Positions 1-58,873 of a DNA stretch of 58,873 nucleotides are shown here, piece after piece. Numbering within the stretch: position 1 is the first letter of the stretch; the number at the start of each line of letters is the position of its first letter. The position numbers were made by a program, and so were the translations under genes. Where the stretch lies: positions 1-58,873 of IMG/VR virus record IMGVR_UViG_3300047560_003072, one strand, 5' to 3'. Below the pieces are notes generated by a model. The model was not told where the DNA came from, searched no databases, and saw only the letters and a list, made by a program, of their open reading frames with translations. The DNA is from a virus.

Positions 1-546
1 CTCCATCCATTGCTCAGCAACATAATCCATGTACTGATCAATTTTTGCAGTCAGGTCAGCTTCGATTTGAGCTGTAGCTTCTGCAAGAGCAGTGTTGTAT
101 TGTTCTTCAAGGTCAGCACCGATTTCGTTTACGCGAGCTTCAACTGCTGCTTCGAAAATAACGGTAGCCTTCTCTTTGAAATCTTCAGACAATTCGGAAC
201 CAGCGAACATAGCATTTACGTGCTCGACTGCGCTTGTACCATTTGCCTTGTTAGGTGTGAACGAATATGTTTGGCCAGCGGCAGCAGCGCTACCCTTCAT
301 GCCAACAGATGCCTTGTTTGTTGTTGCACCATCCATTGTTGTCTTAACGTTGTTCTCAGAATCTGTCTCTTCTTCACCTTGGCCTGGTGTAGCAACAGAG
401 ATCTTCTCTGCAGACTGTTGGCCATTGTTATGATTACCGACAGGCAGAGTAGCGTTCTTGTCAACGGGGTCTGCTGTATGAGCAACACCAGTAGCGCCGC
501 CACCGGTTTGGATCTTTTCGTCCAGTTGTTTTTGCTTAACGGTCAT
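1..546 (-). CDS. 22: Prohead core scaffold protein gp22-like (partial)
   Basis: This is the N-terminal 182 codons of a protein cut by the left edge of the window. It starts MTVKQKQLDEKIQTGGG at an ATG preceded by a strong AAGGAG ribosome site (complement of 552-558). The first ~100 residues are low-complexity (Gly, Ala, Asn, Thr). They are followed by a charged Glu/Ala-rich helical stretch (ELSEDFKEKATVIFEAAVEA), typical of T4 gp22-family scaffold. In T4, gp22 forms the core on which the capsid assembles and is then degraded by the gp21 protease. The gp21 gene lies directly upstream, and gene 22 follows gene 21 in T4 too. A canonical late promoter lies 25 bases before the start. The major capsid gene would be expected just off the left edge. 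The call rests on position plus composition. Confidence 0.8.
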   Translation of the reverse strand, partial: MTVKQKQLDEKIQTGGGATGVAHTADPVDKNATLPVGNHNNGQQSAEKISVATPGQGEEETDSENNVKTTMDGATTNKASVGMKGSAAAAGQTYSFTPNKANGTSAVEHVNAMFAGSELSEDFKEKATVIFEAAVEARVNEIGADLEEQYNTALAEATAQIEADLTAKIDQYMDYVAEQWME

Positions 547-570
547 TTAAAGCTCCTTATGATTTTTATT

Positions 571-578
571 TATTTATA
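571..578 (-). promoter_or_regulatory. T4-type late promoter for the scaffold gene
   Basis: The minus strand reads TATAAATA, the exact T4 late-promoter octamer, 25 bases upstream of the scaffold start at 546. It sits in the short gap after the protease stop, so scaffold (and capsid beyond the edge) can be transcribed separately from the upstream genes. Confidence 0.75.
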
Positions 579-581
579 AAA

Positions 582-1241
582 TTAACTTTTCGATAAGTCT
601 TGGAAGAACTGATTAAATAGTTTAATTGCTGTTTCTTCCGAAATTCCTTGGCGAGCACCGCGGTTAATTTCTTCTTTGTATTGCTCGACACGTTGTGCTT
701 TAAGAAGACCGTTGTCCCATACCCACTCAACGCCTTCCATAATGCCACGAACAAAAGCGTCCGGTGCAGATGGATCAGCAACAATATCGCCGGCAGTAGC
801 TAAATGAAAGTCATCTTGTACTTCCATAATACCTTTGCTATTTTCTTTAATGCTACCCATGCCGCGTGAAGAGATACCCAACGAAGCTCCTTCGCTGATC
901 AATCCCTTAACAATGTTTCCCATCGGGGTATCTAGCACCTTTGCTTTACCCATAATGTTATTGCCCTCACGGTACAATTTCTTGAACATAATGCATGCGC
1001 GTTCAAGATTAATTGTAGGACCGGAAGGATGTCCCAACTCACCATATGCTCTGTTCTTAGAAACATATTGTTCGTTGTAACGATTCATTTCTTTTTCAAG
1101 CGTATTAATGCGATACATGCGACCGTTACGGTTCTCAAGCTCGCCCTGCATAATGATACCTTCGATGAAGACATGCTTCTTGCCTTCTCGTTCTTCAACG
1201 ACGTACTTGACGTCTTCGTTTAATTCGGTAATTAACTTCAT
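582..1241 (-). CDS. 21: Prohead core protease gp21
   Basis: This 219-aa protein matches the size of T4 gp21 (about 212 aa), the serine protease that matures the prohead by cleaving scaffold and capsid proteins. The family signatures are present. GELGHPSGP supplies the catalytic His (about H71), and GISSRGMGS supplies the nucleophilic Ser (S124 or S125). The C-terminal third (AGDIVADPSAPDAFVRGI) also fits phage prohead proteases. The start has an AAGGAC ribosome site. It lies between core genes and scaffold, in T4 order. The protease is presumably packed in the core and degrades itself after maturation, as in T4. Confidence 0.95.
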   Translation of the reverse strand: MKLITELNEDVKYVVEEREGKKHVFIEGIIMQGELENRNGRMYRINTLEKEMNRYNEQYVSKNRAYGELGHPSGPTINLERACIMFKKLYREGNNIMGKAKVLDTPMGNIVKGLISEGASLGISSRGMGSIKENSKGIMEVQDDFHLATAGDIVADPSAPDAFVRGIMEGVEWVWDNGLLKAQRVEQYKEEINRGARQGISEETAIKLFNQFFQDLSKS

Positions 1242-1249
1242 GCTAGTCC

Positions 1250-1516
1250 TTAGCTAATTGCAACAGGCGTTGCATATACGTCAGTGCCTGTATCAACCTT
1301 TAACGTATCAGTCGCACCTTTAAACAAATATAATGTATCGTTAGGTACAACATGGGTGTTTGCAATTGTTGTGCCATTTGCATATGCTTGTGTAAGAATA
1401 CGCGCTGTTGATCCACCACCCGTATGAACGATGCGGATGCATGTCGCATTAGCAACAGCATTTGCTGTCGTTGTCAGGCCAACAGTTGTTCCTTTTAGTT
1501 TGACAAAATCAGGCAT
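1250..1516 (-). CDS. Small conserved head protein of unknown function (88 aa)
   Basis: This short Thr/Ala/Val-rich protein (MPDFVKLKGTTVGL...) has an alternating pattern suggesting an all-beta fold and no recognisable catalytic motif. Its ATG lies 8 bases inside the end of the upstream core gene and is preceded by a very strong AGGAGG ribosome site, so it should be well translated. It lies between the core protein and protease genes. A role in the head, for example as a small capsid-decorating or structural protein, is inferred only from this position and its likely abundance. I do not recognise a named family. Confidence 0.6.
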   Translation of the reverse strand: MPDFVKLKGTTVGLTTTANAVANATCIRIVHTGGGSTARILTQAYANGTTIANTHVVPNDTLYLFKGATDTLKVDTGTDVYATPVAIS

Positions 1517-2396
1517 TTAGAACCTCCTTGACAACCTCAACGACTGTGTCATAGTCTTGAGCTTCGATCATTTCGATCATGACCTGTTTGTTTTCTTCAT
1601 TCAGGTTTTCAAAAACTTCTTTAACTTGATCGCGAACATCGTCAGCAAACACGTCAAACAAATCTACTTCTTCTTTTTTGATTTTTGGTGCTTGATATGG
1701 CTTTGTGTATTCAGTGTTTTGCTGCAGATCATCATGAAGATCTTGTAGCGTACGGTGAAGATTCTTCATCGTGTACACATGGCCACTATTCATGTTAGCG
1801 CCTTTTTCTTTGTTCCACTCTGTTGGAGACATTGAATATTCTTTATGTTGATCTGCATGTGCACCAATCTTCTTCAGCATATCCTTAACACCAGCGTGAT
1901 AGGTCGCATATTGATCGTGACGAGCAGCTTCATCGAGTTGTTCGAATTGCTCTGTGAACTCTTCGAAGCTCTCAGCAACTTTCTTCGCTTGTGCAGTGGC
2001 GATTGCCATCTTCTTACCCATAGCCATGCCTGGGTTAGACTTTTCAATACCTTGCGCAATGTCTTCGCGCTTCTTCATCTCAGCAGGAGTCAAATGCTTC
2101 TCACCAAGAATCTGCTTCAATGATTTACTTTCGTACACTGCTTGATCCTCTTTTGTATTGTAGCCATGATTGCTTGCGGAGCGATCATATGCCTGTACAT
2201 TTGTTGCACGGAAATGATCATCGCCATTGCCATTGCGGTCGTCGACCTTTTGAACGACGTGCTTATCCATGAAACGCTTTTCGTCTTTTGTCTTTGGTGT
2301 CAAAGATGTAACGGAATCTGGCTCGACGGGCGAGCTAGGCGTTGGCTTTTCATTCTTCGCTAGTTTCGCTTCCAGCACTTGCTTCAGTGTTTTCAT
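1509..2396 (-). CDS. Prohead core-region protein (gp68 position)
   Basis: This 295-aa, highly charged, mostly helical protein occupies the place of T4 gene 68 (after portal and gp67, before protease). It contains a segment recurrent in phage and environmental proteins, LTPAEMKKREDIAQGIEKS followed by a Gly-Met-rich stretch, around residues 100-145. An acidic, helical C-terminus ends VVEVVKEVLNA. The N-terminus (LKQVLEAKL) is echoed near residue 93 (LKQILGEKH), a small internal duplication. The start overlaps the end of the 81-aa gene by 47 bases in another frame and has an AGAGGT ribosome site 9 bases upstream. A core or scaffold role is inferred from position and composition. I see no enzyme motif. 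Confidence 0.65.
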   Translation of the reverse strand: MKTLKQVLEAKLAKNEKPTPSSPVEPDSVTSLTPKTKDEKRFMDKHVVQKVDDRNGNGDDHFRATNVQAYDRSASNHGYNTKEDQAVYESKSLKQILGEKHLTPAEMKKREDIAQGIEKSNPGMAMGKKMAIATAQAKKVAESFEEFTEQFEQLDEAARHDQYATYHAGVKDMLKKIGAHADQHKEYSMSPTEWNKEKGANMNSGHVYTMKNLHRTLQDLHDDLQQNTEYTKPYQAPKIKKEEVDLFDVFADDVRDQVKEVFENLNEENKQVMIEMIEAQDYDTVVEVVKEVLNA

Positions 2397-2595
2397 CGGT
2401 GGTTACCTCTTGTTGTTCGGCTGACTGTTCGTCATCTGTATTAAAATAATTCTTTGCAACCTCTAGCTTAGCTGCATCAACAACAGCAGCAACCTTATCA
2501 ACTACGAGGGCGTCAAATGCAGATTGAAACTCACTAGGACTCTCGCCTTTTGCTGCGCTAATCATATCTGCAATTGTAAATTCTTTATCACTCAT
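2350..2595 (-). CDS. 67: Prohead core protein gp67-like
   Basis: This 81-aa protein begins with a helix (FTIADMISAAKGESPSEFQS), has a middle KVAAVVDAAKLEVAKNYF and ends in a strongly acidic Glu/Asp/Ser tail. That matches T4 gp67-type core proteins, which have a short helical N-terminus, an IAxNF-like element and a polyacidic C-terminus. It directly follows the portal gene as gene 67 follows gene 20 in T4. The start has a GGAG ribosome site. The last 47 bases overlap the next gene out of frame. A head-length or core role is from the T4 family; the homology is short, so confidence is moderate. Confidence 0.7.
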   Translation of the reverse strand: MSDKEFTIADMISAAKGESPSEFQSAFDALVVDKVAAVVDAAKLEVAKNYFNTDDEQSAEQQEVTTDENTEASAGSETSEE

Positions 2596-2611
2596 ATTTT
2601 CTCCATTTTAT

Positions 2612-4234
2612 TTAGTTATTCTGTTCAGTCGGTGCTGTGGAACTAAATCCACCACCGCCGGGGCCTTGCGATGCTGCTTGGCCTGGAGGTGCAGTACCTC
2701 CTTGAACAGGGTTACCGTTCTCATCAACTTCAGGTTGCTGATAAAGAGGATTCTCTTGCTCAGCCATACTTTGTTCATCCATCTCTTCGATGTCTTCATC
2801 AGATTGATAAAGAACATGCTTACGTACCCATTCATTAGAGTAGTATTTACCGATGTAAGGATCCATCAACTGTAGTGTCGTCATGCGATCACGGAGGATT
2901 GTTGAAGCCTTTTGTTGTTCGAAGTAGTTGTCTTTTGCGTAATCAAACTTGATTAGATTAGCAAGTGTCTTCCAATCATCTTCTGTCAAAACGTTCTTGA
3001 GGATCAGTTGCTTCTCTAGTGCAATCATAAAGATTGTGTTAAAGCGTGAACGTAGACGGTCAATGAACTTTGAGAACTTAATCTCGTCACGTGACACTTC
3101 TGCATCCTGGCCAAAGTTAAATGTGCCTTCCGGCTGCAAGCGGCTTGAAGGAACGTTCAGTGACTCATAAAGTTTCTTTTGGAAGTATTCGACGTCAGCC
3201 AGCTCGCCAAGGTTTTGACCTGCCGGCAATGTTTGGATTTCTGTACCACGACTACCTTCACGACGTGGCAGCCAGTAGTCTTCTAGCATCGTCATGAACT
3301 TACGATCGTCTCTGATCTCACCAGACGATGCATCATAGACGACTTTGTTCTTGTGACGTTGCATCATATCGCGCAAGTACTGCTCTGCCTTCATCTTAGG
3401 CAGGTTACCAACGTCGATATAGAAAATACGACGTTCTGGCGCGCGAGAAATACGATAAACGATTGTAGCATCTTCAAGCGCACGCAACTGATTGAGAGGC
3501 TTGATTGCTTTATGCAAATGGGAGAGAACGACCGTATTGTTAGGATCTAGAACACCAGAAGTAACATGCAGAATACTATCAGGTGCAATTCGTAGTCCTT
3601 GCACTGCCGAATTCGTTCCTACCTCACCAGCTTTGTTTTGGAAACCACGCTCGTTGTACACATAATACTCTTGATGAGTTTGTACACTAACAACTGGCGA
3701 ATTCTTTTCGCGCTTGCGTTTGATTTCACGAATCTTTCTTAGCTTACGTGGATCGACGTAGCGAAGTTCTTTAATACCATCCTGTGGTGCGGTATTATCA
3801 ATAATGATATGATAATAAATGCGACCGTCAACATACCAGCGTCTAAAAATATCAAAAGCTGATTTGTTAAAATCTAACAGAGTAAGAATGTTTTCAAACT
3901 CGTTTGTAATTAGCTTTTTAATGTTTGCGGAAAGAGGAACATCATCCAAGTTGATCTGAACGATCTTCTCTTTTTCTTCAACAATGATTGACTCGTTGAG
4001 AATATCATCTACTGCACGCTCCACTTCGGGATGCATTGACATCTCACGATATTTCGTTACGAGCTCTGCTTCTGTTCTAGCAGCACCTTGAAGATCGATG
4101 TATGTGCCATAAGCACCACCAGCAGCAACGACAACAGCACCGTCGTCATGGACTTCCGGTGCAAAGGTCGGTTGTTTATCCTGCTCTTTTTCAGGGTCCG
4201 CTCTACGGATCTCGAAACCAAAAAAATTCGCCAT
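2612..4234 (-). CDS. 20: Portal vertex protein gp20
   Basis: This 540-aa protein is close to the T4 gp20 length (524 aa). The portal is a dodecameric ring at one capsid vertex. It nucleates head assembly and is the channel for DNA packaging by gp17. The start MANFFGFEIRR, the region YREMSMHPEVERAVDDILNE and the block RRWYVDGRIYYHIIID are typical of T4-like portals, as is LNVPSSRLQPEGTFNFGQ. The C-terminus is Gln/Gly/Pro-rich. A GGAG ribosome site precedes the ATG. It lies between tail tube gp19 and gp67, in T4 order. Confidence 0.97.
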   Translation of the reverse strand: MANFFGFEIRRADPEKEQDKQPTFAPEVHDDGAVVVAAGGAYGTYIDLQGAARTEAELVTKYREMSMHPEVERAVDDILNESIIVEEKEKIVQINLDDVPLSANIKKLITNEFENILTLLDFNKSAFDIFRRWYVDGRIYYHIIIDNTAPQDGIKELRYVDPRKLRKIREIKRKREKNSPVVSVQTHQEYYVYNERGFQNKAGEVGTNSAVQGLRIAPDSILHVTSGVLDPNNTVVLSHLHKAIKPLNQLRALEDATIVYRISRAPERRIFYIDVGNLPKMKAEQYLRDMMQRHKNKVVYDASSGEIRDDRKFMTMLEDYWLPRREGSRGTEIQTLPAGQNLGELADVEYFQKKLYESLNVPSSRLQPEGTFNFGQDAEVSRDEIKFSKFIDRLRSRFNTIFMIALEKQLILKNVLTEDDWKTLANLIKFDYAKDNYFEQQKASTILRDRMTTLQLMDPYIGKYYSNEWVRKHVLYQSDEDIEEMDEQSMAEQENPLYQQPEVDENGNPVQGGTAPPGQAASQGPGGGGFSSTAPTEQNN

Positions 4235-4249
4235 GTTTACTCCATTAAA

Positions 4250-4276
4250 GAGGGGAGCGCCACATGGCGCCCACTC
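4250..4276 (-). terminator. GC-rich hairpin between gp19 and gp20 genes
   Basis: On the minus strand GGGCGCC-ATGT-GGCGCTC forms a 7-base-pair stem (one G-U pair) with further partial pairing outside. It is followed by TCTTTAATGG just before the portal start codon. The U-run is short, so it may attenuate, process or protect the transcript rather than fully terminate it. It occupies almost the whole gap between the tail tube stop and the portal start. Confidence 0.45.
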
Positions 4277-4279
4277 TTA

Positions 4280-4831
4280 TTAAGCTCCACCACCGTTGCC
4301 AGTGATGCCACCACTCACTTCCCACCAGTCATACTGGAAGGTGATATTAAATTCCTCAATCGAGTCAGTATCACCCCAGTTCAGGTCGATAGCAGAGATA
4401 CTCGTTGGGAAAATACCGTTGAATTTATAAGAGCGAATTGGAACACCAGTCTTAGAGAACTGAGTTACTTCCGCTGTTGACTTATATAGGAGAGGAGCAG
4501 CAGAGCCAAATGAACGCAGGTTTGTCTGGTTCGAATTGATTTTGCTAGACCACTCTTCCATCGCGTTGCGAATCAAGAAGTCTTCGTCGTTGATTACAGT
4601 TACTGTCCAATCACCGAAAGTACGGTCACCAGCCAGCTTCACTTTACGACCGAAGTAAGGAACTTCGATCAGACCCAGTGAAGACTCAGGCAGTTGTGCT
4701 GAACGTACCATGAACGGTACCTTGATGTCAGCGATACCGTTTGCTGGATTGGAAAATGTAACTTGGAATAGATTGCCGCGGGCACCGCCAAGTGCCAGCT
4801 GGCTTCTAATTTCATTTACATTAAATGCCAT
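4280..4831 (-). CDS. 19: Tail tube protein gp19
   Basis: This 183-aa protein (T4 gp19 is about 163 aa) is the subunit of the inner tail tube through which DNA is ejected. Family features include the N-terminus MAFNVNEIRSQLALGGARGN, the strand FQVTFSNP, VPFMVRSAQLPESSLG, VPYFGRKVKLAGDRTF and the WTVTVINDEDF segment. It sits downstream of sheath gp18 as in T4. The start has an AAGGAG ribosome site. A late-promoter-like AATAAATA lies 20 bases upstream of the start codon. The gp54-like protein at 50506-51318 is a distant paralogue that starts the tube at the baseplate. Confidence 0.96.
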   Translation of the reverse strand: MAFNVNEIRSQLALGGARGNLFQVTFSNPANGIADIKVPFMVRSAQLPESSLGLIEVPYFGRKVKLAGDRTFGDWTVTVINDEDFLIRNAMEEWSSKINSNQTNLRSFGSAAPLLYKSTAEVTQFSKTGVPIRSYKFNGIFPTSISAIDLNWGDTDSIEEFNITFQYDWWEVSGGITGNGGGA

Positions 4832-4850
4832 GTTTGTTCTCCTTTATTCT

Positions 4851-4858
4851 TATTTATT
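4851..4858 (-). promoter_or_regulatory. Possible late promoter (variant) for tail tube gene
   Basis: The minus strand reads AATAAATA, one mismatch from the T4 late octamer TATAAATA. It ends 20 bases before the gp19 start, the same kind of spacing as the exact matches. One mismatch in an AT-rich gap can occur by chance. Confidence 0.35.
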
Positions 4859-4859
4859 A

Positions 4860-6941
4860 TTAGAACTGACCGACTACTTCGGAGAACTCAACACCTGTTC
4901 TAACTGCAACAAAGTTCAATTGAATGAAGTTGATGCTCTTAGCTGGCTTAATATAAATGTCACCAATGAATTCGTTGCGGTCGATAACTTCACCGGTATT
5001 GTTTGTAGTGTCGCAAACAACCTTGAAGTCGTAGATACCACGACGGCCTTGAACGTCACGTAGGAATGGCTCAACCAAGTTACGGAATTGCGCACGTGTG
5101 AAGTCGTCGTTGAATTCGAACAGTGTGAATTTCGTAGCAGTAGCAATTGCTTTTTCCAGAACGATGAACAGACGACGAACGTTGATACGGTCGAATGCGC
5201 TTGGCTTAGCAAGCAATGTCTTATCACCATACAGAACAGTACCTTGGCCAGGGAATGTAACCACAGGGTTAACACCAGCCTTGTACAGAATGTCGCGATC
5301 AGCTTGACGTGGGTTGTATGCCAGCTTAACAATGTTCTTGATCTGACCACGGTTGAAACCAGCAGGAGACCACCATGGATCACGTGTATCGTCTGTACGA
5401 ACACATAGACCAGCAGTGTCACCGTTCAGAGGAATCCAACGGTAGATGTCATTGTACTTGTCGTATTGGTACTTGTAACCAGAATCCATTACAGCGTAAG
5501 ATGTGCTACGCAGGCTGTTGCGGAATGTGGTAACATCGGTAGCTTCCGAACCAACGTTATTAACAACGTCATCTTTCGTTGGAGAGACAAATACCACGCA
5601 GTCTTTGCGCTTCTCGGCAATGTTATCGATCAGGTAGTTGGGAACTTGTTCGCCATTCGTACCGCCACGAGAAACACCTGTCAGGATCAACGAAACGTCA
5701 ACGTCTTCAGCAGACGCAAACAGATCATATCCAGCAAGCAATACGCCAAGTGCAGAGTCGTTTTCATTCTGACCATCCGTACCACCTTGGAACTCCAATG
5801 ACAAAGGAGTCGTTGTGGATGCGGTTGCAATTGTAGCGGAGTTAGCGCTCGTTGCACCTGTACGCTCATTTGCCCACCAGACATAATTCGATGATTGATT
5901 AATAACAGTTTGCCAGAAGTTGGTTGCGCCGTCTTCCGTCTTTGCGTCTGTTGCACGTGATAGATTGTGGAAAACTTCCAAAACTGTACCAGGAACACCA
6001 GAGAACAAACCATCGTGGTCGACAACAACAACATGCAACTCATCTTGTGCAGATGTGTTGCCACCAAATGTAGACTGATATACAGACGTACCAGGAGCAG
6101 CATCAACAACGTTGAAGTATTCCCACTTACGTGTCAAACCAGCTGTTGTAGAGAAGTTCGTCGAAAGACCGTAAATGTCTTCCGTTACGATAGTGAAGGT
6201 AGCAACAGAAGAAGTGTTGGTCGTTGAAGATACAGAGGTGACCTTCATGTATTGAACGCCAATAGATGAGTTACCAACTTGAATGTAGTCACCAACGGTC
6301 AAACCAGCAGACAATGTGTTTGCCTGTGCAACTGCTTGTGCAATCGTACCAACGCCAACAGCGATGTTGACAACAACGTTGCTTGAACCAACTGTTACGC
6401 TTACATTACTGTTTACTGCGCTAATGTTTGTTGATCCACCATCAAGGTTTGCTGTTGCACCATATGCAGTAGCGGAATCACAAACAGAAATCTTTAGAGA
6501 GTTACCAAGAGCACCTGGGAACTTTGCGATATATTTTGCGTCAAGGTCATTTTGCAATGTGCCTAGACCTGCTTTGACGTTGTAATGATCTTCATTTTTG
6601 ATGACGAAATCATTCAAATCCGAAATAGCAGCAACGTTAGCAACAGCGTTTCTTACAACGACTGATGTGTTTGTTGATGTGGTGTTAGCAACACGAGCTA
6701 CATACAACTTGTTGCCATAAGACAAAAAGTTTGCTGCTGTGAAGAACGTTTCTGCGTTGTGGTTGGTTGGCTTACCAAATCTTGCAGCTAAATTTGCTTC
6801 TGAGTCGACTAGAGTGCGCTGCTCTACAGGACCCCAACGGAATACACCCGCTAGAGCACCTTCGGTAGTAGAAACAGCGGGGACAACGGTGGTCAGATCA
6901 ATTTCAGATACATTTACGCCAGGACTAACTTGAAATGGCAT
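4860..6941 (-). CDS. 18: Tail sheath protein gp18
   Basis: This 693-aa protein (T4 gp18 is 659 aa) is the contractile sheath subunit. The start MPFQVSPGVNVSEIDLTTV and the following PAVSTTEGALAGVFRWGP are the standard sheath N-terminus. The C-terminal third holds the conserved core (LYGDKTLL, FDRINVRRLFIVLEKAI, LFEFNDDFTR) and ends GVEFSEVVGQF. The central part (roughly residues 150-330) is Ser/Thr/Val-rich and probably forms the variable surface-exposed domain. An exact late octamer lies 55 bases upstream. It is followed by tail tube gp19, in T4 order. Confidence 0.97.
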   Translation of the reverse strand: MPFQVSPGVNVSEIDLTTVVPAVSTTEGALAGVFRWGPVEQRTLVDSEANLAARFGKPTNHNAETFFTAANFLSYGNKLYVARVANTTSTNTSVVVRNAVANVAAISDLNDFVIKNEDHYNVKAGLGTLQNDLDAKYIAKFPGALGNSLKISVCDSATAYGATANLDGGSTNISAVNSNVSVTVGSSNVVVNIAVGVGTIAQAVAQANTLSAGLTVGDYIQVGNSSIGVQYMKVTSVSSTTNTSSVATFTIVTEDIYGLSTNFSTTAGLTRKWEYFNVVDAAPGTSVYQSTFGGNTSAQDELHVVVVDHDGLFSGVPGTVLEVFHNLSRATDAKTEDGATNFWQTVINQSSNYVWWANERTGATSANSATIATASTTTPLSLEFQGGTDGQNENDSALGVLLAGYDLFASAEDVDVSLILTGVSRGGTNGEQVPNYLIDNIAEKRKDCVVFVSPTKDDVVNNVGSEATDVTTFRNSLRSTSYAVMDSGYKYQYDKYNDIYRWIPLNGDTAGLCVRTDDTRDPWWSPAGFNRGQIKNIVKLAYNPRQADRDILYKAGVNPVVTFPGQGTVLYGDKTLLAKPSAFDRINVRRLFIVLEKAIATATKFTLFEFNDDFTRAQFRNLVEPFLRDVQGRRGIYDFKVVCDTTNNTGEVIDRNEFIGDIYIKPAKSINFIQLNFVAVRTGVEFSEVVGQF

Positions 6942-6995
6942 GTCTATCTCCCCTCTGAGGTATTATTATTTTAGAAACGAAAGTTGAATTCGAGG

Positions 6996-7003
6996 TATTT
7001 ATA
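6996..7003 (-). promoter_or_regulatory. T4-type late promoter for tail sheath gene
   Basis: TATAAATA is present on the minus strand in the 75-base gap between the terminase stop and the sheath start, 55 bases upstream of the start codon. It is consistent with separate high-level late expression of sheath and tube. Confidence 0.7.
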
Positions 7004-7016
7004 ATTCTGGGTTTTC

Positions 7017-8696
7017 CTATTGTACCCACGAATTGCGTTCATGCCTGTCATGCATTTGCTGATCATAATCATCGTCACCAGCAAAAATCCACGAATCATC
7101 ACCTTTCTTAGCCGCAAGCGGCAGGCTCATGTTAGGGAGCCCTCTATTAATAATACCGAAAGGAAGCATACTTTCTTCCATTGAATCTTCGTTTTCCTGC
7201 TCCAAGCGTTGACGTAAATCAACACTCGTCAATTCTTTCACATATTGTTGGCCCATTGCCCAAGCAAAGAGAACACAACACATAACAAGGTCATCATGAC
7301 CCTCTTCTGCTTCATAACTTTCGCCAATGTTGACGAAACGGAACAATTCATAAAGAATGCGTTCGTCGTGAATCAAGAGCTTATCGCTCTCGACCTGAGT
7401 TTTCAAACCCATACAACCAATACGTTTAACAGCTTTGGTTGTTCGTACACCAAGACGGGTCGCTTGACCATATCCTGGTGAAACTACTTGGCCGCTACGG
7501 CCATTGTTAACAGTCGTCAAGACATTCTCGTATTCGAGATCGCCTTGTAGAATGTTTGCAATCTGCTCACCGATGTCATTTGTTTCTACAAGTATGTATG
7601 CATTGTTATAATGCTTTGATAATTGGTAGACGATGTTTGGATATAACAAAGGTGAAATCATGTTGTTCTTATATGTTGCAACAACACGATATGGTAATTC
7701 TGATACGTCAAACACAACAAAAGCTGAATAGTCACCCTCAACGCCGCGTGCTGTATCAACAACAGTGAAGTATTGCCGTCCATCAACCGGCTGTGCAAAG
7801 ATACTTGTATCCGGATTACTGACAATTGGTTTGATCGATCTTAGCAAACGAAGCTTTGTTGCACTGATCAAAGTATGTGAAGAACCGATGAATTCACATT
7901 CAAATTCCACTCGGAACTGTTCTTCTGATGTGTTGCGGATCGTTTCTTCTTTCCATTTTTGATCACGGCCAGGAACTTGGCTCCAGTGAACGTCGATACG
8001 TTTGTATTCGTTCTTGCCTTCCTCACTATCGGTCCAGATCTTATAGAACATATTAAGACCGTTTGGTGTAGAAGTAATTAGAATCTTCGATGTCTTACCG
8101 GATGAAATTGTAGGATAGACAGAAGCAAAGAAGTCTTCCTGCATGTTGTTTTCAACGAAAGCAAATTCGTCCAAGTATACTAGGTTGAACGATCCACCAC
8201 GAATAGCGCTGGAAGATGTAGCAGAAGCAAGGATCTTGGAACCGTTCTCAAGCTCGATGTTACCCTTGTTCCATTCAACAATACCTTGCTGAATCCACTT
8301 GGGTAAGTGTTCGTAAGCAAGCTGAATACGAGATAAAATTTCTCGAGCTTGCTGCATTTTGTGAGCTAGAATGGCAATGTTGTAGCGGTCATGAAATAAG
8401 ACGTACCACAACATAATACCAACCAAAGTAGTTGTCTTACCGCACTGACGAGGCATTTTGCAAATAACAAAACGCTCATCTACGGATAGCTCAACAATGT
8501 CTTTTTGGTATTCGTATAGATTGAAGTTGATCAAACCCTGGTCAACGTTAACAATCTTAATGTAGGTTTCAATGAAGTATACTGGATCTCGTGCGCACTT
8601 CATATACTCCTGTACCTGATGAGGAGTCCATTCATGCTTAACGTTTGAACGTTTTAAGTTCTGATTACCAAGATACGCATCATTTATTTTGCTCAT
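7017..8696 (-). CDS. 17: Terminase large subunit gp17
   Basis: This 559-aa packaging motor ATPase and nuclease (T4 gp17 is 610 aa) docks on the portal, translocates DNA into the head and cuts the concatemer. The ATPase domain carries Walker A MPRQCGKTTT (K87), Walker B LVYLDEFAF (D176, E177) and the coupling motif TSTPNG (about 209-213). The nuclease domain has acidic residues in VVDTARG (D314), VETNDIG (E371, D374) and EEGHDDLVM (about D468). Its first 17 bases overlap the end of the small-subunit gene, so translation is probably coupled. All motor and nuclease motifs look intact. Confidence 0.98.
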   Translation of the reverse strand: MSKINDAYLGNQNLKRSNVKHEWTPHQVQEYMKCARDPVYFIETYIKIVNVDQGLINFNLYEYQKDIVELSVDERFVICKMPRQCGKTTTLVGIMLWYVLFHDRYNIAILAHKMQQAREILSRIQLAYEHLPKWIQQGIVEWNKGNIELENGSKILASATSSSAIRGGSFNLVYLDEFAFVENNMQEDFFASVYPTISSGKTSKILITSTPNGLNMFYKIWTDSEEGKNEYKRIDVHWSQVPGRDQKWKEETIRNTSEEQFRVEFECEFIGSSHTLISATKLRLLRSIKPIVSNPDTSIFAQPVDGRQYFTVVDTARGVEGDYSAFVVFDVSELPYRVVATYKNNMISPLLYPNIVYQLSKHYNNAYILVETNDIGEQIANILQGDLEYENVLTTVNNGRSGQVVSPGYGQATRLGVRTTKAVKRIGCMGLKTQVESDKLLIHDERILYELFRFVNIGESYEAEEGHDDLVMCCVLFAWAMGQQYVKELTSVDLRQRLEQENEDSMEESMLPFGIINRGLPNMSLPLAAKKGDDSWIFAGDDDYDQQMHDRHERNSWVQ

Positions 8697-9066
8697 TCTG
8701 CTTCTTTATCAATTGTTGCAACTCAGCAGTGCTTCCAACAAATAGATTGTTGTTCACTGTAGTTGGCGCAGGACCAATGCCTGTTAGGTCCTTCTTTCGT
8801 TTTTGCAGCTCGAGTAGATCCTTGTTTGCGTCAGCAATGGTCTTTACGAGTGCGGCTGCAACCTCATAAGCTCGTGGATGTTGTGACATACCAGCAACAT
8901 CGAGAATGCCAGATAATGCTTCTTGCCCCTTTTCAATAGCAGCAATCATGTTGCCGCGAGCATATTCAAAATCATCATTGACTTGACTTTCCTCATATTT
9001 TTGAGGCACAGGCAGTGCCTGCAAAGGTGCAAGATCAAGGGCGTCAGCAATTACATCATTCTTCAT
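8680..9066 (-). CDS. 16: Terminase small subunit gp16
   Basis: This 128-aa protein lies between gp15 and gp17, exactly the gene 16 position. It has a helical centre (GNMIAAIEKGQEALSGILDV) and a downstream AAALVKTIADANKDLLELQK helix suited to the coiled-coil oligomerisation domain of T4-like small terminases. These recognise viral DNA and stimulate gp17. It is shorter than T4 gp16 (164 aa). The start overlaps the gp15 stop as ATGA, indicating coupled translation. Confidence 0.88.
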   Translation of the reverse strand: MKNDVIADALDLAPLQALPVPQKYEESQVNDDFEYARGNMIAAIEKGQEALSGILDVAGMSQHPRAYEVAAALVKTIADANKDLLELQKRKKDLTGIGPAPTTVNNNLFVGSTAELQQLIKKQNEQNK

Positions 9067-9863
9067 GGGTTCACCGTTACAATATATCCATAGTTATCCG
9101 TTGACTCTATACTATCTAGCGGAACTGTCAATTCAGCATTTGAAGTCGGTTGACCATTAGCAGTCAAACCTGGATATGTATTGGCTGTTGCAATCGGTGT
9201 ATTGGCATCAACAAGAGCGTTGAAGAAATCTGTTGTAGCAAACTTGATAACGTTGTTCTTACGGACAGGACCAAACAGATAACCCTTCAGAGTAAATCCC
9301 AAAGTCCAAATAATAGCACGACGTGTCTCGTAGTTGCCTTCGTAATCATCCGTAACATTAACGCTATTCAAAACAATAGGAATGTCAAGGACAATGTCCA
9401 TTTCCGGAATCAAATGGACGGTTGTTGTCCACTCTGGTGTAAAGAATGGAAGAATCTGCTCGATGATTCTTGTACCATCGTCAGCATTCTTAACCATAAT
9501 TGACAGTTCAAAGTTAATATCGTACGGAACTGGGTTGTACTGATATTTTAGAAGATTAGGATCTGTGCTATCTTGCTTGTATTTTTTACCAAGCGTGTTT
9601 AGTTTACGCTCACCTGCATATGTCATGTTCATCATTTCAAACGACATACGCGGCAATTGTATTGCTGGCATTCTATTTAAACTTGGATCAGCGACAGCAC
9701 GTGCGAGCGTCTTCTCACGAGGTCCGTATGCAAGAGGAACTTGTGTAGTATGAATAACGTTGTGTTCTGTGTCGGGACGCGTAATAACAATATCGTTAAA
9801 CAACGTACCAAACAGCGTCACATATTTGCGAACAAGACTGTGATAGAAGGTATGGCCAAACAT
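9063..9863 (-). CDS. 15: Tail sheath stabiliser and completion protein gp15
   Basis: This 266-aa protein is close in size to T4 gp15 (272 aa), the hexameric terminator at the head-proximal end of the tail. It starts MFGHTFYHSLVRKYVTLFGT, the family start. It also has YQYNPVPYDINFELSIM, IIEQILPFFTPEWTTTVHLI and RRAIIWTLGFTLKGYLFGPV, all recognisable against T4. It overlaps gp14 by one base (TAATG) and gp16 by four. It acts at the neck, joining the completed tail to the head. Confidence 0.95.
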   Translation of the reverse strand: MFGHTFYHSLVRKYVTLFGTLFNDIVITRPDTEHNVIHTTQVPLAYGPREKTLARAVADPSLNRMPAIQLPRMSFEMMNMTYAGERKLNTLGKKYKQDSTDPNLLKYQYNPVPYDINFELSIMVKNADDGTRIIEQILPFFTPEWTTTVHLIPEMDIVLDIPIVLNSVNVTDDYEGNYETRRAIIWTLGFTLKGYLFGPVRKNNVIKFATTDFFNALVDANTPIATANTYPGLTANGQPTSNAELTVPLDSIESTDNYGYIVTVNP

Positions 9864-10603
9864 TAATACGCTCCGTCACTAAATGGATCACGTTCACTAA
9901 AATCGACAAACGCGTCTGCTTCTGTTTCGATCTCATCATTCATTGCTAATGGATCGTTTTCGTTAATATCTGCTGTCTGATAAAGAGGATAGGAATCCTC
10001 ATCTGTAATCAACCAACCAGACTCTGTAAGAATACCGAAGTTGTCAAGGCTTGTAGAGTATTCTGCCGACATACGGTCGATTTCAGAAATACCAGTCTTG
10101 AAGTATTCATTGCTGTATTCAAACAACTCGCATTTCAAATCATACATCTGCAAAGCACCAAGCTGATAGAAAATAGCTTCATGTTCTACAAACTTAATCT
10201 CAAACAACTTTTTGTTGAGAGGGAAGAATATCAAATCACCTTCCAAAGGACGCGAACGATCTTGTGTGGCGTCTGCGTATTCCGTTGCAGCTCCGACTTC
10301 ATCAGCAAATACACGGCGTGCTAAAGAGAAAGTAATTTGATCGCGAATTTGAATATTGAACTTGGAAAGGAAATCACCCTCACCAGCAAATCCTTCAATG
10401 TTCTTGATATACATCTCAACTGGGATTGCTGTTGTGTAGCTACGTGTAGGATCTTCATTAAAGATAGCGTCTATACTTCCTCTACGACGAGGAATATAAT
10501 AGACATCGTGACCATATATCTTAATCGATTCTATGATCAGATTTTCAATCAGTGTTTGTTCACCACTGGCTTGAAAGTTGTTGAAGAAGAAATTCGTTGC
10601 CAA
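9863..10603 (-). CDS. 14: Neck protein gp14
   Basis: This 246-aa protein (T4 gp14 is 256 aa) helps complete the head and forms the neck with gp13. The start MATNFFFNNFQASGEQTLIE, the segment SIKIYGHDVYYIPRRRGSID and the FNIQIRDQITFSLARRVF motif are the family hallmarks. The C-terminus is acidic. It follows gp13 with a 3-base gap and precedes gp15, in T4 order. Confidence 0.95.
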   Translation of the reverse strand: MATNFFFNNFQASGEQTLIENLIIESIKIYGHDVYYIPRRRGSIDAIFNEDPTRSYTTAIPVEMYIKNIEGFAGEGDFLSKFNIQIRDQITFSLARRVFADEVGAATEYADATQDRSRPLEGDLIFFPLNKKLFEIKFVEHEAIFYQLGALQMYDLKCELFEYSNEYFKTGISEIDRMSAEYSTSLDNFGILTESGWLITDEDSYPLYQTADINENDPLAMNDEIETEADAFVDFSERDPFSDGAY

Positions 10604-10606
10604 TCT

Positions 10607-11350
10607 TTATCCAATCATGTCTGCGACAGGCAATGAGTAGCTGGAGATCATTTCATCTTCCATCTTTTCAATCTCTGCTTGAGCATCATTAAGGATCTTT
10701 TCACCATTGAATTGAACACCACCAGGAAGCTGCATACCAGTAAATTTGGTTAGGTTTGCTCCCCACTGATATTTGATCTTAGCTGTTGTGTAGTTTTGCA
10801 ACCAGCGATCAGCCCACATATCAGAGAAAGTAGCTGGATCAAGAACTTCATATGCTTCAATCAGCATGTAGTCACCAACATTATAGTTGTCCCATTTTGT
10901 ATCAACATACAAACGATTGCGGTGGCGACTGTAACGGATTGGTTGTTGGCCAACAAGGAATTCAGAGATCAAAGAAAGATGTTGCATTGCCATGTAGTAT
11001 GGCAACATTGAATACGACGTCAGTGTATACAAATCATTCAAAGCAATCTGATAACGAATGTTGAACATATCATCGGAACGAATAGATGGGTCTCCGATTG
11101 GGAAAATACGAACAGCACCAATAATGTTTTCTGGCATTGTGATGTACTTGTTTGTAATATCATTACTTGTAATCTGATGCTTATAGTACACCTTCTCCGT
11201 ACCGTCGAAGTGGTAGTCCCAATAATAGCGAATCGACTCGTCAATACGGTCTTCAACCTGATCATCATCAACGTTGATTTCGATGACAGGTTTGCCTAGC
11301 TTGCGTAGGCAGTATTCTTTGAATTCAGCTCTAGATGTTGGAACGGCCAT
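10607..11350 (-). CDS. 13: Neck protein gp13
   Basis: This 247-aa protein (T4 gp13 is about 309 aa) is a head-completion protein that binds the portal after packaging. Family features include the N-terminus TSRAEFKEYCLRKLGKPVIE, the acidic VDDDQVEDRIDESIRYYWDYHFDG segment read in two parts, and TTAKIKYQWGANLTKF followed by GMQLPGGVQFNG near the C-terminus. A strong AAGGAGA ribosome site precedes the ATG. TCTAAATA lies 17 bases upstream of the start, one mismatch from the late octamer, and may be a weak late promoter. Confidence 0.95.
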   Translation of the reverse strand: MAVPTSRAEFKEYCLRKLGKPVIEINVDDDQVEDRIDESIRYYWDYHFDGTEKVYYKHQITSNDITNKYITMPENIIGAVRIFPIGDPSIRSDDMFNIRYQIALNDLYTLTSYSMLPYYMAMQHLSLISEFLVGQQPIRYSRHRNRLYVDTKWDNYNVGDYMLIEAYEVLDPATFSDMWADRWLQNYTTAKIKYQWGANLTKFTGMQLPGGVQFNGEKILNDAQAEIEKMEDEMISSYSLPVADMIG

Positions 11351-11385
11351 GGTGTCTCCTTTTTATTATTTAGACGTTAGCTGTT

Positions 11386-12453
11386 TCAACGAGCTATCTC
11401 GGTAATACGCATCCACAAAGCAGTCGCGGAGTTTACAATAGTAATACTATCGTCAGCAGAGTCTCTACGAACAGCAACAGTAATAGCTTTTGCTGATGTG
11501 TTTGAATTTGTATATCTACCAGTCAGAGGGAATAGTGCACCCGTTCTAAATGTGTAAGTATCTCTTGTGTACTGAGCAGCGTATGTAATTTCGTTGCCAT
11601 CTACTTTAATACGAGAGAAGTAACTATCCTGTCCAGAACCACCAGTTTTTGCTGCTTCGTAGCTTCCAACATGAACATGAATAATCAGATAGCTTGAGCT
11701 GCTTACCGGTGTATAGCTATAAGAAAGGAAGTCAGTATCGCTTGTACTTGTAGCTACAGTCGTAGCGAGAACAGTCATCTCCGTGTTGGATAGCATTACG
11801 TCTTTAATGACTTGACCAGCTGTCCAAGCGCCAGGGGAAACCGCACCCGATACACCCAAAGTACCACTATCAGTTAGTGATAACAAGGTGGCGGAGTAAT
11901 CGCTTTTAACAATTTCAAGCTGACCATTACTACTCATACGAATGTATTTCGTATTTGCTGTAGCACCAGCTGTAGTATTACGGAGAGTAAGCATACCAGC
12001 GTAGCCAGCGCCACCGTATGCATTATTGGCGTTGATATTGATCGCGCTATACGATGTATTACCGCCACCGTTAATTATCGTCGTGCCACCAACGATCTGG
12101 GTGTTAACGGATGTATCACCAACGTACATATTAGTGAAGAAACCAGCAGCAAAACGATAAGAGATTTGACCTGAAGTAATTAAGTTATCTGCAGCAGGTA
12201 CAGCATTGGTTGAAAGTGCACCCAACGCAACGTATGTCATATATGTGTTGGTAATCAACGTGCCGGTAGAATCATAGACGGCTGTACCTGTTCCATATTC
12301 AATAAGACCAGAACCGTTGGAGGTAAACAGCTTACCATCGGCAAGGTTGAGAGCCAACTCACCCGTATCAATGTACATTGTATTGGCTGCGTTTGTTGTA
12401 TTCGGTGTACGTCCGGATACTGTTGTACGCTTTATTTGAAATTTGTTAGCCAT
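11386..12453 (-). CDS. Fibre or adhesin-like virion protein (355 aa)
   Basis: The N-terminus MANKFQIKRTTVSGRTP...YIDTGELALNLADGKLF is a widespread phage fibre and structural-protein start, shared in outline with the 944-aa protein next door. It is probably the virion-attachment part. The middle is Gly/Asn/Thr-rich, beta-type. The last ~130 residues (from about FLSYSYTP to LWMRITEIAR) look like a compact beta-sandwich head, suggesting a receptor-binding tip. The attachment site and ligand cannot be told from sequence. The stop lies just before neck gene 13. Confidence 0.65.
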   Translation of the reverse strand: MANKFQIKRTTVSGRTPNTTNAANTMYIDTGELALNLADGKLFTSNGSGLIEYGTGTAVYDSTGTLITNTYMTYVALGALSTNAVPAADNLITSGQISYRFAAGFFTNMYVGDTSVNTQIVGGTTIINGGGNTSYSAININANNAYGGAGYAGMLTLRNTTAGATANTKYIRMSSNGQLEIVKSDYSATLLSLTDSGTLGVSGAVSPGAWTAGQVIKDVMLSNTEMTVLATTVATSTSDTDFLSYSYTPVSSSSYLIIHVHVGSYEAAKTGGSGQDSYFSRIKVDGNEITYAAQYTRDTYTFRTGALFPLTGRYTNSNTSAKAITVAVRRDSADDSITIVNSATALWMRITEIAR

Positions 12454-12475
12454 TGTTTAACCTTCTCGATTCCCA

Positions 12476-12874
12476 TCAACTTTTTTTTTGTGTTGTTGAA
12501 GGCGTAGCAACGGCTGTATTGAGCTTCGCTTGCAAGACACCTTTCTGCACATTAGCCTCTGTTAGTTGTTTCATTAGTTGTTTCTTTTCTTCAACCATGA
12601 TCTCAACTTCTGCACGTAAGTTAGCCAACTCCGTCTTCACTTTTTCATCGGCCTTAATTTGCGTTTGCGCGTCCTTCAACTTATTAGTTTGGTTGTCATA
12701 CGCTTCACGCAAACGAGCCATCTCACCTTCCAATTGAAGATTTGTTTTACTGGAATCCTCCAGTTTAGACTCAGCTAGAGCGGTTCTTGCTTCAAGCATT
12801 ACCACCCTAGCTAACAAATCATTCATCACATCTTTTTGCTTTTGCACAAAAACATTAACAAAATCAGCTTCCAT
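12476..12874 (-). CDS. Coiled-coil protein of unknown function (132 aa)
   Basis: Nearly the whole protein is one predicted coiled coil with heptad-like spacing (EARTALAESKLEDSS, LEGEMARLREAYDNQ, LANLRAEVEIMVEEKKQLMK), followed by a Thr/Pro/Lys tail. It lies between two fibre genes. A trimerisation or fibre-assembly chaperone role, in the way T4 gp57A or gp38 serve fibres, is possible, but no family is recognised. A second small helical protein (30157-30390) occupies a similar place beside the other fibre group. Confidence 0.55.
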   Translation of the reverse strand: MEADFVNVFVQKQKDVMNDLLARVVMLEARTALAESKLEDSSKTNLQLEGEMARLREAYDNQTNKLKDAQTQIKADEKVKTELANLRAEVEIMVEEKKQLMKQLTEANVQKGVLQAKLNTAVATPSTTQKKS

Positions 12875-12888
12875 TACAAACCTTTATT

Positions 12889-15723
12889 TTAATATGTGCC
12901 ACCGTCCAGCGTACTGTATGCTACAACACCACCAGAAATTTGCAGAACCGTACCTTCAGAACCCTTGCTCAGTTTTCTGAATCCGTTAGAGCTGTTAGCA
13001 ACAAGAATGTCTTCAGCAGTAAACGTATTCAGACCTGTACCACCAGAAGTACCTGGTAGTGGTGTAGATAGAGACAGAGAGTTTGCAACAATGTTAACGT
13101 TCATTGTGCTGTTTGCTGTCAACGTAACTGTCGTTGAATTAGCAATAAAGCCTGTCAGGCCAGTACCACCAGTCTTTATGTATGCCTGGAATGTAGCAAC
13201 GTTGTATGTGTTGTTTGCTGTATCGATTGTTGTTGTTGGAGCAGCCAACAAGTTATCGAACAGTTTCCATGTACCACTATCGCTAGCGTCACGGAACAAA
13301 CCAGCATGTCTGTGGTTGTTTGTGTTTGCATCGATACCGTAGTTGCCATACAAACCAATATCCAACAGATCAGAAACGTTGTTGTTTGTACCCAACTGAA
13401 TCAACGGATCGCTAACGGTAATATTATTAGCGTTAATTGTTGTCAGAGTACCTGTAACATCCAAGTTACCAGAAACAAACAAATCATTTACGTGGATTTG
13501 ATTAGCAGCAAGATTGTTTGTAACGCTAACGTTTGCACCGAATGATGCGTTTGCTGCAACCTGCAATGTGGTTGCTACGTTTGCAAAACCGTTAATAGTT
13601 GTGTTACCAAACGTTGCAACAGCGTTTGTTGTCGCTAGCGATGCAGACGAAATCTGAACGTTGATGGTGCTATTACCAATCGAAAGGACAGAAGTGTTGA
13701 CAACGACGTTTGCACCAACGGCAATGTTTGTTGTATTGACAATCGAGTTGCCTGTCGTCAAACCAGCGCTGGTTATAGTGGTGTTAACGGAACTATTACC
13801 AACAAACAATGCTGTCGTGTTTGCAATGACGTTAGCACCAACAGAAACAACAGAGTTGTTAACAACAACAGTGACAGCAGCGGTTTGATAGCTTGTGCCG
13901 ACCGATGTTGCAACGGAGTTGACTGTGCTGTTACCGATATACAATGCTGTTGTGTTTGCAATAACGTTTGCACCCGCAGCCAAAACGGTTGAGTTAGCAA
14001 CTGTCGTTCCAACCGTGAAAGCAATCGGAGTAACGTTTGCCGTACCGGTGCTGTTTGCAGCCTGAATCAGCGTTGAGGTTGAGGATGTATTAACTGTTGA
14101 GTTACCAACAGAAATTTTCGACGTAGTCGCAACAACGTTAGCACCAACAGAAACCTGTGTTGTGTTTACTGTTGAAGTAACGGTAGCTGAGGATACAACA
14201 AGACCTGTTTGAGTCGTTACAGCATTGACAGTTGAGTTGCCAACAAACATTGCTGTCGTGTTGGAAGCGACGTTTGCGCCAACATATACACCAAGTGTAT
14301 TTGCTACTGTTGTGACGGTGCCGTCTGTAATTGTAATATCGTTAAAATCAACAGTGGAAGATTGAGTTGTATTACCAATTCTCAGAGATGTTGCATTAGC
14401 AACGACGTTAGCACCAACAGCGACTGCTGTTGTATTAACAACGGAGATACCAACACTCAAAGCAAGAGGTGTAACGTTTGCCGTTGCTGTCGAGTTAGCA
14501 ATACTGAACAGCGCTGATGTCAACGAAGCATTGACCGTGCTGTTACCAATAAACAACGTTGTTGTATTTGCAATAACGTTTGCGCCCGCTGCCAATACGG
14601 TAGCGTTGACAGTAGACGTACCGATCACCAACGAAACAGGCGTCAAGTTTGCGGTACCGCTTGGACTCGCAATTTGAATTTGTGTAGCTGTAGATGTCGT
14701 ATTGACGGTGCTGTTACCGATCAGTGTTCCAGTTGCCGTTGCAATAACATTAGCACCAACAGCAACTGCTGTCGTATTAACAACAGAAATACCGGTCTTA
14801 AACTGCGTCGATGTAATGTTTGCAGAGCTTGATGCATCAATAACTTGCAACAACGAAGAGTTCGAATATACGTTGATTGTACTGTTACCAACAGACAAAT
14901 CAGAACCAGTGAATGTCAAGTTACCAACGGTAATCTGTGTACCACGCAAAGCAAGGTTACCAGCAGACAGCGTAGTGTTGACAGTGCTGTTACCAATAAA
15001 CAACGTGGTTGTATTGATTGTTAGGTTTGCACCAACGGAGATCTGACCTGTGTTTACAACTGTGCTTACTGTGGAGTTGGCAACCGTAATACCAGTCAGG
15101 GTAGCAACAGCGTTTACTGTGGAGTTACCAAGATACAGAGATGTGGTATTGATTACAGCGTTTGCACCAACCTGAATAACGGTTGTGTTAACTCTCGTGC
15201 TACCAACGTCGACGGTATTGGAAACAGCAAGCGTATTAGAACCAACAGTGAATGTAAGACCAGCAGTACCAGTAATACCTTGAGCGGAGTTACCGTAACC
15301 AACATATGTCGCTGCCAAACCACTAGATTTAGAATCAACATATGTCTTAACAGCATATGAAGTCAGCAATTCAGTGTTTGAATTACCGCCCGCTTGACCA
15401 GACACACCACCAAGCTGTGTACTGTTAGCGAATGTACTAATCGATGTGACGTTGATCGTTTCTGAGGTTGCGCCAATTGTCAACTTAGCGGTCTTAATAA
15501 CATCGACCCAGCTTGACGAGTTGGTAACGATTGCTTGGTTAGCTGTCAGAACACCAGGGTTACGTGCGCCACCAATTGCAACAACGTTAGCGGAGTTTGC
15601 TGTACCGTTAACGCTACCAATGAATAATACCTCACCATTACCAGAGTAAGCTAATTCGCCGACGGCAACGCTCGTTGGCACTGCCGTCCCGCTGCTTCTC
15701 TTAATTTGAATTTGGTTTGCCAT
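12889..15723 (-). CDS. Repetitive beta-structured fibre protein (944 aa)
   Basis: The N-terminus MANQIQIKRSSGTAVPTSVA resembles that of the 355-aa fibre protein. Residues ~150-690 are made of imperfect repeats around the phrase VGANVIANTTxLxIGNSTVN, alternating with xxxANSTxTANVTPxxxxVG. The rest (~690-944) is less repetitive and carries LAANQIHVNDLFVSGNLDVTG and a LDGGTY end. Strict alternation of small polar and Val/Ile residues with regular Gly-Asn turns suggests a long beta-solenoid or triple beta-helix shaft. The last residues STLDGGTY match the LDLDGGTF end of the next small gene. A fibre shaft or adhesin role is inferred. No catalytic or chaperone domain is seen. Confidence 0.65.
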   Translation of the reverse strand: MANQIQIKRSSGTAVPTSVAVGELAYSGNGEVLFIGSVNGTANSANVVAIGGARNPGVLTANQAIVTNSSSWVDVIKTAKLTIGATSETINVTSISTFANSTQLGGVSGQAGGNSNTELLTSYAVKTYVDSKSSGLAATYVGYGNSAQGITGTAGLTFTVGSNTLAVSNTVDVGSTRVNTTVIQVGANAVINTTSLYLGNSTVNAVATLTGITVANSTVSTVVNTGQISVGANLTINTTTLFIGNSTVNTTLSAGNLALRGTQITVGNLTFTGSDLSVGNSTINVYSNSSLLQVIDASSSANITSTQFKTGISVVNTTAVAVGANVIATATGTLIGNSTVNTTSTATQIQIASPSGTANLTPVSLVIGTSTVNATVLAAGANVIANTTTLFIGNSTVNASLTSALFSIANSTATANVTPLALSVGISVVNTTAVAVGANVVANATSLRIGNTTQSSTVDFNDITITDGTVTTVANTLGVYVGANVASNTTAMFVGNSTVNAVTTQTGLVVSSATVTSTVNTTQVSVGANVVATTSKISVGNSTVNTSSTSTLIQAANSTGTANVTPIAFTVGTTVANSTVLAAGANVIANTTALYIGNSTVNSVATSVGTSYQTAAVTVVVNNSVVSVGANVIANTTALFVGNSSVNTTITSAGLTTGNSIVNTTNIAVGANVVVNTSVLSIGNSTINVQISSASLATTNAVATFGNTTINGFANVATTLQVAANASFGANVSVTNNLAANQIHVNDLFVSGNLDVTGTLTTINANNITVSDPLIQLGTNNNVSDLLDIGLYGNYGIDANTNNHRHAGLFRDASDSGTWKLFDNLLAAPTTTIDTANNTYNVATFQAYIKTGGTGLTGFIANSTTVTLTANSTMNVNIVANSLSLSTPLPGTSGGTGLNTFTAEDILVANSSNGFRKLSKGSEGTVLQISGGVVAYSTLDGGTY

Positions 15724-15948
15724 TTAGAAAGTTCCCCCGTCTAGGTCTAGTAATTTTACTACATAAGTGTCTGTTGCCGGATCATAAACGAGGGTGCTAT
15801 TCTCCGGTGTCTCCGGAGTATCAGCTATCACATCCAACATCTGATCAATTCGTCTGTTGGCATCCGCTTGGATTGTGTTCTTTAGCGTAATTGGTGTCGT
15901 TGATTGAATCAGTCCATCCTGGACCTTAACAATAATTCCTTGGGTCAT
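15724..15948 (-). CDS. Small structural protein ending LDGGTF (74 aa)
   Basis: This short protein has a helical DANRRIDQMLDVIAD segment, a Pro/Thr linker and a C-terminus (LVYDPATDTYVVKLLDLDGGTF). Its last residues match the end of the adjacent 944-aa fibre protein. Small proteins with this ending are familiar in marine T4-like phages, but I know no assigned function. The start overlaps the upstream 108-aa gene as ATGA, and the stop abuts the fibre gene start directly. Confidence 0.5.
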   Translation of the reverse strand: MTQGIIVKVQDGLIQSTTPITLKNTIQADANRRIDQMLDVIADTPETPENSTLVYDPATDTYVVKLLDLDGGTF

Positions 15949-16271
15949 CTCGTAACTCCTGGGGTTACCGTTATAATGCCTTCAACAATTCGCGAGGTTA
16001 GCCCGCTTTTTGTCAGTAAAACATCATAAACATAACGACCGGGTGTTAAATTAGCTGTCTGCGTATCCGACAAAGCAAGTGTCACAACGCCCGTTCCAGG
16101 ACTCAGTGTTGTTGTGAAAGTTACTGCATTTGACGAAGTGTATGTCTTTCTCATCTGTGCGTTCGCACTATATCCGACCAGCGACACGACGTTTTCATCG
16201 TCATCGGTTAGTCTTATGGATGTTGAGTAGTCAGTACCCTGATCGATTACGAGATTTGCTTTAATAGCCAT
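15945..16271 (-). CDS. Ig-like small virion protein (108 aa)
   Basis: This is a beta-rich single-domain protein starting MAIKANLVIDQGTDYSTSIR. It also has LTPGRYVYDVLLTKSGLTSR followed by IVEGIITVTPGVTR, the layout of the Ig-like or BppU-like N-terminal modules common in phage structural proteins. It is first in the fibre transcription unit that runs leftwards, with an exact late promoter 32 bases upstream. A virion role is inferred from fold type and location. Confidence 0.6.
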   Translation of the reverse strand: MAIKANLVIDQGTDYSTSIRLTDDDENVVSLVGYSANAQMRKTYTSSNAVTFTTTLSPGTGVVTLALSDTQTANLTPGRYVYDVLLTKSGLTSRIVEGIITVTPGVTR

Positions 16272-16302
16272 TTACCAATTCCGCAATTTTGTTTTATCAC
16301 TG

Positions 16303-16310
16303 TATTTATA
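16303..16310 (-). promoter_or_regulatory. T4-type late promoter for the fibre block
   Basis: Exact TATAAATA on the minus strand, 32 bases upstream of the 108-aa gene start. It lies between the enzyme cassette and the fibre genes and so marks the start of a separate late unit. Confidence 0.75.
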
Positions 16311-16320
16311 TTAACGAAAT

Positions 16321-16929
16321 CTATTGTTTTACCCCGATCACCATGAACCGATTCTTGTGGCCAAGATTCAAACGTCCCCGCATCAACACTGTAGAAAATT
16401 GACATTGATCGACAAATTCATCAGTGGATCTAGCGATGTTGACATGACCGGGATCCGATTCTTCATCACAAGATTGAAAAGCATAAACCGCGCTTTGATT
16501 CTTTACGCGGATGTTTTCGATGTTTGTCATGTGTTCGCACGACGTGTTTATCACGATGTCTGCATCCACAAGACGGATTCGCGAAATATCATGCTCCACA
16601 TCAACAACACCCATCTTTATCTTTTCACTGCTGCTCTTTCCTACATCATGTAGAATCTGAGCAAACGAAAGCGTTTCACTGCTTTTATCCGTCAGTAATA
16701 TTTTCGATGGTTGAAACGCTTCTGTTAACATTGGGATCAAGTAGCTTCCAAACCATCCACCAAGAATAAGAATAGAAGGATTACTTGGGATCACTTGTTG
16801 CTTTAATGTATCAACAAGCCACTTCTTAGATCGATATTGTGTATTGCTTAAAGAGTTAGCGAGATCCTGAACTTGATCAGGTCTCGCTACTCGTAAGGCA
16901 TTTGAAACATTACAAAGGTAATCAAACAT
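16321..16929 (-). CDS. Putative class I SAM-dependent methyltransferase
   Basis: This 202-aa protein has a Rossmann-like motif I ILILGGWFGSYLIPML (residues ~53-68). An acidic second strand end follows (ILLTDKSS), then VGVVDVEHD-like and DADIVINTSCEHM segments. The glycine-rich loop plus the acidic residue ~20 residues later is the usual SAM-binding arrangement. The substrate is unknown. Neighbouring sulfotransferase-like and glycosyltransferase genes suggest a role in modifying a glycan or small molecule, or virion proteins. Start and upstream stop share a base (TAATG), so it is co-translated with the sulfotransferase-like gene. Confidence 0.6.
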   Translation of the reverse strand: MFDYLCNVSNALRVARPDQVQDLANSLSNTQYRSKKWLVDTLKQQVIPSNPSILILGGWFGSYLIPMLTEAFQPSKILLTDKSSETLSFAQILHDVGKSSSEKIKMGVVDVEHDISRIRLVDADIVINTSCEHMTNIENIRVKNQSAVYAFQSCDEESDPGHVNIARSTDEFVDQCQFSTVLMRGRLNLGHKNRFMVIGVKQ

Positions 16930-17528
16930 TACACAACGATGTTCTGATTCAGAAGCTCAGGTCTCAGTTCTTGTATCAACCCCTCAATGTGGTTTTCAAG
17001 ATCGCTGTGTAGAGTGTATCCGTCGTAGAAAGTGTATTCTGTGTCGCGATCGAACACATCTTCATACCATGTAATTTCTTTTTGGTGATCGTTGCAGTAT
17101 TTCAGCAGCGTGCAAGTGCCGATTGCTGCAAACGTCATTTGCTGCTGAAGAAAGTGGCAATCACGTTCAGCACTGAAAGGATTGTTTTTAATCAGATAGT
17201 TAGCGCCAGACTTCAAAATGTTACGGAAGTTTTTGCGTGTGATGTATGCAATAGCGTCACCCCAATCTCTAGGCGTTGATGTAACGGAGTTGATCAAATA
17301 CAAGCTGGCTGGGGACAAAATGTTTTCCCAATGCATCATATACTCTGACAATGTATAGTCCGGCTGAACACCTGTTTCATGGAACATACGTTTGTAGTTG
17401 ATACGGTTTGTTGGGGGCTGGAGAACATAAATCTGAGTCAGCTCGCCTCTGAAGGGAACGTTTTGCTCGATCGACTTATGAATAGCGTACGCTGTTGATC
17501 CAGAACGTGGAGAACCTACAATATACAT
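16929..17528 (-). CDS. Putative sulfotransferase
   Basis: This 199-aa protein begins MYIVGSPRSGSTAYAIHKS. The GSPRSGST loop near the N-terminus is the typical 5'-phosphosulfate-binding loop of PAPS-dependent sulfotransferases. The rest has the helical, aromatic-rich character of the family (WGDAIAYITRKNF, LIKNNPFSAERDC). It is short for the family (commonly 250-350 aa). A good AGAGGTG ribosome site supports the start. It diverges from the plus-strand glycosyltransferase, with only 26 bases between the starts. It could add sulfate to a sugar. Distant nucleotide-binding alternatives remain possible. Confidence 0.65.
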   Translation of the reverse strand: MYIVGSPRSGSTAYAIHKSIEQNVPFRGELTQIYVLQPPTNRINYKRMFHETGVQPDYTLSEYMMHWENILSPASLYLINSVTSTPRDWGDAIAYITRKNFRNILKSGANYLIKNNPFSAERDCHFLQQQMTFAAIGTCTLLKYCNDHQKEITWYEDVFDRDTEYTFYDGYTLHSDLENHIEGLIQELRPELLNQNIVV

Positions 17529-17554
17529 ATTACACCTCTGTTTTAAAAATTGTT

Positions 17555-18382
17555 ATGATAAACATCGTTTGCGTCAAAATTGGAACAAAATACAGCAGTA
17601 AATTTGCAAATCGTCTGTATAATATGTGTCAAACACATATAACACGTCCATTCAAGTTTTTTTGTTATACAGATGATCCCAATGGACTCGATGCTGGTAT
17701 AACGCCTGTTTCATTTGTCGACAACGATATCAAAATTATTGTGTTTAATAAGTTGTATTTATTAAGCAATGAGTTTGCATCTATGATCGGCAACAACGAT
17801 CCTTGTATGTTTTTTGATCTCGATATGGTAATCAAGGGGAACATAGACAGGCTCGTCGATTGTGCAACCGATTATGATGGAAAGCTAAGAGTGATCAACG
17901 CTGTATGGAAATACTCGTTTGACGAGGAAGAAGGAATGGAAGCCTTTAATCACCACATCAACTCGAGCTGTATGGTGTGGAAACCAACCGCCAGCAACTA
18001 TATTTGGGAACACTTTGCTAAACACAAACATCACTTCCAACAAAAGTTTCACACAGGTATGGATCCGTTTCTTTATTACGAAATGCAATGCAGAGGTGGA
18101 TTGCCTGAAGATATGTTCTATTCCTTTATTATGGGAATAGATCTAAAGATTAAAAGAATGATAACCGACCCTGCTGATTTTTACAATGTAAAAAATTCTA
18201 TTCCAATTGTGCTGTTTAATGGTCCGACAACAGATGAAGACATTGTTGAATTCATTGCTAGTGACTACAAAAAGGAATTCGACGACTTTAGTTTTGCCGA
18301 ATTCCTATATGGAAATCAAAAGAAGCGTGAACAGTTAAACCGGCAAAGGAAGGATAAGATGGACAGAAGGTTAGCCCTCTGA
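17555..18382 (+). CDS. GT-A glycosyltransferase, antisense in the cassette
   Basis: The ATG at 17555 (275 aa) is chosen over a TTG 60 bases earlier because translation then begins at MINIVCVKIGTKYS, a normal first strand of a GT-A fold. The earlier start would lie inside the divergent sulfotransferase gene. FFDLDMVIKGNIDRL (about residues 87-101) carries the DxD metal and sugar-nucleotide motif of GT8-like enzymes. Later HINSSCMVWKP and the Lys/Arg-rich tail are also GT-like. It is the only plus-strand gene in a 49-kb minus-strand block. Its end overlaps the convergent oxygenase-like gene by 12 bases. No clear ribosome site or promoter is visible. Confidence 0.75.
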   Translation: MINIVCVKIGTKYSSKFANRLYNMCQTHITRPFKFFCYTDDPNGLDAGITPVSFVDNDIKIIVFNKLYLLSNEFASMIGNNDPCMFFDLDMVIKGNIDRLVDCATDYDGKLRVINAVWKYSFDEEEGMEAFNHHINSSCMVWKPTASNYIWEHFAKHKHHFQQKFHTGMDPFLYYEMQCRGGLPEDMFYSFIMGIDLKIKRMITDPADFYNVKNSIPIVLFNGPTTDEDIVEFIASDYKKEFDDFSFAEFLYGNQKKREQLNRQRKDKMDRRLAL

Positions 18383-18985
18383 TTCAATATCCGCTACCAT
18401 ATCTTCCCACATACCTTCATGCGGAATGATGTAAGCAAGTGTTAGACGCTCTTCATGCTCAGCATTAGCACAATGCCAGTAGATTCTGTCTGTTTCTTTC
18501 CACGAGCCGTAGTAACCAACCTTACAAGTCCATCCTGGAGTATCGTTAATTGTAACAATCTCTTTCGTGATTGGATCTTGGTAACGGAAATATCCAGTAC
18601 CTTTTTCAGACCATGAGATAAGAATGTTATAACCTGGGGCGTTTGCGTTGTGGTGCCATCCCATGTAACCCGTTGCGGGATATAACATCTTAACAGCGTT
18701 GTTACGAGAACCGGACCACGCAAGCAGATCTTCATCTAACTTCTTCAGCGCGTCTTTCAATCCAGGCGGTGTCCATCGTGCAAGATCAACACCGTGTGTC
18801 TTTTCCGGAAATCCATCAACAGGTTTGTTTTGCATGAATTTCAAATACTCATCACCGCAAGCATATTCAGCCGTTATGTCTTTCTTCTGATACGGCCAGC
18901 CTGATCTATCTACAGCAAGCATGCTGCTCAGAAAGGTGTTGATAATTTTTAAAAGCTGTTTGTTTCTAATTTGGATGGTCTTCAT
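18371..18985 (-). CDS. 2OG-Fe(II) oxygenase-like protein
   Basis: This 204-aa protein has the segment MLYPATGYMGWHHNANAPGY (residues ~101-120), then NILISWSEKGTGYFRY and, near the C-terminus, HCANAEHEERLTLAYIIP. This is the layout of small double-stranded beta-helix (2-oxoglutarate, iron) oxygenases of T4-like phages. It has an early His-x-Asn/Asp pair, a distal His and an Arg before the last strand. Asn in place of the usual Asp after the first metal His is a deviation to note. Family members hydroxylate proteins, nucleotides or small molecules; the substrate here is unknown. The upstream glycosyltransferase gene overlaps it by one base. Confidence 0.6.
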   Translation of the reverse strand: MKTIQIRNKQLLKIINTFLSSMLAVDRSGWPYQKKDITAEYACGDEYLKFMQNKPVDGFPEKTHGVDLARWTPPGLKDALKKLDEDLLAWSGSRNNAVKMLYPATGYMGWHHNANAPGYNILISWSEKGTGYFRYQDPITKEIVTINDTPGWTCKVGYYGSWKETDRIYWHCANAEHEERLTLAYIIPHEGMWEDMVADIESEG

Positions 18986-19683
18986 TATTTGCCTACTCTA
19001 TGTGGAAGTGTGTGGTGATAAAAAACGATAGGATTCTTCGCTTCGTAAGAACGGTATCCGTTTACGAAATTCCAACGACCATCATCATCGAATACTTGTA
19101 CGTTAATTGGTAGCTTATCTTCATTCATAAGTTTCCACAACGTAAATTGGTCCCACTGAGCAAATGCTTCGGGAATAACGTTCTCTGGGTAGGGCCATGG
19201 ATCGATACGTTGTTTCCGGTAGTCTTGCCACCATCTTTCCATAAAATTCAACGTGCGCTCGTTGCTGCGATAGAGAAAGAAGCCTCCGTGATAGACCATC
19301 TCTCCTGTTGACCATTTATGCATTTTGCCATTGTATGGTCGTATTTTTGTGATTAGAATATCACATTCTTCGGGAATCTCGTCCCAAATATTTTGCACAT
19401 CCGTGTGCATACATTCCATGTCCGCATCAACATAACACGTCAATTCCGTATAAGGAGTACGTGAAAGAGCATACAGCTTTGCTCTTATATGATGTGGGAC
19501 ATCTTCACAAATCACTCGATTGAAGACATCATGATCGACATCGTCAATGAATTGTGGAGTTGTAAAAAGCGTGATGTCAGCATCCGGATAGAACTCCTTG
19601 ATGCTCGCCGCTGCAAAATTAGCTCCCTGTACATATCCTTGATGTACGGAAGCCACAATCAAAAAACCATTACGAACTGTCAT
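18985..19683 (-). CDS. GT-A glycosyltransferase
   Basis: This 232-aa protein starts with MTVRNGFLIVASVHQGYVQG, the first GT-A strand. CYVDADMECMHTDVQNIWDE (residues ~87-106) contains the DAD metal-binding motif of GT8-like enzymes. Conserved-looking GGFFLYRSNERTLNFMERW and FYHHTLPHRVGK follow. It is likely to transfer a sugar from a nucleotide sugar. With the second glycosyltransferase, sulfotransferase-like, methyltransferase-like and oxygenase-like genes it forms a cassette between two fibre gene groups. Glycosylation of phage fibres or alteration of the host surface are both possible. Confidence 0.75.
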   Translation of the reverse strand: MTVRNGFLIVASVHQGYVQGANFAAASIKEFYPDADITLFTTPQFIDDVDHDVFNRVICEDVPHHIRAKLYALSRTPYTELTCYVDADMECMHTDVQNIWDEIPEECDILITKIRPYNGKMHKWSTGEMVYHGGFFLYRSNERTLNFMERWWQDYRKQRIDPWPYPENVIPEAFAQWDQFTLWKLMNEDKLPINVQVFDDDGRWNFVNGYRSYEAKNPIVFYHHTLPHRVGK

Positions 19684-19686
19684 ATT

Positions 19687-20139
19687 TTACTCTGCGGGGG
19701 TGTCCTGTGTTTCTTCTTGAGACGGGTTTTGAATTGAATCGAGAATGATTGCTGCTGCATATGCATAAACTTCGAAGTCGGTCTTTGCACGGCGCAGAGA
19801 AGATTTCAATGATTTATTTGCAGTATTCTTAATAACATCGACTTCAAACGCTTGCAACTTAACAGCAAACAGACGCTCTTGACGCTCTTTGTCAATCTTA
19901 GCTTCTTCAGCAGCTTTCTTTGCTTCGAGTTCCTGAGCCTGCTTTTTGATCATTTTCTGCGTGTTCTGCTCAAGCTCATCAGCAGAAAACTTTGCTCTGA
20001 CCTCTTGATAGTCAGCGTTGTTAGACTCATTAGAGTTAATAACCGCTGTCGAAACGCGACCATCATCATAATGAAATTCCACCGATAGCACTGTACGTGC
20101 ATTGTTTGTCCAATGAGGATTCTTAATAGTTCTCTTCAT
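19687..20139 (-). CDS. Charged helical protein of unknown function (150 aa)
   Basis: The ATG at 20139 is chosen because it overlaps the stop of the giant repeat gene as ATGA; a TTG 15 bases earlier would be the only alternative. The N-terminal ~60 residues (MKRTIKNPHWTNNARTVLSV...) look like a small beta domain seen in other phage proteins near fibre genes. A Lys/Glu/Ala-rich helix follows (AQELEAKKAAEEAKIDKERQ), then an acidic tail. It is translationally coupled to the fibre gene, so an assembly partner or chaperone role is possible but unproven. Confidence 0.5.
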   Translation of the reverse strand: MKRTIKNPHWTNNARTVLSVEFHYDDGRVSTAVINSNESNNADYQEVRAKFSADELEQNTQKMIKKQAQELEAKKAAEEAKIDKERQERLFAVKLQAFEVDVIKNTANKSLKSSLRRAKTDFEVYAYAAAIILDSIQNPSQEETQDTPAE

Positions 20140-23100
20140 GCTGTTCTTACCCAAAGTTTAATTGTTGAAACTGTTTCTGGTGTTGACACAATTGTTAGAC
20201 CACTGAAAGCACCTGTGAAAGCTCCGGAGTAAACACCAGTAAACACGTTACCATAACCGCCCGTAAAATAACCAATATACCCTTGACCGTAGATGCCAGT
20301 ATAGGTTGTATTGTAATCACCAGTATATAGGCCTGAATAAATTCCTGTAAACGCTCCAGTGTATATCCCGCTGAACGCACCAGTAAATCCTTGGTTGTAA
20401 CTACCAGAATAGATACCGGTGTATGTTGTATTATACACTCCTGTAAATGCTCCAGTAAACGCTTGGTTATACGCACCAGTGAAAACCTGCGAGTAGTTTC
20501 CTGTGAACGCTCCAGTGAACGTTTGATTGTAGGTGCCAGTAAACGTTTGCTGGTAGTTACCTGTATAGTTACCGGTAAATACCTGTGAGTAGTTTCCTGT
20601 GAACGCTCCGGTGAATGTCTGGTTGTAGATACCAGTAAACGTCTGTCCGTAACTGCCTGAATATGCGCCAGTGAATGTCTGGTTGTAAACGCCTGTAAAT
20701 GTACCTGTAAACGTTTGGTTGTAAGCACCAGTAAACGTTTGGTTATAGGCACCGGTAAATGCTCCAGTGAAAACTTGGTTATATGCACCAGTAAAGGATT
20801 GTGCATATGAACCACTATACGTTGCCGTAAACGATCCTACATATCCACCCGAATACAAACCTGAGAACGTACCAACATAACCACCAGAATAGAAACCAGT
20901 AAAGTAGCCCGTATAGCCACCTGAGTACAAACCTGAGAACGTACCTACATATCCACCCGAATAAATGCCGGTAAACGATCCAGTGTAGTTGCCTGTGTAG
21001 ATACCAGTAAAGTAGCCCGTATAGCCACCTGAGTACAAACCTGAGAACGTACCAACATAACCACCCGAATAAATACCGGTAAACGATCCAGTGTAGTTGC
21101 CTGTGTAGATACCAGTAAAGTTTTGAGCATATGTGCCCGAGTATATACCGGTAAAGTTTTGTGCGTACGCACCGGAATATGCACCAGTAAAGTAACCAGT
21201 ATATCCACCCGCGTAATTACCTGCATAGTATCCAGTATAGTAGCCAGTGTATCCACCAGAATATGTACCAGTAAAATTCCACGCGTACGCACCAGCGTAT
21301 GCGCCGGTGAAGTAGCCAGTGTAAACACCCGAGTATGAACCAGTGTAGTAGCCAGTGTAGTAGCCAGTATAACCACCAGCATACACGCCTGAGAATGCTC
21401 GCGAATAGGATCCTGAATACGCCCCTGTAAAGTATCCAGTGTATCCGCCGGAATACAAACCAGTGTAGTAACCTGTATAGTAGCCAGTGTAGTAGCCAGT
21501 GTACACACCAGTAAAATATCCTACATATCCACCCGAATATTGACCTGTGAATGCTCTTGCATATGCACCCGAATAGAGGCCAGTGTAATAACTAGTGTAG
21601 TAACCTCCAAATGCACCTGTGAACGATCCGGTATAGTTACCGGTGTACAGGCCAGTGTAGTAACCGGTGTAGTAACCAGCATACGCGCCTGCATACGCAC
21701 CAGCAAAAGCTTTTGCAACCGTAGCATATCCACCAACATATGTTGCATACTCATAGGCAGGGCTACCTGCATAATATGCAAGCAAGCGATTACCAGCATA
21801 GTTACCGGTATAGATTGTTATACCAGCTGCATAGCTGCCTTGATAATATCCAACGTAATATTGAGGGTATCCAGCGTAGTAGGCCCAAAGACGGTTGTTG
21901 ACGTATGTACCGAGATAAGAAGCTCCGTTGACGTTATAACCAACACCGCCGCCAGGATTTGAATTACCAAACTTTTTCAAGTTTGTAAAGAACGTACGAG
22001 CATATAAACCGGTATAGTAACCAGTGTAGTAACCAGTGTAGTAACCAAGGTATGCGCCGGCATATGTGCCTGAATACACACCCGTAAACACTCTACTGTA
22101 GGCGCCAGCATAATACCCTAGGTATGATGTTGCATATGAGCCAGCATAAGCACCCGTAAAATATCCCGTGTAGTTACCCGTGTAAAGACCAGTAAACGTC
22201 TGTGCATAAGCGCCAGAATAATAACCTGTATAGTAGCCGGTATAGTAACCAGTGTACGTACCAGAATAGATGCCGGTAAACGTCTGTGCGTATGCACCAG
22301 AATAAATGCCAGTGAAATATCCTGTATAGAATCCTGTATAAAGACCCGTGTAGTAGCCAGTATAGTAGCCAGTGTAGTAGCCAGTGTAGATACCGGTGAA
22401 ACCTTGAGCATAAGCACCAGAATAGATGCCGGTAAAGTAACCAGTGTACGTACCAGCGTATATACCGGTATATACACCGGTGTAGTATCCTGTGTAGTAT
22501 CCCGTATAAACACCGGTAAACGTTTGTGCATATGCACCGGAATAGATGCCGGTAAAGTATCCCGTATAAACACCAGAATACAAGCCAGTAAAGTAACCAG
22601 TGTATGTGCCTGAATATGTACCAGTAAACACACGGCTATATGTTCCTGAATACGCACCAGTAAACGTTTGTTGATATGCTCCAGAGTATGTGCCAGTGAA
22701 TACTTGCTGATATGTGCCTGAATATGTACCAGTAAACACACGGCTATATGTTCCTGAATACGCACCAGTAAACGTTTGTTGATATGCTCCAGAGTATGTG
22801 CCAGTAAATACTTGCTGATATGTACCAGCATAGGCACCCGTGAAGGTCTGCTGATATGCACCAGCATATGTGCCTGTAAACGTCTGGTTATAAATGCCAG
22901 TGTATGCGCCAGTGAAGTAACCAGTGTACAAACCAGAGAACGTGCCAGTAAATCCTTGACTGTAAATGCCGCTGAACGTTCCTACATAGCCACCAGAGAA
23001 TGCTCCTGTGAATCCCTGATTAAATGCACCGGTGAACGCACCAACATATCCACCTGAGTAAATACCAGTGAAGACGTTACCATAACCACCTGTAAAGGCG

Positions 23101-24266
23101 CCAGTAAATCCTTGACTGTAAATGCCAGTGAAAGTTCCTACATAACCACCAGAATAGACACCCGTAAACACATTGGTGTATCCACCAGAGAATGCACCGG
23201 TAAATCCTTGGTTGTAAATGCCAGTAAAGGTACCAGTGTATCCACCAGAAAAAGCTCCCGTAAATGCTTGAGAGTACACACCCGTATAAGCAGCAGTGTA
23301 TGCTCCTGTGTAAGCACCAGTAAACGTTCCGGTAAATGTTTGGTTGAATACGCCAGTGAATCCCTGATTAAAGACTCCTGTATACGCACCCGAGTAAGCA
23401 CCTGTGTATGCTTTTGTATACGCACCTGTGTAACTACCGGTAAATGTCTGCGCATAGGCACCGGAGAATACTTGACCATACGTGCCAGTAAACGCACTTG
23501 TAAACGAACCAGAATAACTCTGTGTTGCTGTTGAATATTCTGTATCGTCAAAACCACTACCAGCCATTGTCCATGTTCCTGGAGCTGTTGGAGCGGTTGA
23601 GCTTAGTTGGTATTTTCCAATACCATTATTGACAATGTAGTTACGAAGCTTGAATGTCAGCAGCTTGATTTCAGCATCTGACATTTCACGGAAGCCGCCA
23701 TAGAACTTGATTGGACGTCTAACGTTTGTAATTGTTTCAGCAGTCTTCTGCCACAGTGTGGTTGTATTTGTCGTACCACTTGTCAGAGTGTTGGTGAGTG
23801 TTCCACGTGAAACCCATGTACCTGAAGCTGGTGCTGTTGGTTGCAAAACATAGCTACCAACACCACCGTTGACCAATGCAGACGCTGCTCGTGAAATGAT
23901 TGACGTGTCAATATCACTGTCTGGCATTTCCTGCCATCCGTTGAGTACTGTATTCCAGGCCAAAGGACGGTTAAATGTTTCTGATATTGAGCCGTTTGAA
24001 AGATCTTGATAAACGGTCGTCGAAGTACTTGTTGTTGCAGTTGGACTTACAGGATGTGTACCGAGAGGATCCGTACGGTAAGTATCAACCCATGTACCAA
24101 TTGAAGTTCCGTTGGCCATTGAACCAATAGCAAGCGAGCCAACGCTTGTATTAGCAGCGAATCCTTCATTAATTTTTTTCACAAGGTAGTCATCTATGTC
24201 CGTCGTGGACATAGTCTGAAGACCGTTAAGTGAAGTGTTGTATTTTACGGGAGATAGAATGGCCAT
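20136..24266 (-). CDS. Giant tetrapeptide-repeat fibre protein (1376 aa)
   Basis: Residues 1-250 contain three diverged copies of a ~85-residue domain. Their landmarks are an EMxDxxI-like helix start (LQTMSTTDID, WQEMPDSDID, FREMSDAEI), then GxGxYxL...TAP...GTW in the two later copies. Residues ~251-1356 are almost entirely a four-residue repeat, aromatic-(Thr/Ser/Ala)-Gly/Gln-x, as in FTGIYSGAYAQTFTGVYTGY. It is broken once around residues 755-855 by a non-repeat insert containing FFTNLKKFGNSNPGGG. The last 20 residues end KLWVRTA. The protein is a likely fibre or adhesin, inferred from its place among fibre genes. The fold is not one I recognise. The next gene encodes a shorter paralogue. 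Confidence 0.8.
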   Translation of the reverse strand: MAILSPVKYNTSLNGLQTMSTTDIDDYLVKKINEGFAANTSVGSLAIGSMANGTSIGTWVDTYRTDPLGTHPVSPTATTSTSTTVYQDLSNGSISETFNRPLAWNTVLNGWQEMPDSDIDTSIISRAASALVNGGVGSYVLQPTAPASGTWVSRGTLTNTLTSGTTNTTTLWQKTAETITNVRRPIKFYGGFREMSDAEIKLLTFKLRNYIVNNGIGKYQLSSTAPTAPGTWTMAGSGFDDTEYSTATQSYSGSFTSAFTGTYGQVFSGAYAQTFTGSYTGAYTKAYTGAYSGAYTGVFNQGFTGVFNQTFTGTFTGAYTGAYTAAYTGVYSQAFTGAFSGGYTGTFTGIYNQGFTGAFSGGYTNVFTGVYSGGYVGTFTGIYSQGFTGAFTGGYGNVFTGIYSGGYVGAFTGAFNQGFTGAFSGGYVGTFSGIYSQGFTGTFSGLYTGYFTGAYTGIYNQTFTGTYAGAYQQTFTGAYAGTYQQVFTGTYSGAYQQTFTGAYSGTYSRVFTGTYSGTYQQVFTGTYSGAYQQTFTGAYSGTYSRVFTGTYSGTYTGYFTGLYSGVYTGYFTGIYSGAYAQTFTGVYTGYYTGYYTGVYTGIYAGTYTGYFTGIYSGAYAQGFTGIYTGYYTGYYTGYYTGLYTGFYTGYFTGIYSGAYAQTFTGIYSGTYTGYYTGYYTGYYSGAYAQTFTGLYTGNYTGYFTGAYAGSYATSYLGYYAGAYSRVFTGVYSGTYAGAYLGYYTGYYTGYYTGLYARTFFTNLKKFGNSNPGGGVGYNVNGASYLGTYVNNRLWAYYAGYPQYYVGYYQGSYAAGITIYTGNYAGNRLLAYYAGSPAYEYATYVGGYATVAKAFAGAYAGAYAGYYTGYYTGLYTGNYTGSFTGAFGGYYTSYYTGLYSGAYARAFTGQYSGGYVGYFTGVYTGYYTGYYTGYYTGLYSGGYTGYFTGAYSGSYSRAFSGVYAGGYTGYYTGYYTGSYSGVYTGYFTGAYAGAYAWNFTGTYSGGYTGYYTGYYAGNYAGGYTGYFTGAYSGAYAQNFTGIYSGTYAQNFTGIYTGNYTGSFTGIYSGGYVGTFSGLYSGGYTGYFTGIYTGNYTGSFTGIYSGGYVGTFSGLYSGGYTGYFTGFYSGGYVGTFSGLYSGGYVGSFTATYSGSYAQSFTGAYNQVFTGAFTGAYNQTFTGAYNQTFTGTFTGVYNQTFTGAYSGSYGQTFTGIYNQTFTGAFTGNYSQVFTGNYTGNYQQTFTGTYNQTFTGAFTGNYSQVFTGAYNQAFTGAFTGVYNTTYTGIYSGSYNQGFTGAFSGIYTGAFTGIYSGLYTGDYNTTYTGIYGQGYIGYFTGGYGNVFTGVYSGAFTGAFSGLTIVSTPETVSTIKLWVRTA
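20199..23516 (-). repeat. 12-bp in-frame repeats coding Y/F-x-G-x units
   Basis: About 3.3 kb of tandem, degenerate 12-base units, each coding one aromatic-x-Gly-x tetrapeptide (roughly 270 units). Runs such as TGYYTGYYTGYYTG are near-identical at DNA level, while other stretches are diversified. Longer repeats also recur, for example copies around 20870-20960 and 20990-21100, and around 22610-22680 and 22720-22800. This is consistent with growth by recombination or slippage. Confidence 0.9.
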
Positions 24267-24284
24267 TACAATACTCTAGCAGTA

Positions 24285-26327
24285 TTACGCCGTTCTTACA
24301 TACAGCGTATACGTGGTTGGTGTTGTAGTATTTAGGACAGTCAAACCAGTGTATGCTCCTGTAAATGCTCCCGTGAACACTTTTGAGAATGCGCCTGTGT
24401 AAGCGCCAGTGTAGAAAGAAATATACGATCCAGTGAATGCACCAGTAAATACACGACTGTATGTACCAGAGAAGTATCCAATTGTTGAGTATACTCCCGT
24501 GTACGCGCCGGAATAAAATCCCGAATATGCGCCAGTGTACAAGCCGGTAAACGCACCCGTGTATATGCCAGTGTATGTTGTGTTGTATATACCCGAAAAT
24601 ACTCGCGAATACACACCTGTGAAGCCGCCTGAATATTGACCTGTGAATGCTCGAGAGTATGCACCCGTATATGCAGCAGTGTATGCACCTGTAAAGTTTA
24701 CGCTGCGTAAAGTCACATTAATATGCGTAAAAGTTTGTGCGTATGATCCGGAATACAAACCGGTGTAGTTACCGACATATGTTGTTGTAAATGCACCAAC
24801 GAAGCTAGCAAAACCGCTGACGTATGCTCCCGAAAAATATCCTATACCGGTTCCACCACCACCGACGTAGTAGTGAGCATACCCTCCAACAAACACGCCT
24901 GCATAAATGTTTGGTGTTGAAGCGGAATAATTACCAACATATACACCCGTAAAGTAATGTGGGTGACCGTTGTAATAACCATTCAGGTAGTTATCAGTAT
25001 AATAACCAACATATGAGTTATCATACCACGACCAACCTATGTTTAGGTAATCTGTATAATACTGACGAGAGAATGCTTGTATTCGTGTTGGACCTTGTGA
25101 TATACGTGTGTATACACCCGAGTACTGGCCAGTGAATGCTCCCGTATAGTTACCAATATATGTACCAGAGAATGCACCGGTGTACGTACCGGCATAAGTT
25201 GTATTGTATGCTCCAGTAAATGCACCCGTATAAACGCCAGTAAAAATGTTACCATATGCACCGGTAAATGCACCCGTATAATTTCCTGCGTATCCCGTTA
25301 CATAACCACCAGTGAATGACTGGCCATACGTTCCGGAATATGAGCCTGCATAATATCCTATGTACGCACCAACGTAGTTACCTGAATAGTTTAAAATCGA
25401 TTGGTAGATACCTGAGAACGCGCCCGTAAATCCACCTGAATATTGACCAGTATAAGCCGTTGCATAGTTACCAATATAGGTACCAGAGAATGCACCTGTG
25501 AATGATTGTTGATATGTGCCCGAATACGAAATACCAGACAAATCATTAATTTTGTCAATGTAAGCACCACGACCGACCCATGTTCCTGTTCCTGGAGCAG
25601 CCGTACCAACATTATATGTACCTACACCTGTGGTACGATAATATTCACCAAGGAATGGAGCAAGAGCGGTGATATCCGCCTGCGTCATTTCAGTCAACTG
25701 ATTGTTGACGAGCTTTAATGGTAGGTTTGTACTTGCGTTGTTAGCTGTCCATGCATCTGTACGTTGATACAGTCTATACACTTCAAGAATATTAGTGCCT
25801 GCTGAATCATAGTGCTGCTGGAAAAAATAGTTGTTTCTGTCTGTCCATGTTCCTGCCGGTAACGAATCACTCGGTGCAAGTAGGTAGTATGATCCACGAC
25901 CACCTGTAAGCATCGAAGAAGCAGAAACAATGTATGGCCAGAAGAAGCTGTTCATGTCATCATTTGACATTTCACGAACTTGATATTCACCACCAGAGAG
26001 AACGTAATGCACAGGGCGCGCCTGTGTGGTCATTGTTTGTGTACTATACGTTTGATACAGTGTATGTGTGTCGTATGATACAGATGCTGGGTGAACACCT
26101 ACTCCAGCCGTATAACCATCAAGAGCAGCTCCACGAGAAACGTAATTTGCAACCGAAGGATATTGGTCAAAACGAATCCAGTTACCCGTATTTTCAATAA
26201 GGGTATTGTTAGCAAGTACTGTGTTAATTATAAGAGGAATGACGAGATCTTGGAGCTCCGCATCAGACATCTCCTGCAAACCAACCGCTACTGCTCCACT
26301 ATATTTTGCTCGGAGTGGTCTTCCCAT
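24285..26327 (-). CDS. Tetrapeptide-repeat fibre protein, paralogue (680 aa)
   Basis: This has the same architecture as the neighbouring 1376-aa protein. Residues 1-260 hold three copies of the N-terminal domain (LQEMSDAELQD, VREMSNDDMNS, LTEMTQADITA; each later followed by G-x-Y and GTW). The Y/F-x-G-x repeats begin at ~268, and a C-terminal block LTVLNTTTP...LYVRTA mirrors the LWVRTA end of its neighbour. The repeats are shorter and broken by inserts around residues 405-515 (YYTDYLNIGWSWYDNSYVG, GGGGTGIGYF) and near 535. The gene lies 18 bases upstream of its paralogue. It is a likely second fibre of the same type, produced by tandem duplication and divergence. Confidence 0.75.
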   Translation of the reverse strand: MGRPLRAKYSGAVAVGLQEMSDAELQDLVIPLIINTVLANNTLIENTGNWIRFDQYPSVANYVSRGAALDGYTAGVGVHPASVSYDTHTLYQTYSTQTMTTQARPVHYVLSGGEYQVREMSNDDMNSFFWPYIVSASSMLTGGRGSYYLLAPSDSLPAGTWTDRNNYFFQQHYDSAGTNILEVYRLYQRTDAWTANNASTNLPLKLVNNQLTEMTQADITALAPFLGEYYRTTGVGTYNVGTAAPGTGTWVGRGAYIDKINDLSGISYSGTYQQSFTGAFSGTYIGNYATAYTGQYSGGFTGAFSGIYQSILNYSGNYVGAYIGYYAGSYSGTYGQSFTGGYVTGYAGNYTGAFTGAYGNIFTGVYTGAFTGAYNTTYAGTYTGAFSGTYIGNYTGAFTGQYSGVYTRISQGPTRIQAFSRQYYTDYLNIGWSWYDNSYVGYYTDNYLNGYYNGHPHYFTGVYVGNYSASTPNIYAGVFVGGYAHYYVGGGGTGIGYFSGAYVSGFASFVGAFTTTYVGNYTGLYSGSYAQTFTHINVTLRSVNFTGAYTAAYTGAYSRAFTGQYSGGFTGVYSRVFSGIYNTTYTGIYTGAFTGLYTGAYSGFYSGAYTGVYSTIGYFSGTYSRVFTGAFTGSYISFYTGAYTGAFSKVFTGAFTGAYTGLTVLNTTTPTTYTLYVRTA
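24351..25526 (-). repeat. Shorter Y/F-x-G-x coding repeat region
   Basis: Degenerate 12-base units coding aromatic-x-Gly-x, with non-repeat islands at about 24690-24740 and 24780-25115. It is more diverged than the 20199-23516 array. Confidence 0.8.
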
Positions 26328-26328
26328 G

Positions 26329-27537
26329 TTATGGTCCTACGCGCGTGCCAGAAGAATTGTAAATTCCAAAATTACCTGCATGAACAACGTTTCCACTCTT
26401 ATATTGGAAGTTGTTTGAGTTGATCAAAAGACCAGCCGTTACAGTTGTTGAGTTGACTAAGTTAAACAAGAATCCACCATCACTTACAGAGCTATTCGAA
26501 TTATCATATGTGCTGAAAGTCAAACGTGTATTGCCTGCTGCCGAACTCATAAACGCAATCGATGAGTTCTGTGCTGTATTAGACGTCTGGAATCTTACAC
26601 CGTTGTTAGCTGTATTGAAAAATACGTTACCAGCAATTGTAACCAATCCATCAGCAGAAGGGGCACTGTTATTTAAGCCTATTCTATTATTTGTTGCATC
26701 AACAAACAACAGGCTTGTTTTAATTGCTACGTTTCCTGTCGTTACAGCAAAGTCGGAAACAACAGTCATTGAGCCGTTTACAATACCACTACCAAGAACA
26801 CGCAACGTGCCAACGTTCGCTACGCCTGTTGGAGCAAAGATTGAACCGTTTTGTGATAGTGTGATTTTGATCGGTGTTAGTGTGTGGCCGGTTTCAGAAG
26901 AACCAGCTGTAATATTGATTGCGGAACCACCATACGTGGCCGACAGTTGCAATGCTGTTGTGTTAGCACCAACAACATAATAGTATGCAGCATTTGATAG
27001 ACCAGAAACGGCCGTGTTACCTGCAGCTACCAAATATTGAACGTAGTCACCTGTTGTCAAACCATGAGCTGCTGTCGTTGTGATGTATTCTGTTGCACTT
27101 GCAACACCAGACAGAGCATTAAACGTAGCAGCAGCGGCCGTATTAGTAACAACAACGTTACCAGTTGTTACGGAGCTGATCGCTGTGATTGTATTTGCTG
27201 TAATCGTCCAAAGTTTGGTTGCAGAACCAAAGATAGACGTGGTATTGGAAATCGGTAGTAGATTTCCTGCTATAACATTATTGAGAGTTGAAGTATCAGA
27301 AACAGTTACATTTCCAATTGTGGCCGTAGAACTATAAAGCAACCAACGAGCAGTTGTATTACCCAACGCATACGTGTTATCCGAGGTTGGTTTGTAGTCT
27401 GCTGATGATGTACCGCTGAATGCAAGGTTACCGTCTACTGTAAAGTCACCACCAATACGCAACGACCCACTAACGTTGGCTGTACCGACAACATCTAATC
27501 CATGCTCAATTTTGAATTTTGTATTACCTGAAGCCAT
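26329..27537 (-). CDS. Fibre-like virion protein with FCCH-like module (402 aa)
   Basis: The N-terminus (GLDVVGTANVSGSLRIGGDF, TVDGNLAFSG, YALGNTTARWLLYSSTATIG) is a common phage fibre layout of short beta repeats. Residues ~139-222 are an FCCH-like module (TTAAHGLTTGDYVQY ... SETGHTLT) that also occurs in the 875-aa and 973-aa proteins of this window. The C-terminal part (GLVTIAGNVFFNTANNGVRF) resembles other tail-fibre ends. There is one base between its stop and the next start. Virion attachment is likely; the partner is unknown. Confidence 0.65.
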   Translation of the reverse strand: MASGNTKFKIEHGLDVVGTANVSGSLRIGGDFTVDGNLAFSGTSSADYKPTSDNTYALGNTTARWLLYSSTATIGNVTVSDTSTLNNVIAGNLLPISNTTSIFGSATKLWTITANTITAISSVTTGNVVVTNTAAAATFNALSGVASATEYITTTAAHGLTTGDYVQYLVAAGNTAVSGLSNAAYYYVVGANTTALQLSATYGGSAINITAGSSETGHTLTPIKITLSQNGSIFAPTGVANVGTLRVLGSGIVNGSMTVVSDFAVTTGNVAIKTSLLFVDATNNRIGLNNSAPSADGLVTIAGNVFFNTANNGVRFQTSNTAQNSSIAFMSSAAGNTRLTFSTYDNSNSSVSDGGFLFNLVNSTTVTAGLLINSNNFQYKSGNVVHAGNFGIYNSSGTRVGP

Positions 27538-27548
27538 CGCTTACCCTA

Positions 27549-30176
27549 TTACTTGATGAGTTGTACAAACGCTTTGACGTTTGTATTTGAGCTCGTTGGC
27601 TTGAACAAAACAGCAACGGCCGTACTATTTATCGATGTCGAAAATAGACCAACGTTTGCCAAAGTAGTTGAACCAACCGTCGCAAACATTGTGATCGTTG
27701 AATCAGTACGGTTTTGAGCAATTAAGAATTCTTGTACTTGTGAGTTACCACCAGTACCACCAAGTCCGACCGTACCTACACGTGCAAAAACTTTTGCGCC
27801 ATAATATGTCAATGGGAAGTTAAACACTTCAACGGCCGAGTATGCTGCTGCATTTCCTGTCTGAGTGTTTGCAGTGCCAAGGTCGGTATTTGAAACAACA
27901 TATTCCAGCACATCATTTTGAAGAGTGACGGTGTTGCTAAACGTGACTGGACCCGTGACGGATAGCGTGTTGCTAAATGTTACAGCACCTGTTGCACTTA
28001 GCGTATTCGATAGCGTTGCTGCACCAGTCACAGTGATTGTATTGCTGAAACTAGCTGAGTTTGTAACAGACAATGTATTGCTAAACGATACAGCACCTGT
28101 TGCAGACAACGTATTGCTAAACGATACAGCACCTGTTGCAGACAACGTATTGCTAAACGATACAGCACCTGTTGCAGACAACGTATTGCTAAATGTTGCT
28201 GCACCAGTCACAGCGATTGTGCTGCTAAACGTTACAGCGCCCGTAGCGGATAATGTGTTGCTAAATGTTGCAGCGCCTGTCGCGGAGATTGTGTTACTAA
28301 AACTAGCTGAGTTTGTAACAGACAATGTATTGCTGAATGTTACAGCACCTGTTGCACTTAGCGTATTGCTGAATGTTACAGCACCTGTTGCACTTAGCGT
28401 ATTGCTGAATGTTACAGCACCAGTCACAGTAATTGTATTACTGAAGCTGGCTGCATTTGTAACAGATAAAGTATTACCGAACGACGCAGCTCCAGTAGCG
28501 GATAATGTATTGCTAAATGTTGCAGCACCAGTTACGGCAATTGTGTTCGATAGTGTTGCAGCACCTGTCAGTGTAGAGGTACCGAGAACACGCAATGATC
28601 CAACGTTAGCAAGACCGATTGGTGATTCAATATCACCTGTTGCGCGCAGACTAATTCTTTGTGGTGTCAGCGTGTGACCGGTTTCACTTGTAGCAGTTGC
28701 AGTGATGTTTATATTTGCACCACCATATGTTGTAGCAAGCTGGAATGCTGTCGAGTTTGCACCAACAACATAGTAGTTTGTTGCGTTAGCCAAACCGGTA
28801 AGAGCTGTATTACCTGCTGAAACAATATAACGAACTAAATCACCGTTGGCAAATCCATGAGCAGCAGTGGTCACAATATAATCAGTTGCGCTCGTCACAC
28901 CTGTAGCAGGATTGAACGTTGCGGAGGTACCGACGATGTTAGCAAAACCAGTTACAGTGGTGTTACCAATAAATGTCGTGTTGTTGACATAAAGAACACC
29001 GTTTACTGTAGCATCACCAGCAACACCAATTGTGTTAGCAAGAGAGACAATACCTGTAACTTTTAGTGTATCAACGGAAACGTTTAGGTTACTTACAGTA
29101 GAGTTAGCAAGAAGAGCAATACTTGTCAATGAGCTGTTTGCTTTAATTGTTGTATTGCCAGTAACCGTTGTGATACCTGTGACACCAAGTGAAGAGACAG
29201 TAATGTCCGCGTTTGTAACTGTAGAGTTACTTGTGAATGCTGCCATTGTTGTGGTAGCATTTGCCTTCAATGTTACGTTGCCTGTAACAGTCGCTGTAGC
29301 AACTGTCGCAGAAATATTAGATGTCACACTCAACGAACCACCTTGAATGGTAGTAGCTGCAGCGTTAACAAACGCGTTTGCAGCATTAACATACGTATTC
29401 GAAGTCGTTGTTAAAGAACCGCCCTGAATGGTAGCGGCTGAAGTATTAATATACGCATTTGCTGCGTTAATGTATGTATTCGATGTGGTCGTTAATTGAC
29501 CACTTTGTACCGTTGTGACAGCAGCATTGACAAAAACGTTAGCTGCATTGATATATGCGTTTGATGTAACAGTAACATTACCACTAGCGACGGTCATAAC
29601 AGCCGCGCTAATATAGGTGTTTGTTGTTGTAAGAGAAGTTGTGTTAGCAACAATGTCAACGTTTGTTGTCGTTGTGTTACTCGTCAGAGACACCATTGTG
29701 GTGCCACCGTTTGCATTCTTTGTTGTTACGTTGCCGTAAACAGATGTCGTTTGCGTATTGATTGCAAGCGCAGTTGTATTAACTGTTACATTAGCTGCGT
29801 TGACATAGGTGTTGGATGTAACAACTACATTACCACCAACAACGCGGAAAAACGAACCATTAACATACGTATTAGCTGCTTCGATGTAGATATTTGCAGT
29901 CGAATTTAAAATGGTGCCAGTGAAGAGTGCGTTGGATGTAATTGAAAGGTTGGTTGAGGTCGCAACATTACCACCGCGCAAAACATTACCTACAGCCACG
30001 GTGTTGGCAGCAAAAATACCATTAACCTGTGAGTTACCAGTTACCCATGCACCATTCGCAGCGCTGTTTGCTGTAACAGCCTGATATGTAAAGGTGTCTG
30101 CCATCTGGTTGGTGATACCAACCCACGATGCAAAGGAATCGGTTGCAATTACTACATTAGATATCGCTCGTGCCAT
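27549..30176 (-). CDS. Repetitive fibre protein with 12-residue repeats (875 aa)
   Basis: There are three zones. Residues ~60-420 carry beta repeats of about 28 residues built around TSNTYxNAANxxVNxxxTTxQGGSL, then VTGNTTIKANSS motifs. Residues ~420-505 are an FCCH-like module (TTAAHGFANGDLVRY ... SETGHTLT). Residues ~535-750 are eighteen 12-residue units of the type TFSNTLSATGAV. The C-terminal ~120 residues are a non-repeat domain ending VKAFVQLIK. It is likely a fibre with a beta-solenoid shaft and distal domain. The first 20 bases overlap the end of the 77-aa helical gene, suggesting coupled expression. Confidence 0.65.
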   Translation of the reverse strand: MARAISNVVIATDSFASWVGITNQMADTFTYQAVTANSAANGAWVTGNSQVNGIFAANTVAVGNVLRGGNVATSTNLSITSNALFTGTILNSTANIYIEAANTYVNGSFFRVVGGNVVVTSNTYVNAANVTVNTTALAINTQTTSVYGNVTTKNANGGTTMVSLTSNTTTTNVDIVANTTSLTTTNTYISAAVMTVASGNVTVTSNAYINAANVFVNAAVTTVQSGQLTTTSNTYINAANAYINTSAATIQGGSLTTTSNTYVNAANAFVNAAATTIQGGSLSVTSNISATVATATVTGNVTLKANATTTMAAFTSNSTVTNADITVSSLGVTGITTVTGNTTIKANSSLTSIALLANSTVSNLNVSVDTLKVTGIVSLANTIGVAGDATVNGVLYVNNTTFIGNTTVTGFANIVGTSATFNPATGVTSATDYIVTTAAHGFANGDLVRYIVSAGNTALTGLANATNYYVVGANSTAFQLATTYGGANINITATATSETGHTLTPQRISLRATGDIESPIGLANVGSLRVLGTSTLTGAATLSNTIAVTGAATFSNTLSATGAASFGNTLSVTNAASFSNTITVTGAVTFSNTLSATGAVTFSNTLSATGAVTFSNTLSVTNSASFSNTISATGAATFSNTLSATGAVTFSSTIAVTGAATFSNTLSATGAVSFSNTLSATGAVSFSNTLSATGAVSFSNTLSVTNSASFSNTITVTGAATLSNTLSATGAVTFSNTLSVTGPVTFSNTVTLQNDVLEYVVSNTDLGTANTQTGNAAAYSAVEVFNFPLTYYGAKVFARVGTVGLGGTGGNSQVQEFLIAQNRTDSTITMFATVGSTTLANVGLFSTSINSTAVAVLFKPTSSNTNVKAFVQLIK
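27922..28570 (-). repeat. 36-bp tandem repeats (about 18 units)
   Basis: Each unit codes 12 residues such as AVTFSNTLSATG. Units between about 28075 and 28190 are identical or nearly so at DNA level, indicating recent tandem duplication, while outer units have diverged. Confidence 0.85.
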
Positions 30177-30390
30177 TTGTTTTTCCGTTTATTAATTGTT
30201 GCAGTAGCTGCTTTATCTCTTTCATATCCTGCTGCAATGTGGCAACTTCTTGAGCAGTGCGTTGCAATTGCAACACTCTTTCTCTCTCCATTCTGAATTG
30301 AGCATAGCCAGCTTTATCTATATTTAGAATAGCGGTCGAACGCTTGTCTCTGACAAAACCAGGATCTTCCGTTTTAATTATTTCGTTCAT
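30157..30390 (-). CDS. Small helical protein (77 aa), unknown function
   Basis: This protein has a charged N-terminus followed by an uninterrupted helix with coiled-coil character (MERERVLQLQRTAQEVATLQ, then KEIKQLLQQLI). It overlaps the baseplate gene upstream by 4 bases (ATGA) and the 875-aa fibre gene downstream by 20 bases. Its placement suggests a trimerisation, attachment or folding partner of a fibre. No family is recognised. Confidence 0.5.
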   Translation of the reverse strand: MNEIIKTEDPGFVRDKRSTAILNIDKAGYAQFRMERERVLQLQRTAQEVATLQQDMKEIKQLLQQLINGKTNGTSDI

Positions 30391-32426
30391 GCTGAGACAG
30401 CGATTGCACGAACATCGTCGACGTATGGAACCTTGATACCATCTTCAGAAAGAAGAACGATCTTGAGAGCAAAAGAATCGAAGCCTTTATGTATGGCTCT
30501 TGCTTTGTTGTAATACGTTACAATGTTTTGTGATTGAATATCAAGGAATGCGCTGCTTGGACGATCAATAACGTCAACTTTCAAACCTGTTCCAACCAAG
30601 CTAGCATTTGCGCCTGTACCTGTTGCAAGAGTAAACGTTGTCGTGTTAGATTCAACGACAGTATCCACAAAATATGTGCTTGGAATGATAGGTGAGTACA
30701 CACGAACCAAATTACCATTTGCAATCTCTGTACTTACTGATCCCGATGTTCCCGTAACAACGGTACATGCAGAGAGAGTCGTGAATGATCCTGTTGCCGT
30801 AGTTCCTAGTCTATAGAAAGGAATTGAATATTCAAGTTCTTTACGGTCGTAAATGTTTGTGGGGTTGCTATAGTCTGTATTTGCTGTGACTAAAGAAAGC
30901 TCAGTCCAATCTTTCAAGTCCATAGACTCAAGATCTTCCGAATTACGCAGTCGTGCGTATACAATAATGTTTGTATTAGCTGGTCTGTAAGCACGAACAT
31001 ATATTTTCAGATCTTCGGCAATCTGATCATCGGAAAGGGGAATTACTTTGGAAATATAGCGTGTTTTTGCAGATCCAAATCCCGTATACTCATTTGTCGT
31101 TGTGTTGTTTAATTCATAACGCTCAACAAACAAGTCCATATTCTCTTCACGGACATATGGTGAAACGTATGGATTAGTCGTCGTAAAGGTAATCAAACCA
31201 CGGAAAGCATCTTCTGTTGCGGCCGTTGTTACTTTGTTTGACTGTGAGAAAATTACAGGATCATATTGGTTAATTAGCAGTCTATCACCAAGCGTTGCCG
31301 TAACAGCATTTGTATCGCTGAATTGATAGGCAGCATTAGCAAAGTTTAAAGATGCTGTTACTGCTGTTCCTGCAGGTGTTTTAATGTCAAAGTTTGGAAC
31401 AAGACCATTAACAGCGTAATCCAAAACTGTTGTTATGAGTGCTGTTGCTTGTGAATCGACACCGTAAATTCTTTCTCCTGCGCTGAGATAAACAGTCGTA
31501 TTAGCTGTTGAATCTTGTAGGATTACATGATCGGAAAGACCGTTAGCATCAAACAACTTTGCAGTTACTGTTTTGAAATAGTTACCTGACGTATTTGAAA
31601 ATGATGGTACAACATCAACAACCATAGATGTTGCATTTGTAACGGAAACAACTGTACGTATTTCTGTGTTGCCTGGAGTACCATCTGTAATGGCAAACTT
31701 ATCACCAACAAGAAGTGTTGTGTTGAATGACGTACCTGTACCTGTCAATGTTGTACTGTTTTCCGAAATAGCCACTGTACCGGTTGCGTTTGCGCTTAAG
31801 CGATACACATCCTCACCACCCTTGAAATCACCCACCATGCTATTAACACGGAGGATTTCATATTTGCGGTTATAAACTCTAAATGTTTCCGACGTCTTTG
31901 AAAATTTTGCAACTTGTAGATTGAAGGAAAGGTCCGCATCAAGGACAGGTGTCAAATCTCTACCGTTTGTAATTGTGTAGAAGGCACCATCAACTTTACC
32001 AGAAGTTACTTGTGTCTTTGTTGTTGTGCCAAAAACGTTTTCACCAGCTTTGTTATACCACAATTTGAAGTCAGGATCACTACCATCAAACTTAATCAGA
32101 AAAGCATACGAACGAGCTGTCGAAAGAGGAACAGGCTGTCTGAAAGTAAAAGTTGTTGCTGTAGCACCTGACGCATCGGTAAGAATATTTTCATACTCCA
32201 CACGACCAGCAAACGTATGATGATACAGATCTAGGTTAGGAGATCCATTATCGTTTGTCATTGCGAGGTAGACGGACGCACCTGGATTTGTAATCCCAGA
32301 TTTTGTCTTTCCTGAAACAGGTTTTCCAAAGAAATACAAGTCGACGCTCGTGACAAAAATGCTATCAGCACCCTCTACTGCATCTTTATCAAGATAGAAT
32401 GTTTGAGCTAAATCAAAACCAGCCAT
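30387..32426 (-). CDS. Baseplate or tail appendage structural protein (679 aa)
   Basis: The start MAGFDLAQTFYLDKDAVEGA followed by IFVTSVDLYFFGKPVSGKT is a module seen in large baseplate-associated proteins of marine T4-like phages. The C-terminus (HKGFDSFALKIVLLSEDGIK ... VRAIAVSA) is its usual partner motif. The middle is beta-rich with TGTGTSFNTTLLVGDKFAI. It may be one half of what is a single protein in relatives, the other half being the 1505-aa DUF4815-type protein. A link between wedge and fibres is inferred, not shown. Confidence 0.6.
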   Translation of the reverse strand: MAGFDLAQTFYLDKDAVEGADSIFVTSVDLYFFGKPVSGKTKSGITNPGASVYLAMTNDNGSPNLDLYHHTFAGRVEYENILTDASGATATTFTFRQPVPLSTARSYAFLIKFDGSDPDFKLWYNKAGENVFGTTTKTQVTSGKVDGAFYTITNGRDLTPVLDADLSFNLQVAKFSKTSETFRVYNRKYEILRVNSMVGDFKGGEDVYRLSANATGTVAISENSTTLTGTGTSFNTTLLVGDKFAITDGTPGNTEIRTVVSVTNATSMVVDVVPSFSNTSGNYFKTVTAKLFDANGLSDHVILQDSTANTTVYLSAGERIYGVDSQATALITTVLDYAVNGLVPNFDIKTPAGTAVTASLNFANAAYQFSDTNAVTATLGDRLLINQYDPVIFSQSNKVTTAATEDAFRGLITFTTTNPYVSPYVREENMDLFVERYELNNTTTNEYTGFGSAKTRYISKVIPLSDDQIAEDLKIYVRAYRPANTNIIVYARLRNSEDLESMDLKDWTELSLVTANTDYSNPTNIYDRKELEYSIPFYRLGTTATGSFTTLSACTVVTGTSGSVSTEIANGNLVRVYSPIIPSTYFVDTVVESNTTTFTLATGTGANASLVGTGLKVDVIDRPSSAFLDIQSQNIVTYYNKARAIHKGFDSFALKIVLLSEDGIKVPYVDDVRAIAVSA

Positions 32427-32442
32427 TTGTTATCCTTAAACC

Positions 32443-32865
32443 TTATTGCTTGACTTCTACGTATTCGCTTTCAGGCGGATACAGAACTTGTATACGAATG
32501 TGACTACGGAAGCAAGAAAGACTCGTCGTCATAAAATCATCCGAAAGTGTTTGTGAATTTGTGGTTGTAAGAGCAACTTCCTTATTACCTGCAATAAGGT
32601 TTGAAGCAGCTTGCGATTGCTCAAGAGTTGTCTTATCTCCGCTTAAACCAGAATCATACAGATAGTCAAACGTCATTTTTCCATTGCTATCTGTTCTAAG
32701 AGGTTCACCCGCTTTGCCGCCAAGAGGCTTTAGCTTCGATGCTGGAACAAGCTGTCTTTCAAAATAAAAATAGTGTGTTGTAAGTGGCAGCAAACCTGAA
32801 ACGTTAAACGTGAACGTTTGCTCTCTTGCTACAAAATATACACGAGGATTAGTCTTCGTTGGCAT
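32443..32865 (-). CDS. Small baseplate-region structural protein (140 aa)
   Basis: This beta-rich protein contains VSGLLPLTTHYFYFERQLVP and a GKMTFDYLYDSG segment, a composition common to phage tail proteins. It overlaps the P450 gene by 17 bases at its start and lies 16 bases before the 679-aa gene. No enzyme motif or named family is recognised. A tail role is inferred from neighbours. Confidence 0.5.
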   Translation of the reverse strand: MPTKTNPRVYFVAREQTFTFNVSGLLPLTTHYFYFERQLVPASKLKPLGGKAGEPLRTDSNGKMTFDYLYDSGLSGDKTTLEQSQAASNLIAGNKEVALTTTNSQTLSDDFMTTSLSCFRSHIRIQVLYPPESEYVEVKQ

Positions 32866-34093
32866 GCTTAACCTTTTTCAGCTTAAAGAAAATCTTGTTT
32901 CCTTTTGGTGTTAACTCTATTCGTCTCTTAATAATTGGTTCTTGTTCTAAAACAACAACAAAATTCTTACATATCATTTGCATAACATCAGGACCAACCT
33001 TCATTGTGAGACCGGAGCCAGGACATCCTCGCTCACCTCCACCGAAAGGTATATAACTTCCCTTCTCTATGCTTGATAAACCTTTTGCAAAGCGCATTGG
33101 ATCGAATAACTCTGGACTCTTCCAATTCTGCTCTGACATATGCGTATCACGCACACTAACTAAATCTGTTGAACTCTTCCAAAAGTGAAATGGACATTTC
33201 GACTTCTGCTTTGGTTCATATGATAACAAATGGAATGGCGGGTACATTCTTAACACTTCCATAAACGCCCAACGAGCATACGCTCCATCGTTTGCTATTC
33301 TTGCTGCATCGTGTCGATTTTTCGAAACGACATACAGCATCCACATTACAGCGCCAGCAAGTGAGTTACCATTTATGATTAGCATTCTGATTTCACCCTT
33401 TACATCTTCTTGTGTAAGGATACCCTCTTGCTCAGCCTGCTTCAAATCATAAAACAAACTACCTTTTTTACCAACCGCCTTTGTATAAACCAACTCCGCT
33501 AACATATCCAGGTTCTCATTGCGTTTCTTCAACCCTGGCGCAAATACATCTTTAACAAACTTTGGTACAAACGGAACATAATTCAAAAAAAACATACGTG
33601 CCGTTGAAACATCCGCCCCATGTTCTTTATGGGAAAGTCCAATTCTATTTAGCTCTTGCTGTGCATCATCTGGCAACTTTGCACCGAGCAGATTACTCAA
33701 CAGACTGTTTCCAATAATCCCACCCACAACACCAATAGGATTAAACGTTTCACCGTTTTCTGAAATAGTCGATACAGTTTCAAACAACTGCTTTGTAACT
33801 TGATCAGAAATAATTTCGTATATTGAAGCCTTTAAGTGCTTCTTCATAAACTGACGTTTAATTTTAGCCTTTTCATCATCTTGCGAAACAGATGAGTGAT
33901 TCGCACCCATATGTTTAAGCATTCTACGTGAAAATCCCGACCGTGTTATATCTCTCCTTGTGTACAGCTCACTAATAACTTTTGGATTGGATGTAACCAT
34001 TATTTCCTTGCCAACAGCTCTAAAACGAACTGTTTGGCTAGGAATTTTTGAAAGATCAGTTAGTATCTTTTTGAATTTTGTTTTGTAGGTCAT
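32849..34093 (-). CDS. Cytochrome P450 (phage-encoded)
   Basis: This 414-aa protein (ATG at 34093, AAAGGA 13 bases upstream; a TTG 24 bases earlier is less likely) has all the main P450 landmarks in the right order. They are a helix-C-like KRQFMKKHLK, helix I LIINGNSLAGAVMWMLY (~238-254), the ExxR motif EVLR (E279, R282), a PERF-like DPMRF (~331-335) and the heme loop FGGGERGCPG with thiolate ligand C357. The usual acid-alcohol pair in helix I is replaced by Asn243-Ser244. There is no N-terminal membrane anchor, so it is probably soluble. It needs a redox partner, and none is seen here. Its start lies inside the baseplate gene upstream and its end inside the 140-aa gene, so it is probably expressed with late tail genes. 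The substrate is unknown. Confidence 0.93.
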   Translation of the reverse strand: MTYKTKFKKILTDLSKIPSQTVRFRAVGKEIMVTSNPKVISELYTRRDITRSGFSRRMLKHMGANHSSVSQDDEKAKIKRQFMKKHLKASIYEIISDQVTKQLFETVSTISENGETFNPIGVVGGIIGNSLLSNLLGAKLPDDAQQELNRIGLSHKEHGADVSTARMFFLNYVPFVPKFVKDVFAPGLKKRNENLDMLAELVYTKAVGKKGSLFYDLKQAEQEGILTQEDVKGEIRMLIINGNSLAGAVMWMLYVVSKNRHDAARIANDGAYARWAFMEVLRMYPPFHLLSYEPKQKSKCPFHFWKSSTDLVSVRDTHMSEQNWKSPELFDPMRFAKGLSSIEKGSYIPFGGGERGCPGSGLTMKVGPDVMQMICKNFVVVLEQEPIIKRRIELTPKGNKIFFKLKKVKHANED

Positions 34094-37000
34094 TATATTG
34101 TATCGATCCTTTGACAATCTTGTATTTCAAGAATGCCTTTACAGCAGCAAATTTTACCGCGTAAGGAACTTTCTCACCTTTTGTTGAAGTTACATCACTA
34201 TACAATTGATTGACAATGTCTCTATCATTGTACTGCGTTGCATGCTTGTCGATTAATTTCAATGTTGCTAACTTGTATAGCTTTTTTGCTTGTTCATTTT
34301 GACCAAGTTTAACAAGCTGCGTCAGTGGTTTAATAGTTTCACTGTAGAAGTCATCCCATTTTGTTTTACGCTCGGCAATAATCGGACCAACAACATAATA
34401 GAATTTCTTAGCCTGATCATCGCGCTTGGAAGTCATGTGAACGTCACGTAGATAACGTGCAAGATGCAATTCCTCACAGTCATCATCCAATCCCAAGTAT
34501 TGTACAGTAGCTGTTGTTAGGAAACAAGAGCCACTACCGCTCGAGCCGCCAGTACTTCCGGAAGTATCACCAGACATACCTGCACCACCGTAATCAGGCG
34601 CTGGTGGTGCGGGATCTGGAACAATTGTCACTTCACCGCGGGCCATGATTGAGAATGACGACGGCTCAACTGTACCTTCACCAACGAATTGTGTACGTTG
34701 ACCGTCTGTACCAATAACACTACTCTTAATGCTCTGGTTAATCAAGATAGTAGAAGCAAAAGGCAACATCAATGTATCACCATTAATAATACCTGCTGCT
34801 GTGTTTGCATGAGTTGTATCAAAGCGAGCTTCAAAGTTGATTTGCTTTGTAGCTGGTTTCAAAAAGCCTTTTTGCTGATCAATAGTTGCAGCAAACTCAG
34901 GATGTGTTACATCGACCTTTGTGTAATCATCAAATGGTTCGACGAAAAAGCCATTTTTGAAACGACTCGTTGTTGGTGTAATACCACTAGGAATAACAAG
35001 ATCTTTAATCGCTGATTCGACTTGATTCAAGGATGTTGTATATTCAACAGCTTTCAAACGACGATCCAACGAACCAATATCAGACATTGTGTAACGTCTT
35101 GGCTGAGATTCAATCGACTCTTTCATTGTGATAGATCTGATCGATGATTGTACCATCTTTCTGTTAACACTACCACGTGTACTTGTTGTTCTCTTTGCAG
35201 CAAATTCAACACTGTCTGCATTTAGCGAAATAGGGAATGAAGGATATGGAGGAACCTTCAATACTTCAAGTGTAACAGCGCCAGCCGGCTCTTTTGGAGG
35301 AACTGGATTTGTTGGATGTGGGATACCTTCAAGCACTTCAAAAGAAGAGTCTTTACGGACAATTACTCTATCAATACGCGAATCGTAGTAATTGATTGTA
35401 AACGAAACAAGTGAATCAGGAGCAGGGAAATATTGATCATCACCACTCAGAGCAAATGTGTTTGCTGGGTTCACCGTAGCACCTGCAACAGTTGTCGCAA
35501 TGTTAGCTGTGTTTGATCCATATGGGCGGAAGTCGATTACATCACGAAGATCGTAATAATCACCCTTGGTAGTAACAGTTTCAGGCATTTCCAAAACGTT
35601 AATGCCGGCGTTATTATTTGCACTTAGTGTAGTCAGGTTAGCTGTTGCGTTGATCGTATAAGAACCATACGTAAAGAAACCTTCCGCGCCACCTGTTGTA
35701 AATGCATCAACCTTAACAAGGATAAATGTATTAGTATTGACACCTGGTTGTGCGCCTGGGTTCAAAATCAACTTAGCGGAACGATAAGCATTCTCATCAT
35801 CATTTACATCAACGGAGAAATACTTGGTAATGTCTGTGTTACTCGTTGTAACAGCAGATGAGTTACCTAGGTAAACGTTTTTCAAACGAATGACACCTGG
35901 AATACCTAGGTACCAAGGACCAGTGTTGCCGCCTGCGTTATTGCTTGTATGGATTTTAACATACAATTCACGGTTAACAGTCTTCGTTACAGGAGATGCG
36001 TTTGTCTTCTTCTTGTTGTATACTGCAATTGCTCCGACTTGCGGTGTAATTGCTTTGTTAATATCAATTGTCAGTGTTGTAGCACCAGCGTTTAGGTTTG
36101 CTGTTCTTGTCGAACGCACAATATCGATTGGATACAGAGCAGGGAAGAAAGGAACAAGGTTACCTGTAACAGCCAACGCAGCATTTGCATAAAGTGTCAT
36201 TGAGGTGTTGCTTGCAACTGATTTAATTTGTGCAACAACGTTTGCTGTTGTATTTGCAATCTTAACCCAATCGCCTGCCTGATATTCCGTCAGCCAATTT
36301 GTGGACGTTCCTGTTAATGTCGGGCTCGTCGTGCTGGTGGTTGTTGATCCGTTGGTATTCGACTGAGCTTGTGTGTTTGCAATCGGGAAAAGAATGATGT
36401 CCTGTTTTTGTGCTGCAGACAATGAACCGCCGGCAGTGTATGGGAACGTCTCACCAGTACCCAAAGGACCAATTGTCAGTTGACCGGTTGTGGAAAGCTG
36501 CAGTGTTGATGGAGAAACTGTTCTGTACGTGTATGTAATATCAGTCAACGATGCTACACCTTCGCGGCCAACAGGGAAGATCATCTTATCGTTTTGAACA
36601 TCGACAAGAGAAGCAATGTTGGATGCTGTAGTTGCATCATATGTCAAAACAACGTCTGCAACACCATCATATGTGCTATCATAATATACAGCACGAACTT
36701 GACGGAATGAATAACCCTGTTTCATGTTGATATCAAACAAGTACATACGATAAACGCACTCTGGTGTACCTGGTGTACCTGAATGAATTACCAACGAACG
36801 CATACGCGCTGTACCGATTTCAGAGCCTGGAGCAGTAATCGATCCCGTACCAACCGTCATTGTTGATCCGTATTGTTTTGCTGCACTGCGCAAACTTACA
36901 GTTGCACCTGCTTTGAAATCGAACTGACCTGCAAGCTCTTTAACCAAAACATAATTACCGTAGTTAATGGTAATGTTCTGGTTCGGTGACGTTACAGTAT

Positions 37001-38573
37001 CTGTTGAACGTCTGATGTCAAGGTAGTTGTTGTAAGTCGTTTGTACGCGATAACCACTAATGTAAGCCAATCCTGGATCAATAATGACTTGAGCATGAGT
37101 TGCATTAGCAGTTGATTTCTCTTTTGTTGCAACGCGGAACGGATCAGCAACAAAATTACCTTGCGATTCGCGTGTACGGCGAGCAAACTCATCAGCTAGA
37201 TTGGAATAGATTGTTGTACGATTCTCTTTGTATGGGAATCCTTCTTTCCATTCTGCCAAAGCAAAAAAGTCGACGTTTGCGGCAGCCTCATCCAACGTAA
37301 GTGTAGTAAGCGTTGGTGTTAGTTGCAGACGGTCTGCACCAGGCGCTGTATAGTTTGTTGTGTTGGAAGCGTTGTCATACAACGAGTCATCTTGCGCAGC
37401 GGTAACAACGGTTTCTGGTGTTGTAAAACCAACTGCAATGTTGTCTGGTGTTGTTGTGTACTTGTCAACAACAATAACTTGAGGATCTACCTTTAGAAAG
37501 TATCCCTTTTGATAGATGATACCTTCTGATACACCAAATGCGTAGCCTGTACCAATAGCATTAACATCGCTGTTTGCAACAGTAATAATGGTTTTATAGT
37601 TGACAGGAGTGATTGTTAAAGCTGGAGTGCCGTAAGTAGCCGTAGCATTAGCTGACTGAATCGTAACATGGGGTAAGAATGTGTAGTCGGAACCACCATC
37701 TTGGATGGAGATTAACTGAACAATACCTAATGTGTCTGTAGTAATTAGACCCTTTGCACCACTACCAATTAGAGATGAAACGTTTGCAGTTGCTCCGCTG
37801 ATGTTACCACTAATGTTATAGCCAGGTGTAAATGTCCATGCTGTTGCGTTGACAGATGTATTGACAAGATCTGTAGAACGTGGTTTAACACTCAACACAA
37901 TTGTGTTTGCAATTGCTGTTGTATTGATTGTGTTAATGACAGCTTTTGCACCTGTCGTGGCTTGTGTGATTGTTTCACCTTGCTGGAAAGCAATTGAGTT
38001 ACCCGTGATCGTAAGAGCACTCATAACGACGAGTGAGTCGGAATTTGAAAACCCCTGACCACCACTATCAACAGACATTTTGAACAGCTCGTAGTTTTTA
38101 CTGAAGACTGTTAGCTGTTGACTTGGACTGAAAGCAGAATAAACAGTATTTCCGTTAGCAGGATCAGGATCCGAGCTGTTAACATATTGAACGAAGAGTG
38201 TTTTTAGGTCAGGCGATTTTGATTCCAGACCGTCTTCATAGTTAACAATACGTCCTTGTAGGTTCAGATTACTCTTGATGAAATATCCAACATATGCGGA
38301 AGGAATAGAAGGTTCACCATCTACTTGTGTATCAAGAATCTTTACATAGCTGTAAGTTGGTAAATACGAAAAGTTAACGCCACTTATGATTGTGCCTGAT
38401 TTGAAAACGTGATTACCAAAACGTTCGATTTGGTTTTGCAGCGTCGTTTGAAGCTGGTTCAACTCTCGGGTCTGAACAGCAACGCCCGGCTTAAAAAGAA
38501 TCTTGTAGTATTCTTTTGCCTGATCGTAATCGTCAAAATATGGGCTTGCGCTGTAAGAATTTTCTAATGGCAT
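34056..38573 (-). CDS. DUF4815-type baseplate protein with CFI-box-like tail (1505 aa)
   Basis: The N-terminus (YFDDYDQAKEYYKILFKPGV, AVQTRELNQLQTTLQNQIER) is the DUF4815 signature of large baseplate or tail-fibre-connector proteins in T4-like phages. The central ~1,000 residues are beta-rich, and RFKNGFFVEPFDDYTKVD near residue 1225 is also typical. After a Gly/Ser linker (~1335-1355), a C-terminal ~145-residue domain begins GSCFLTTATVQYLGLDDDCE and continues LHLARYLRDVHM. This resembles the CFI-box type domain found at phage fibre ends and in some secreted proteins. The last 38 bases overlap the P450 gene. A peripheral baseplate role (T4 gp9/gp10 equivalent) is inferred. Confidence 0.8.
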   Translation of the reverse strand: MPLENSYSASPYFDDYDQAKEYYKILFKPGVAVQTRELNQLQTTLQNQIERFGNHVFKSGTIISGVNFSYLPTYSYVKILDTQVDGEPSIPSAYVGYFIKSNLNLQGRIVNYEDGLESKSPDLKTLFVQYVNSSDPDPANGNTVYSAFSPSQQLTVFSKNYELFKMSVDSGGQGFSNSDSLVVMSALTITGNSIAFQQGETITQATTGAKAVINTINTTAIANTIVLSVKPRSTDLVNTSVNATAWTFTPGYNISGNISGATANVSSLIGSGAKGLITTDTLGIVQLISIQDGGSDYTFLPHVTIQSANATATYGTPALTITPVNYKTIITVANSDVNAIGTGYAFGVSEGIIYQKGYFLKVDPQVIVVDKYTTTPDNIAVGFTTPETVVTAAQDDSLYDNASNTTNYTAPGADRLQLTPTLTTLTLDEAAANVDFFALAEWKEGFPYKENRTTIYSNLADEFARRTRESQGNFVADPFRVATKEKSTANATHAQVIIDPGLAYISGYRVQTTYNNYLDIRRSTDTVTSPNQNITINYGNYVLVKELAGQFDFKAGATVSLRSAAKQYGSTMTVGTGSITAPGSEIGTARMRSLVIHSGTPGTPECVYRMYLFDINMKQGYSFRQVRAVYYDSTYDGVADVVLTYDATTASNIASLVDVQNDKMIFPVGREGVASLTDITYTYRTVSPSTLQLSTTGQLTIGPLGTGETFPYTAGGSLSAAQKQDIILFPIANTQAQSNTNGSTTTSTTSPTLTGTSTNWLTEYQAGDWVKIANTTANVVAQIKSVASNTSMTLYANAALAVTGNLVPFFPALYPIDIVRSTRTANLNAGATTLTIDINKAITPQVGAIAVYNKKKTNASPVTKTVNRELYVKIHTSNNAGGNTGPWYLGIPGVIRLKNVYLGNSSAVTTSNTDITKYFSVDVNDDENAYRSAKLILNPGAQPGVNTNTFILVKVDAFTTGGAEGFFTYGSYTINATANLTTLSANNNAGINVLEMPETVTTKGDYYDLRDVIDFRPYGSNTANIATTVAGATVNPANTFALSGDDQYFPAPDSLVSFTINYYDSRIDRVIVRKDSSFEVLEGIPHPTNPVPPKEPAGAVTLEVLKVPPYPSFPISLNADSVEFAAKRTTSTRGSVNRKMVQSSIRSITMKESIESQPRRYTMSDIGSLDRRLKAVEYTTSLNQVESAIKDLVIPSGITPTTSRFKNGFFVEPFDDYTKVDVTHPEFAATIDQQKGFLKPATKQINFEARFDTTHANTAAGIINGDTLMLPFASTILINQSIKSSVIGTDGQRTQFVGEGTVEPSSFSIMARGEVTIVPDPAPPAPDYGGAGMSGDTSGSTGGSSGSGSCFLTTATVQYLGLDDDCEELHLARYLRDVHMTSKRDDQAKKFYYVVGPIIAERKTKWDDFYSETIKPLTQLVKLGQNEQAKKLYKLATLKLIDKHATQYNDRDIVNQLYSDVTSTKGEKVPYAVKFAAVKAFLKYKIVKGSIQYNDLQNKIQKDTN

Positions 38574-38582
38574 GTTTGTCTC

Positions 38583-40340
38583 TTAAAACTGCAGAATGAT
38601 TTTAATTGTTTCTGATTGACTTGCAGAACGTGTGATAGGACTTTCGTTCTCAAGGTATACTACTTCACCAGAACCAACAACTAAGTCTGGATGATACGCA
38701 TAATCAAGTCTCGCGACAGCCTCACTTACCGTACCAATAATCGTATTACCGGTATTTAGTGTGCCTCTGGAGTGCGTGATGTAAACATTTGTCGATGTAT
38801 TGCTGTGGAAAATTGCGTTAGCAATTTGTAGATCTGTTTGATAGATTTTTTCATCAGGAACAAATGTACCAGCTACAGGTGTGAATGTGAATCGCTGACG
38901 TTGATCAAATGTGTTGAAATTCTTTGACTGGCCATTGATTTCATACGAAGTGACGTTACCTGATGCTGTTATTCCCTGAGAAACAGTCTTTGATGTAACG
39001 AACACACCATTAACATTTGTCAATGACAATTTGTTCGTATCAAAAGCAGTAACATATCCTGTTGCCAAAGAATCAGATTGCGTAACTAGGTTACCAACAC
39101 CAAAAGCACCGCTCAATGAAGATAATGTCAATACGACGTTTGCAAACAAAGGATCCTTGATAATACCGACTGTTCTGTAATCGTTTGATACAGGAATTGT
39201 ACCTGTCTCACTTGTTTCAAACTTAACACTCATTGCAAGAGCACGAGCGCCAAGTTCATATTCTGGGTTTGAACCATGGCCACCTTTTGGACCAAGAATA
39301 ACAGACATTGAAGCTGCATTCTGCACGCCACCTGTGTTACCAACGACAGAAGCGGAAGCATATGTGTAACCGCTTCCTCTGCTAATAATTTCAACCTGTG
39401 AAACACTATTGGTTGAGTATGAGTTTACTTTTGCGCGAGCAATAGCTCCACTTCCATCACCAGTAATCAATACGTAAGGTGTTATTTCATATGTGGATGT
39501 TGTATCGGGGTTTGTACTAAAAGCAGAATCGATCTCAATAGTCTTTGAGTTACCAATAACAGTGTAATTAACGATTCTTCTACCTTGACCACTACCGGTA
39601 CCGTTTGTAATGTAAATGAAGCTACCGTTATAGAAGTTATTTGATGCACTTGCTGTATTGGCAATGTTGTATTTCAGCGGATTACCACCAACACGAAGGT
39701 CTGTCGAAATGAATGTACCTTGCAGGTATGTGTTGTAATGAGAACCAGGCGTATTAACAACAACAACGTCAATTGCACCTGAAACAGCATTACCAACAAC
39801 TTCATTATTTGCTAGGACCGGCATATAGCTAGCTGTTGCAAATTTATTGAATGTTGTTGAGTCCATTGAATACATATACTTCCAGACATAACCGTCTGAT
39901 GTACTATAAAACTCATCATCAGGAGCTGTTTGCGTAACGTCAGGCGCAACGGTGGAGGCAACATTACCGTTGTTATCTAAACATTTAAAGACGTGAAACG
40001 AAGATGTTGCATCAACAGCGACGTAGTATGCTTTTTCCGAAAGATCTTCGGTGCTTCTGTAAGCTGCGTATTTTGTATTTGATGTCCAATTGTAACGTGG
40101 GGCTACAGGCATCACGTCGCTGGAACCTACACGCTTACCAAACACCATTTCATCATATGCGGTATACAATGTATCTTGAACGCTGTTTGTAATCGGATCG
40201 ATATTTGAGTCACCGGTGCTGTATTCCGTATGTCTTCCAGCAAAAACATAGTAGACGCTGTTAGCCGTTTCGCTGATCGATTCGCGAAATTGATTAACGT
40301 TGTGAAGACGAAAGTAGTTGGTAATTAGTTGTGTTGCCAT
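38583..40340 (-). CDS. 8: Baseplate wedge protein gp8-like
   Basis: This 585-aa protein has gp8 features in the first ~180 residues: TNYFRLHNVNQFRESISE, VYYVFAGRHTEYSTGD, DEMVFGKRVGSSDVMP with RYNW, then YVAVDATSSFHVFKCLDNNG and DGYVWKYMYSMD. It is much longer than T4 gp8 (334 aa), the extra ~250 residues being beta-rich C-terminal repeats. gp8 dimers lie on the outside of the T4 wedge. It follows gp7 and precedes the DUF4815 protein. An AATAAATA late-like element lies 24 bases upstream of the start. Confidence 0.85.
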   Translation of the reverse strand: MATQLITNYFRLHNVNQFRESISETANSVYYVFAGRHTEYSTGDSNIDPITNSVQDTLYTAYDEMVFGKRVGSSDVMPVAPRYNWTSNTKYAAYRSTEDLSEKAYYVAVDATSSFHVFKCLDNNGNVASTVAPDVTQTAPDDEFYSTSDGYVWKYMYSMDSTTFNKFATASYMPVLANNEVVGNAVSGAIDVVVVNTPGSHYNTYLQGTFISTDLRVGGNPLKYNIANTASASNNFYNGSFIYITNGTGSGQGRRIVNYTVIGNSKTIEIDSAFSTNPDTTSTYEITPYVLITGDGSGAIARAKVNSYSTNSVSQVEIISRGSGYTYASASVVGNTGGVQNAASMSVILGPKGGHGSNPEYELGARALAMSVKFETSETGTIPVSNDYRTVGIIKDPLFANVVLTLSSLSGAFGVGNLVTQSDSLATGYVTAFDTNKLSLTNVNGVFVTSKTVSQGITASGNVTSYEINGQSKNFNTFDQRQRFTFTPVAGTFVPDEKIYQTDLQIANAIFHSNTSTNVYITHSRGTLNTGNTIIGTVSEAVARLDYAYHPDLVVGSGEVVYLENESPITRSASQSETIKIILQF

Positions 40341-40346
40341 ATTCTT

Positions 40347-43268
40347 TTAGGAGATCTCGATACTATTTATTACTGTCATTTCCGTATTTGCGGTTGACAA
40401 TGCTTGGACACTACCAAAAGCTTTTGTACCAGCGACGTGTGTAATTTGTTTCAAAATATCAATGTACAAATCAAAAGGTACTTTTGTTTGAACTTCGTAA
40501 CTGTATTCTTGGTAGTAGTAGTTGTCTTGTAGTTTTTTATCCGAATCAAGGAAGCCACGCGTTGTGGAGAAGAAGCCCTCACCCACACCTTGCTTACCCA
40601 AAGATACAACGGCAGTAACAACATATGAACTATCTTCACGTGACAGGGTAACCGTTTCACGCTCAATGTAACCGAAGCCAGAATCCTGAACGGCTAGTGT
40701 CGTAGCAACACCATTTGCTGTTTGAACGTTCGCCACAACATTTGAGTTAACACCAATAGCTTCTGTTGCTGTATCCTCATCGACGTTAACCAATGTCGCT
40801 GTTGCACCTGAAGTACGTCCAACAACCACTTCACCTACTTTAAACGTATTTTCAAGATTGATACGCTTAATGTATAACAATGTTGAGTTTGAGTTTTCTT
40901 TCACAAAACCACGTGCTGATGTTGCAAGGGTGATAGCATCAACGGCACTAATGTTAGCGGTAGCATTAGATGTTTGTGTGTACATTCTCGTTGAGCTGTT
41001 ACTTGTGTTCACAAACGTGCCACTGACGCCTGTCAACTTAGCTGATGTGCTACCACCCTCCACGACAAAACCATAAGCTCTGACGGAACCGTTTGCATAT
41101 TTCTGATAAACACGTTCTGTCTGAACAACACCTGTCGATGTTGAGCCATTAGCGGTTGTTCCAGCAAAACCACCAAATGTCAACTGTACACCAGGTGTAT
41201 TGGATGATTGCTGAACTTGCTCACCCACTGTGAACGAGCCTGTTAGAGGTGTTAGACCGAGAACGAGATCGCGGTGATTGTATGCAGCGACAGAGCGCTC
41301 ATACACTTCAACGAAAGGATCGAAATTGTAATCGTTACCTGGGTTCAAAGATGTCAGTGAAGCAATGGAACCAATTGTTGTTTGCTCAAAACGCAGACAA
41401 TCCAAAAGGATGCTATCCATATTTGAGCTAGGATATTTCGGAAATCCAAAACCACCATAAGCATATTCACCAGTGCTCAATAGTTCAGGCGAACCGTATT
41501 GTAATGCTGCTCCCGAATTATTACCATTCAAGTTTATGGATGTTAGAGTTGTGCTGCCATAAACAGTAGAAAGTCTATGACCAGTCTCCGAAACAATGCC
41601 TGGTGTAAGACCTAATGGTGCTCCACCGTTTGTTAGAGACAGTTTAAAGGCAGTCGTGTTAGCACTTGTAATATAATAAAAACCACCATTCAACAAACCA
41701 ATAATTGCCGTGTTACCTGTCGATACATCGTAGCGAACATAGTCACCATTAACAAGACCATGTGCTGCTGTTGTTGTAATTACATATGTACTACCATTAA
41801 CACCCGTGTTTGCATTGAAGTTGGCGCGTGTTGGTTGATATCCAATGTACTTAACGTCTTGCGTGTTATTGCTGCTTAGAAAATCTGGTGTAAGATAGAC
41901 GCTTTCTGTATCTGTAATGTAACCGATTTCAAAACTAGCGCCAACGCCTGTGCTAACGTTAGCAACTGTTGCTGTTGTACCGCTTGTAAAGCCAACAATG
42001 TTTGCATGTGGAGTAGCAATAAAAGCACCACCAGTAATAGAGTGCAAACCAACTGCTGTTGTGTTAGATCCAACAACGTTTCCTGTAACAGTACGATCAA
42101 AATATCCTGTTATGACAGCAGTTACAGTATTGCCCTGTTTCGCAAAGGTAGTGTCGTAAGAAGCGACATTACCATAGCGCGGTGAGATGACAAGATAACC
42201 AGCCGTTGAATTAGATGTGCCAGTTGCAACGACTACCCCATTTGCTACAACAGTACCATTGCTATAATAATTTTCAATGACGTCACCAACAGCAAACGCG
42301 CTGCTGTTAGGATTTGCCGTATCAAATGCAACGTTTGCAAGATATTGCTTAACGAGTTCAAACTTAGCAAAATCTGTGATTAGTGTGTTTGCATTTGTTT
42401 TGTTTTCTGTTACCAGGACCTTTGACGACACAAGAACGTCGGCGTCAGTTGTAAATCCCCATCCACCATCAACGAAAGAATTAGCAAACTGAAAGCTAAC
42501 TTTACCTGTTTCGTTAGAGACTGAAGTAACACGTGCCTTACCTTGTTTACCATTAGAGGAAACAACGTTGAAAATGTCACCAATTTTGTTTTCAGCGCCG
42601 CCAATCGAAACAGTCAGAGATGTCATCGATCCACGAACAATTGGAGCGTTTTCCAAAACAGTGTTAAACGATTCAGTAATGTATTCACCTGTTTGGAAAT
42701 CACCGCGCAAGTTACTCAAATAAGCAACCTCAACAAACTTTGTTCCAATACGACGACGAACCAATCCCTCCAAGAATGCTTTTGCGCCCGAGGTGTTACC
42801 AATAATTTCTTTACCAACAAATTCTTTAGTACGTTCCGTTACCGATAGTTCCAAATAAACTGGCTTTACCCACGTACCATGAGAGGTCTTGAAAAGATCA
42901 TCACCAGGATAGTAGACGGAAGCCTCTTTATCAAACATCCCCTGAATTACAAATTCAATTCCACGCGACGTGCCTTTGACGTGATACAAATCGAGAGCAT
43001 GTTTTGTCAGAAGACGTGTATCTCCTGCTGCTGCAAAAGGAACGCCAGGAAAGTACTTCTGCTTAAAGTGAATCAGAAACTCTTCTGATGTCTTGTCAAT
43101 ATCTCTTGTACTGAAAAGGTTACGAGCAGCGCCAACAGCTTGATTCTGTTGTTCCATCCATACGTAATATTGTTTGACAAAATCAATAAAACGAGGGCCT
43201 TCTTCCTGATAGAACTCAGGAAACTGACTTTGAATAAGAGGAGAGATTAACTGCTCAATGTTCTTCAT
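40347..43268 (-). CDS. 7: Baseplate wedge protein, gp7 / P2 gpI-like
   Basis: This is a 973-aa protein; T4 gp7 is about 1032 aa. The N-terminus SPLIQSQFPEFYQEEGPRFI and the segment LDLYHVKGTSRGIEFVIQGM followed by YYPGDDLFK match the tail protein I (P2 gpI) type core, which T4 gp7 shares. It forms the wedge heterotrimer with two gp6 subunits. The remainder is beta-rich and contains an FCCH-like module at about residues 483-565 (TTAAHGLVNGDYVRY). It overlaps gp6 by ATGA, and the gene order 6-7-8 fits T4. It is assigned on N-terminus plus order. Confidence 0.75.
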   Translation of the reverse strand: MKNIEQLISPLIQSQFPEFYQEEGPRFIDFVKQYYVWMEQQNQAVGAARNLFSTRDIDKTSEEFLIHFKQKYFPGVPFAAAGDTRLLTKHALDLYHVKGTSRGIEFVIQGMFDKEASVYYPGDDLFKTSHGTWVKPVYLELSVTERTKEFVGKEIIGNTSGAKAFLEGLVRRRIGTKFVEVAYLSNLRGDFQTGEYITESFNTVLENAPIVRGSMTSLTVSIGGAENKIGDIFNVVSSNGKQGKARVTSVSNETGKVSFQFANSFVDGGWGFTTDADVLVSSKVLVTENKTNANTLITDFAKFELVKQYLANVAFDTANPNSSAFAVGDVIENYYSNGTVVANGVVVATGTSNSTAGYLVISPRYGNVASYDTTFAKQGNTVTAVITGYFDRTVTGNVVGSNTTAVGLHSITGGAFIATPHANIVGFTSGTTATVANVSTGVGASFEIGYITDTESVYLTPDFLSSNNTQDVKYIGYQPTRANFNANTGVNGSTYVITTTAAHGLVNGDYVRYDVSTGNTAIIGLLNGGFYYITSANTTAFKLSLTNGGAPLGLTPGIVSETGHRLSTVYGSTTLTSINLNGNNSGAALQYGSPELLSTGEYAYGGFGFPKYPSSNMDSILLDCLRFEQTTIGSIASLTSLNPGNDYNFDPFVEVYERSVAAYNHRDLVLGLTPLTGSFTVGEQVQQSSNTPGVQLTFGGFAGTTANGSTSTGVVQTERVYQKYANGSVRAYGFVVEGGSTSAKLTGVSGTFVNTSNSSTRMYTQTSNATANISAVDAITLATSARGFVKENSNSTLLYIKRINLENTFKVGEVVVGRTSGATATLVNVDEDTATEAIGVNSNVVANVQTANGVATTLAVQDSGFGYIERETVTLSREDSSYVVTAVVSLGKQGVGEGFFSTTRGFLDSDKKLQDNYYYQEYSYEVQTKVPFDLYIDILKQITHVAGTKAFGSVQALSTANTEMTVINSIEIS
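40364..40371 (-). promoter_or_regulatory. Possible variant late promoter for gp8
   Basis: AATAAATA on the minus strand (one mismatch to TATAAATA), 24 bases before the gp8 start and inside the end of the gp7 gene. Confidence 0.3.
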
Positions 43269-45052
43269 TGTTTGATACCAGTAACCGTTACATTAACATC
43301 GGTAATGTCGACTGCAAGGATTGTATTTTTTACTGTGGAAATGTTCTTTGATAACGGACGTGCTTTGATAGCAATATAGTTGCCCGTGTAATCACTAATG
43401 TTGAATGCTGAAACACTCAGCTTACCAGTAGCATAATCGACAGTACCAACTTTCTTAATAACAGTGATTGTTGATCCTTGCTCAGCGGCAATATACACAT
43501 TACCCAACGTATCGTCAACAAGAACACAAGTTACACCATTATATTGGAACGTTGTACTGACAATCGTATGGCCGAAGTGAGCTTCCGATACAGCAACTTT
43601 TAAACCTGTTTCCGATTCCAAAGCGTTATTAAAATCAACAGAGAAACTGACATCTGTATTCAATGCTGGAACAACACGCTTAACCATTAACACGCTTGTA
43701 TCATTCGAAAGAATACTTGTATCCGCAGCATCGATTGCTTTACACAAAGCACTATAGAACATAGTAACTTTGAAATCTTCCAACGATGTCAAACTGTAGT
43801 TACTAATAGCAGCTTGAACAAGTGTCTTAATATCAGATGTTGATTTATTTGTCAAGTTTACGTTGTATTGAACATCTGCTGAAATGCTCAGATACATGAA
43901 CAATGGATCGATGAACTCAACACCGATTGTCAGAGGTGTTTTATCTTTAATGAAATCAAGGTATGCTTGCTTGCGTGATTGTGGGGCACCGTCAGCGTTT
44001 GCAACGTCAACGGAAACAAACACCTTACCATATTGTGGAGGATCGGCATCTTCACCACCATATACGCTAATAGCTTGAATATCGGAGAATCTATTTTTCA
44101 ACAGTGTTTCATAATCCGAAACTGTAACTGCGCGGTCTTGTGATTGGAAACTACGTGGAGCATTGAAGCGGATTGAGGATACGCTCTCTGCAACAGCACC
44201 ACCGGTTGCTGTCAATACTGTTTGAACTGCAATGTTTGAGTGACTATCAATTGTTCCATCTGGACTAAATCTTAGAGCACCATTTGGCAATTCACCTGAA
44301 CATGCACGGTATTTCACAACAACATAAGATCCGTTCTTTGGTTTGCGTCCGTAAACATCGTCACCAAAAATAATTTCATATTGTTGGTTTTCTGCTGCTT
44401 GAACAAAGAAGACACGAGATGCTGATGTAACGCCAATCAAGCCCGTTGCTTGCGTATAAGTCAAAGCATTCTGGCCGCCATCTTCATACACAACGAGATA
44501 GATCGAAGATGTGTCTACTGTTGGGTTAGATAAAACGAAACGTTGTGATGTATTTGATTGATCTGTAACAAACGTATCTGTGGTAATAATGCCTTCATAC
44601 ACATCTGTTGTTACAGAGAATGTTCCGTTATTCGAGGAAGTTACAACATACGTTTCATCTGTTGAAAATGTGTATGTGTTCGACCCCACGCGAGAAGTAA
44701 AAGAAGTATATCTTGGAACGACAACAGACTTTACACTTGTGCTAGGAGTAATGTCAACAGTTATATTTGCTTTCGAGGCAACAAAAGAGCGAGGAACATA
44801 ATTTAGTTCCTTAGCATGTGATACAACACTATCACGCAACTGAGCAGTATCGAGGAACATTTCACTCGCTACCATGTTGGTGTAGAAACCGTTAAGGTAC
44901 GTGTTGTACGCAAGGACATCAAGCAAAACGTTGATGTTCGAGCCTTCGTAGTCTAAGTCCTTAAACTGCGTGTTGTTTTTTAGAAAGTTTTTTAGATTGT
45001 CTTTTAGACTAGCAAAATCTAAACCAACTAGATCGATGCTTGTGTTGGCCAT
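43265..45052 (-). CDS. 6: Baseplate wedge protein gp6
   Basis: This is a 595-aa protein; T4 gp6 is 660 aa. The N-terminus IDLVGLDFASLKDNLKNFLK, then DYEGSNINVLLDVLAYNTYL and FLDTAQLRDSVVSHAKELNY is the unmistakable gp6/P2 gpJ family start. RDSVVSHAKELNYVPRSF is typical. gp6 dimers make the continuous inner ring of the baseplate and hold gp7. The start abuts the gp25 stop directly, and the stop overlaps the gp7 start as ATGA, so wedge core subunits are co-translated. Confidence 0.95.
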   Translation of the reverse strand: MANTSIDLVGLDFASLKDNLKNFLKNNTQFKDLDYEGSNINVLLDVLAYNTYLNGFYTNMVASEMFLDTAQLRDSVVSHAKELNYVPRSFVASKANITVDITPSTSVKSVVVPRYTSFTSRVGSNTYTFSTDETYVVTSSNNGTFSVTTDVYEGIITTDTFVTDQSNTSQRFVLSNPTVDTSSIYLVVYEDGGQNALTYTQATGLIGVTSASRVFFVQAAENQQYEIIFGDDVYGRKPKNGSYVVVKYRACSGELPNGALRFSPDGTIDSHSNIAVQTVLTATGGAVAESVSSIRFNAPRSFQSQDRAVTVSDYETLLKNRFSDIQAISVYGGEDADPPQYGKVFVSVDVANADGAPQSRKQAYLDFIKDKTPLTIGVEFIDPLFMYLSISADVQYNVNLTNKSTSDIKTLVQAAISNYSLTSLEDFKVTMFYSALCKAIDAADTSILSNDTSVLMVKRVVPALNTDVSFSVDFNNALESETGLKVAVSEAHFGHTIVSTTFQYNGVTCVLVDDTLGNVYIAAEQGSTITVIKKVGTVDYATGKLSVSAFNISDYTGNYIAIKARPLSKNISTVKNTILAVDITDVNVTVTGIKQ

Positions 45053-45481
45053 TTAACGGATCCTATTGAGAATGAGTTCAAGAATAACAGGTTCTTGCTT
45101 ATTTATTACAGAGAAAATAATAGTTGCATAAACAGTGTATTCGTCTGGATCAGAAGATACCTGTACGTCAATTATTTGCGCACGTGGTTCATAGTTAGTA
45201 ATAGTCGTGCGTATGTAACTTTCAAGAATTTGATCTGTTGCTGCTGAGCTCAATTCAAACAACAGCGATCTAATATCACTTCCAATTGTGTTTTGAAATA
45301 AACGATCACCACGGTTCGTCAAAAGCAGGTTCTTGATTGAACGCTTGACAGCTTCTTCGTTTGTGTGACGAACAAAATCCTTCTTGATTGGGTGCGTATC
45401 AAGATTAGTAAAGAAGTCGGAAAAGATTTCCGGCTGTTCTTTTAGTGGTGTGTATAAGTCTCGTTTTGTTACGACTGCCAT
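45053..45481 (-). CDS. 25: Baseplate wedge protein gp25
   Basis: This 142-aa protein (T4 gp25 is 132 aa) is the inner wedge element that contacts the sheath and starts contraction. Its layout is family-typical: an N-terminal DLYTPLKEQPEIFSDFFTNL, the VKRSIKNLLLTNRGDRLFQN core containing the conserved L-NRGER-like loop, and a C-terminal VQVSSDPDEYTVYATIIFSV. It abuts gp5 and gp6 without gaps. Confidence 0.95.
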   Translation of the reverse strand: MAVVTKRDLYTPLKEQPEIFSDFFTNLDTHPIKKDFVRHTNEEAVKRSIKNLLLTNRGDRLFQNTIGSDIRSLLFELSSAATDQILESYIRTTITNYEPRAQIIDVQVSSDPDEYTVYATIIFSVINKQEPVILELILNRIR

Positions 45482-46264
45482 TTAACCTCCGATTAGTACG
45501 GTTCCGGAACCTTCAGCAATTGGTTGATTACCTGCATTATCATCATTGGTAACAGCATCACCAACTCTTGCAGCACCTTTTGTGCCTTTGTTGATAATGA
45601 CATTTTTACCATTAATCACGATGTCACCATCAACGTTTAGCGTGTAGTTTCCTTTTACCTGTACTTCGACGTTTCCTTGAATGTAAATTTTCTGATTCTT
45701 TTCAACGATTTCGAAATCGTTGCCAACAATCTTGTTAACACGTTGACCGTTATGATCAATTTCTGTATATGTGCCAGATCGATGATATGTGTGCAGACGT
45801 TCAGCACCAGGTGTATCATCGACCTCAATAACGTGACCGGATTCTGTTTGAGTAACCTTATTGTAGGGGTACTTTGCTTGAAAAGCGGACGGAGGTTCAA
45901 TACCAATTGGCTGTTTATTTATTGACTGACGCCCAGCCGCTAGCGGTGGAATATCGCCGGCTCCTGGAAGTACACCAAATATAACAGGCAAAGTCGTTTC
46001 GTTACCATCCATAAAGAAACCAAACACCGTGGTTCCAACTTGCATACCCGTTGCTGACACACCAACGTGTTTCAAGCTGGAGCTGAAAGGTGGCATTAAA
46101 ACAACTGCCCAAGGCAACGTCTTTGTAGGAGCTTCAACATCATTACCGTGGACATTATAAATGCGTGCGCGCACACGGCCTTGTTTCTCCGGATCATCAC
46201 GATCCTCAACAACACCGATAAACCATCTAAAGCCTTCTTCACCTACACTATTTGTCGTCGCCAT
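45482..46264 (-). CDS. 5: Baseplate spike gp5-like, no lysozyme, PAAR-like tip
   Basis: This 260-aa protein (T4 gp5 is 575 aa) has an N-terminal OB-fold (~12-110: FIGVVEDRDDPEKQGRVRAR, VGTTVFGFFMDGNETTLPVI). A loop region and a triple-beta-helix needle follow (EKNQKIYIQGNVEVQVKGNY, DGDIVINGKNVIIN). The lysozyme domain of T4 gp5 is absent. The last ~30 residues (GAARVGDAVTNDDNAG, ending EGSGTVLIGG) resemble a PAAR motif, the metal-binding tip that in T4 is the separate protein gp5.4. The spike pierces the outer membrane. It lies between the gp27-like hub gene and gp25. Confidence 0.88.
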   Translation of the reverse strand: MATTNSVGEEGFRWFIGVVEDRDDPEKQGRVRARIYNVHGNDVEAPTKTLPWAVVLMPPFSSSLKHVGVSATGMQVGTTVFGFFMDGNETTLPVIFGVLPGAGDIPPLAAGRQSINKQPIGIEPPSAFQAKYPYNKVTQTESGHVIEVDDTPGAERLHTYHRSGTYTEIDHNGQRVNKIVGNDFEIVEKNQKIYIQGNVEVQVKGNYTLNVDGDIVINGKNVIINKGTKGAARVGDAVTNDDNAGNQPIAEGSGTVLIGG

Positions 46265-46265
46265 T

Positions 46266-47510
46266 TTACAATCCTATACTGACACAATCAAAAACAATTT
46301 GATGTTTTGTTTTGGTACTTGGTGTTATCATATGACGGAGACGTGTAACCAGATAGTTACCCGCAGCCATCTTGTCTTCTTTTTTACGATCTGTTGTACC
46401 TGTTGCTGATGGCAGTTCAAGCGTGACCATATCACCAACTTTGAGACCGGAATCACCATGAATCAATACCCGTGTTATGTTTGAATTCATTAGCACAGCG
46501 AACGAATTACGAACAGCAACCATTGTATCAATGAAGTTGTCTGGTCGCAGATCATCTTTTGGAACGAAGAATTGTTTTGGCACACCGGAGCCAAACTTTT
46601 CAATAAAGTCATCAGTGTTTGGTATTTGATTCTTTTTGTCAAACGTCTCCATCTTACTAAAGACATCTTTCAAATTGAAGTTCTCACTTGTGAATGTCTT
46701 ACTTGAAAGATTGAACGTCTTTGTGACAGCCTTGTATACACCTTCAGCAGCTTTTTTGTTTGAGTCTGTCGATGCTATGTTTTGATAATTGAGAATCGTA
46801 CGGTATGCGTTTGCTAATGTTTCGGGTTTGTTTGTTGAGGTATTACGCTGAGCATTGAAAATGCGTGAACCAATTCTCGGCTTTCCCTCTTTGACTAAAC
46901 CTTCAATAGTTTTGAAATTAAACCCGGCTTGGTTTTCAAAAAACACATATGCAGAAGACGGATACTGCTTACTAACCGCACGCGATCTGCACATATCAAT
47001 AGACTGCAGAGGATTCATCTTTGGAAACGCAATAGTCTGAATGCCTTTTGTCTCGTCAATGATTATAGACTTCTTCGAATACAAATACGTGTTGAGAATA
47101 TCAGGCACAACATCACTCAAAACAGTTTCGTATGATTGCTTTACAAGCTGCGATCCATTATACAAATGCTCTTCGCTAACACAACGAAGCATAAAAGTTA
47201 CACCCTTGCCGTTAATATCACGTGCAACGTTTGATACTTCAAACGATCTAAATTTATAAGTTGTTGTTTGTTTGATTCCTGGCGTCACAAACTCAACCGT
47301 AATCTCTTCTTCACCAATAATTGGAAACGACTCGAGCAATCCAATGTTGTCATTGAAGTATATTGCCGCGTAGACTGTAGGCTTTGTAATATCCTCAAAA
47401 ATATCAATACCCATGATCTGATCCATGGGGTTAATGCCTGCTTTGATTGTTTTGTTTGAAAGTTCGACGCGCTTAACAGAGACGTCACCTGGTTCAAATA
47501 TTCTACTCAT
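46266..47510 (-). CDS. 27: Baseplate hub protein gp27-like
   Basis: This is a 414-aa protein; T4 gp27 is 391 aa. gp27 is a trimeric torus that links gp5 spike to the tail tube. MSRIFEPGDVSVKRVELSNK, IMGIDIFEDITKPTVYAAIY, then FEVSNVARDINGKGVTFMLR, SSAYVFFENQAGFNFKTIEG and LVTRLRHMITPSTKTKHQIV are typical of gp27-type hub proteins of marine T4-like phages. It lies directly upstream of gp5, as expected for partners, and overlaps the gp53 gene by ATGA. Confidence 0.85.
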   Translation of the reverse strand: MSRIFEPGDVSVKRVELSNKTIKAGINPMDQIMGIDIFEDITKPTVYAAIYFNDNIGLLESFPIIGEEEITVEFVTPGIKQTTTYKFRSFEVSNVARDINGKGVTFMLRCVSEEHLYNGSQLVKQSYETVLSDVVPDILNTYLYSKKSIIIDETKGIQTIAFPKMNPLQSIDMCRSRAVSKQYPSSAYVFFENQAGFNFKTIEGLVKEGKPRIGSRIFNAQRNTSTNKPETLANAYRTILNYQNIASTDSNKKAAEGVYKAVTKTFNLSSKTFTSENFNLKDVFSKMETFDKKNQIPNTDDFIEKFGSGVPKQFFVPKDDLRPDNFIDTMVAVRNSFAVLMNSNITRVLIHGDSGLKVGDMVTLELPSATGTTDRKKEDKMAAGNYLVTRLRHMITPSTKTKHQIVFDCVSIGL

Positions 47511-48352
47511 GCTGACAACAACTCTTTCATGTCTCTCTCAATCAAGTTAATGTAATTTGAACTCAAGAGACGGATGTGTTTCTTCTTTTCGTTTTCTTCC
47601 GCATCAACATCATAGAACGATACAGGTGTCCAGTAACCAACCTCATCGATCGGTATGCATTGATTCAAAACACTAGCAGATGTAATTGTAGCTGAGATGC
47701 TTGCGTTGTTACCTGCATATGTCAATGAACCAGCACTCCACGTTCCCGTAATGTGTTTCAGCACGACTGTTGAGGAATTTGCAAAAGCAACAGTACCAAA
47801 AACGTTACTACCTTGCTTGACAACTGCTGATGTAGCAGGAATATCTGTAAACGTACCAGACAGAGATACAATTTGATTTGTGTCGGTAATCAAATCCAGT
47901 TCTTTGCGTTGATAATTAATAATCTGCTCGTTGTAACCTAGAATCGGAGCCCAGTACTTTTTCTGACCAATACTTAGCGCATCATATGCAGCAGGTGAAA
48001 TTACTGTCTCATCTTGCTCAAAGTTTACACGATAATATGCAGTCTGTAACTGTGACTCAGCAATCGATCCATACTTTGCTTTCATCATGTCGTTAAACTG
48101 ATTCATATCCTTTGGCCACTCGTGATAGGGATCAGTAATAGAATTGCTGAAATAGATTACCCAATCATACTGCGCATCTTCATAGTAATGTTCAGCAATT
48201 TGATCTGGGCGTTCACCTTCAGCGATAGTGTATGGATAATACACAGCAAGGTTTTTTGATACGCTTTCTTCAAACTTCACCTTTGCGATAATGTTTGTTA
48301 CCGCTGTGTTGGCATATATTAACGATGGAAAGTAATTGAAATAACTTGACAT
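47507..48352 (-). CDS. 53: Baseplate wedge protein gp53
   Basis: This 281-aa protein (T4 gp53 is about 196 aa) completes the wedge and clamps it to the hub. The N-terminal half carries the family's LysM-like region YYPYTIAEGERPDQIAEHYY, EDAQYDWVIYFSNSITDPYH and WPKDMNQFNDMM. The extra C-terminal ~90 residues are beta-rich (VVKQGSNVFGTVAFANSST) and end in a helical IRLLSSNYINLIERDMKELL. Gene order (48-53-27) differs from T4 but keeps the set together. Confidence 0.92.
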   Translation of the reverse strand: MSSYFNYFPSLIYANTAVTNIIAKVKFEESVSKNLAVYYPYTIAEGERPDQIAEHYYEDAQYDWVIYFSNSITDPYHEWPKDMNQFNDMMKAKYGSIAESQLQTAYYRVNFEQDETVISPAAYDALSIGQKKYWAPILGYNEQIINYQRKELDLITDTNQIVSLSGTFTDIPATSAVVKQGSNVFGTVAFANSSTVVLKHITGTWSAGSLTYAGNNASISATITSASVLNQCIPIDEVGYWTPVSFYDVDAEENEKKKHIRLLSSNYINLIERDMKELLSA

Positions 48353-48355
48353 ATG

Positions 48356-49462
48356 TTAGACTTTAGGTGCGCTTTGAGTTTTAGCTTCCGCTGCTTTTGA
48401 AGCAGCAATTGCTGATTTTGCTGCCGACTCGTTGAACGGTTCATCCCCTGCACCAAGATCACGACGAGTGAATGGACTCACCTCAGTGAAGGTCATAGAG
48501 ATTTCTACAACAGTTGGATCGCCTGTTTTGAAAAACGATGGGCCATTTGGTCCATAATTTACCGTGAGACCTTTTAGCACACATCTCTTAATTTTATAAT
48601 CCGGCAATGTACCAGGGCTGAAAGTAATGTCACACAAATCAGGGTATGTAAACAACATATCAGTCCCTGAAGTCATTCCAGGTAACATTCGTGTTTTCAG
48701 TTGCTTAATAATCTGCTTAATTGTTTTCAACTCCGCTTCACTGTGTGGCGCAAAACGATATGAGAACTGATGATCACGTGGAGCAACGTTTTGAAAGAGC
48801 ATAGCAATATACGGGTTGGGTGCAACACCTGCTGCAATACCCGCTAAAGCTGTTGCTGTTTGGCCGCCATTACCGATTCCTGTGAATTCACTTGCAGCTT
48901 TACCAGCCATACCAGCGGCACCTATCAACCCAACACCTATTGTATCTTTTGCATAATCACCAGCGCTTGCAGATTGACCACCAACATGCGCCTGTCTTAA
49001 TCCAGCAAGTACTGTTCCATTCAACGCACCAGCAACAGGACCAAGTGCTGTAGTACTATAATCAATACCAAATTGATCATTCAGATTAGATGGAACAGGA
49101 AGAACAGCTACAAACGTGTGTTTGTCTTTTGGTGTAGAAGTTGCAATACCACGCTCATACGCAACAAAGGAAAACATTGCATAATGACGCATGTTTGCTG
49201 GGTAAATTAAAGCAGAAGCAGGAGGAGAGTTTAGTTTTTTTGTCTGTTCGGGGGATTTTTCACTTCGGCCAGATCCCTTTACCTTTTCCATGTCTTTTGT
49301 TGGAAACGCGCTGGTAATTTTTAATTTGACAGCATTAGCCCCTGACGAAATTGCATCAGATAACTTTCCAAGACCGTTTTGAATTGCAGTCTTTGTGTTT
49401 TCGACAAACACCTTGGCATCAATCGTATTATTCTGACTGTAGGTGCTGTTGATGTCAGGCAT
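48356..49462 (-). CDS. 48: Baseplate tail-tube cap gp48
   Basis: This 368-aa protein matches T4 gp48 in length (364 aa). gp48 sits on the hub and begins tube assembly with gp54. A Gly/Ala-rich central region (~150-215) resembles that of gp48. The C-terminus ILKGLTVNYGPNGPS-type segment (CVLKGLTVNYGPNGPSFFKT) and TVVEISMTFTEVSPFTRRDL fit the tube-like domain shared with gp54 and gp19. It is the first gene of the long minus-strand tail block and diverges from gp4 across 13 bases. The ribosome site is AGGAAA. Confidence 0.85.
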   Translation of the reverse strand: MPDINSTYSQNNTIDAKVFVENTKTAIQNGLGKLSDAISSGANAVKLKITSAFPTKDMEKVKGSGRSEKSPEQTKKLNSPPASALIYPANMRHYAMFSFVAYERGIATSTPKDKHTFVAVLPVPSNLNDQFGIDYSTTALGPVAGALNGTVLAGLRQAHVGGQSASAGDYAKDTIGVGLIGAAGMAGKAASEFTGIGNGGQTATALAGIAAGVAPNPYIAMLFQNVAPRDHQFSYRFAPHSEAELKTIKQIIKQLKTRMLPGMTSGTDMLFTYPDLCDITFSPGTLPDYKIKRCVLKGLTVNYGPNGPSFFKTGDPTVVEISMTFTEVSPFTRRDLGAGDEPFNESAAKSAIAASKAAEAKTQSAPKV

Positions 49463-49469
49463 ATAAATA
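49462..49469 (+). promoter_or_regulatory. T4-type late promoter abutting gp4 start
   Basis: Exact TATAAATA on the plus strand, overlapping the gp48 start codon on the other strand. With T4 geometry transcription would begin at about 49475, one base before the gp4 ATG, giving an almost leaderless message. No ribosome site precedes that ATG. The octamer could also be chance. Confidence 0.45.
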
Positions 49470-49475
49470 TTTCCT

Positions 49476-49916
49476 ATGAGTTATAAAGGGTTCTTTAAAC
49501 CACGCAATCCATCGAAGTACAGAGGCGACCCATCGAATATCGTTTATCGAAGTAGATGGGAGTTAAAGTTTATGGGTTATTTAGACGCACACAAAGACGT
49601 GCAAGAATGGTCAAGTGAGGAGTTTTCTATTCCTTACCGCTCACCAATTGATAACCGCATACACCGATACTTTCCCGACTTCCTTGTGAAAAAGATTAAC
49701 CCACAAGGCGTTCAAGAGACACTTTGCGTGGAAATCAAACCTTTTAAAGAGACAAAACCACCTGTTGTTCAAAAGAAACCGACAAAACAGTATCTTCGTG
49801 AAGTATACACCTGGGGTATAAACAGCGCTAAATGGGAAGCCGCACAAAAATTCTGTGCCGACCGAAAGTGGAAATTTGTTATAATGACGGAAAACGAACT
49901 CGGGATTAAATTCTAA
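49476..49916 (+). CDS. 4: Head completion protein gp4
   Basis: This is a 146-aa protein; T4 gp4 (also gp50/65) is 150 aa. It has the family core VYRSRWELKFMGYLDAHKDV, WSSEEFSIPYRSPIDNRIHR, YFPDFLV, CVEIKPFKE and TWGINSAKWEAAQKFCADRK. This is a TnsA/restriction-endonuclease-like fold, with D (YFPDF) and ExK (VEIK) as likely metal ligands. It acts in head completion before tail joining. First gene of the plus block; no Shine-Dalgarno seen (bases before the ATG read AAATATTTCCT). It shares one base with the next gene (TAATG). Confidence 0.95.
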   Translation: MSYKGFFKPRNPSKYRGDPSNIVYRSRWELKFMGYLDAHKDVQEWSSEEFSIPYRSPIDNRIHRYFPDFLVKKINPQGVQETLCVEIKPFKETKPPVVQKKPTKQYLREVYTWGINSAKWEAAQKFCADRKWKFVIMTENELGIKF

Positions 49917-50506
49917 TGGCCACACAACTATTCACTGAAATTCTTCAAAACGCAGTAGATCCAAAGGCATCTACAACAAATGCTACTATGTGGCTGCGCG
50001 AGCAGGCGCAAAGTGTTCGTAGCGTTAACAATCCTAAATTACTGTTAACCAAACAATCTGATAGGATTGTCACTTCACTAACGGTTGGAAGAATGTATTT
50101 ATTCATGTACGACCCAAAGATGAAGGAAGAACTACCTTACTACGATAAGTTCCCGCTAATCTTTCCGTTTAAGCGTGTGAAGGGCGGATTCTACGGAATC
50201 AATATGCACTATCTGCCCCATATGATGCGCGCAAAGCTAATGGATGCGTTGATGGGTCTTGCAAATAACAAAGCAAACGACGATTCTACAAAGCTTCGTC
50301 TGTCTTATCAAGTGCTAAACGACCTTTCTCGATATCGTTTTTTCAAGCCATGTGTCAAGCACTATCTAAATAGTCACGTCAAATCTCGTTTCCTCTGGGT
50401 CCCCGCTGATCAGTGGAACACTGCATTATTCTTACCGTTGGAGAGATTTGTAGGAGCAACAAAACAACAGGTATGGCAAGATAGCCGCAAAATGGTACAA
50501 AGATAA
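49916..50506 (+). CDS. Conserved T4-like head or tail completion protein (196 aa)
   Basis: This protein has a compact conserved-looking centre, GRMYLFMYDPKMKEELPYYD, KFPLIFPF, GGFYGINMHYLPHMMRAKLM, and a C-terminus FLWVPADQWNTALFLPLERF. I recognise this type from marine T4-like phages next to gp4. T4 has genes 3 (tail completion) and 2 (DNA-end protector) next to 4, and relatives are sometimes labelled as one or the other, so I leave the symbol empty. It overlaps both neighbours by one base, so it is translationally coupled. Confidence 0.65.
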   Translation: MATQLFTEILQNAVDPKASTTNATMWLREQAQSVRSVNNPKLLLTKQSDRIVTSLTVGRMYLFMYDPKMKEELPYYDKFPLIFPFKRVKGGFYGINMHYLPHMMRAKLMDALMGLANNKANDDSTKLRLSYQVLNDLSRYRFFKPCVKHYLNSHVKSRFLWVPADQWNTALFLPLERFVGATKQQVWQDSRKMVQR

Positions 50507-51318
50507 TGTCTTTACTTAACACAGGAATGAACGTACTTGGCACCGTATCGGTGCTAAAGTCGCTTACAGGTAGATCTGCCGCTGGCTCAGGCAAGTTAAA
50601 CAACTTCATCTCAGAGCTGAAGCAGAACTCTGTTGCTCGTACCAACCTTTTCGACGTTGTGATCACACCTCCAAAGATGATGGCAGGCAGCAAAACAGCA
50701 AGCAAGATTTCTCTTTTTGCAGAAGGTGCTCAGCTTCCTGGTATTAACATTCAAACCGATGATGGTATCAAGCGTTTCGGTTATGGTCCCCAAGATAACA
50801 TTCCTCATTCTTCTCAAACAAACGATATCACGTTGAATTTTATCGGTGATGGCAAGGGTGAAATTTATAAGTTCTTCTATAAATGGATGCAAGGGATTGT
50901 TCGTTCAGATTATGAAGTTCCATCGAACAAGACTAGCCCAAACGGTCTTTCTCCTTACGAAGTTGCATTCAAAGAAGAGTATGAAACAACAATTGCCATC
51001 AAAACATATGATGAGCAAGGTGAGACAGTATTTGAATATCAACTAACAAAAGCATTTCCAAAAAATCTACCTGATGTTTCGTTGAATTGGTCCGATAGCG
51101 GAATGATGCAATTCAGTGTTACATTCTGTTTCTTACAATCACGTCTTGTTACTGCAGACTCCGATGTTAAGATATCGAAGAATGGTATCGAGGGTCTCTC
51201 TACTCTGCAGAAAGCTATCAAGGTTGGCACAGCAGTACAAACAATCGCTGCATTGAGACGTCCACGCAGCATCCAGGATGCGTTGGCTTCGTCTACATCT
51301 ATCAAAAATTTATTCTAA
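50506..51318 (+). CDS. 54: Baseplate tail-tube initiator gp54-like
   Basis: This 270-aa protein (T4 gp54 is 320 aa) is a tube-protein paralogue. ARTNLFDVVITPPKMM, ISLFAEGAQLPGINIQTDDG, ITLNFIGDGKGEIYKFFYKW and the YQLTKAFPKNLPDVSLNW segment repeat the layout of gp19 (strand, polar loop, aromatic end). gp54 binds gp48 on the completed baseplate and starts tube polymerisation. An AGGAG ribosome site serves the following gene rather than this one. Its own start overlaps the previous stop by one base. gp48 is on the opposite strand but nearby. Confidence 0.78.
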   Translation: MSLLNTGMNVLGTVSVLKSLTGRSAAGSGKLNNFISELKQNSVARTNLFDVVITPPKMMAGSKTASKISLFAEGAQLPGINIQTDDGIKRFGYGPQDNIPHSSQTNDITLNFIGDGKGEIYKFFYKWMQGIVRSDYEVPSNKTSPNGLSPYEVAFKEEYETTIAIKTYDEQGETVFEYQLTKAFPKNLPDVSLNWSDSGMMQFSVTFCFLQSRLVTADSDVKISKNGIEGLSTLQKAIKVGTAVQTIAALRRPRSIQDALASSTSIKNLF

Positions 51319-51340
51319 TTGAATCGCTAGGAGTTATATT

Positions 51341-52051
51341 ATGGGTCTTCCTGTCATTTCCCATCCAACGTTTTCGTTGATTTTGCCTTCCACTGGCCAA
51401 CAAATCACTTTCCGTCCATTTCTTGTTAAAGAAGAAAAGATACTTCTGATCGCGCAATCGAGTGAAGACAGAACTGACATTGTAAGAGCAATCAAGCAAG
51501 TTATCTCTAACTGCATTATTGAGCCGAAGATGGATGTTAATGATTTCACGACATTTGATCTCGAGTACTTCTTCATTAAGCTTCGCGCAAAGTCCGTACA
51601 AAACGTTGTATCACTTTCATACAAAGACAACGAAGACGGAAAGATATATGACGTCGAAGTCAACCTCGATGAGGTAGAAGTTAAGAAGCCAGAAGGGATC
51701 GAATCGCGAGTGGAGATTACACCTACATCTGGTCTTACTTTAAAATACCCAACAATGCGTCTTATGGACGATGTTGAAGGTCTTGCAAGTGCTGCAGAAT
51801 TCAACTTTGCAATCATGTTAGCTTGCATCGATATGTATTATGATGGTGACAATGTATACAAATTGAGTGATTTTACAAGAGCAGAAGCTACAGAGTTCCT
51901 TGACGATCTCAACATCGAAACATATCAAAAGATTCAGAAGTTTGTCGAGACGATGCCTTCACTTGAGCATGTTATTTCATACACGAATTCCAACGGCAAA
52001 GAAGTAAAGATCACACTAAAGACACTGACTGATTTTTTTACATTGGGCTGA
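51341..52051 (+). CDS. 26: Baseplate hub chaperone gp26-like, frameshift donor
   Basis: This 236-aa protein (T4 gp26 is 208 aa) belongs by appearance to the T4 baseplate protein family (PF12322 type). It has LILPSTGQQITFRPFLVKEE, IKQVISNCIIEPKMDVNDF and TTFDLEYFFIKLRAKSVQNV early, then an acidic helical C-terminus. T4 gp26 helps build the hub and is not a major virion part. A good AGGAG site precedes the ATG. Codons 232-233 (TTT TTT) lie in a run of seven T just before the stop. They form a U-UUU-UUU slippery site followed by a stem, so a fraction of ribosomes should shift to the -1 frame and add 59 residues. It lies directly before the tape-measure region, like lambda G/GT. Confidence 0.88.
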   Translation: MGLPVISHPTFSLILPSTGQQITFRPFLVKEEKILLIAQSSEDRTDIVRAIKQVISNCIIEPKMDVNDFTTFDLEYFFIKLRAKSVQNVVSLSYKDNEDGKIYDVEVNLDEVEVKKPEGIESRVEITPTSGLTLKYPTMRLMDDVEGLASAAEFNFAIMLACIDMYYDGDNVYKLSDFTRAEATEFLDDLNIETYQKIQKFVETMPSLEHVISYTNSNGKEVKITLKTLTDFFTLG

Positions 52052-52102
52052 GCCATAATACCTTGACTAACTACTATACTACGTTGTTTAGTATGGTTCA
52101 GC
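52033..52102 (+). promoter_or_regulatory. -1 programmed ribosomal frameshift signal
   Basis: The slippery heptamer U-UUU-UUU (52033-52039) lies in the correct zero-frame phase, codons TTT TTT at 52034-52039. A 7-base spacer follows. Then 52047-52057 (GCTGAGCCATA) pairs with 52092-52102 (TATGGTTCAGC) as an 11-base-pair stem with one G-U pair and a 34-base loop. The zero-frame stop is 52049-52051, inside the stem. The -1 frame is open to 52218. A pseudoknot is possible but not determined. Confidence 0.85.
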
Positions 52103-52218
52103 ATCATAAATATTCACTGACGGAACTGGAAAACTGTTATCCTTATGAACGTGATTTGTATGTTGATATGCTAAAGGATTACTTAAAACAAGAACAACAA
52201 CGATTAGAAGCGCGATAA
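52033..52218 (+). CDS. Frameshift extension of gp26-like protein (gp51-like part)
   Basis: In the -1 frame there is no stop from the slippery site to TAA at 52216-52218. The added part is YIGLSHNTLTNYYTTLFSMV followed by QHHKYSLTELENCYPYERDL and a charged helix ending RLEAR. The phrase QHHKYSLTELE resembles the C-terminal part of T4-like hub-assembly proteins. The fused product would be 292 aa. The only in-frame ATG (52093) has no ribosome site. The stop lies 3 bases before the next gene's ATG, so shifted ribosomes can restart there. Confidence 0.75.
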   Translation, partial: FFYIGLSHNTLTNYYTTLFSMVQHHKYSLTELENCYPYERDLYVDMLKDYLKQEQQRLEAR

Positions 52219-52221
52219 CGC

Positions 52222-53658
52222 ATGGCAACATCACTGATGGGCGATATTAAAAAGGCTACGAAACAACGTGCCTTGAATAGTGTAGCGAACAATATGTTTG
52301 GTTCAGGCATATTGGGGAAAGCGCTTGGAAAATCGTTCATGGACAAGTTTGGTGATAAAGAGGAAGAAGACGATCGCGTACCAAACGCACTGAGAGAACA
52401 ACAACAAGTTCAACAAGAAAACAATAACATCCTTGTTAGACTAGAAAGAATCGTCACCAACATTTCAGACAACGTTTATAACATTGCTGGTGTATTGAAT
52501 GACCAAGTCGTCTCAATGCGCGAAGCAAAACGTTTGCAAGAAGAGCAACACTCTCGCGATATGGCTGCTCAAGAAGAAGCAGCAGCAGAGTCACAAAAGC
52601 AGCTTGCTCCTTCACCCTCCGCAACAACGCCTTCGACATCAGACGAAAAAGGCAAGAAGGGCGGTTTGATTTCCTCTCTTCTTGGATCCGTTGGTAGTAC
52701 AAAGAAGATGTTTGGTTCTTTGTTGAAAAAGTTTGCTGTGGTTGCTGTTGGGTTATCAGCGGCTGTCGGTGGTGGTGCATTAGCTGCAGGTGCTCTTAGC
52801 TCAATGTACAGCGACGTCGATAAGGAAGCTCCACCATCAGATCTTTCTGCAGTTCAACCAACTCCTGTACCACAAGAGTCTGAATCACCAACCTCTTTGA
52901 TGACCGGTGCTATGAAGAGTATTGGTGGTGAACAAGGTGCAAAGGATGCTCCTGCTGTAGAGCAAATGTTAAATGCTGGTATGTCTGGTGACATGGGTAA
53001 ATTCATTGACGCTGCAAAAGCTCACGCTGCAGCTAATCCTCCGCCAGCTCCTCCATCCCCACCTCCAACTCCTGTTGCGCCTCCTCCTACTCCTGCTGCG
53101 ACATCACCTGCGCCTGCTGCAGCACCCGCAGCAACACAGTCTTCACCTGAAGATACGATCAAGCAATTCGAGTCAAACATTGAAGGTAACAATAAACGTC
53201 TTGCCGATAGAGAAAAGCGTTCGAAGATGCGTGTTGAAGGATGGAAGCAAAAGTATGCTGATGATCCAACAAAGCTGAGTGAGCTTCTCGATAAAGACAA
53301 AGTTGAGATGGATGTGTATAGAGGCGACATCGCGGATGCTAACAAACGCATTCAAGATCAAATCGACGCTCTTAAAAAGCAACCATCTGCTCCTACAAGT
53401 CCACCATCCGCTTCCTCATCGAGTTCTTCTGGTGCAACGCCTGTACCAAGCTCTCCCTCGACTGGCAAAGACATCGGAACACAAAGTACTGATGTAGCAG
53501 CAGCAAGTGAAGCACCTCCTAAATCAGAGCCAAATGTCGTCAGTGCAGGTGGCGAAGCAAGTACAGGTCCTCTACCTGGTAGTGCCATTGAAATGCCTTC
53601 ACCTATTGCGAATAGAGGCTCTCTCGATGACAACACAACATTTGAGGCAAGAATGTAA
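52222..53658 (+). CDS. Tape-measure/hub protein (gp29-like), first
   Basis: This is a 478-aa protein; T4 gp29 is 590 aa. It has a helical N-terminus, heptad-rich QQVQQENNNILVRLERIVTN and VVSMREAKRLQEEQHSRDMA, and a hydrophobic Ala/Gly segment at ~169-193 (FAVVAVGLSAAVGGGALAAG). A long Pro/Ala/Ser-rich C-terminal half follows. Composition and place right after the gp26-like chaperone point to tape measure or hub function inside the tail tube. The hydrophobic segment may insert into the host membrane at ejection, as proposed for tape measures. It is not certain which of this and the next gene is the true gp29 equivalent. The stop and next start overlap by one base. Confidence 0.65.
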   Translation: MATSLMGDIKKATKQRALNSVANNMFGSGILGKALGKSFMDKFGDKEEEDDRVPNALREQQQVQQENNNILVRLERIVTNISDNVYNIAGVLNDQVVSMREAKRLQEEQHSRDMAAQEEAAAESQKQLAPSPSATTPSTSDEKGKKGGLISSLLGSVGSTKKMFGSLLKKFAVVAVGLSAAVGGGALAAGALSSMYSDVDKEAPPSDLSAVQPTPVPQESESPTSLMTGAMKSIGGEQGAKDAPAVEQMLNAGMSGDMGKFIDAAKAHAAANPPPAPPSPPPTPVAPPPTPAATSPAPAAAPAATQSSPEDTIKQFESNIEGNNKRLADREKRSKMRVEGWKQKYADDPTKLSELLDKDKVEMDVYRGDIADANKRIQDQIDALKKQPSAPTSPPSASSSSSSGATPVPSSPSTGKDIGTQSTDVAAASEAPPKSEPNVVSAGGEASTGPLPGSAIEMPSPIANRGSLDDNTTFEARM

Positions 53659-55523
53659 TGGCTTTCTCTGAACATTTAAGCGAAGGTGTACGTTCCAGTT
53701 TTGAACAGAACGGTGGCGTTCTTGGCCGTGCAATGCAGGCACGCCGCGAGAGAAAAGAAAAAGACAAAGCAATTCAAAAAGAAGTTGAGATAATCAACAA
53801 GCAAACAATGCGTTTGTCGACAACGCGTTCAATGCTTACCAACCTCGAGACATCGTTTTTGGCAATATCCAAAAACATGCAGTTGATTGCAAAGTCTTTT
53901 GACGCACAAGTAACGCTGCAGGAAGAAACAAACGCTGCTATCAAAGTCCAACAACAAGAAAAGCGAGGTGTTGGAAAGCCTTCCGTCGAGCAGATACAGG
54001 CAAAGCAGGTTGAGAAACAACAAGGCCCAGAACAACAAGAGGAAAGTTCCGTCTTCGGTCGTATCATGGATGTTCTCGATGACATTGGCCGCAAGACAAA
54101 AGGTGGTAAGGCTCCAAAACCACCCACCCGTGCTGAAACAGCAAGAAAGAAAGCTGAAGAAGCTGCAAAGAAAAAAGGCGGCACGAAAGAAGAAGTAAAA
54201 AAGGCCGGTGATAAGGCAGCGGAAAAGGCAGCTAAAAGAGAAACCGCAAAAACTGCTGAGAAGCAGGGTGCTAAGGCCGGCGCTAAGGCCGGCGCCAAAG
54301 CGGCTGCAAAAGAAGCTGCAAAGAAGGTTTTTGCAAAAACGTTTGCAAAAATGGCCGCCAAATCAATTCCAATTATTGGAGCCGGTATTGGTATTGCATT
54401 TGCTGCAGAACGTCTAATTAGAGGTGATGTTGTAGGTGCTGGTATTGAAGCTGCGGGTGGTTTGGGAAGTGCTGTTACTGCTATTCCAGCAACCATTGCA
54501 AATACAACACGTGACATTTATTATGAAACATATGGTGTCTATCCAGAAGCTGATCCACTAGCTAAAGAACGCTTTCAAGAAATTTCAGATGGTGTTAAAG
54601 AAGCTGCAGAAGAGACGCTTGGTCGAAAGTTAACAACTGAACCGACACCAGAACAAAAACCACAACCTGCTGCAACGTTGCCTCCTACAGGAGCCGGTGG
54701 TGGAAGAGGCGCAGTTAATCCTCAAGCTGTTACACCTGCACAAGAACCAGCCAATGCTATAACATCAGGCACCGGTGAAGTGATTAGATCCAGTTCAGGA
54801 GCTGCTGTAACGTCCGGACCTGTTGCTGAAAAACCATCGATGCCTGTTGAAAAACCACAACCAGCCGGTACAGGTTTAAAACCAGGCGGTGGTGTAGGAT
54901 TAAAACTACCAACACCTTCCGGCGACGACAAGTGGGTCATGGATATGATCAAACGTCACGAGGGCGTTCGTACAAAACCATACAAAGATAGCTTAGGTCT
55001 TTGGACAATCGGTGTTGGTCACTTGATCGGTGATGGTAAAACTCTTCCACGTGAATGGGATCGCGAATTCTCGATGAAAGAAGTCGATGATATGTTCATG
55101 ATGGATTACGAGTCGCATAAAAAAGCAGCACAGAAGATGCCTGGTTTTGATAAGGTAAATGAGCAAGGACAAGGCGCCTTGATCGACCTAACCTTCAACA
55201 TGGGTAATACATGGTATAAGAAGTGGCCGAACTTTGTTAAAAATATGTCTGAAGGAAATACACAAGGCGCTGCGGCCAGTCTCGAAGACAGTAAGTGGTA
55301 TCAACAAGTTAAAAGCAGAGCAGCAACAATTGTTGGTCTGATTAGAAACAGTGGTAAAGATCTTGGCAGCTCAAGTACATCTGTTGCTGCTGCAAAGAGC
55401 GATCAAAAGGCTGCAGGTGGTGGTACAACTGTTGTTGTGGTTGCGCAACAGCAACCAGAAACAAAAAAAGCCCCTGCAACGCAGGGGCCTCGCAAAGAGT
55501 ATCACTCTCCTATCGCTGCTTAA
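53658..55523 (+). CDS. Tape-measure/hub protein with T4-type lysozyme domain
   Basis: In this 621-aa protein residues 1-150 are helical and charged. Residues ~150-235 are Lys/Ala-rich with GAKAGAKAGAKAAAKEAA. Residues ~235-285 are hydrophobic Ala/Gly/Ile segments, then a Pro/Ala linker. Residues ~425-565 are a GH24 lysozyme. Catalytic Glu435 (RHEG), Asp444 (YKDS) and Thr450 (WTIG) have the spacing of T4 lysozyme (9 and 6 residues). The rest fits T4 lysozyme too (IGVGHLIGDGK, LIDLTFNMGNTWYKKWPNF). The tail of the protein is Gln/Val-rich. It probably supplies the peptidoglycan-cutting activity missing from gp5. A gp32 terminator lies inside the end of this gene. Confidence 0.85.
   Translation: MAFSEHLSEGVRSSFEQNGGVLGRAMQARRERKEKDKAIQKEVEIINKQTMRLSTTRSMLTNLETSFLAISKNMQLIAKSFDAQVTLQEETNAAIKVQQQEKRGVGKPSVEQIQAKQVEKQQGPEQQEESSVFGRIMDVLDDIGRKTKGGKAPKPPTRAETARKKAEEAAKKKGGTKEEVKKAGDKAAEKAAKRETAKTAEKQGAKAGAKAGAKAAAKEAAKKVFAKTFAKMAAKSIPIIGAGIGIAFAAERLIRGDVVGAGIEAAGGLGSAVTAIPATIANTTRDIYYETYGVYPEADPLAKERFQEISDGVKEAAEETLGRKLTTEPTPEQKPQPAATLPPTGAGGGRGAVNPQAVTPAQEPANAITSGTGEVIRSSSGAAVTSGPVAEKPSMPVEKPQPAGTGLKPGGGVGLKLPTPSGDDKWVMDMIKRHEGVRTKPYKDSLGLWTIGVGHLIGDGKTLPREWDREFSMKEVDDMFMMDYESHKKAAQKMPGFDKVNEQGQGALIDLTFNMGNTWYKKWPNFVKNMSEGNTQGAAASLEDSKWYQQVKSRAATIVGLIRNSGKDLGSSSTSVAAAKSDQKAAGGGTTVVVVAQQQPETKKAPATQGPRKEYHSPIAA
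55463..55488 (-). terminator. Rho-independent terminator of the gp32 unit
   Basis: On the minus strand, GCCCCTGC-GTT-GCAGGGGC (8-base-pair perfect stem, 55470-55488) is followed by seven T (complement of 55463-55469). This is the classic intrinsic terminator, about 32 bases after the gp32 stop. It lies within the coding end of the convergent lysozyme-bearing gene. On the plus strand no U-run follows, so it works one way. Confidence 0.9.
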
Positions 55524-56425
55524 CCATCAGCAAGTTTCTGAAACATTGCCAGATCGTCATCCTCAGCTTCGTCCCATGGAGCTGTTTCAGCTTTGGGAGC
55601 TGCAGCAGCACGTTGACGCGGAGGAGGTGCTGTTTCCTCTTCCCAATCAGCAGACTGACGAGGAGCAGGAGCAGCGGTTAGACCACCCAAGTTCAAAACC
55701 TTGGTCAGACGGCTCTTCACTTCGTCATACGTCTTAAAGTTCTTACGCTCCAAGAATGCTTGCAAAGAGTATTCCTTCTTCCAAATAGCTTCTAGCTTGT
55801 CATCATCATCAAACAAAGCGGAAGGTGCTTCAAATTCAGACTTATCGTAGTTTGAATAGCCTTCAACCTTACGGATCTTCAGTTTGAAGTTAGCACCGTT
55901 CCACAAGTCGAAGGGATTGAGAGGAGTCTCATCTTCGAACTCGGGGTTCATTGCTGCATTCAGCTTATCAAAGATCTTCTTGCCATACTTGAACAGCATG
56001 ACCTTACCTTCGTTCTCAGGATGTGCAGGATCCTTAACAACATACACGTTGCTAATGAACGACAACTTACGTTTCTGCTTACGAACGGTCTCTTGATTCT
56101 CTTTCGTACCCGTATTCCACAAAGCACTGTTGTGCTCGCAGACAGGACACGTCTCACCAACAGAAGTCAAACAGCCATCAATCAACCAACCGCCATCACC
56201 TTTGAAAGCATGATCAAAAATACGAACAAAAGGAACGTCCTCACCACCGGGTGCAGGAAGGAAACGCAGAACAGCATAGCCGTTACCTGCCTTGTCTACT
56301 TCGGCACGCCACATGCGTTCGTCGTCTTGGGGTTTGCTTGAGGGGGATGCTAGCTTGGTCAGCTCGTCGTTGAGCTTAGCGATTGAAGAGCCACTGTTCT
56401 TCTTTAGAGATGCAAAATCTACCAT
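55520..56425 (-). CDS. 32: Single-stranded DNA-binding protein gp32
   Basis: This protein has 301 aa, the length of T4 gp32, which coats single-stranded DNA in replication, recombination and repair. The zinc site is visible: His72, Cys85, Cys93 and Cys96, in DHAFKGDGGW and CLTSVGETCPVCEHN. The N-terminal FASLKKNSG corresponds to the cooperativity LAST-type motif. The C-terminus is a Pro/Ala linker ending in an acidic tail (DEAEDDDLAMFQKLADG) that docks partners such as gp59. The AAGGAA ribosome site and A/U-rich leader are suited to T4-style autoregulation. The stop shares TTAA with the stop of the convergent gene. Confidence 0.97.
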   Translation of the reverse strand: MVDFASLKKNSGSSIAKLNDELTKLASPSSKPQDDERMWRAEVDKAGNGYAVLRFLPAPGGEDVPFVRIFDHAFKGDGGWLIDGCLTSVGETCPVCEHNSALWNTGTKENQETVRKQKRKLSFISNVYVVKDPAHPENEGKVMLFKYGKKIFDKLNAAMNPEFEDETPLNPFDLWNGANFKLKIRKVEGYSNYDKSEFEAPSALFDDDDKLEAIWKKEYSLQAFLERKNFKTYDEVKSRLTKVLNLGGLTAAPAPRQSADWEEETAPPPRQRAAAAPKAETAPWDEAEDDDLAMFQKLADG

Positions 56426-56499
56426 GTATATTTCCTTGTATAAAATGTATTAAATGTATAATGCGTATCCACAGTATCATAACGATACAGGTATTTATC
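56426..56499 (-). promoter_or_regulatory. gp32 leader region
   Basis: This is a 74-base gap between gp59 stop and gp32 start. On the minus strand it contains GATAAATA at 56492-56499 (one mismatch to the late octamer) and a small hairpin GTATC-GTTAT-GATAC (56474-56488). An A/T-rich stretch with ATACA repeats leads to AAGGAA. An unstructured A/U-rich leader is what T4 gp32 binds to repress its own translation. No good sigma-70 pair is seen here. Confidence 0.4.
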
Positions 56500-57102
56500 T
56501 TACCTTTTTAGATCGAACTTATCAACAACAATATTTTTGCACTTTTCTCTGTCATACTCCATGAAGGGTTGATACTTCTTACACTTCTGTCGTACTTCAG
56601 GCCAAATGATTGTGTCAACAATGTTCTTGTTCCAAGACGGGACAAACTTCAAAATGTCGTTCATAATAATGAACGTCTCAATATGGATCTGATCACTCAA
56701 GAGCAAATGCAGAGCATGAGGATGTTGACCGTTCTCAACAACAAAGCTGCTGACAAGATCATCATTAAACTTTTCCAAGTCACTCATAAACACATAAGTC
56801 AGCGATTGTCTCACTCGCTGCCACTTGAGATACATCTGTTCGCTTTCCTCATTGCGAATAATGTCTCCGACCCACATATCTTTCTTTCCATAGACAAACA
56901 ACGACACGAGGAAATGTGTGATGTCCTTGCGCTTTGCTAGCTTCTGGAAAAAATACTTATCGTTGCGTTTCTCAAACGCATCACGCTTTGCACGTACAGC
57001 ACCATTGTACTTGAAGTAATCATATGTCTTAGACGTGAAATGACTCTTCAATGAAAGATAGTGCTTATACGCTTCAAATCCATCCATTCTCAATGCAAAC
57101 AT
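56500..57102 (-). CDS. 59: gp59 helicase loader
   Basis: This is a 200-aa protein; T4 gp59 is 217 aa. KRNDKYFFQKLAKRKDITHF is the diagnostic family segment (T4 has a KRRDKYFFQKL-like stretch). VSLFVYGKKDMWVGDI follows, and a helical C-terminal domain with IHIETFIIMNDILKFVPSW fits gp59. It loads the gp41 helicase onto gp32-covered forks and recombination intermediates. It lies between gp33 and gp32, as in T4. The start overlaps the gp33 stop by one base. Confidence 0.95.
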   Translation of the reverse strand: MFALRMDGFEAYKHYLSLKSHFTSKTYDYFKYNGAVRAKRDAFEKRNDKYFFQKLAKRKDITHFLVSLFVYGKKDMWVGDIIRNEESEQMYLKWQRVRQSLTYVFMSDLEKFNDDLVSSFVVENGQHPHALHLLLSDQIHIETFIIMNDILKFVPSWNKNIVDTIIWPEVRQKCKKYQPFMEYDREKCKNIVVDKFDLKR

Positions 57103-57338
57103 TATATTGGTAGTTTAGTTGTTTTCGGAAAGTAGTTAAGTGCTTCTGCTTCGTCCTGGATCTTGGCTTTCATCTTGGCGCTGGTCTTGATTAACTGACC
57201 AGCACTTTCGATTTCCATTCCAGTCGTTTCGCAGTATAGCAGAACCGCCTCCATAAAGTCAATCCGTTTTTCAAAAGCAAGCTGCTCAACTTCACGTTGA
57301 AAGTCTTTGATAGATTTTGAGGGGTTAAAGTCAACCAT
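57102..57338 (-). CDS. 33: Late promoter transcription accessory protein gp33
   Basis: This is a 78-aa protein (ATG at 57338, TGATG overlap with the upstream stop; GTG three bases earlier is possible). T4 gp33 is 112 aa, but marine relatives are short like this one. The core KRIDFMEAVLLYCETTGMEI, then MKAKIQDEAEALNYF, matches their form. gp33 connects RNA polymerase, the gp45 clamp and gp55 at TATAAATA promoters, and such octamers are found in this window. It is translationally coupled to the small membrane protein. Confidence 0.85.
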   Translation of the reverse strand: MVDFNPSKSIKDFQREVEQLAFEKRIDFMEAVLLYCETTGMEIESAGQLIKTSAKMKAKIQDEAEALNYFPKTTKLPI

Positions 57339-57640
57339 CACTTAAACACAACCAATGCAAGAAGGATAGCTTGGATGAAGAATCCAATGCCACCGGTAAT
57401 AATATTGATAACATCACGTTGCATTGTAGCACGAACAAACGTTAGAAACAACCCACCCCAAACAAATAGGACAACATCAACAGATGGAAGCCTGTCAGAT
57501 ACACCCATTAAGACCGATAGAATGTTTGGAACGAATGCACAGTGCAATAGCACCGTTGCAAACCAGCCAATCGTATTAATACTCACCGTACTCATCTGTG
57601 CAATAATAACGTTGTAGTACTGCTTCAGCGTTTCGCTCAT
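57338..57640 (-). CDS. Small membrane protein, possible holin-like (100 aa)
   Basis: The ATG at 57640 is chosen because AAGGAA lies 7 bases upstream. A longer reading in the same frame would overlap the SleB-like gene. There appear to be three hydrophobic segments (IGWFATVLLHCAFVPNILSV, VDVVLFVWGGLFLTFV, VINIITGGIGFFIQAILLAL). It is directly behind the cell-wall hydrolase gene (2-base gap), so holin or regulator of lysis is a possible role. Similar small membrane proteins near gp33 are known in marine T4-like phages without function. The role is inferred from context only. Confidence 0.55.
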   Translation of the reverse strand: MSETLKQYYNVIIAQMSTVSINTIGWFATVLLHCAFVPNILSVLMGVSDRLPSVDVVLFVWGGLFLTFVRATMQRDVINIITGGIGFFIQAILLALVVFK

Positions 57641-57642
57641 TT

Positions 57643-58209
57643 TTATTCCTTGTAAAAAATATGACGACCAATAGTTGCTACTTTTTCTTTCTTCCATTTT
57701 GGATTGACATAGTCGGCGTGGTAATACATCGCTTCTTTCAATCCATCAAGTCGGAATCCTTCTAACAGTACCTTCTTTGCTACTGCTTCTGATTCCAAAT
57801 AGAACGGCTGGTGAACAGGTTTCACGGCGTGATTCCTTTCACAGTACCAAGAGAACTGGCAAACCACCTTTTCGTAGAATACGTTCTTTTGATAAACAAC
57901 CTTACAGATGTCGTCTGGGAACTTTCCGCTCTGAGCACGGTTGATTGTGACCTGTGCTACTGCGACCTTTCCTTCGAATGGCTCGCTGGCTGCTTCCCAG
58001 TAAATGTTTTGCGCAAGACATTGAAGTTGTCTTTCACGCTCTTTCAAAGTTATTGCTGTTGCTGTGGTGTAAGAGTTGTAAGCGGTAACGCTTCTCTGTA
58101 CTGCCCAGTCCATGGTAAAGTAAATTGCGTAAGAAAACGCAAGCAACGTAACAACTTTCAAACCAATGCCACAAAGTGACATGGCTTTATCGATGTACTG
58201 CTTATACAT
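57643..58209 (-). CDS. SleB-like cell wall hydrolase with N-terminal anchor
   Basis: In this 188-aa protein residues ~16-36 are a transmembrane or signal-anchor helix (LKVVTLLAFSYAIYFTMDWA). Residues ~64-188 are a SleB-type hydrolase domain: CLAQNIYWEAASEPFEGKVA (catalytic Glu likely E72), VAQVTINRAQSGKFPDDICK, CQFSWYCE, YYHADYVNPKW and IGRHIFYK. The family cuts peptidoglycan (lytic transglycosylase or amidase-like). It is a candidate endolysin, of signal-anchor type if the helix can release. The AAGGAGA ribosome site is strong. It is first in the unit with the membrane protein, gp33, gp59 and gp32, behind a sigma-70-type promoter. Confidence 0.85.
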   Translation of the reverse strand: MYKQYIDKAMSLCGIGLKVVTLLAFSYAIYFTMDWAVQRSVTAYNSYTTATAITLKERERQLQCLAQNIYWEAASEPFEGKVAVAQVTINRAQSGKFPDDICKVVYQKNVFYEKVVCQFSWYCERNHAVKPVHQPFYLESEAVAKKVLLEGFRLDGLKEAMYYHADYVNPKWKKEKVATIGRHIFYKE

Positions 58210-58245
58210 TAGCTCTCCTTTAAAGAATCCGAAATGGATTCATCG

Positions 58246-58274
58246 ATTATAGACGAGAATCTCGTTGCGATCAA
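58246..58274 (-). promoter_or_regulatory. Sigma-70-type promoter for the hydrolase-gp33-gp59-gp32 unit
   Basis: On the minus strand TTGATC (58274-58269), a 17-base spacer, then TATAAT (58251-58246). The -10 is a perfect match and the -35 matches 4 of 6. Transcription would start near 58239, about 30 bases before the hydrolase start. The leader holds a small hairpin (GAATCC/GGATTC, 58225-58241). It overlaps the palindrome shared with the divergent late promoter. Confidence 0.75.
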
Positions 58275-58278
58275 CGTC

Positions 58279-58286
58279 TATAAATA
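58279..58286 (+). promoter_or_regulatory. T4-type late promoter for the desaturase gene
   Basis: Exact TATAAATA on the plus strand, with about 33 bases from its end to the ATG at 58320. It sits within an inverted repeat (TTATAGACG at 58247-58255, CGTCTATAA at 58275-58283) whose other arm carries the divergent sigma-70 -10 element. Confidence 0.7.
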
Positions 58287-58319
58287 GTGACGATCATTCG
58301 TCATTAATCCGGTTGAAAT

Positions 58320-58873
58320 ATGGAAACAAAACAGTCCTTTCTGTCTGTCTTTACCGAGGCATACCGCTCTAGTCATCAGGCTGGTAAAAAGCTCCTCGTC
58401 CTACAAATTGTCGCTCACATTGCTCTGCTCCACTTTATCTTTGTTGGAACGTGGCAGCAATGGATCGGGTGTCTCTTTGCGTACACTCTTTTTATGGGGA
58501 TTGGTATGTCCATTACATACCATCGCTTATTATCCCACAGATCTTTCAAATGTCCAATATGGTTTGAACGGTTTGGCACGCTGTGTGGTGTGATCGGTGC
58601 TGTAGGTAGCCCTATTACGTTTGTCAGTCAGCATCGCGAACATCATAGGTATTTAGATAAGCCTAGAGACGCGTATTCACTGGCTAACAACCCGTGGTGG
58701 TTTGTACAGTGGTTTACAATGCTCAAGCAAGTGAGCCTCAAACGAGCTCCAGACCTGCTCAGAGATCCGTTTTGTGTATTCACACACAAGCACTTTTTCA
58801 AAATACACGTCGCTTACGCATTGATCTTGTTTATGATCGATCCTTATGCTCTCGTATATCTGTACCTTGCTCC
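58320..58873 (+). CDS. Fatty acid desaturase (partial)
   Basis: This is 184 codons, cut by the right edge. It has hydrophobic segments at ~25-45 and ~48-66 (VLQIVAHIALLHFIFVGTW, LFAYTLFMGIGMSITY). The first two diiron His boxes of membrane acyl-lipid or acyl-CoA desaturases follow: HRLLSHRSF (H68, H73) and QHREHHRYLD (H105, H108, H109). FGTLCGVIGAVGSPITFVSQ between them is typical of the stearoyl-CoA 9-desaturase group. The third box should lie beyond the window. The enzyme would put double bonds into host membrane lipids and needs an electron donor. It is the first gene of a unit behind a late promoter. The ribosome site is weak. Confidence 0.93.
   Translation, partial: METKQSFLSVFTEAYRSSHQAGKKLLVLQIVAHIALLHFIFVGTWQQWIGCLFAYTLFMGIGMSITYHRLLSHRSFKCPIWFERFGTLCGVIGAVGSPITFVSQHREHHRYLDKPRDAYSLANNPWWFVQWFTMLKQVSLKRAPDLLRDPFCVFTHKHFFKIHVAYALILFMIDPYALVYLYLA

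What the first reader, a model, noticed from the sequence alone, without database searches (positions are those of the whole stretch)
32849..34093. Complete-looking cytochrome P450 inside a phage tail operon
The heme loop FGGGERGCPG, the ExxR motif and a PERF-like motif are in order in a full-length 414-aa frame. P450s are very rare in phages. The gene overlaps both flanking structural genes, so it is not a passenger next to a mobile element but is wired into late tail expression. That raises the question whether it modifies host lipids or metabolites late in infection, or is packed in the virion.
Basis: partly seen in the sequence, partly recalled or inferred. Interest (0 to 1): 0.9.

Follow-up and report, generated by a model that had tools for sequence, protein, structure and literature searches.

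The report
Phage P450 paired with tail domain
A tailed phage carries an intact cytochrome P450 (a heme enzyme that oxidises other molecules) that travels between phages together with a special end-piece of a tail protein, which suggests, but does not yet prove, that phages use this enzyme to chemically finish a part of their own virion.

Summary
The ORF is on the minus strand (34093 to 32849, 414 aa), passes Pfam PF00067 (76 bits, E 3e-21), folds confidently as a P450 (pLDDT 90, pTM 0.91) and overlaps both neighbours in a T4-type baseplate/tail operon. What is new is its context. Two more phage contigs (IMG/VR) carry intact P450s of the same clade (41% and 32% identity; SH-aLRT 100), far from every bacterial P450 found (at most about 24% over the full length). 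In all three, the gene directly upstream, which the P450 overlaps by 23-50 nt, ends in a Gly-linker plus a ~155-aa "CFLTTA" domain related to the CFI-box-CTERM domain. In two phages it sits on a DUF4815 tail-operon protein, in the third on an unrelated Gly-rich protein. None of 20 relatives with a readable DUF4815 C-terminus has it; they carry Hint-like domains, other tails or nothing. The pair looks like a mobile two-gene cassette in a polymorphic slot. Best explanation: the P450 oxidatively modifies the CFI-box domain of its partner tail protein late in infection. Only the pairing is shown; activity and substrate are inferred. Rivals: host-metabolite oxidation, or a non-catalytic tail-protein partner.

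The parts
32849..34093 (-). Cytochrome P450 gene, 414 aa
   Evidence: PF00067 76 bits; AF2 pLDDT 90; Foldseek; orthologues L145 and L146
33017..33046 (-). Heme-binding loop FGGGERGCPG (Cys357)
   Evidence: Cys kept in all three phage P450s
33248..33259 (-). ExxR motif EVLR
   Evidence: kept in all three
33089..33106 (-). PERF-like motif FDPMRF
33362..33376 (-). I-helix oxygen-activation region INGNS (Ser244 in place of the usual Thr)
   Evidence: Thr in L145 and L146
33182..33199 (-). KCPFHF motif shared by the three phage P450s
   Evidence: low-confidence loop in the AF2 model
34056..38573 (-). DUF4815 / phrog_358 tail-operon protein, 1505 aa; carrier of the CFI-box-like domain; overlaps the P450 by 38 nt
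   Evidence: Pfam DUF4815, phrog_358
34059..34526 (-). CFI-box-like C-terminal domain (residues 1350-1505), partner of the P450
   Evidence: 45-48% identical to the domains upstream of the other two phage P450s; CFI_box_CTERM match of the L145 copy, 24 bits, below cutoff 40
32443..32865 (-). orf140, conserved downstream neighbour; overlaps the P450 by 17 nt; present in relatives without the cassette
30387..32426 (-). orf679, phrog_358-like tail-region protein closing the slot
38583..40340 (-). gp8-like baseplate wedge protein opening the conserved block
   Evidence: PF09215

Best explanation
The ORF is an intact cytochrome P450 that forms a mobile two-part cassette with a CFI-box-like C-terminal domain of the tail-operon protein encoded just upstream. 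The two are probably expressed together late, with coupled translation because the genes overlap. The P450 most likely takes heme and electrons from the host (its ferredoxin or flavodoxin system) and oxidises the CFI-box domain of its partner protein. The likely chemistry is a cross-link or hydroxylation at conserved Cys or aromatic residues (candidates Cys1366, Trp1406, Phe1409, Tyr1410), which would mature a virion part. Shown: P450 family, predicted fold and motifs; gene overlap; co-occurrence of domain and P450 in three contigs, on two unrelated carrier proteins; a separate phage P450 clade with conserved catalytic motifs. Inferred: catalytic activity, electron donors, substrate, chemistry, timing, presence of the carrier in the virion, and effect on the virion.
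For: All three phage P450s of the clade follow directly and overlap a gene ending in the CFI-box-like domain; none of the 20 relatives whose DUF4815 C-terminus could be read has the domain, and none of the 30 related contigs has a P450. The carrier differs: DUF4815 protein in the window and L146, Gly-rich 525-aa protein in L145. Backbone tree: window sister to Hint-bearing L008 (99), L146 elsewhere, so the state changed at least twice; the P450 tree joins window with L145 (SH-aLRT 90). Catalytic motifs kept at 26-41% identity. A second Cys (window 1366) is in 3/3 P450-linked domains and 0/7 unlinked ones. P450s that cross-link genetically linked ribosomal peptides exist (ApyO, PMC11117315), as an analogy.
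Against: Only three examples, all metagenomic. CFI-like domains occur in a podovirus, a Clostridioides phage and bacteria with no P450 in the stretch read, so the domain as such does not need a P450. No redox partner was recognised among the window ORFs scanned, though the window is a fragment. Sequence similarity to ApyO is not specific: ordinary bacterial P450s score higher. The CFI-domain model is of modest confidence, and no complex could be modelled.
Confidence: 0.42

Rival explanations
1. Auxiliary metabolic enzyme: the P450 oxidises a host lipid, fatty acid, terpenoid or other small molecule during infection; its position beside the CFI domain reflects co-capture in a cargo slot.
For: Most P450s act on small molecules (established knowledge). 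Nearest sequences and folds are small-molecule P450s such as CYP175A1, BM3, CYP4B1. The slot also holds an unrelated 180-aa ORF in L008, so it does accept cargo.
Against: The P450 was found only beside the CFI-like domain, on two unrelated carrier proteins; nothing predicts a metabolite; no pathway partner gene was recognised in the window.
Confidence: 0.25
2. Non-catalytic partner: the P450 protein serves as an assembly factor (chaperone) or is docked onto the tail through the CFI domain, like other genes just downstream of tail-fibre genes that move with the fibre's C-terminal domain.
For: Position and overlap directly downstream of the carrier gene, and joint transfer with its C-terminal domain, resemble fibre/chaperone pairs (established knowledge; for example the Alteromonas phage fibre chaperones, PMC7289586 and PMC10579305 as listed). 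Some P450 homologues are known to be non-catalytic activators (NCBIfam TIGR04515).
Against: The heme Cys, ExxR and an I-helix Ser/Thr are kept in all three despite 26-41% identity, which a purely structural role would not require.
Confidence: 0.2
3. Hitchhiking: domain and P450 have no functional link and travel together only because they are adjacent in a recombination hotspot.
For: Only three examples; neighbouring genes in a recombination hotspot move together; CFI-like domains occur alone elsewhere.
Against: The pair stayed together over deep divergence (26-41% identity) while the backbone and even the carrier protein changed, and the second Cys tracks P450 linkage.
Confidence: 0.1

Closest known systems
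Cytochrome P450 superfamily (PF00067); nearest sequences include Thermus CYP175A-type and Campylobacter/Helicobacter P450s
   Same: Fold, heme-Cys loop, ExxR, PERF-like motif, length
   Different: At most about 24% identity over the full length to bacterial members found; Tyr where about 90% of the alignment has Arg292; KCPFHF motif; overlaps a tail gene
ApyO-type P450s that cross-link ribosomal peptides (NCBIfam NF050147)
   Same: A P450 genetically linked to a ribosomal substrate candidate with aromatic residues (by analogy)
   Different: 39-59 bits against a cutoff of 525, and ordinary bacterial P450s score 119-190; proposed substrate is a large tail-operon protein, not a short precursor peptide
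CFI-box-CTERM domain (NCBIfam NF041770)
   Same: Gly-rich linker, CF[IL]xTA start, RD, aromatic then Pro pattern
   Different: Below the curated cutoff; extra C-terminal helices instead of the hydrophobic tail of the bacterial copies; second Cys; P450 partner
Tail-fibre/chaperone pairs of tailed phages
   Same: A gene overlapping or just after a tail gene that moves together with that protein's C-terminal domain
   Different: The partner is a P450, not a known chaperone family
Previously reported viral P450s (giant viruses, Ranid herpesvirus 3, Mycobacterium phage Adler; as cited in PMC9405906)
   Same: A P450 gene in a virus genome
   Different: That text mentions no link to a virion protein; no match of our proteins to an isolated phage in INPHARED apart from one doubtful record

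Membership tests
Cytochrome P450 superfamily | Profile match over the curated cutoff | tested here: met
   76 bits, cutoff 22.8; L145 66.9 and L146 67.9 bits
Cytochrome P450 superfamily | Heme-thiolate loop FxxGxRxCxG and ExxR | tested here: met
   FGGGERGCPG and EVLR; Cys and ExxR kept in all three (L146 ends the loop in Ala)
Cytochrome P450 superfamily | P450 fold | tested here: met
   AF2 pLDDT 90.4, pTM 0.91; Foldseek TM about 0.68-0.79 to solved P450s
Cytochrome P450 superfamily | I-helix acid/alcohol pair | tested here: inconclusive
   Alcohol kept (Ser/Thr/Thr), preceding acid replaced (Asn in the window)
Cytochrome P450 superfamily | 450-nm CO-difference spectrum and catalysis | not testable with these tools
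   Needs expression
A previously known CYP family found here | More than 40% identity to a member (own knowledge of the naming rule) | tested here: not met
ApyO RiPP P450 (NF050147) | Score over the curated cutoff | tested here: not met
   39 and 59 bits against 525; control shows the match is unspecific
CFI-box-CTERM (NF041770), for the partner domain | Score over the curated cutoff | tested here: not met
   L145 24 bits against 40; window and L146 copies no match
CFI-box-CTERM (NF041770), for the partner domain | C-terminal CF[IL]xTA domain after a Gly-rich linker | tested here: met
Tail-fibre/chaperone-type pair | Adjacent overlapping gene co-transferred with the C-terminal domain | tested here: met
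   (three contigs)
Tail-fibre/chaperone-type pair | Needed for folding or assembly of the tail protein | not testable with these tools
   Needs expression or a deletion phage

The most novel reading that the evidence does not exclude
A phage-encoded P450 installs an oxidative post-translational modification (for instance a Cys-aromatic or aromatic-aromatic cross-link) on the C-terminal CFI-box-like domain of a virion tail protein, as one of several interchangeable C-terminal modules (CFI+P450, Hint-like, others). I know of no precedent for P450-matured virion proteins.
Probability: 0.35. Interest if true: 0.92.

Novelty: new variant of a known kind. Interest (0 to 1): 0.78.

Why it matters
P450s in phages are almost unknown, and none met here has a proven job. 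A P450 that moves with a domain of a tail-operon protein gives a concrete, testable substrate: the intact mass of one protein domain with and without the enzyme. If true, phages use heme-dependent oxidation to finish their tails, a new kind of virion maturation and a possible source of protein cross-linking enzymes. It could also shed light on the CFI-box domain, for which the held library has no paper.

Tried and rejected
Close relatives by single-protein scans of IMG/VR and GTDB: none. Alignment scans that used ExxR patterns returned only two bacterial-type P450s on other viral contigs (L039, L040) or nothing. A heme-loop DNA pattern found L128/L145, and the alignment of that pair found L146. 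Plasmid P450s: 22-33% identity over parts only. A special relation to ApyO was rejected after a control. The 'Pseudomonas phage Y1' P450 sits among bacterial-looking genes in an unverified record, so it was not counted as a phage P450. Full-length CFI domain in 349 proteobacterial genomes: none (no positive control). Bacterial CFI-boxes: no P450 in the roughly 3-kb loci held. CFI-domain fold search: no match; the model is only pLDDT 69. Codon usage gives no sign of recent import. Misassembly rejected: same gene order in an independent metagenome contig (L146).

Full report
Observation. The ORF is real and lies on the minus strand, 34093 to 32849, 414 aa. It matches Pfam PF00067 with 76 bits over nearly the whole profile, and the PDB sequence search returns P450s. 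The heme loop FGGGERGCPG, ExxR and a PERF-like motif are in order. AlphaFold2 gives a confident P450 fold (pLDDT 90.4, pTM 0.91), and Foldseek finds P450 structures. The gene overlaps its upstream neighbour by 38 nt and its downstream neighbour by 17 nt. The window is a 58.9-kb linear IMG/VR record of a T4-type myovirus: portal, sheath, tube, terminase, neck and baseplate genes are present.

Slot. Thirty related viral contigs were collected with the gp8 protein. Where they reach far enough they share the order gp8 - DUF4815 protein - variable slot - orf140 - orf679 (in the two most distant, L030 and L031, orf140 was not recognised). None has a P450 anywhere on its contig. The C-terminus of the DUF4815 protein is polymorphic. 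Of the 20 relatives in which I could read it, five have Hint-like domains (three were tested with Pfam, all matching below the gathering cutoffs), two a domain starting ICTxxY, and thirteen neither. In L008 an extra 180-aa ORF also sits in the slot. One PHROG family (phrog_358, 2056 positions) covers parts of both the DUF4815 protein and orf679, so the slot lies where other phages appear to have one long protein.

Relatives of the P450. A heme-loop DNA pattern found a second phage P450 (L128/L145, contig IMGVR_UViG_3300012347_000112), 41% identical end to end. An alignment of the two found a third (L146, IMGVR_UViG_3300042569_002653), 32% identical to the window. The three form one clade (SH-aLRT 100) on a long stem; bacterial P450s found are at most about 24% identical over the full length. 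They keep Cys, ExxR and an I-helix Ser/Thr. They share a KCPFHF motif and a Tyr where about 90% of the alignment has Arg. INPHARED holds no relative apart from one record that looks like bacterial DNA.

The partner. In all three phages the gene just upstream, overlapping by 23-50 nt, ends in a Gly-rich linker and a domain of about 155 aa beginning CFLTTATV. The three domains are 45-48% identical. In L146 the carrier is the DUF4815 protein in the same slot; in L145 it is an unrelated Gly-rich 525-aa protein among tail-fibre-like genes. A profile of the domain found nothing in the other loci held at that point. The L145 copy matches NCBIfam CFI_box_CTERM below its cutoff (24 against 40 bits). 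Bacterial CFI-boxes sit near the C-terminus of mostly very large proteins, followed by a hydrophobic stretch, with no P450 in the loci read. Two phage records have CFI-like domains without a neighbouring P450 in the stretch read (L155, L156). Only the P450-linked copies have a second Cys (window Cys1366; 3/3 against 0/7) and, in a stretch the others lack, a Phe-Tyr pair at 1409-1410. This comparison was made after seeing the data and rests on three linked copies.

History. On the backbone tree the window is sister to the Hint-bearing L008 (99) and L146 branches elsewhere, so the CFI+P450 state changed at least twice; a third placement is on another protein. The P450 tree joins the window with L145 rather than with L146 (SH-aLRT 90; long branches make this unsure). 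This is what a mobile two-part cassette would give. Three examples are few, and the comparison set was collected with gp8 and not with the CFI domain.

Mechanism. The simplest reading is that the P450 acts on the domain it accompanies. It would oxidise Cys or aromatic residues of the protein's C-terminus, using host heme and host electron donors, during late expression. P450s that modify genetically linked ribosomal peptides exist (ApyO; PMC11117315), but the sequence similarity to ApyO is not specific, so this is an analogy only. Activity, substrate and effect are inferred. Rivals are a small-molecule role, a non-catalytic assembly role, and hitchhiking.

Known or new. Membership in the P450 superfamily is met. 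By the usual 40% rule (own knowledge) the phage proteins do not fall into any bacterial family found here. Virus and phage P450s are known (PMC9405906 names giant viruses, a herpesvirus and Mycobacterium phage Adler). The pairing with a tail-operon protein domain is, as far as I could find, new; most subscription-journal papers could not be searched.

Noticed in passing
L003, L004, L007, L008, L013 (C-terminus of the DUF4815 protein): Hint-like (intein-related) domains at the same C-terminal position as the CFI-box-like domain; in L008 the Hint sequence seems to continue in another frame.
   Followed up: partly
L008 9886-10428: A 180-aa ORF in the same slot, matching phrog_1128 (labelled enoyl-CoA hydratase/carnithine racemase-like) but, to my eye, resembling an NlpC/P60-type hydrolase; no Pfam match.
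   Followed up: partly
L018 10498-14889, L025 11308-15801, L006 15831-16634: A third type of C-terminal domain starting with a CT(x)xxY-like motif; in L006 a similar stretch is fused to the orf140 homologue instead.
   Followed up: no
L155 912-3896 (MW202701.1, podovirus ctYwJ313): A protein with a CFI-box-like C-terminus after a poly-Gly linker, with no P450 in the 7-kb stretch read.
   Followed up: partly
L156 2167-3228 (CP069348.1, Clostridioides phage pCD1602_4): A typical bacterial-type CFI-box in a phage-labelled record.
   Followed up: partly
L147 (OQ572403.1, 'Pseudomonas phage Y1'): An unverified phage record whose P450 lies among bacterial-looking genes; probably bacterial DNA mislabelled as phage.
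   Followed up: partly
window 34056-38573 and 30387-32426: Both genes match different parts of one 2056-position PHROG family (phrog_358), suggesting a split or fusion at the slot.
   Followed up: partly
window 24285-26327: A 680-aa protein with many FTGAY-type short repeats; no firm family.
   Followed up: no
window 18985-19683: A possible sugar transferase (Nucleotid_trans, 22.6 bits, just above cutoff 22).
   Followed up: no
L039 1-1374 and L040 933-2318: Bacterial-type P450s near the ends of viral contigs with phage genes, perhaps host DNA beside prophages.
   Followed up: partly
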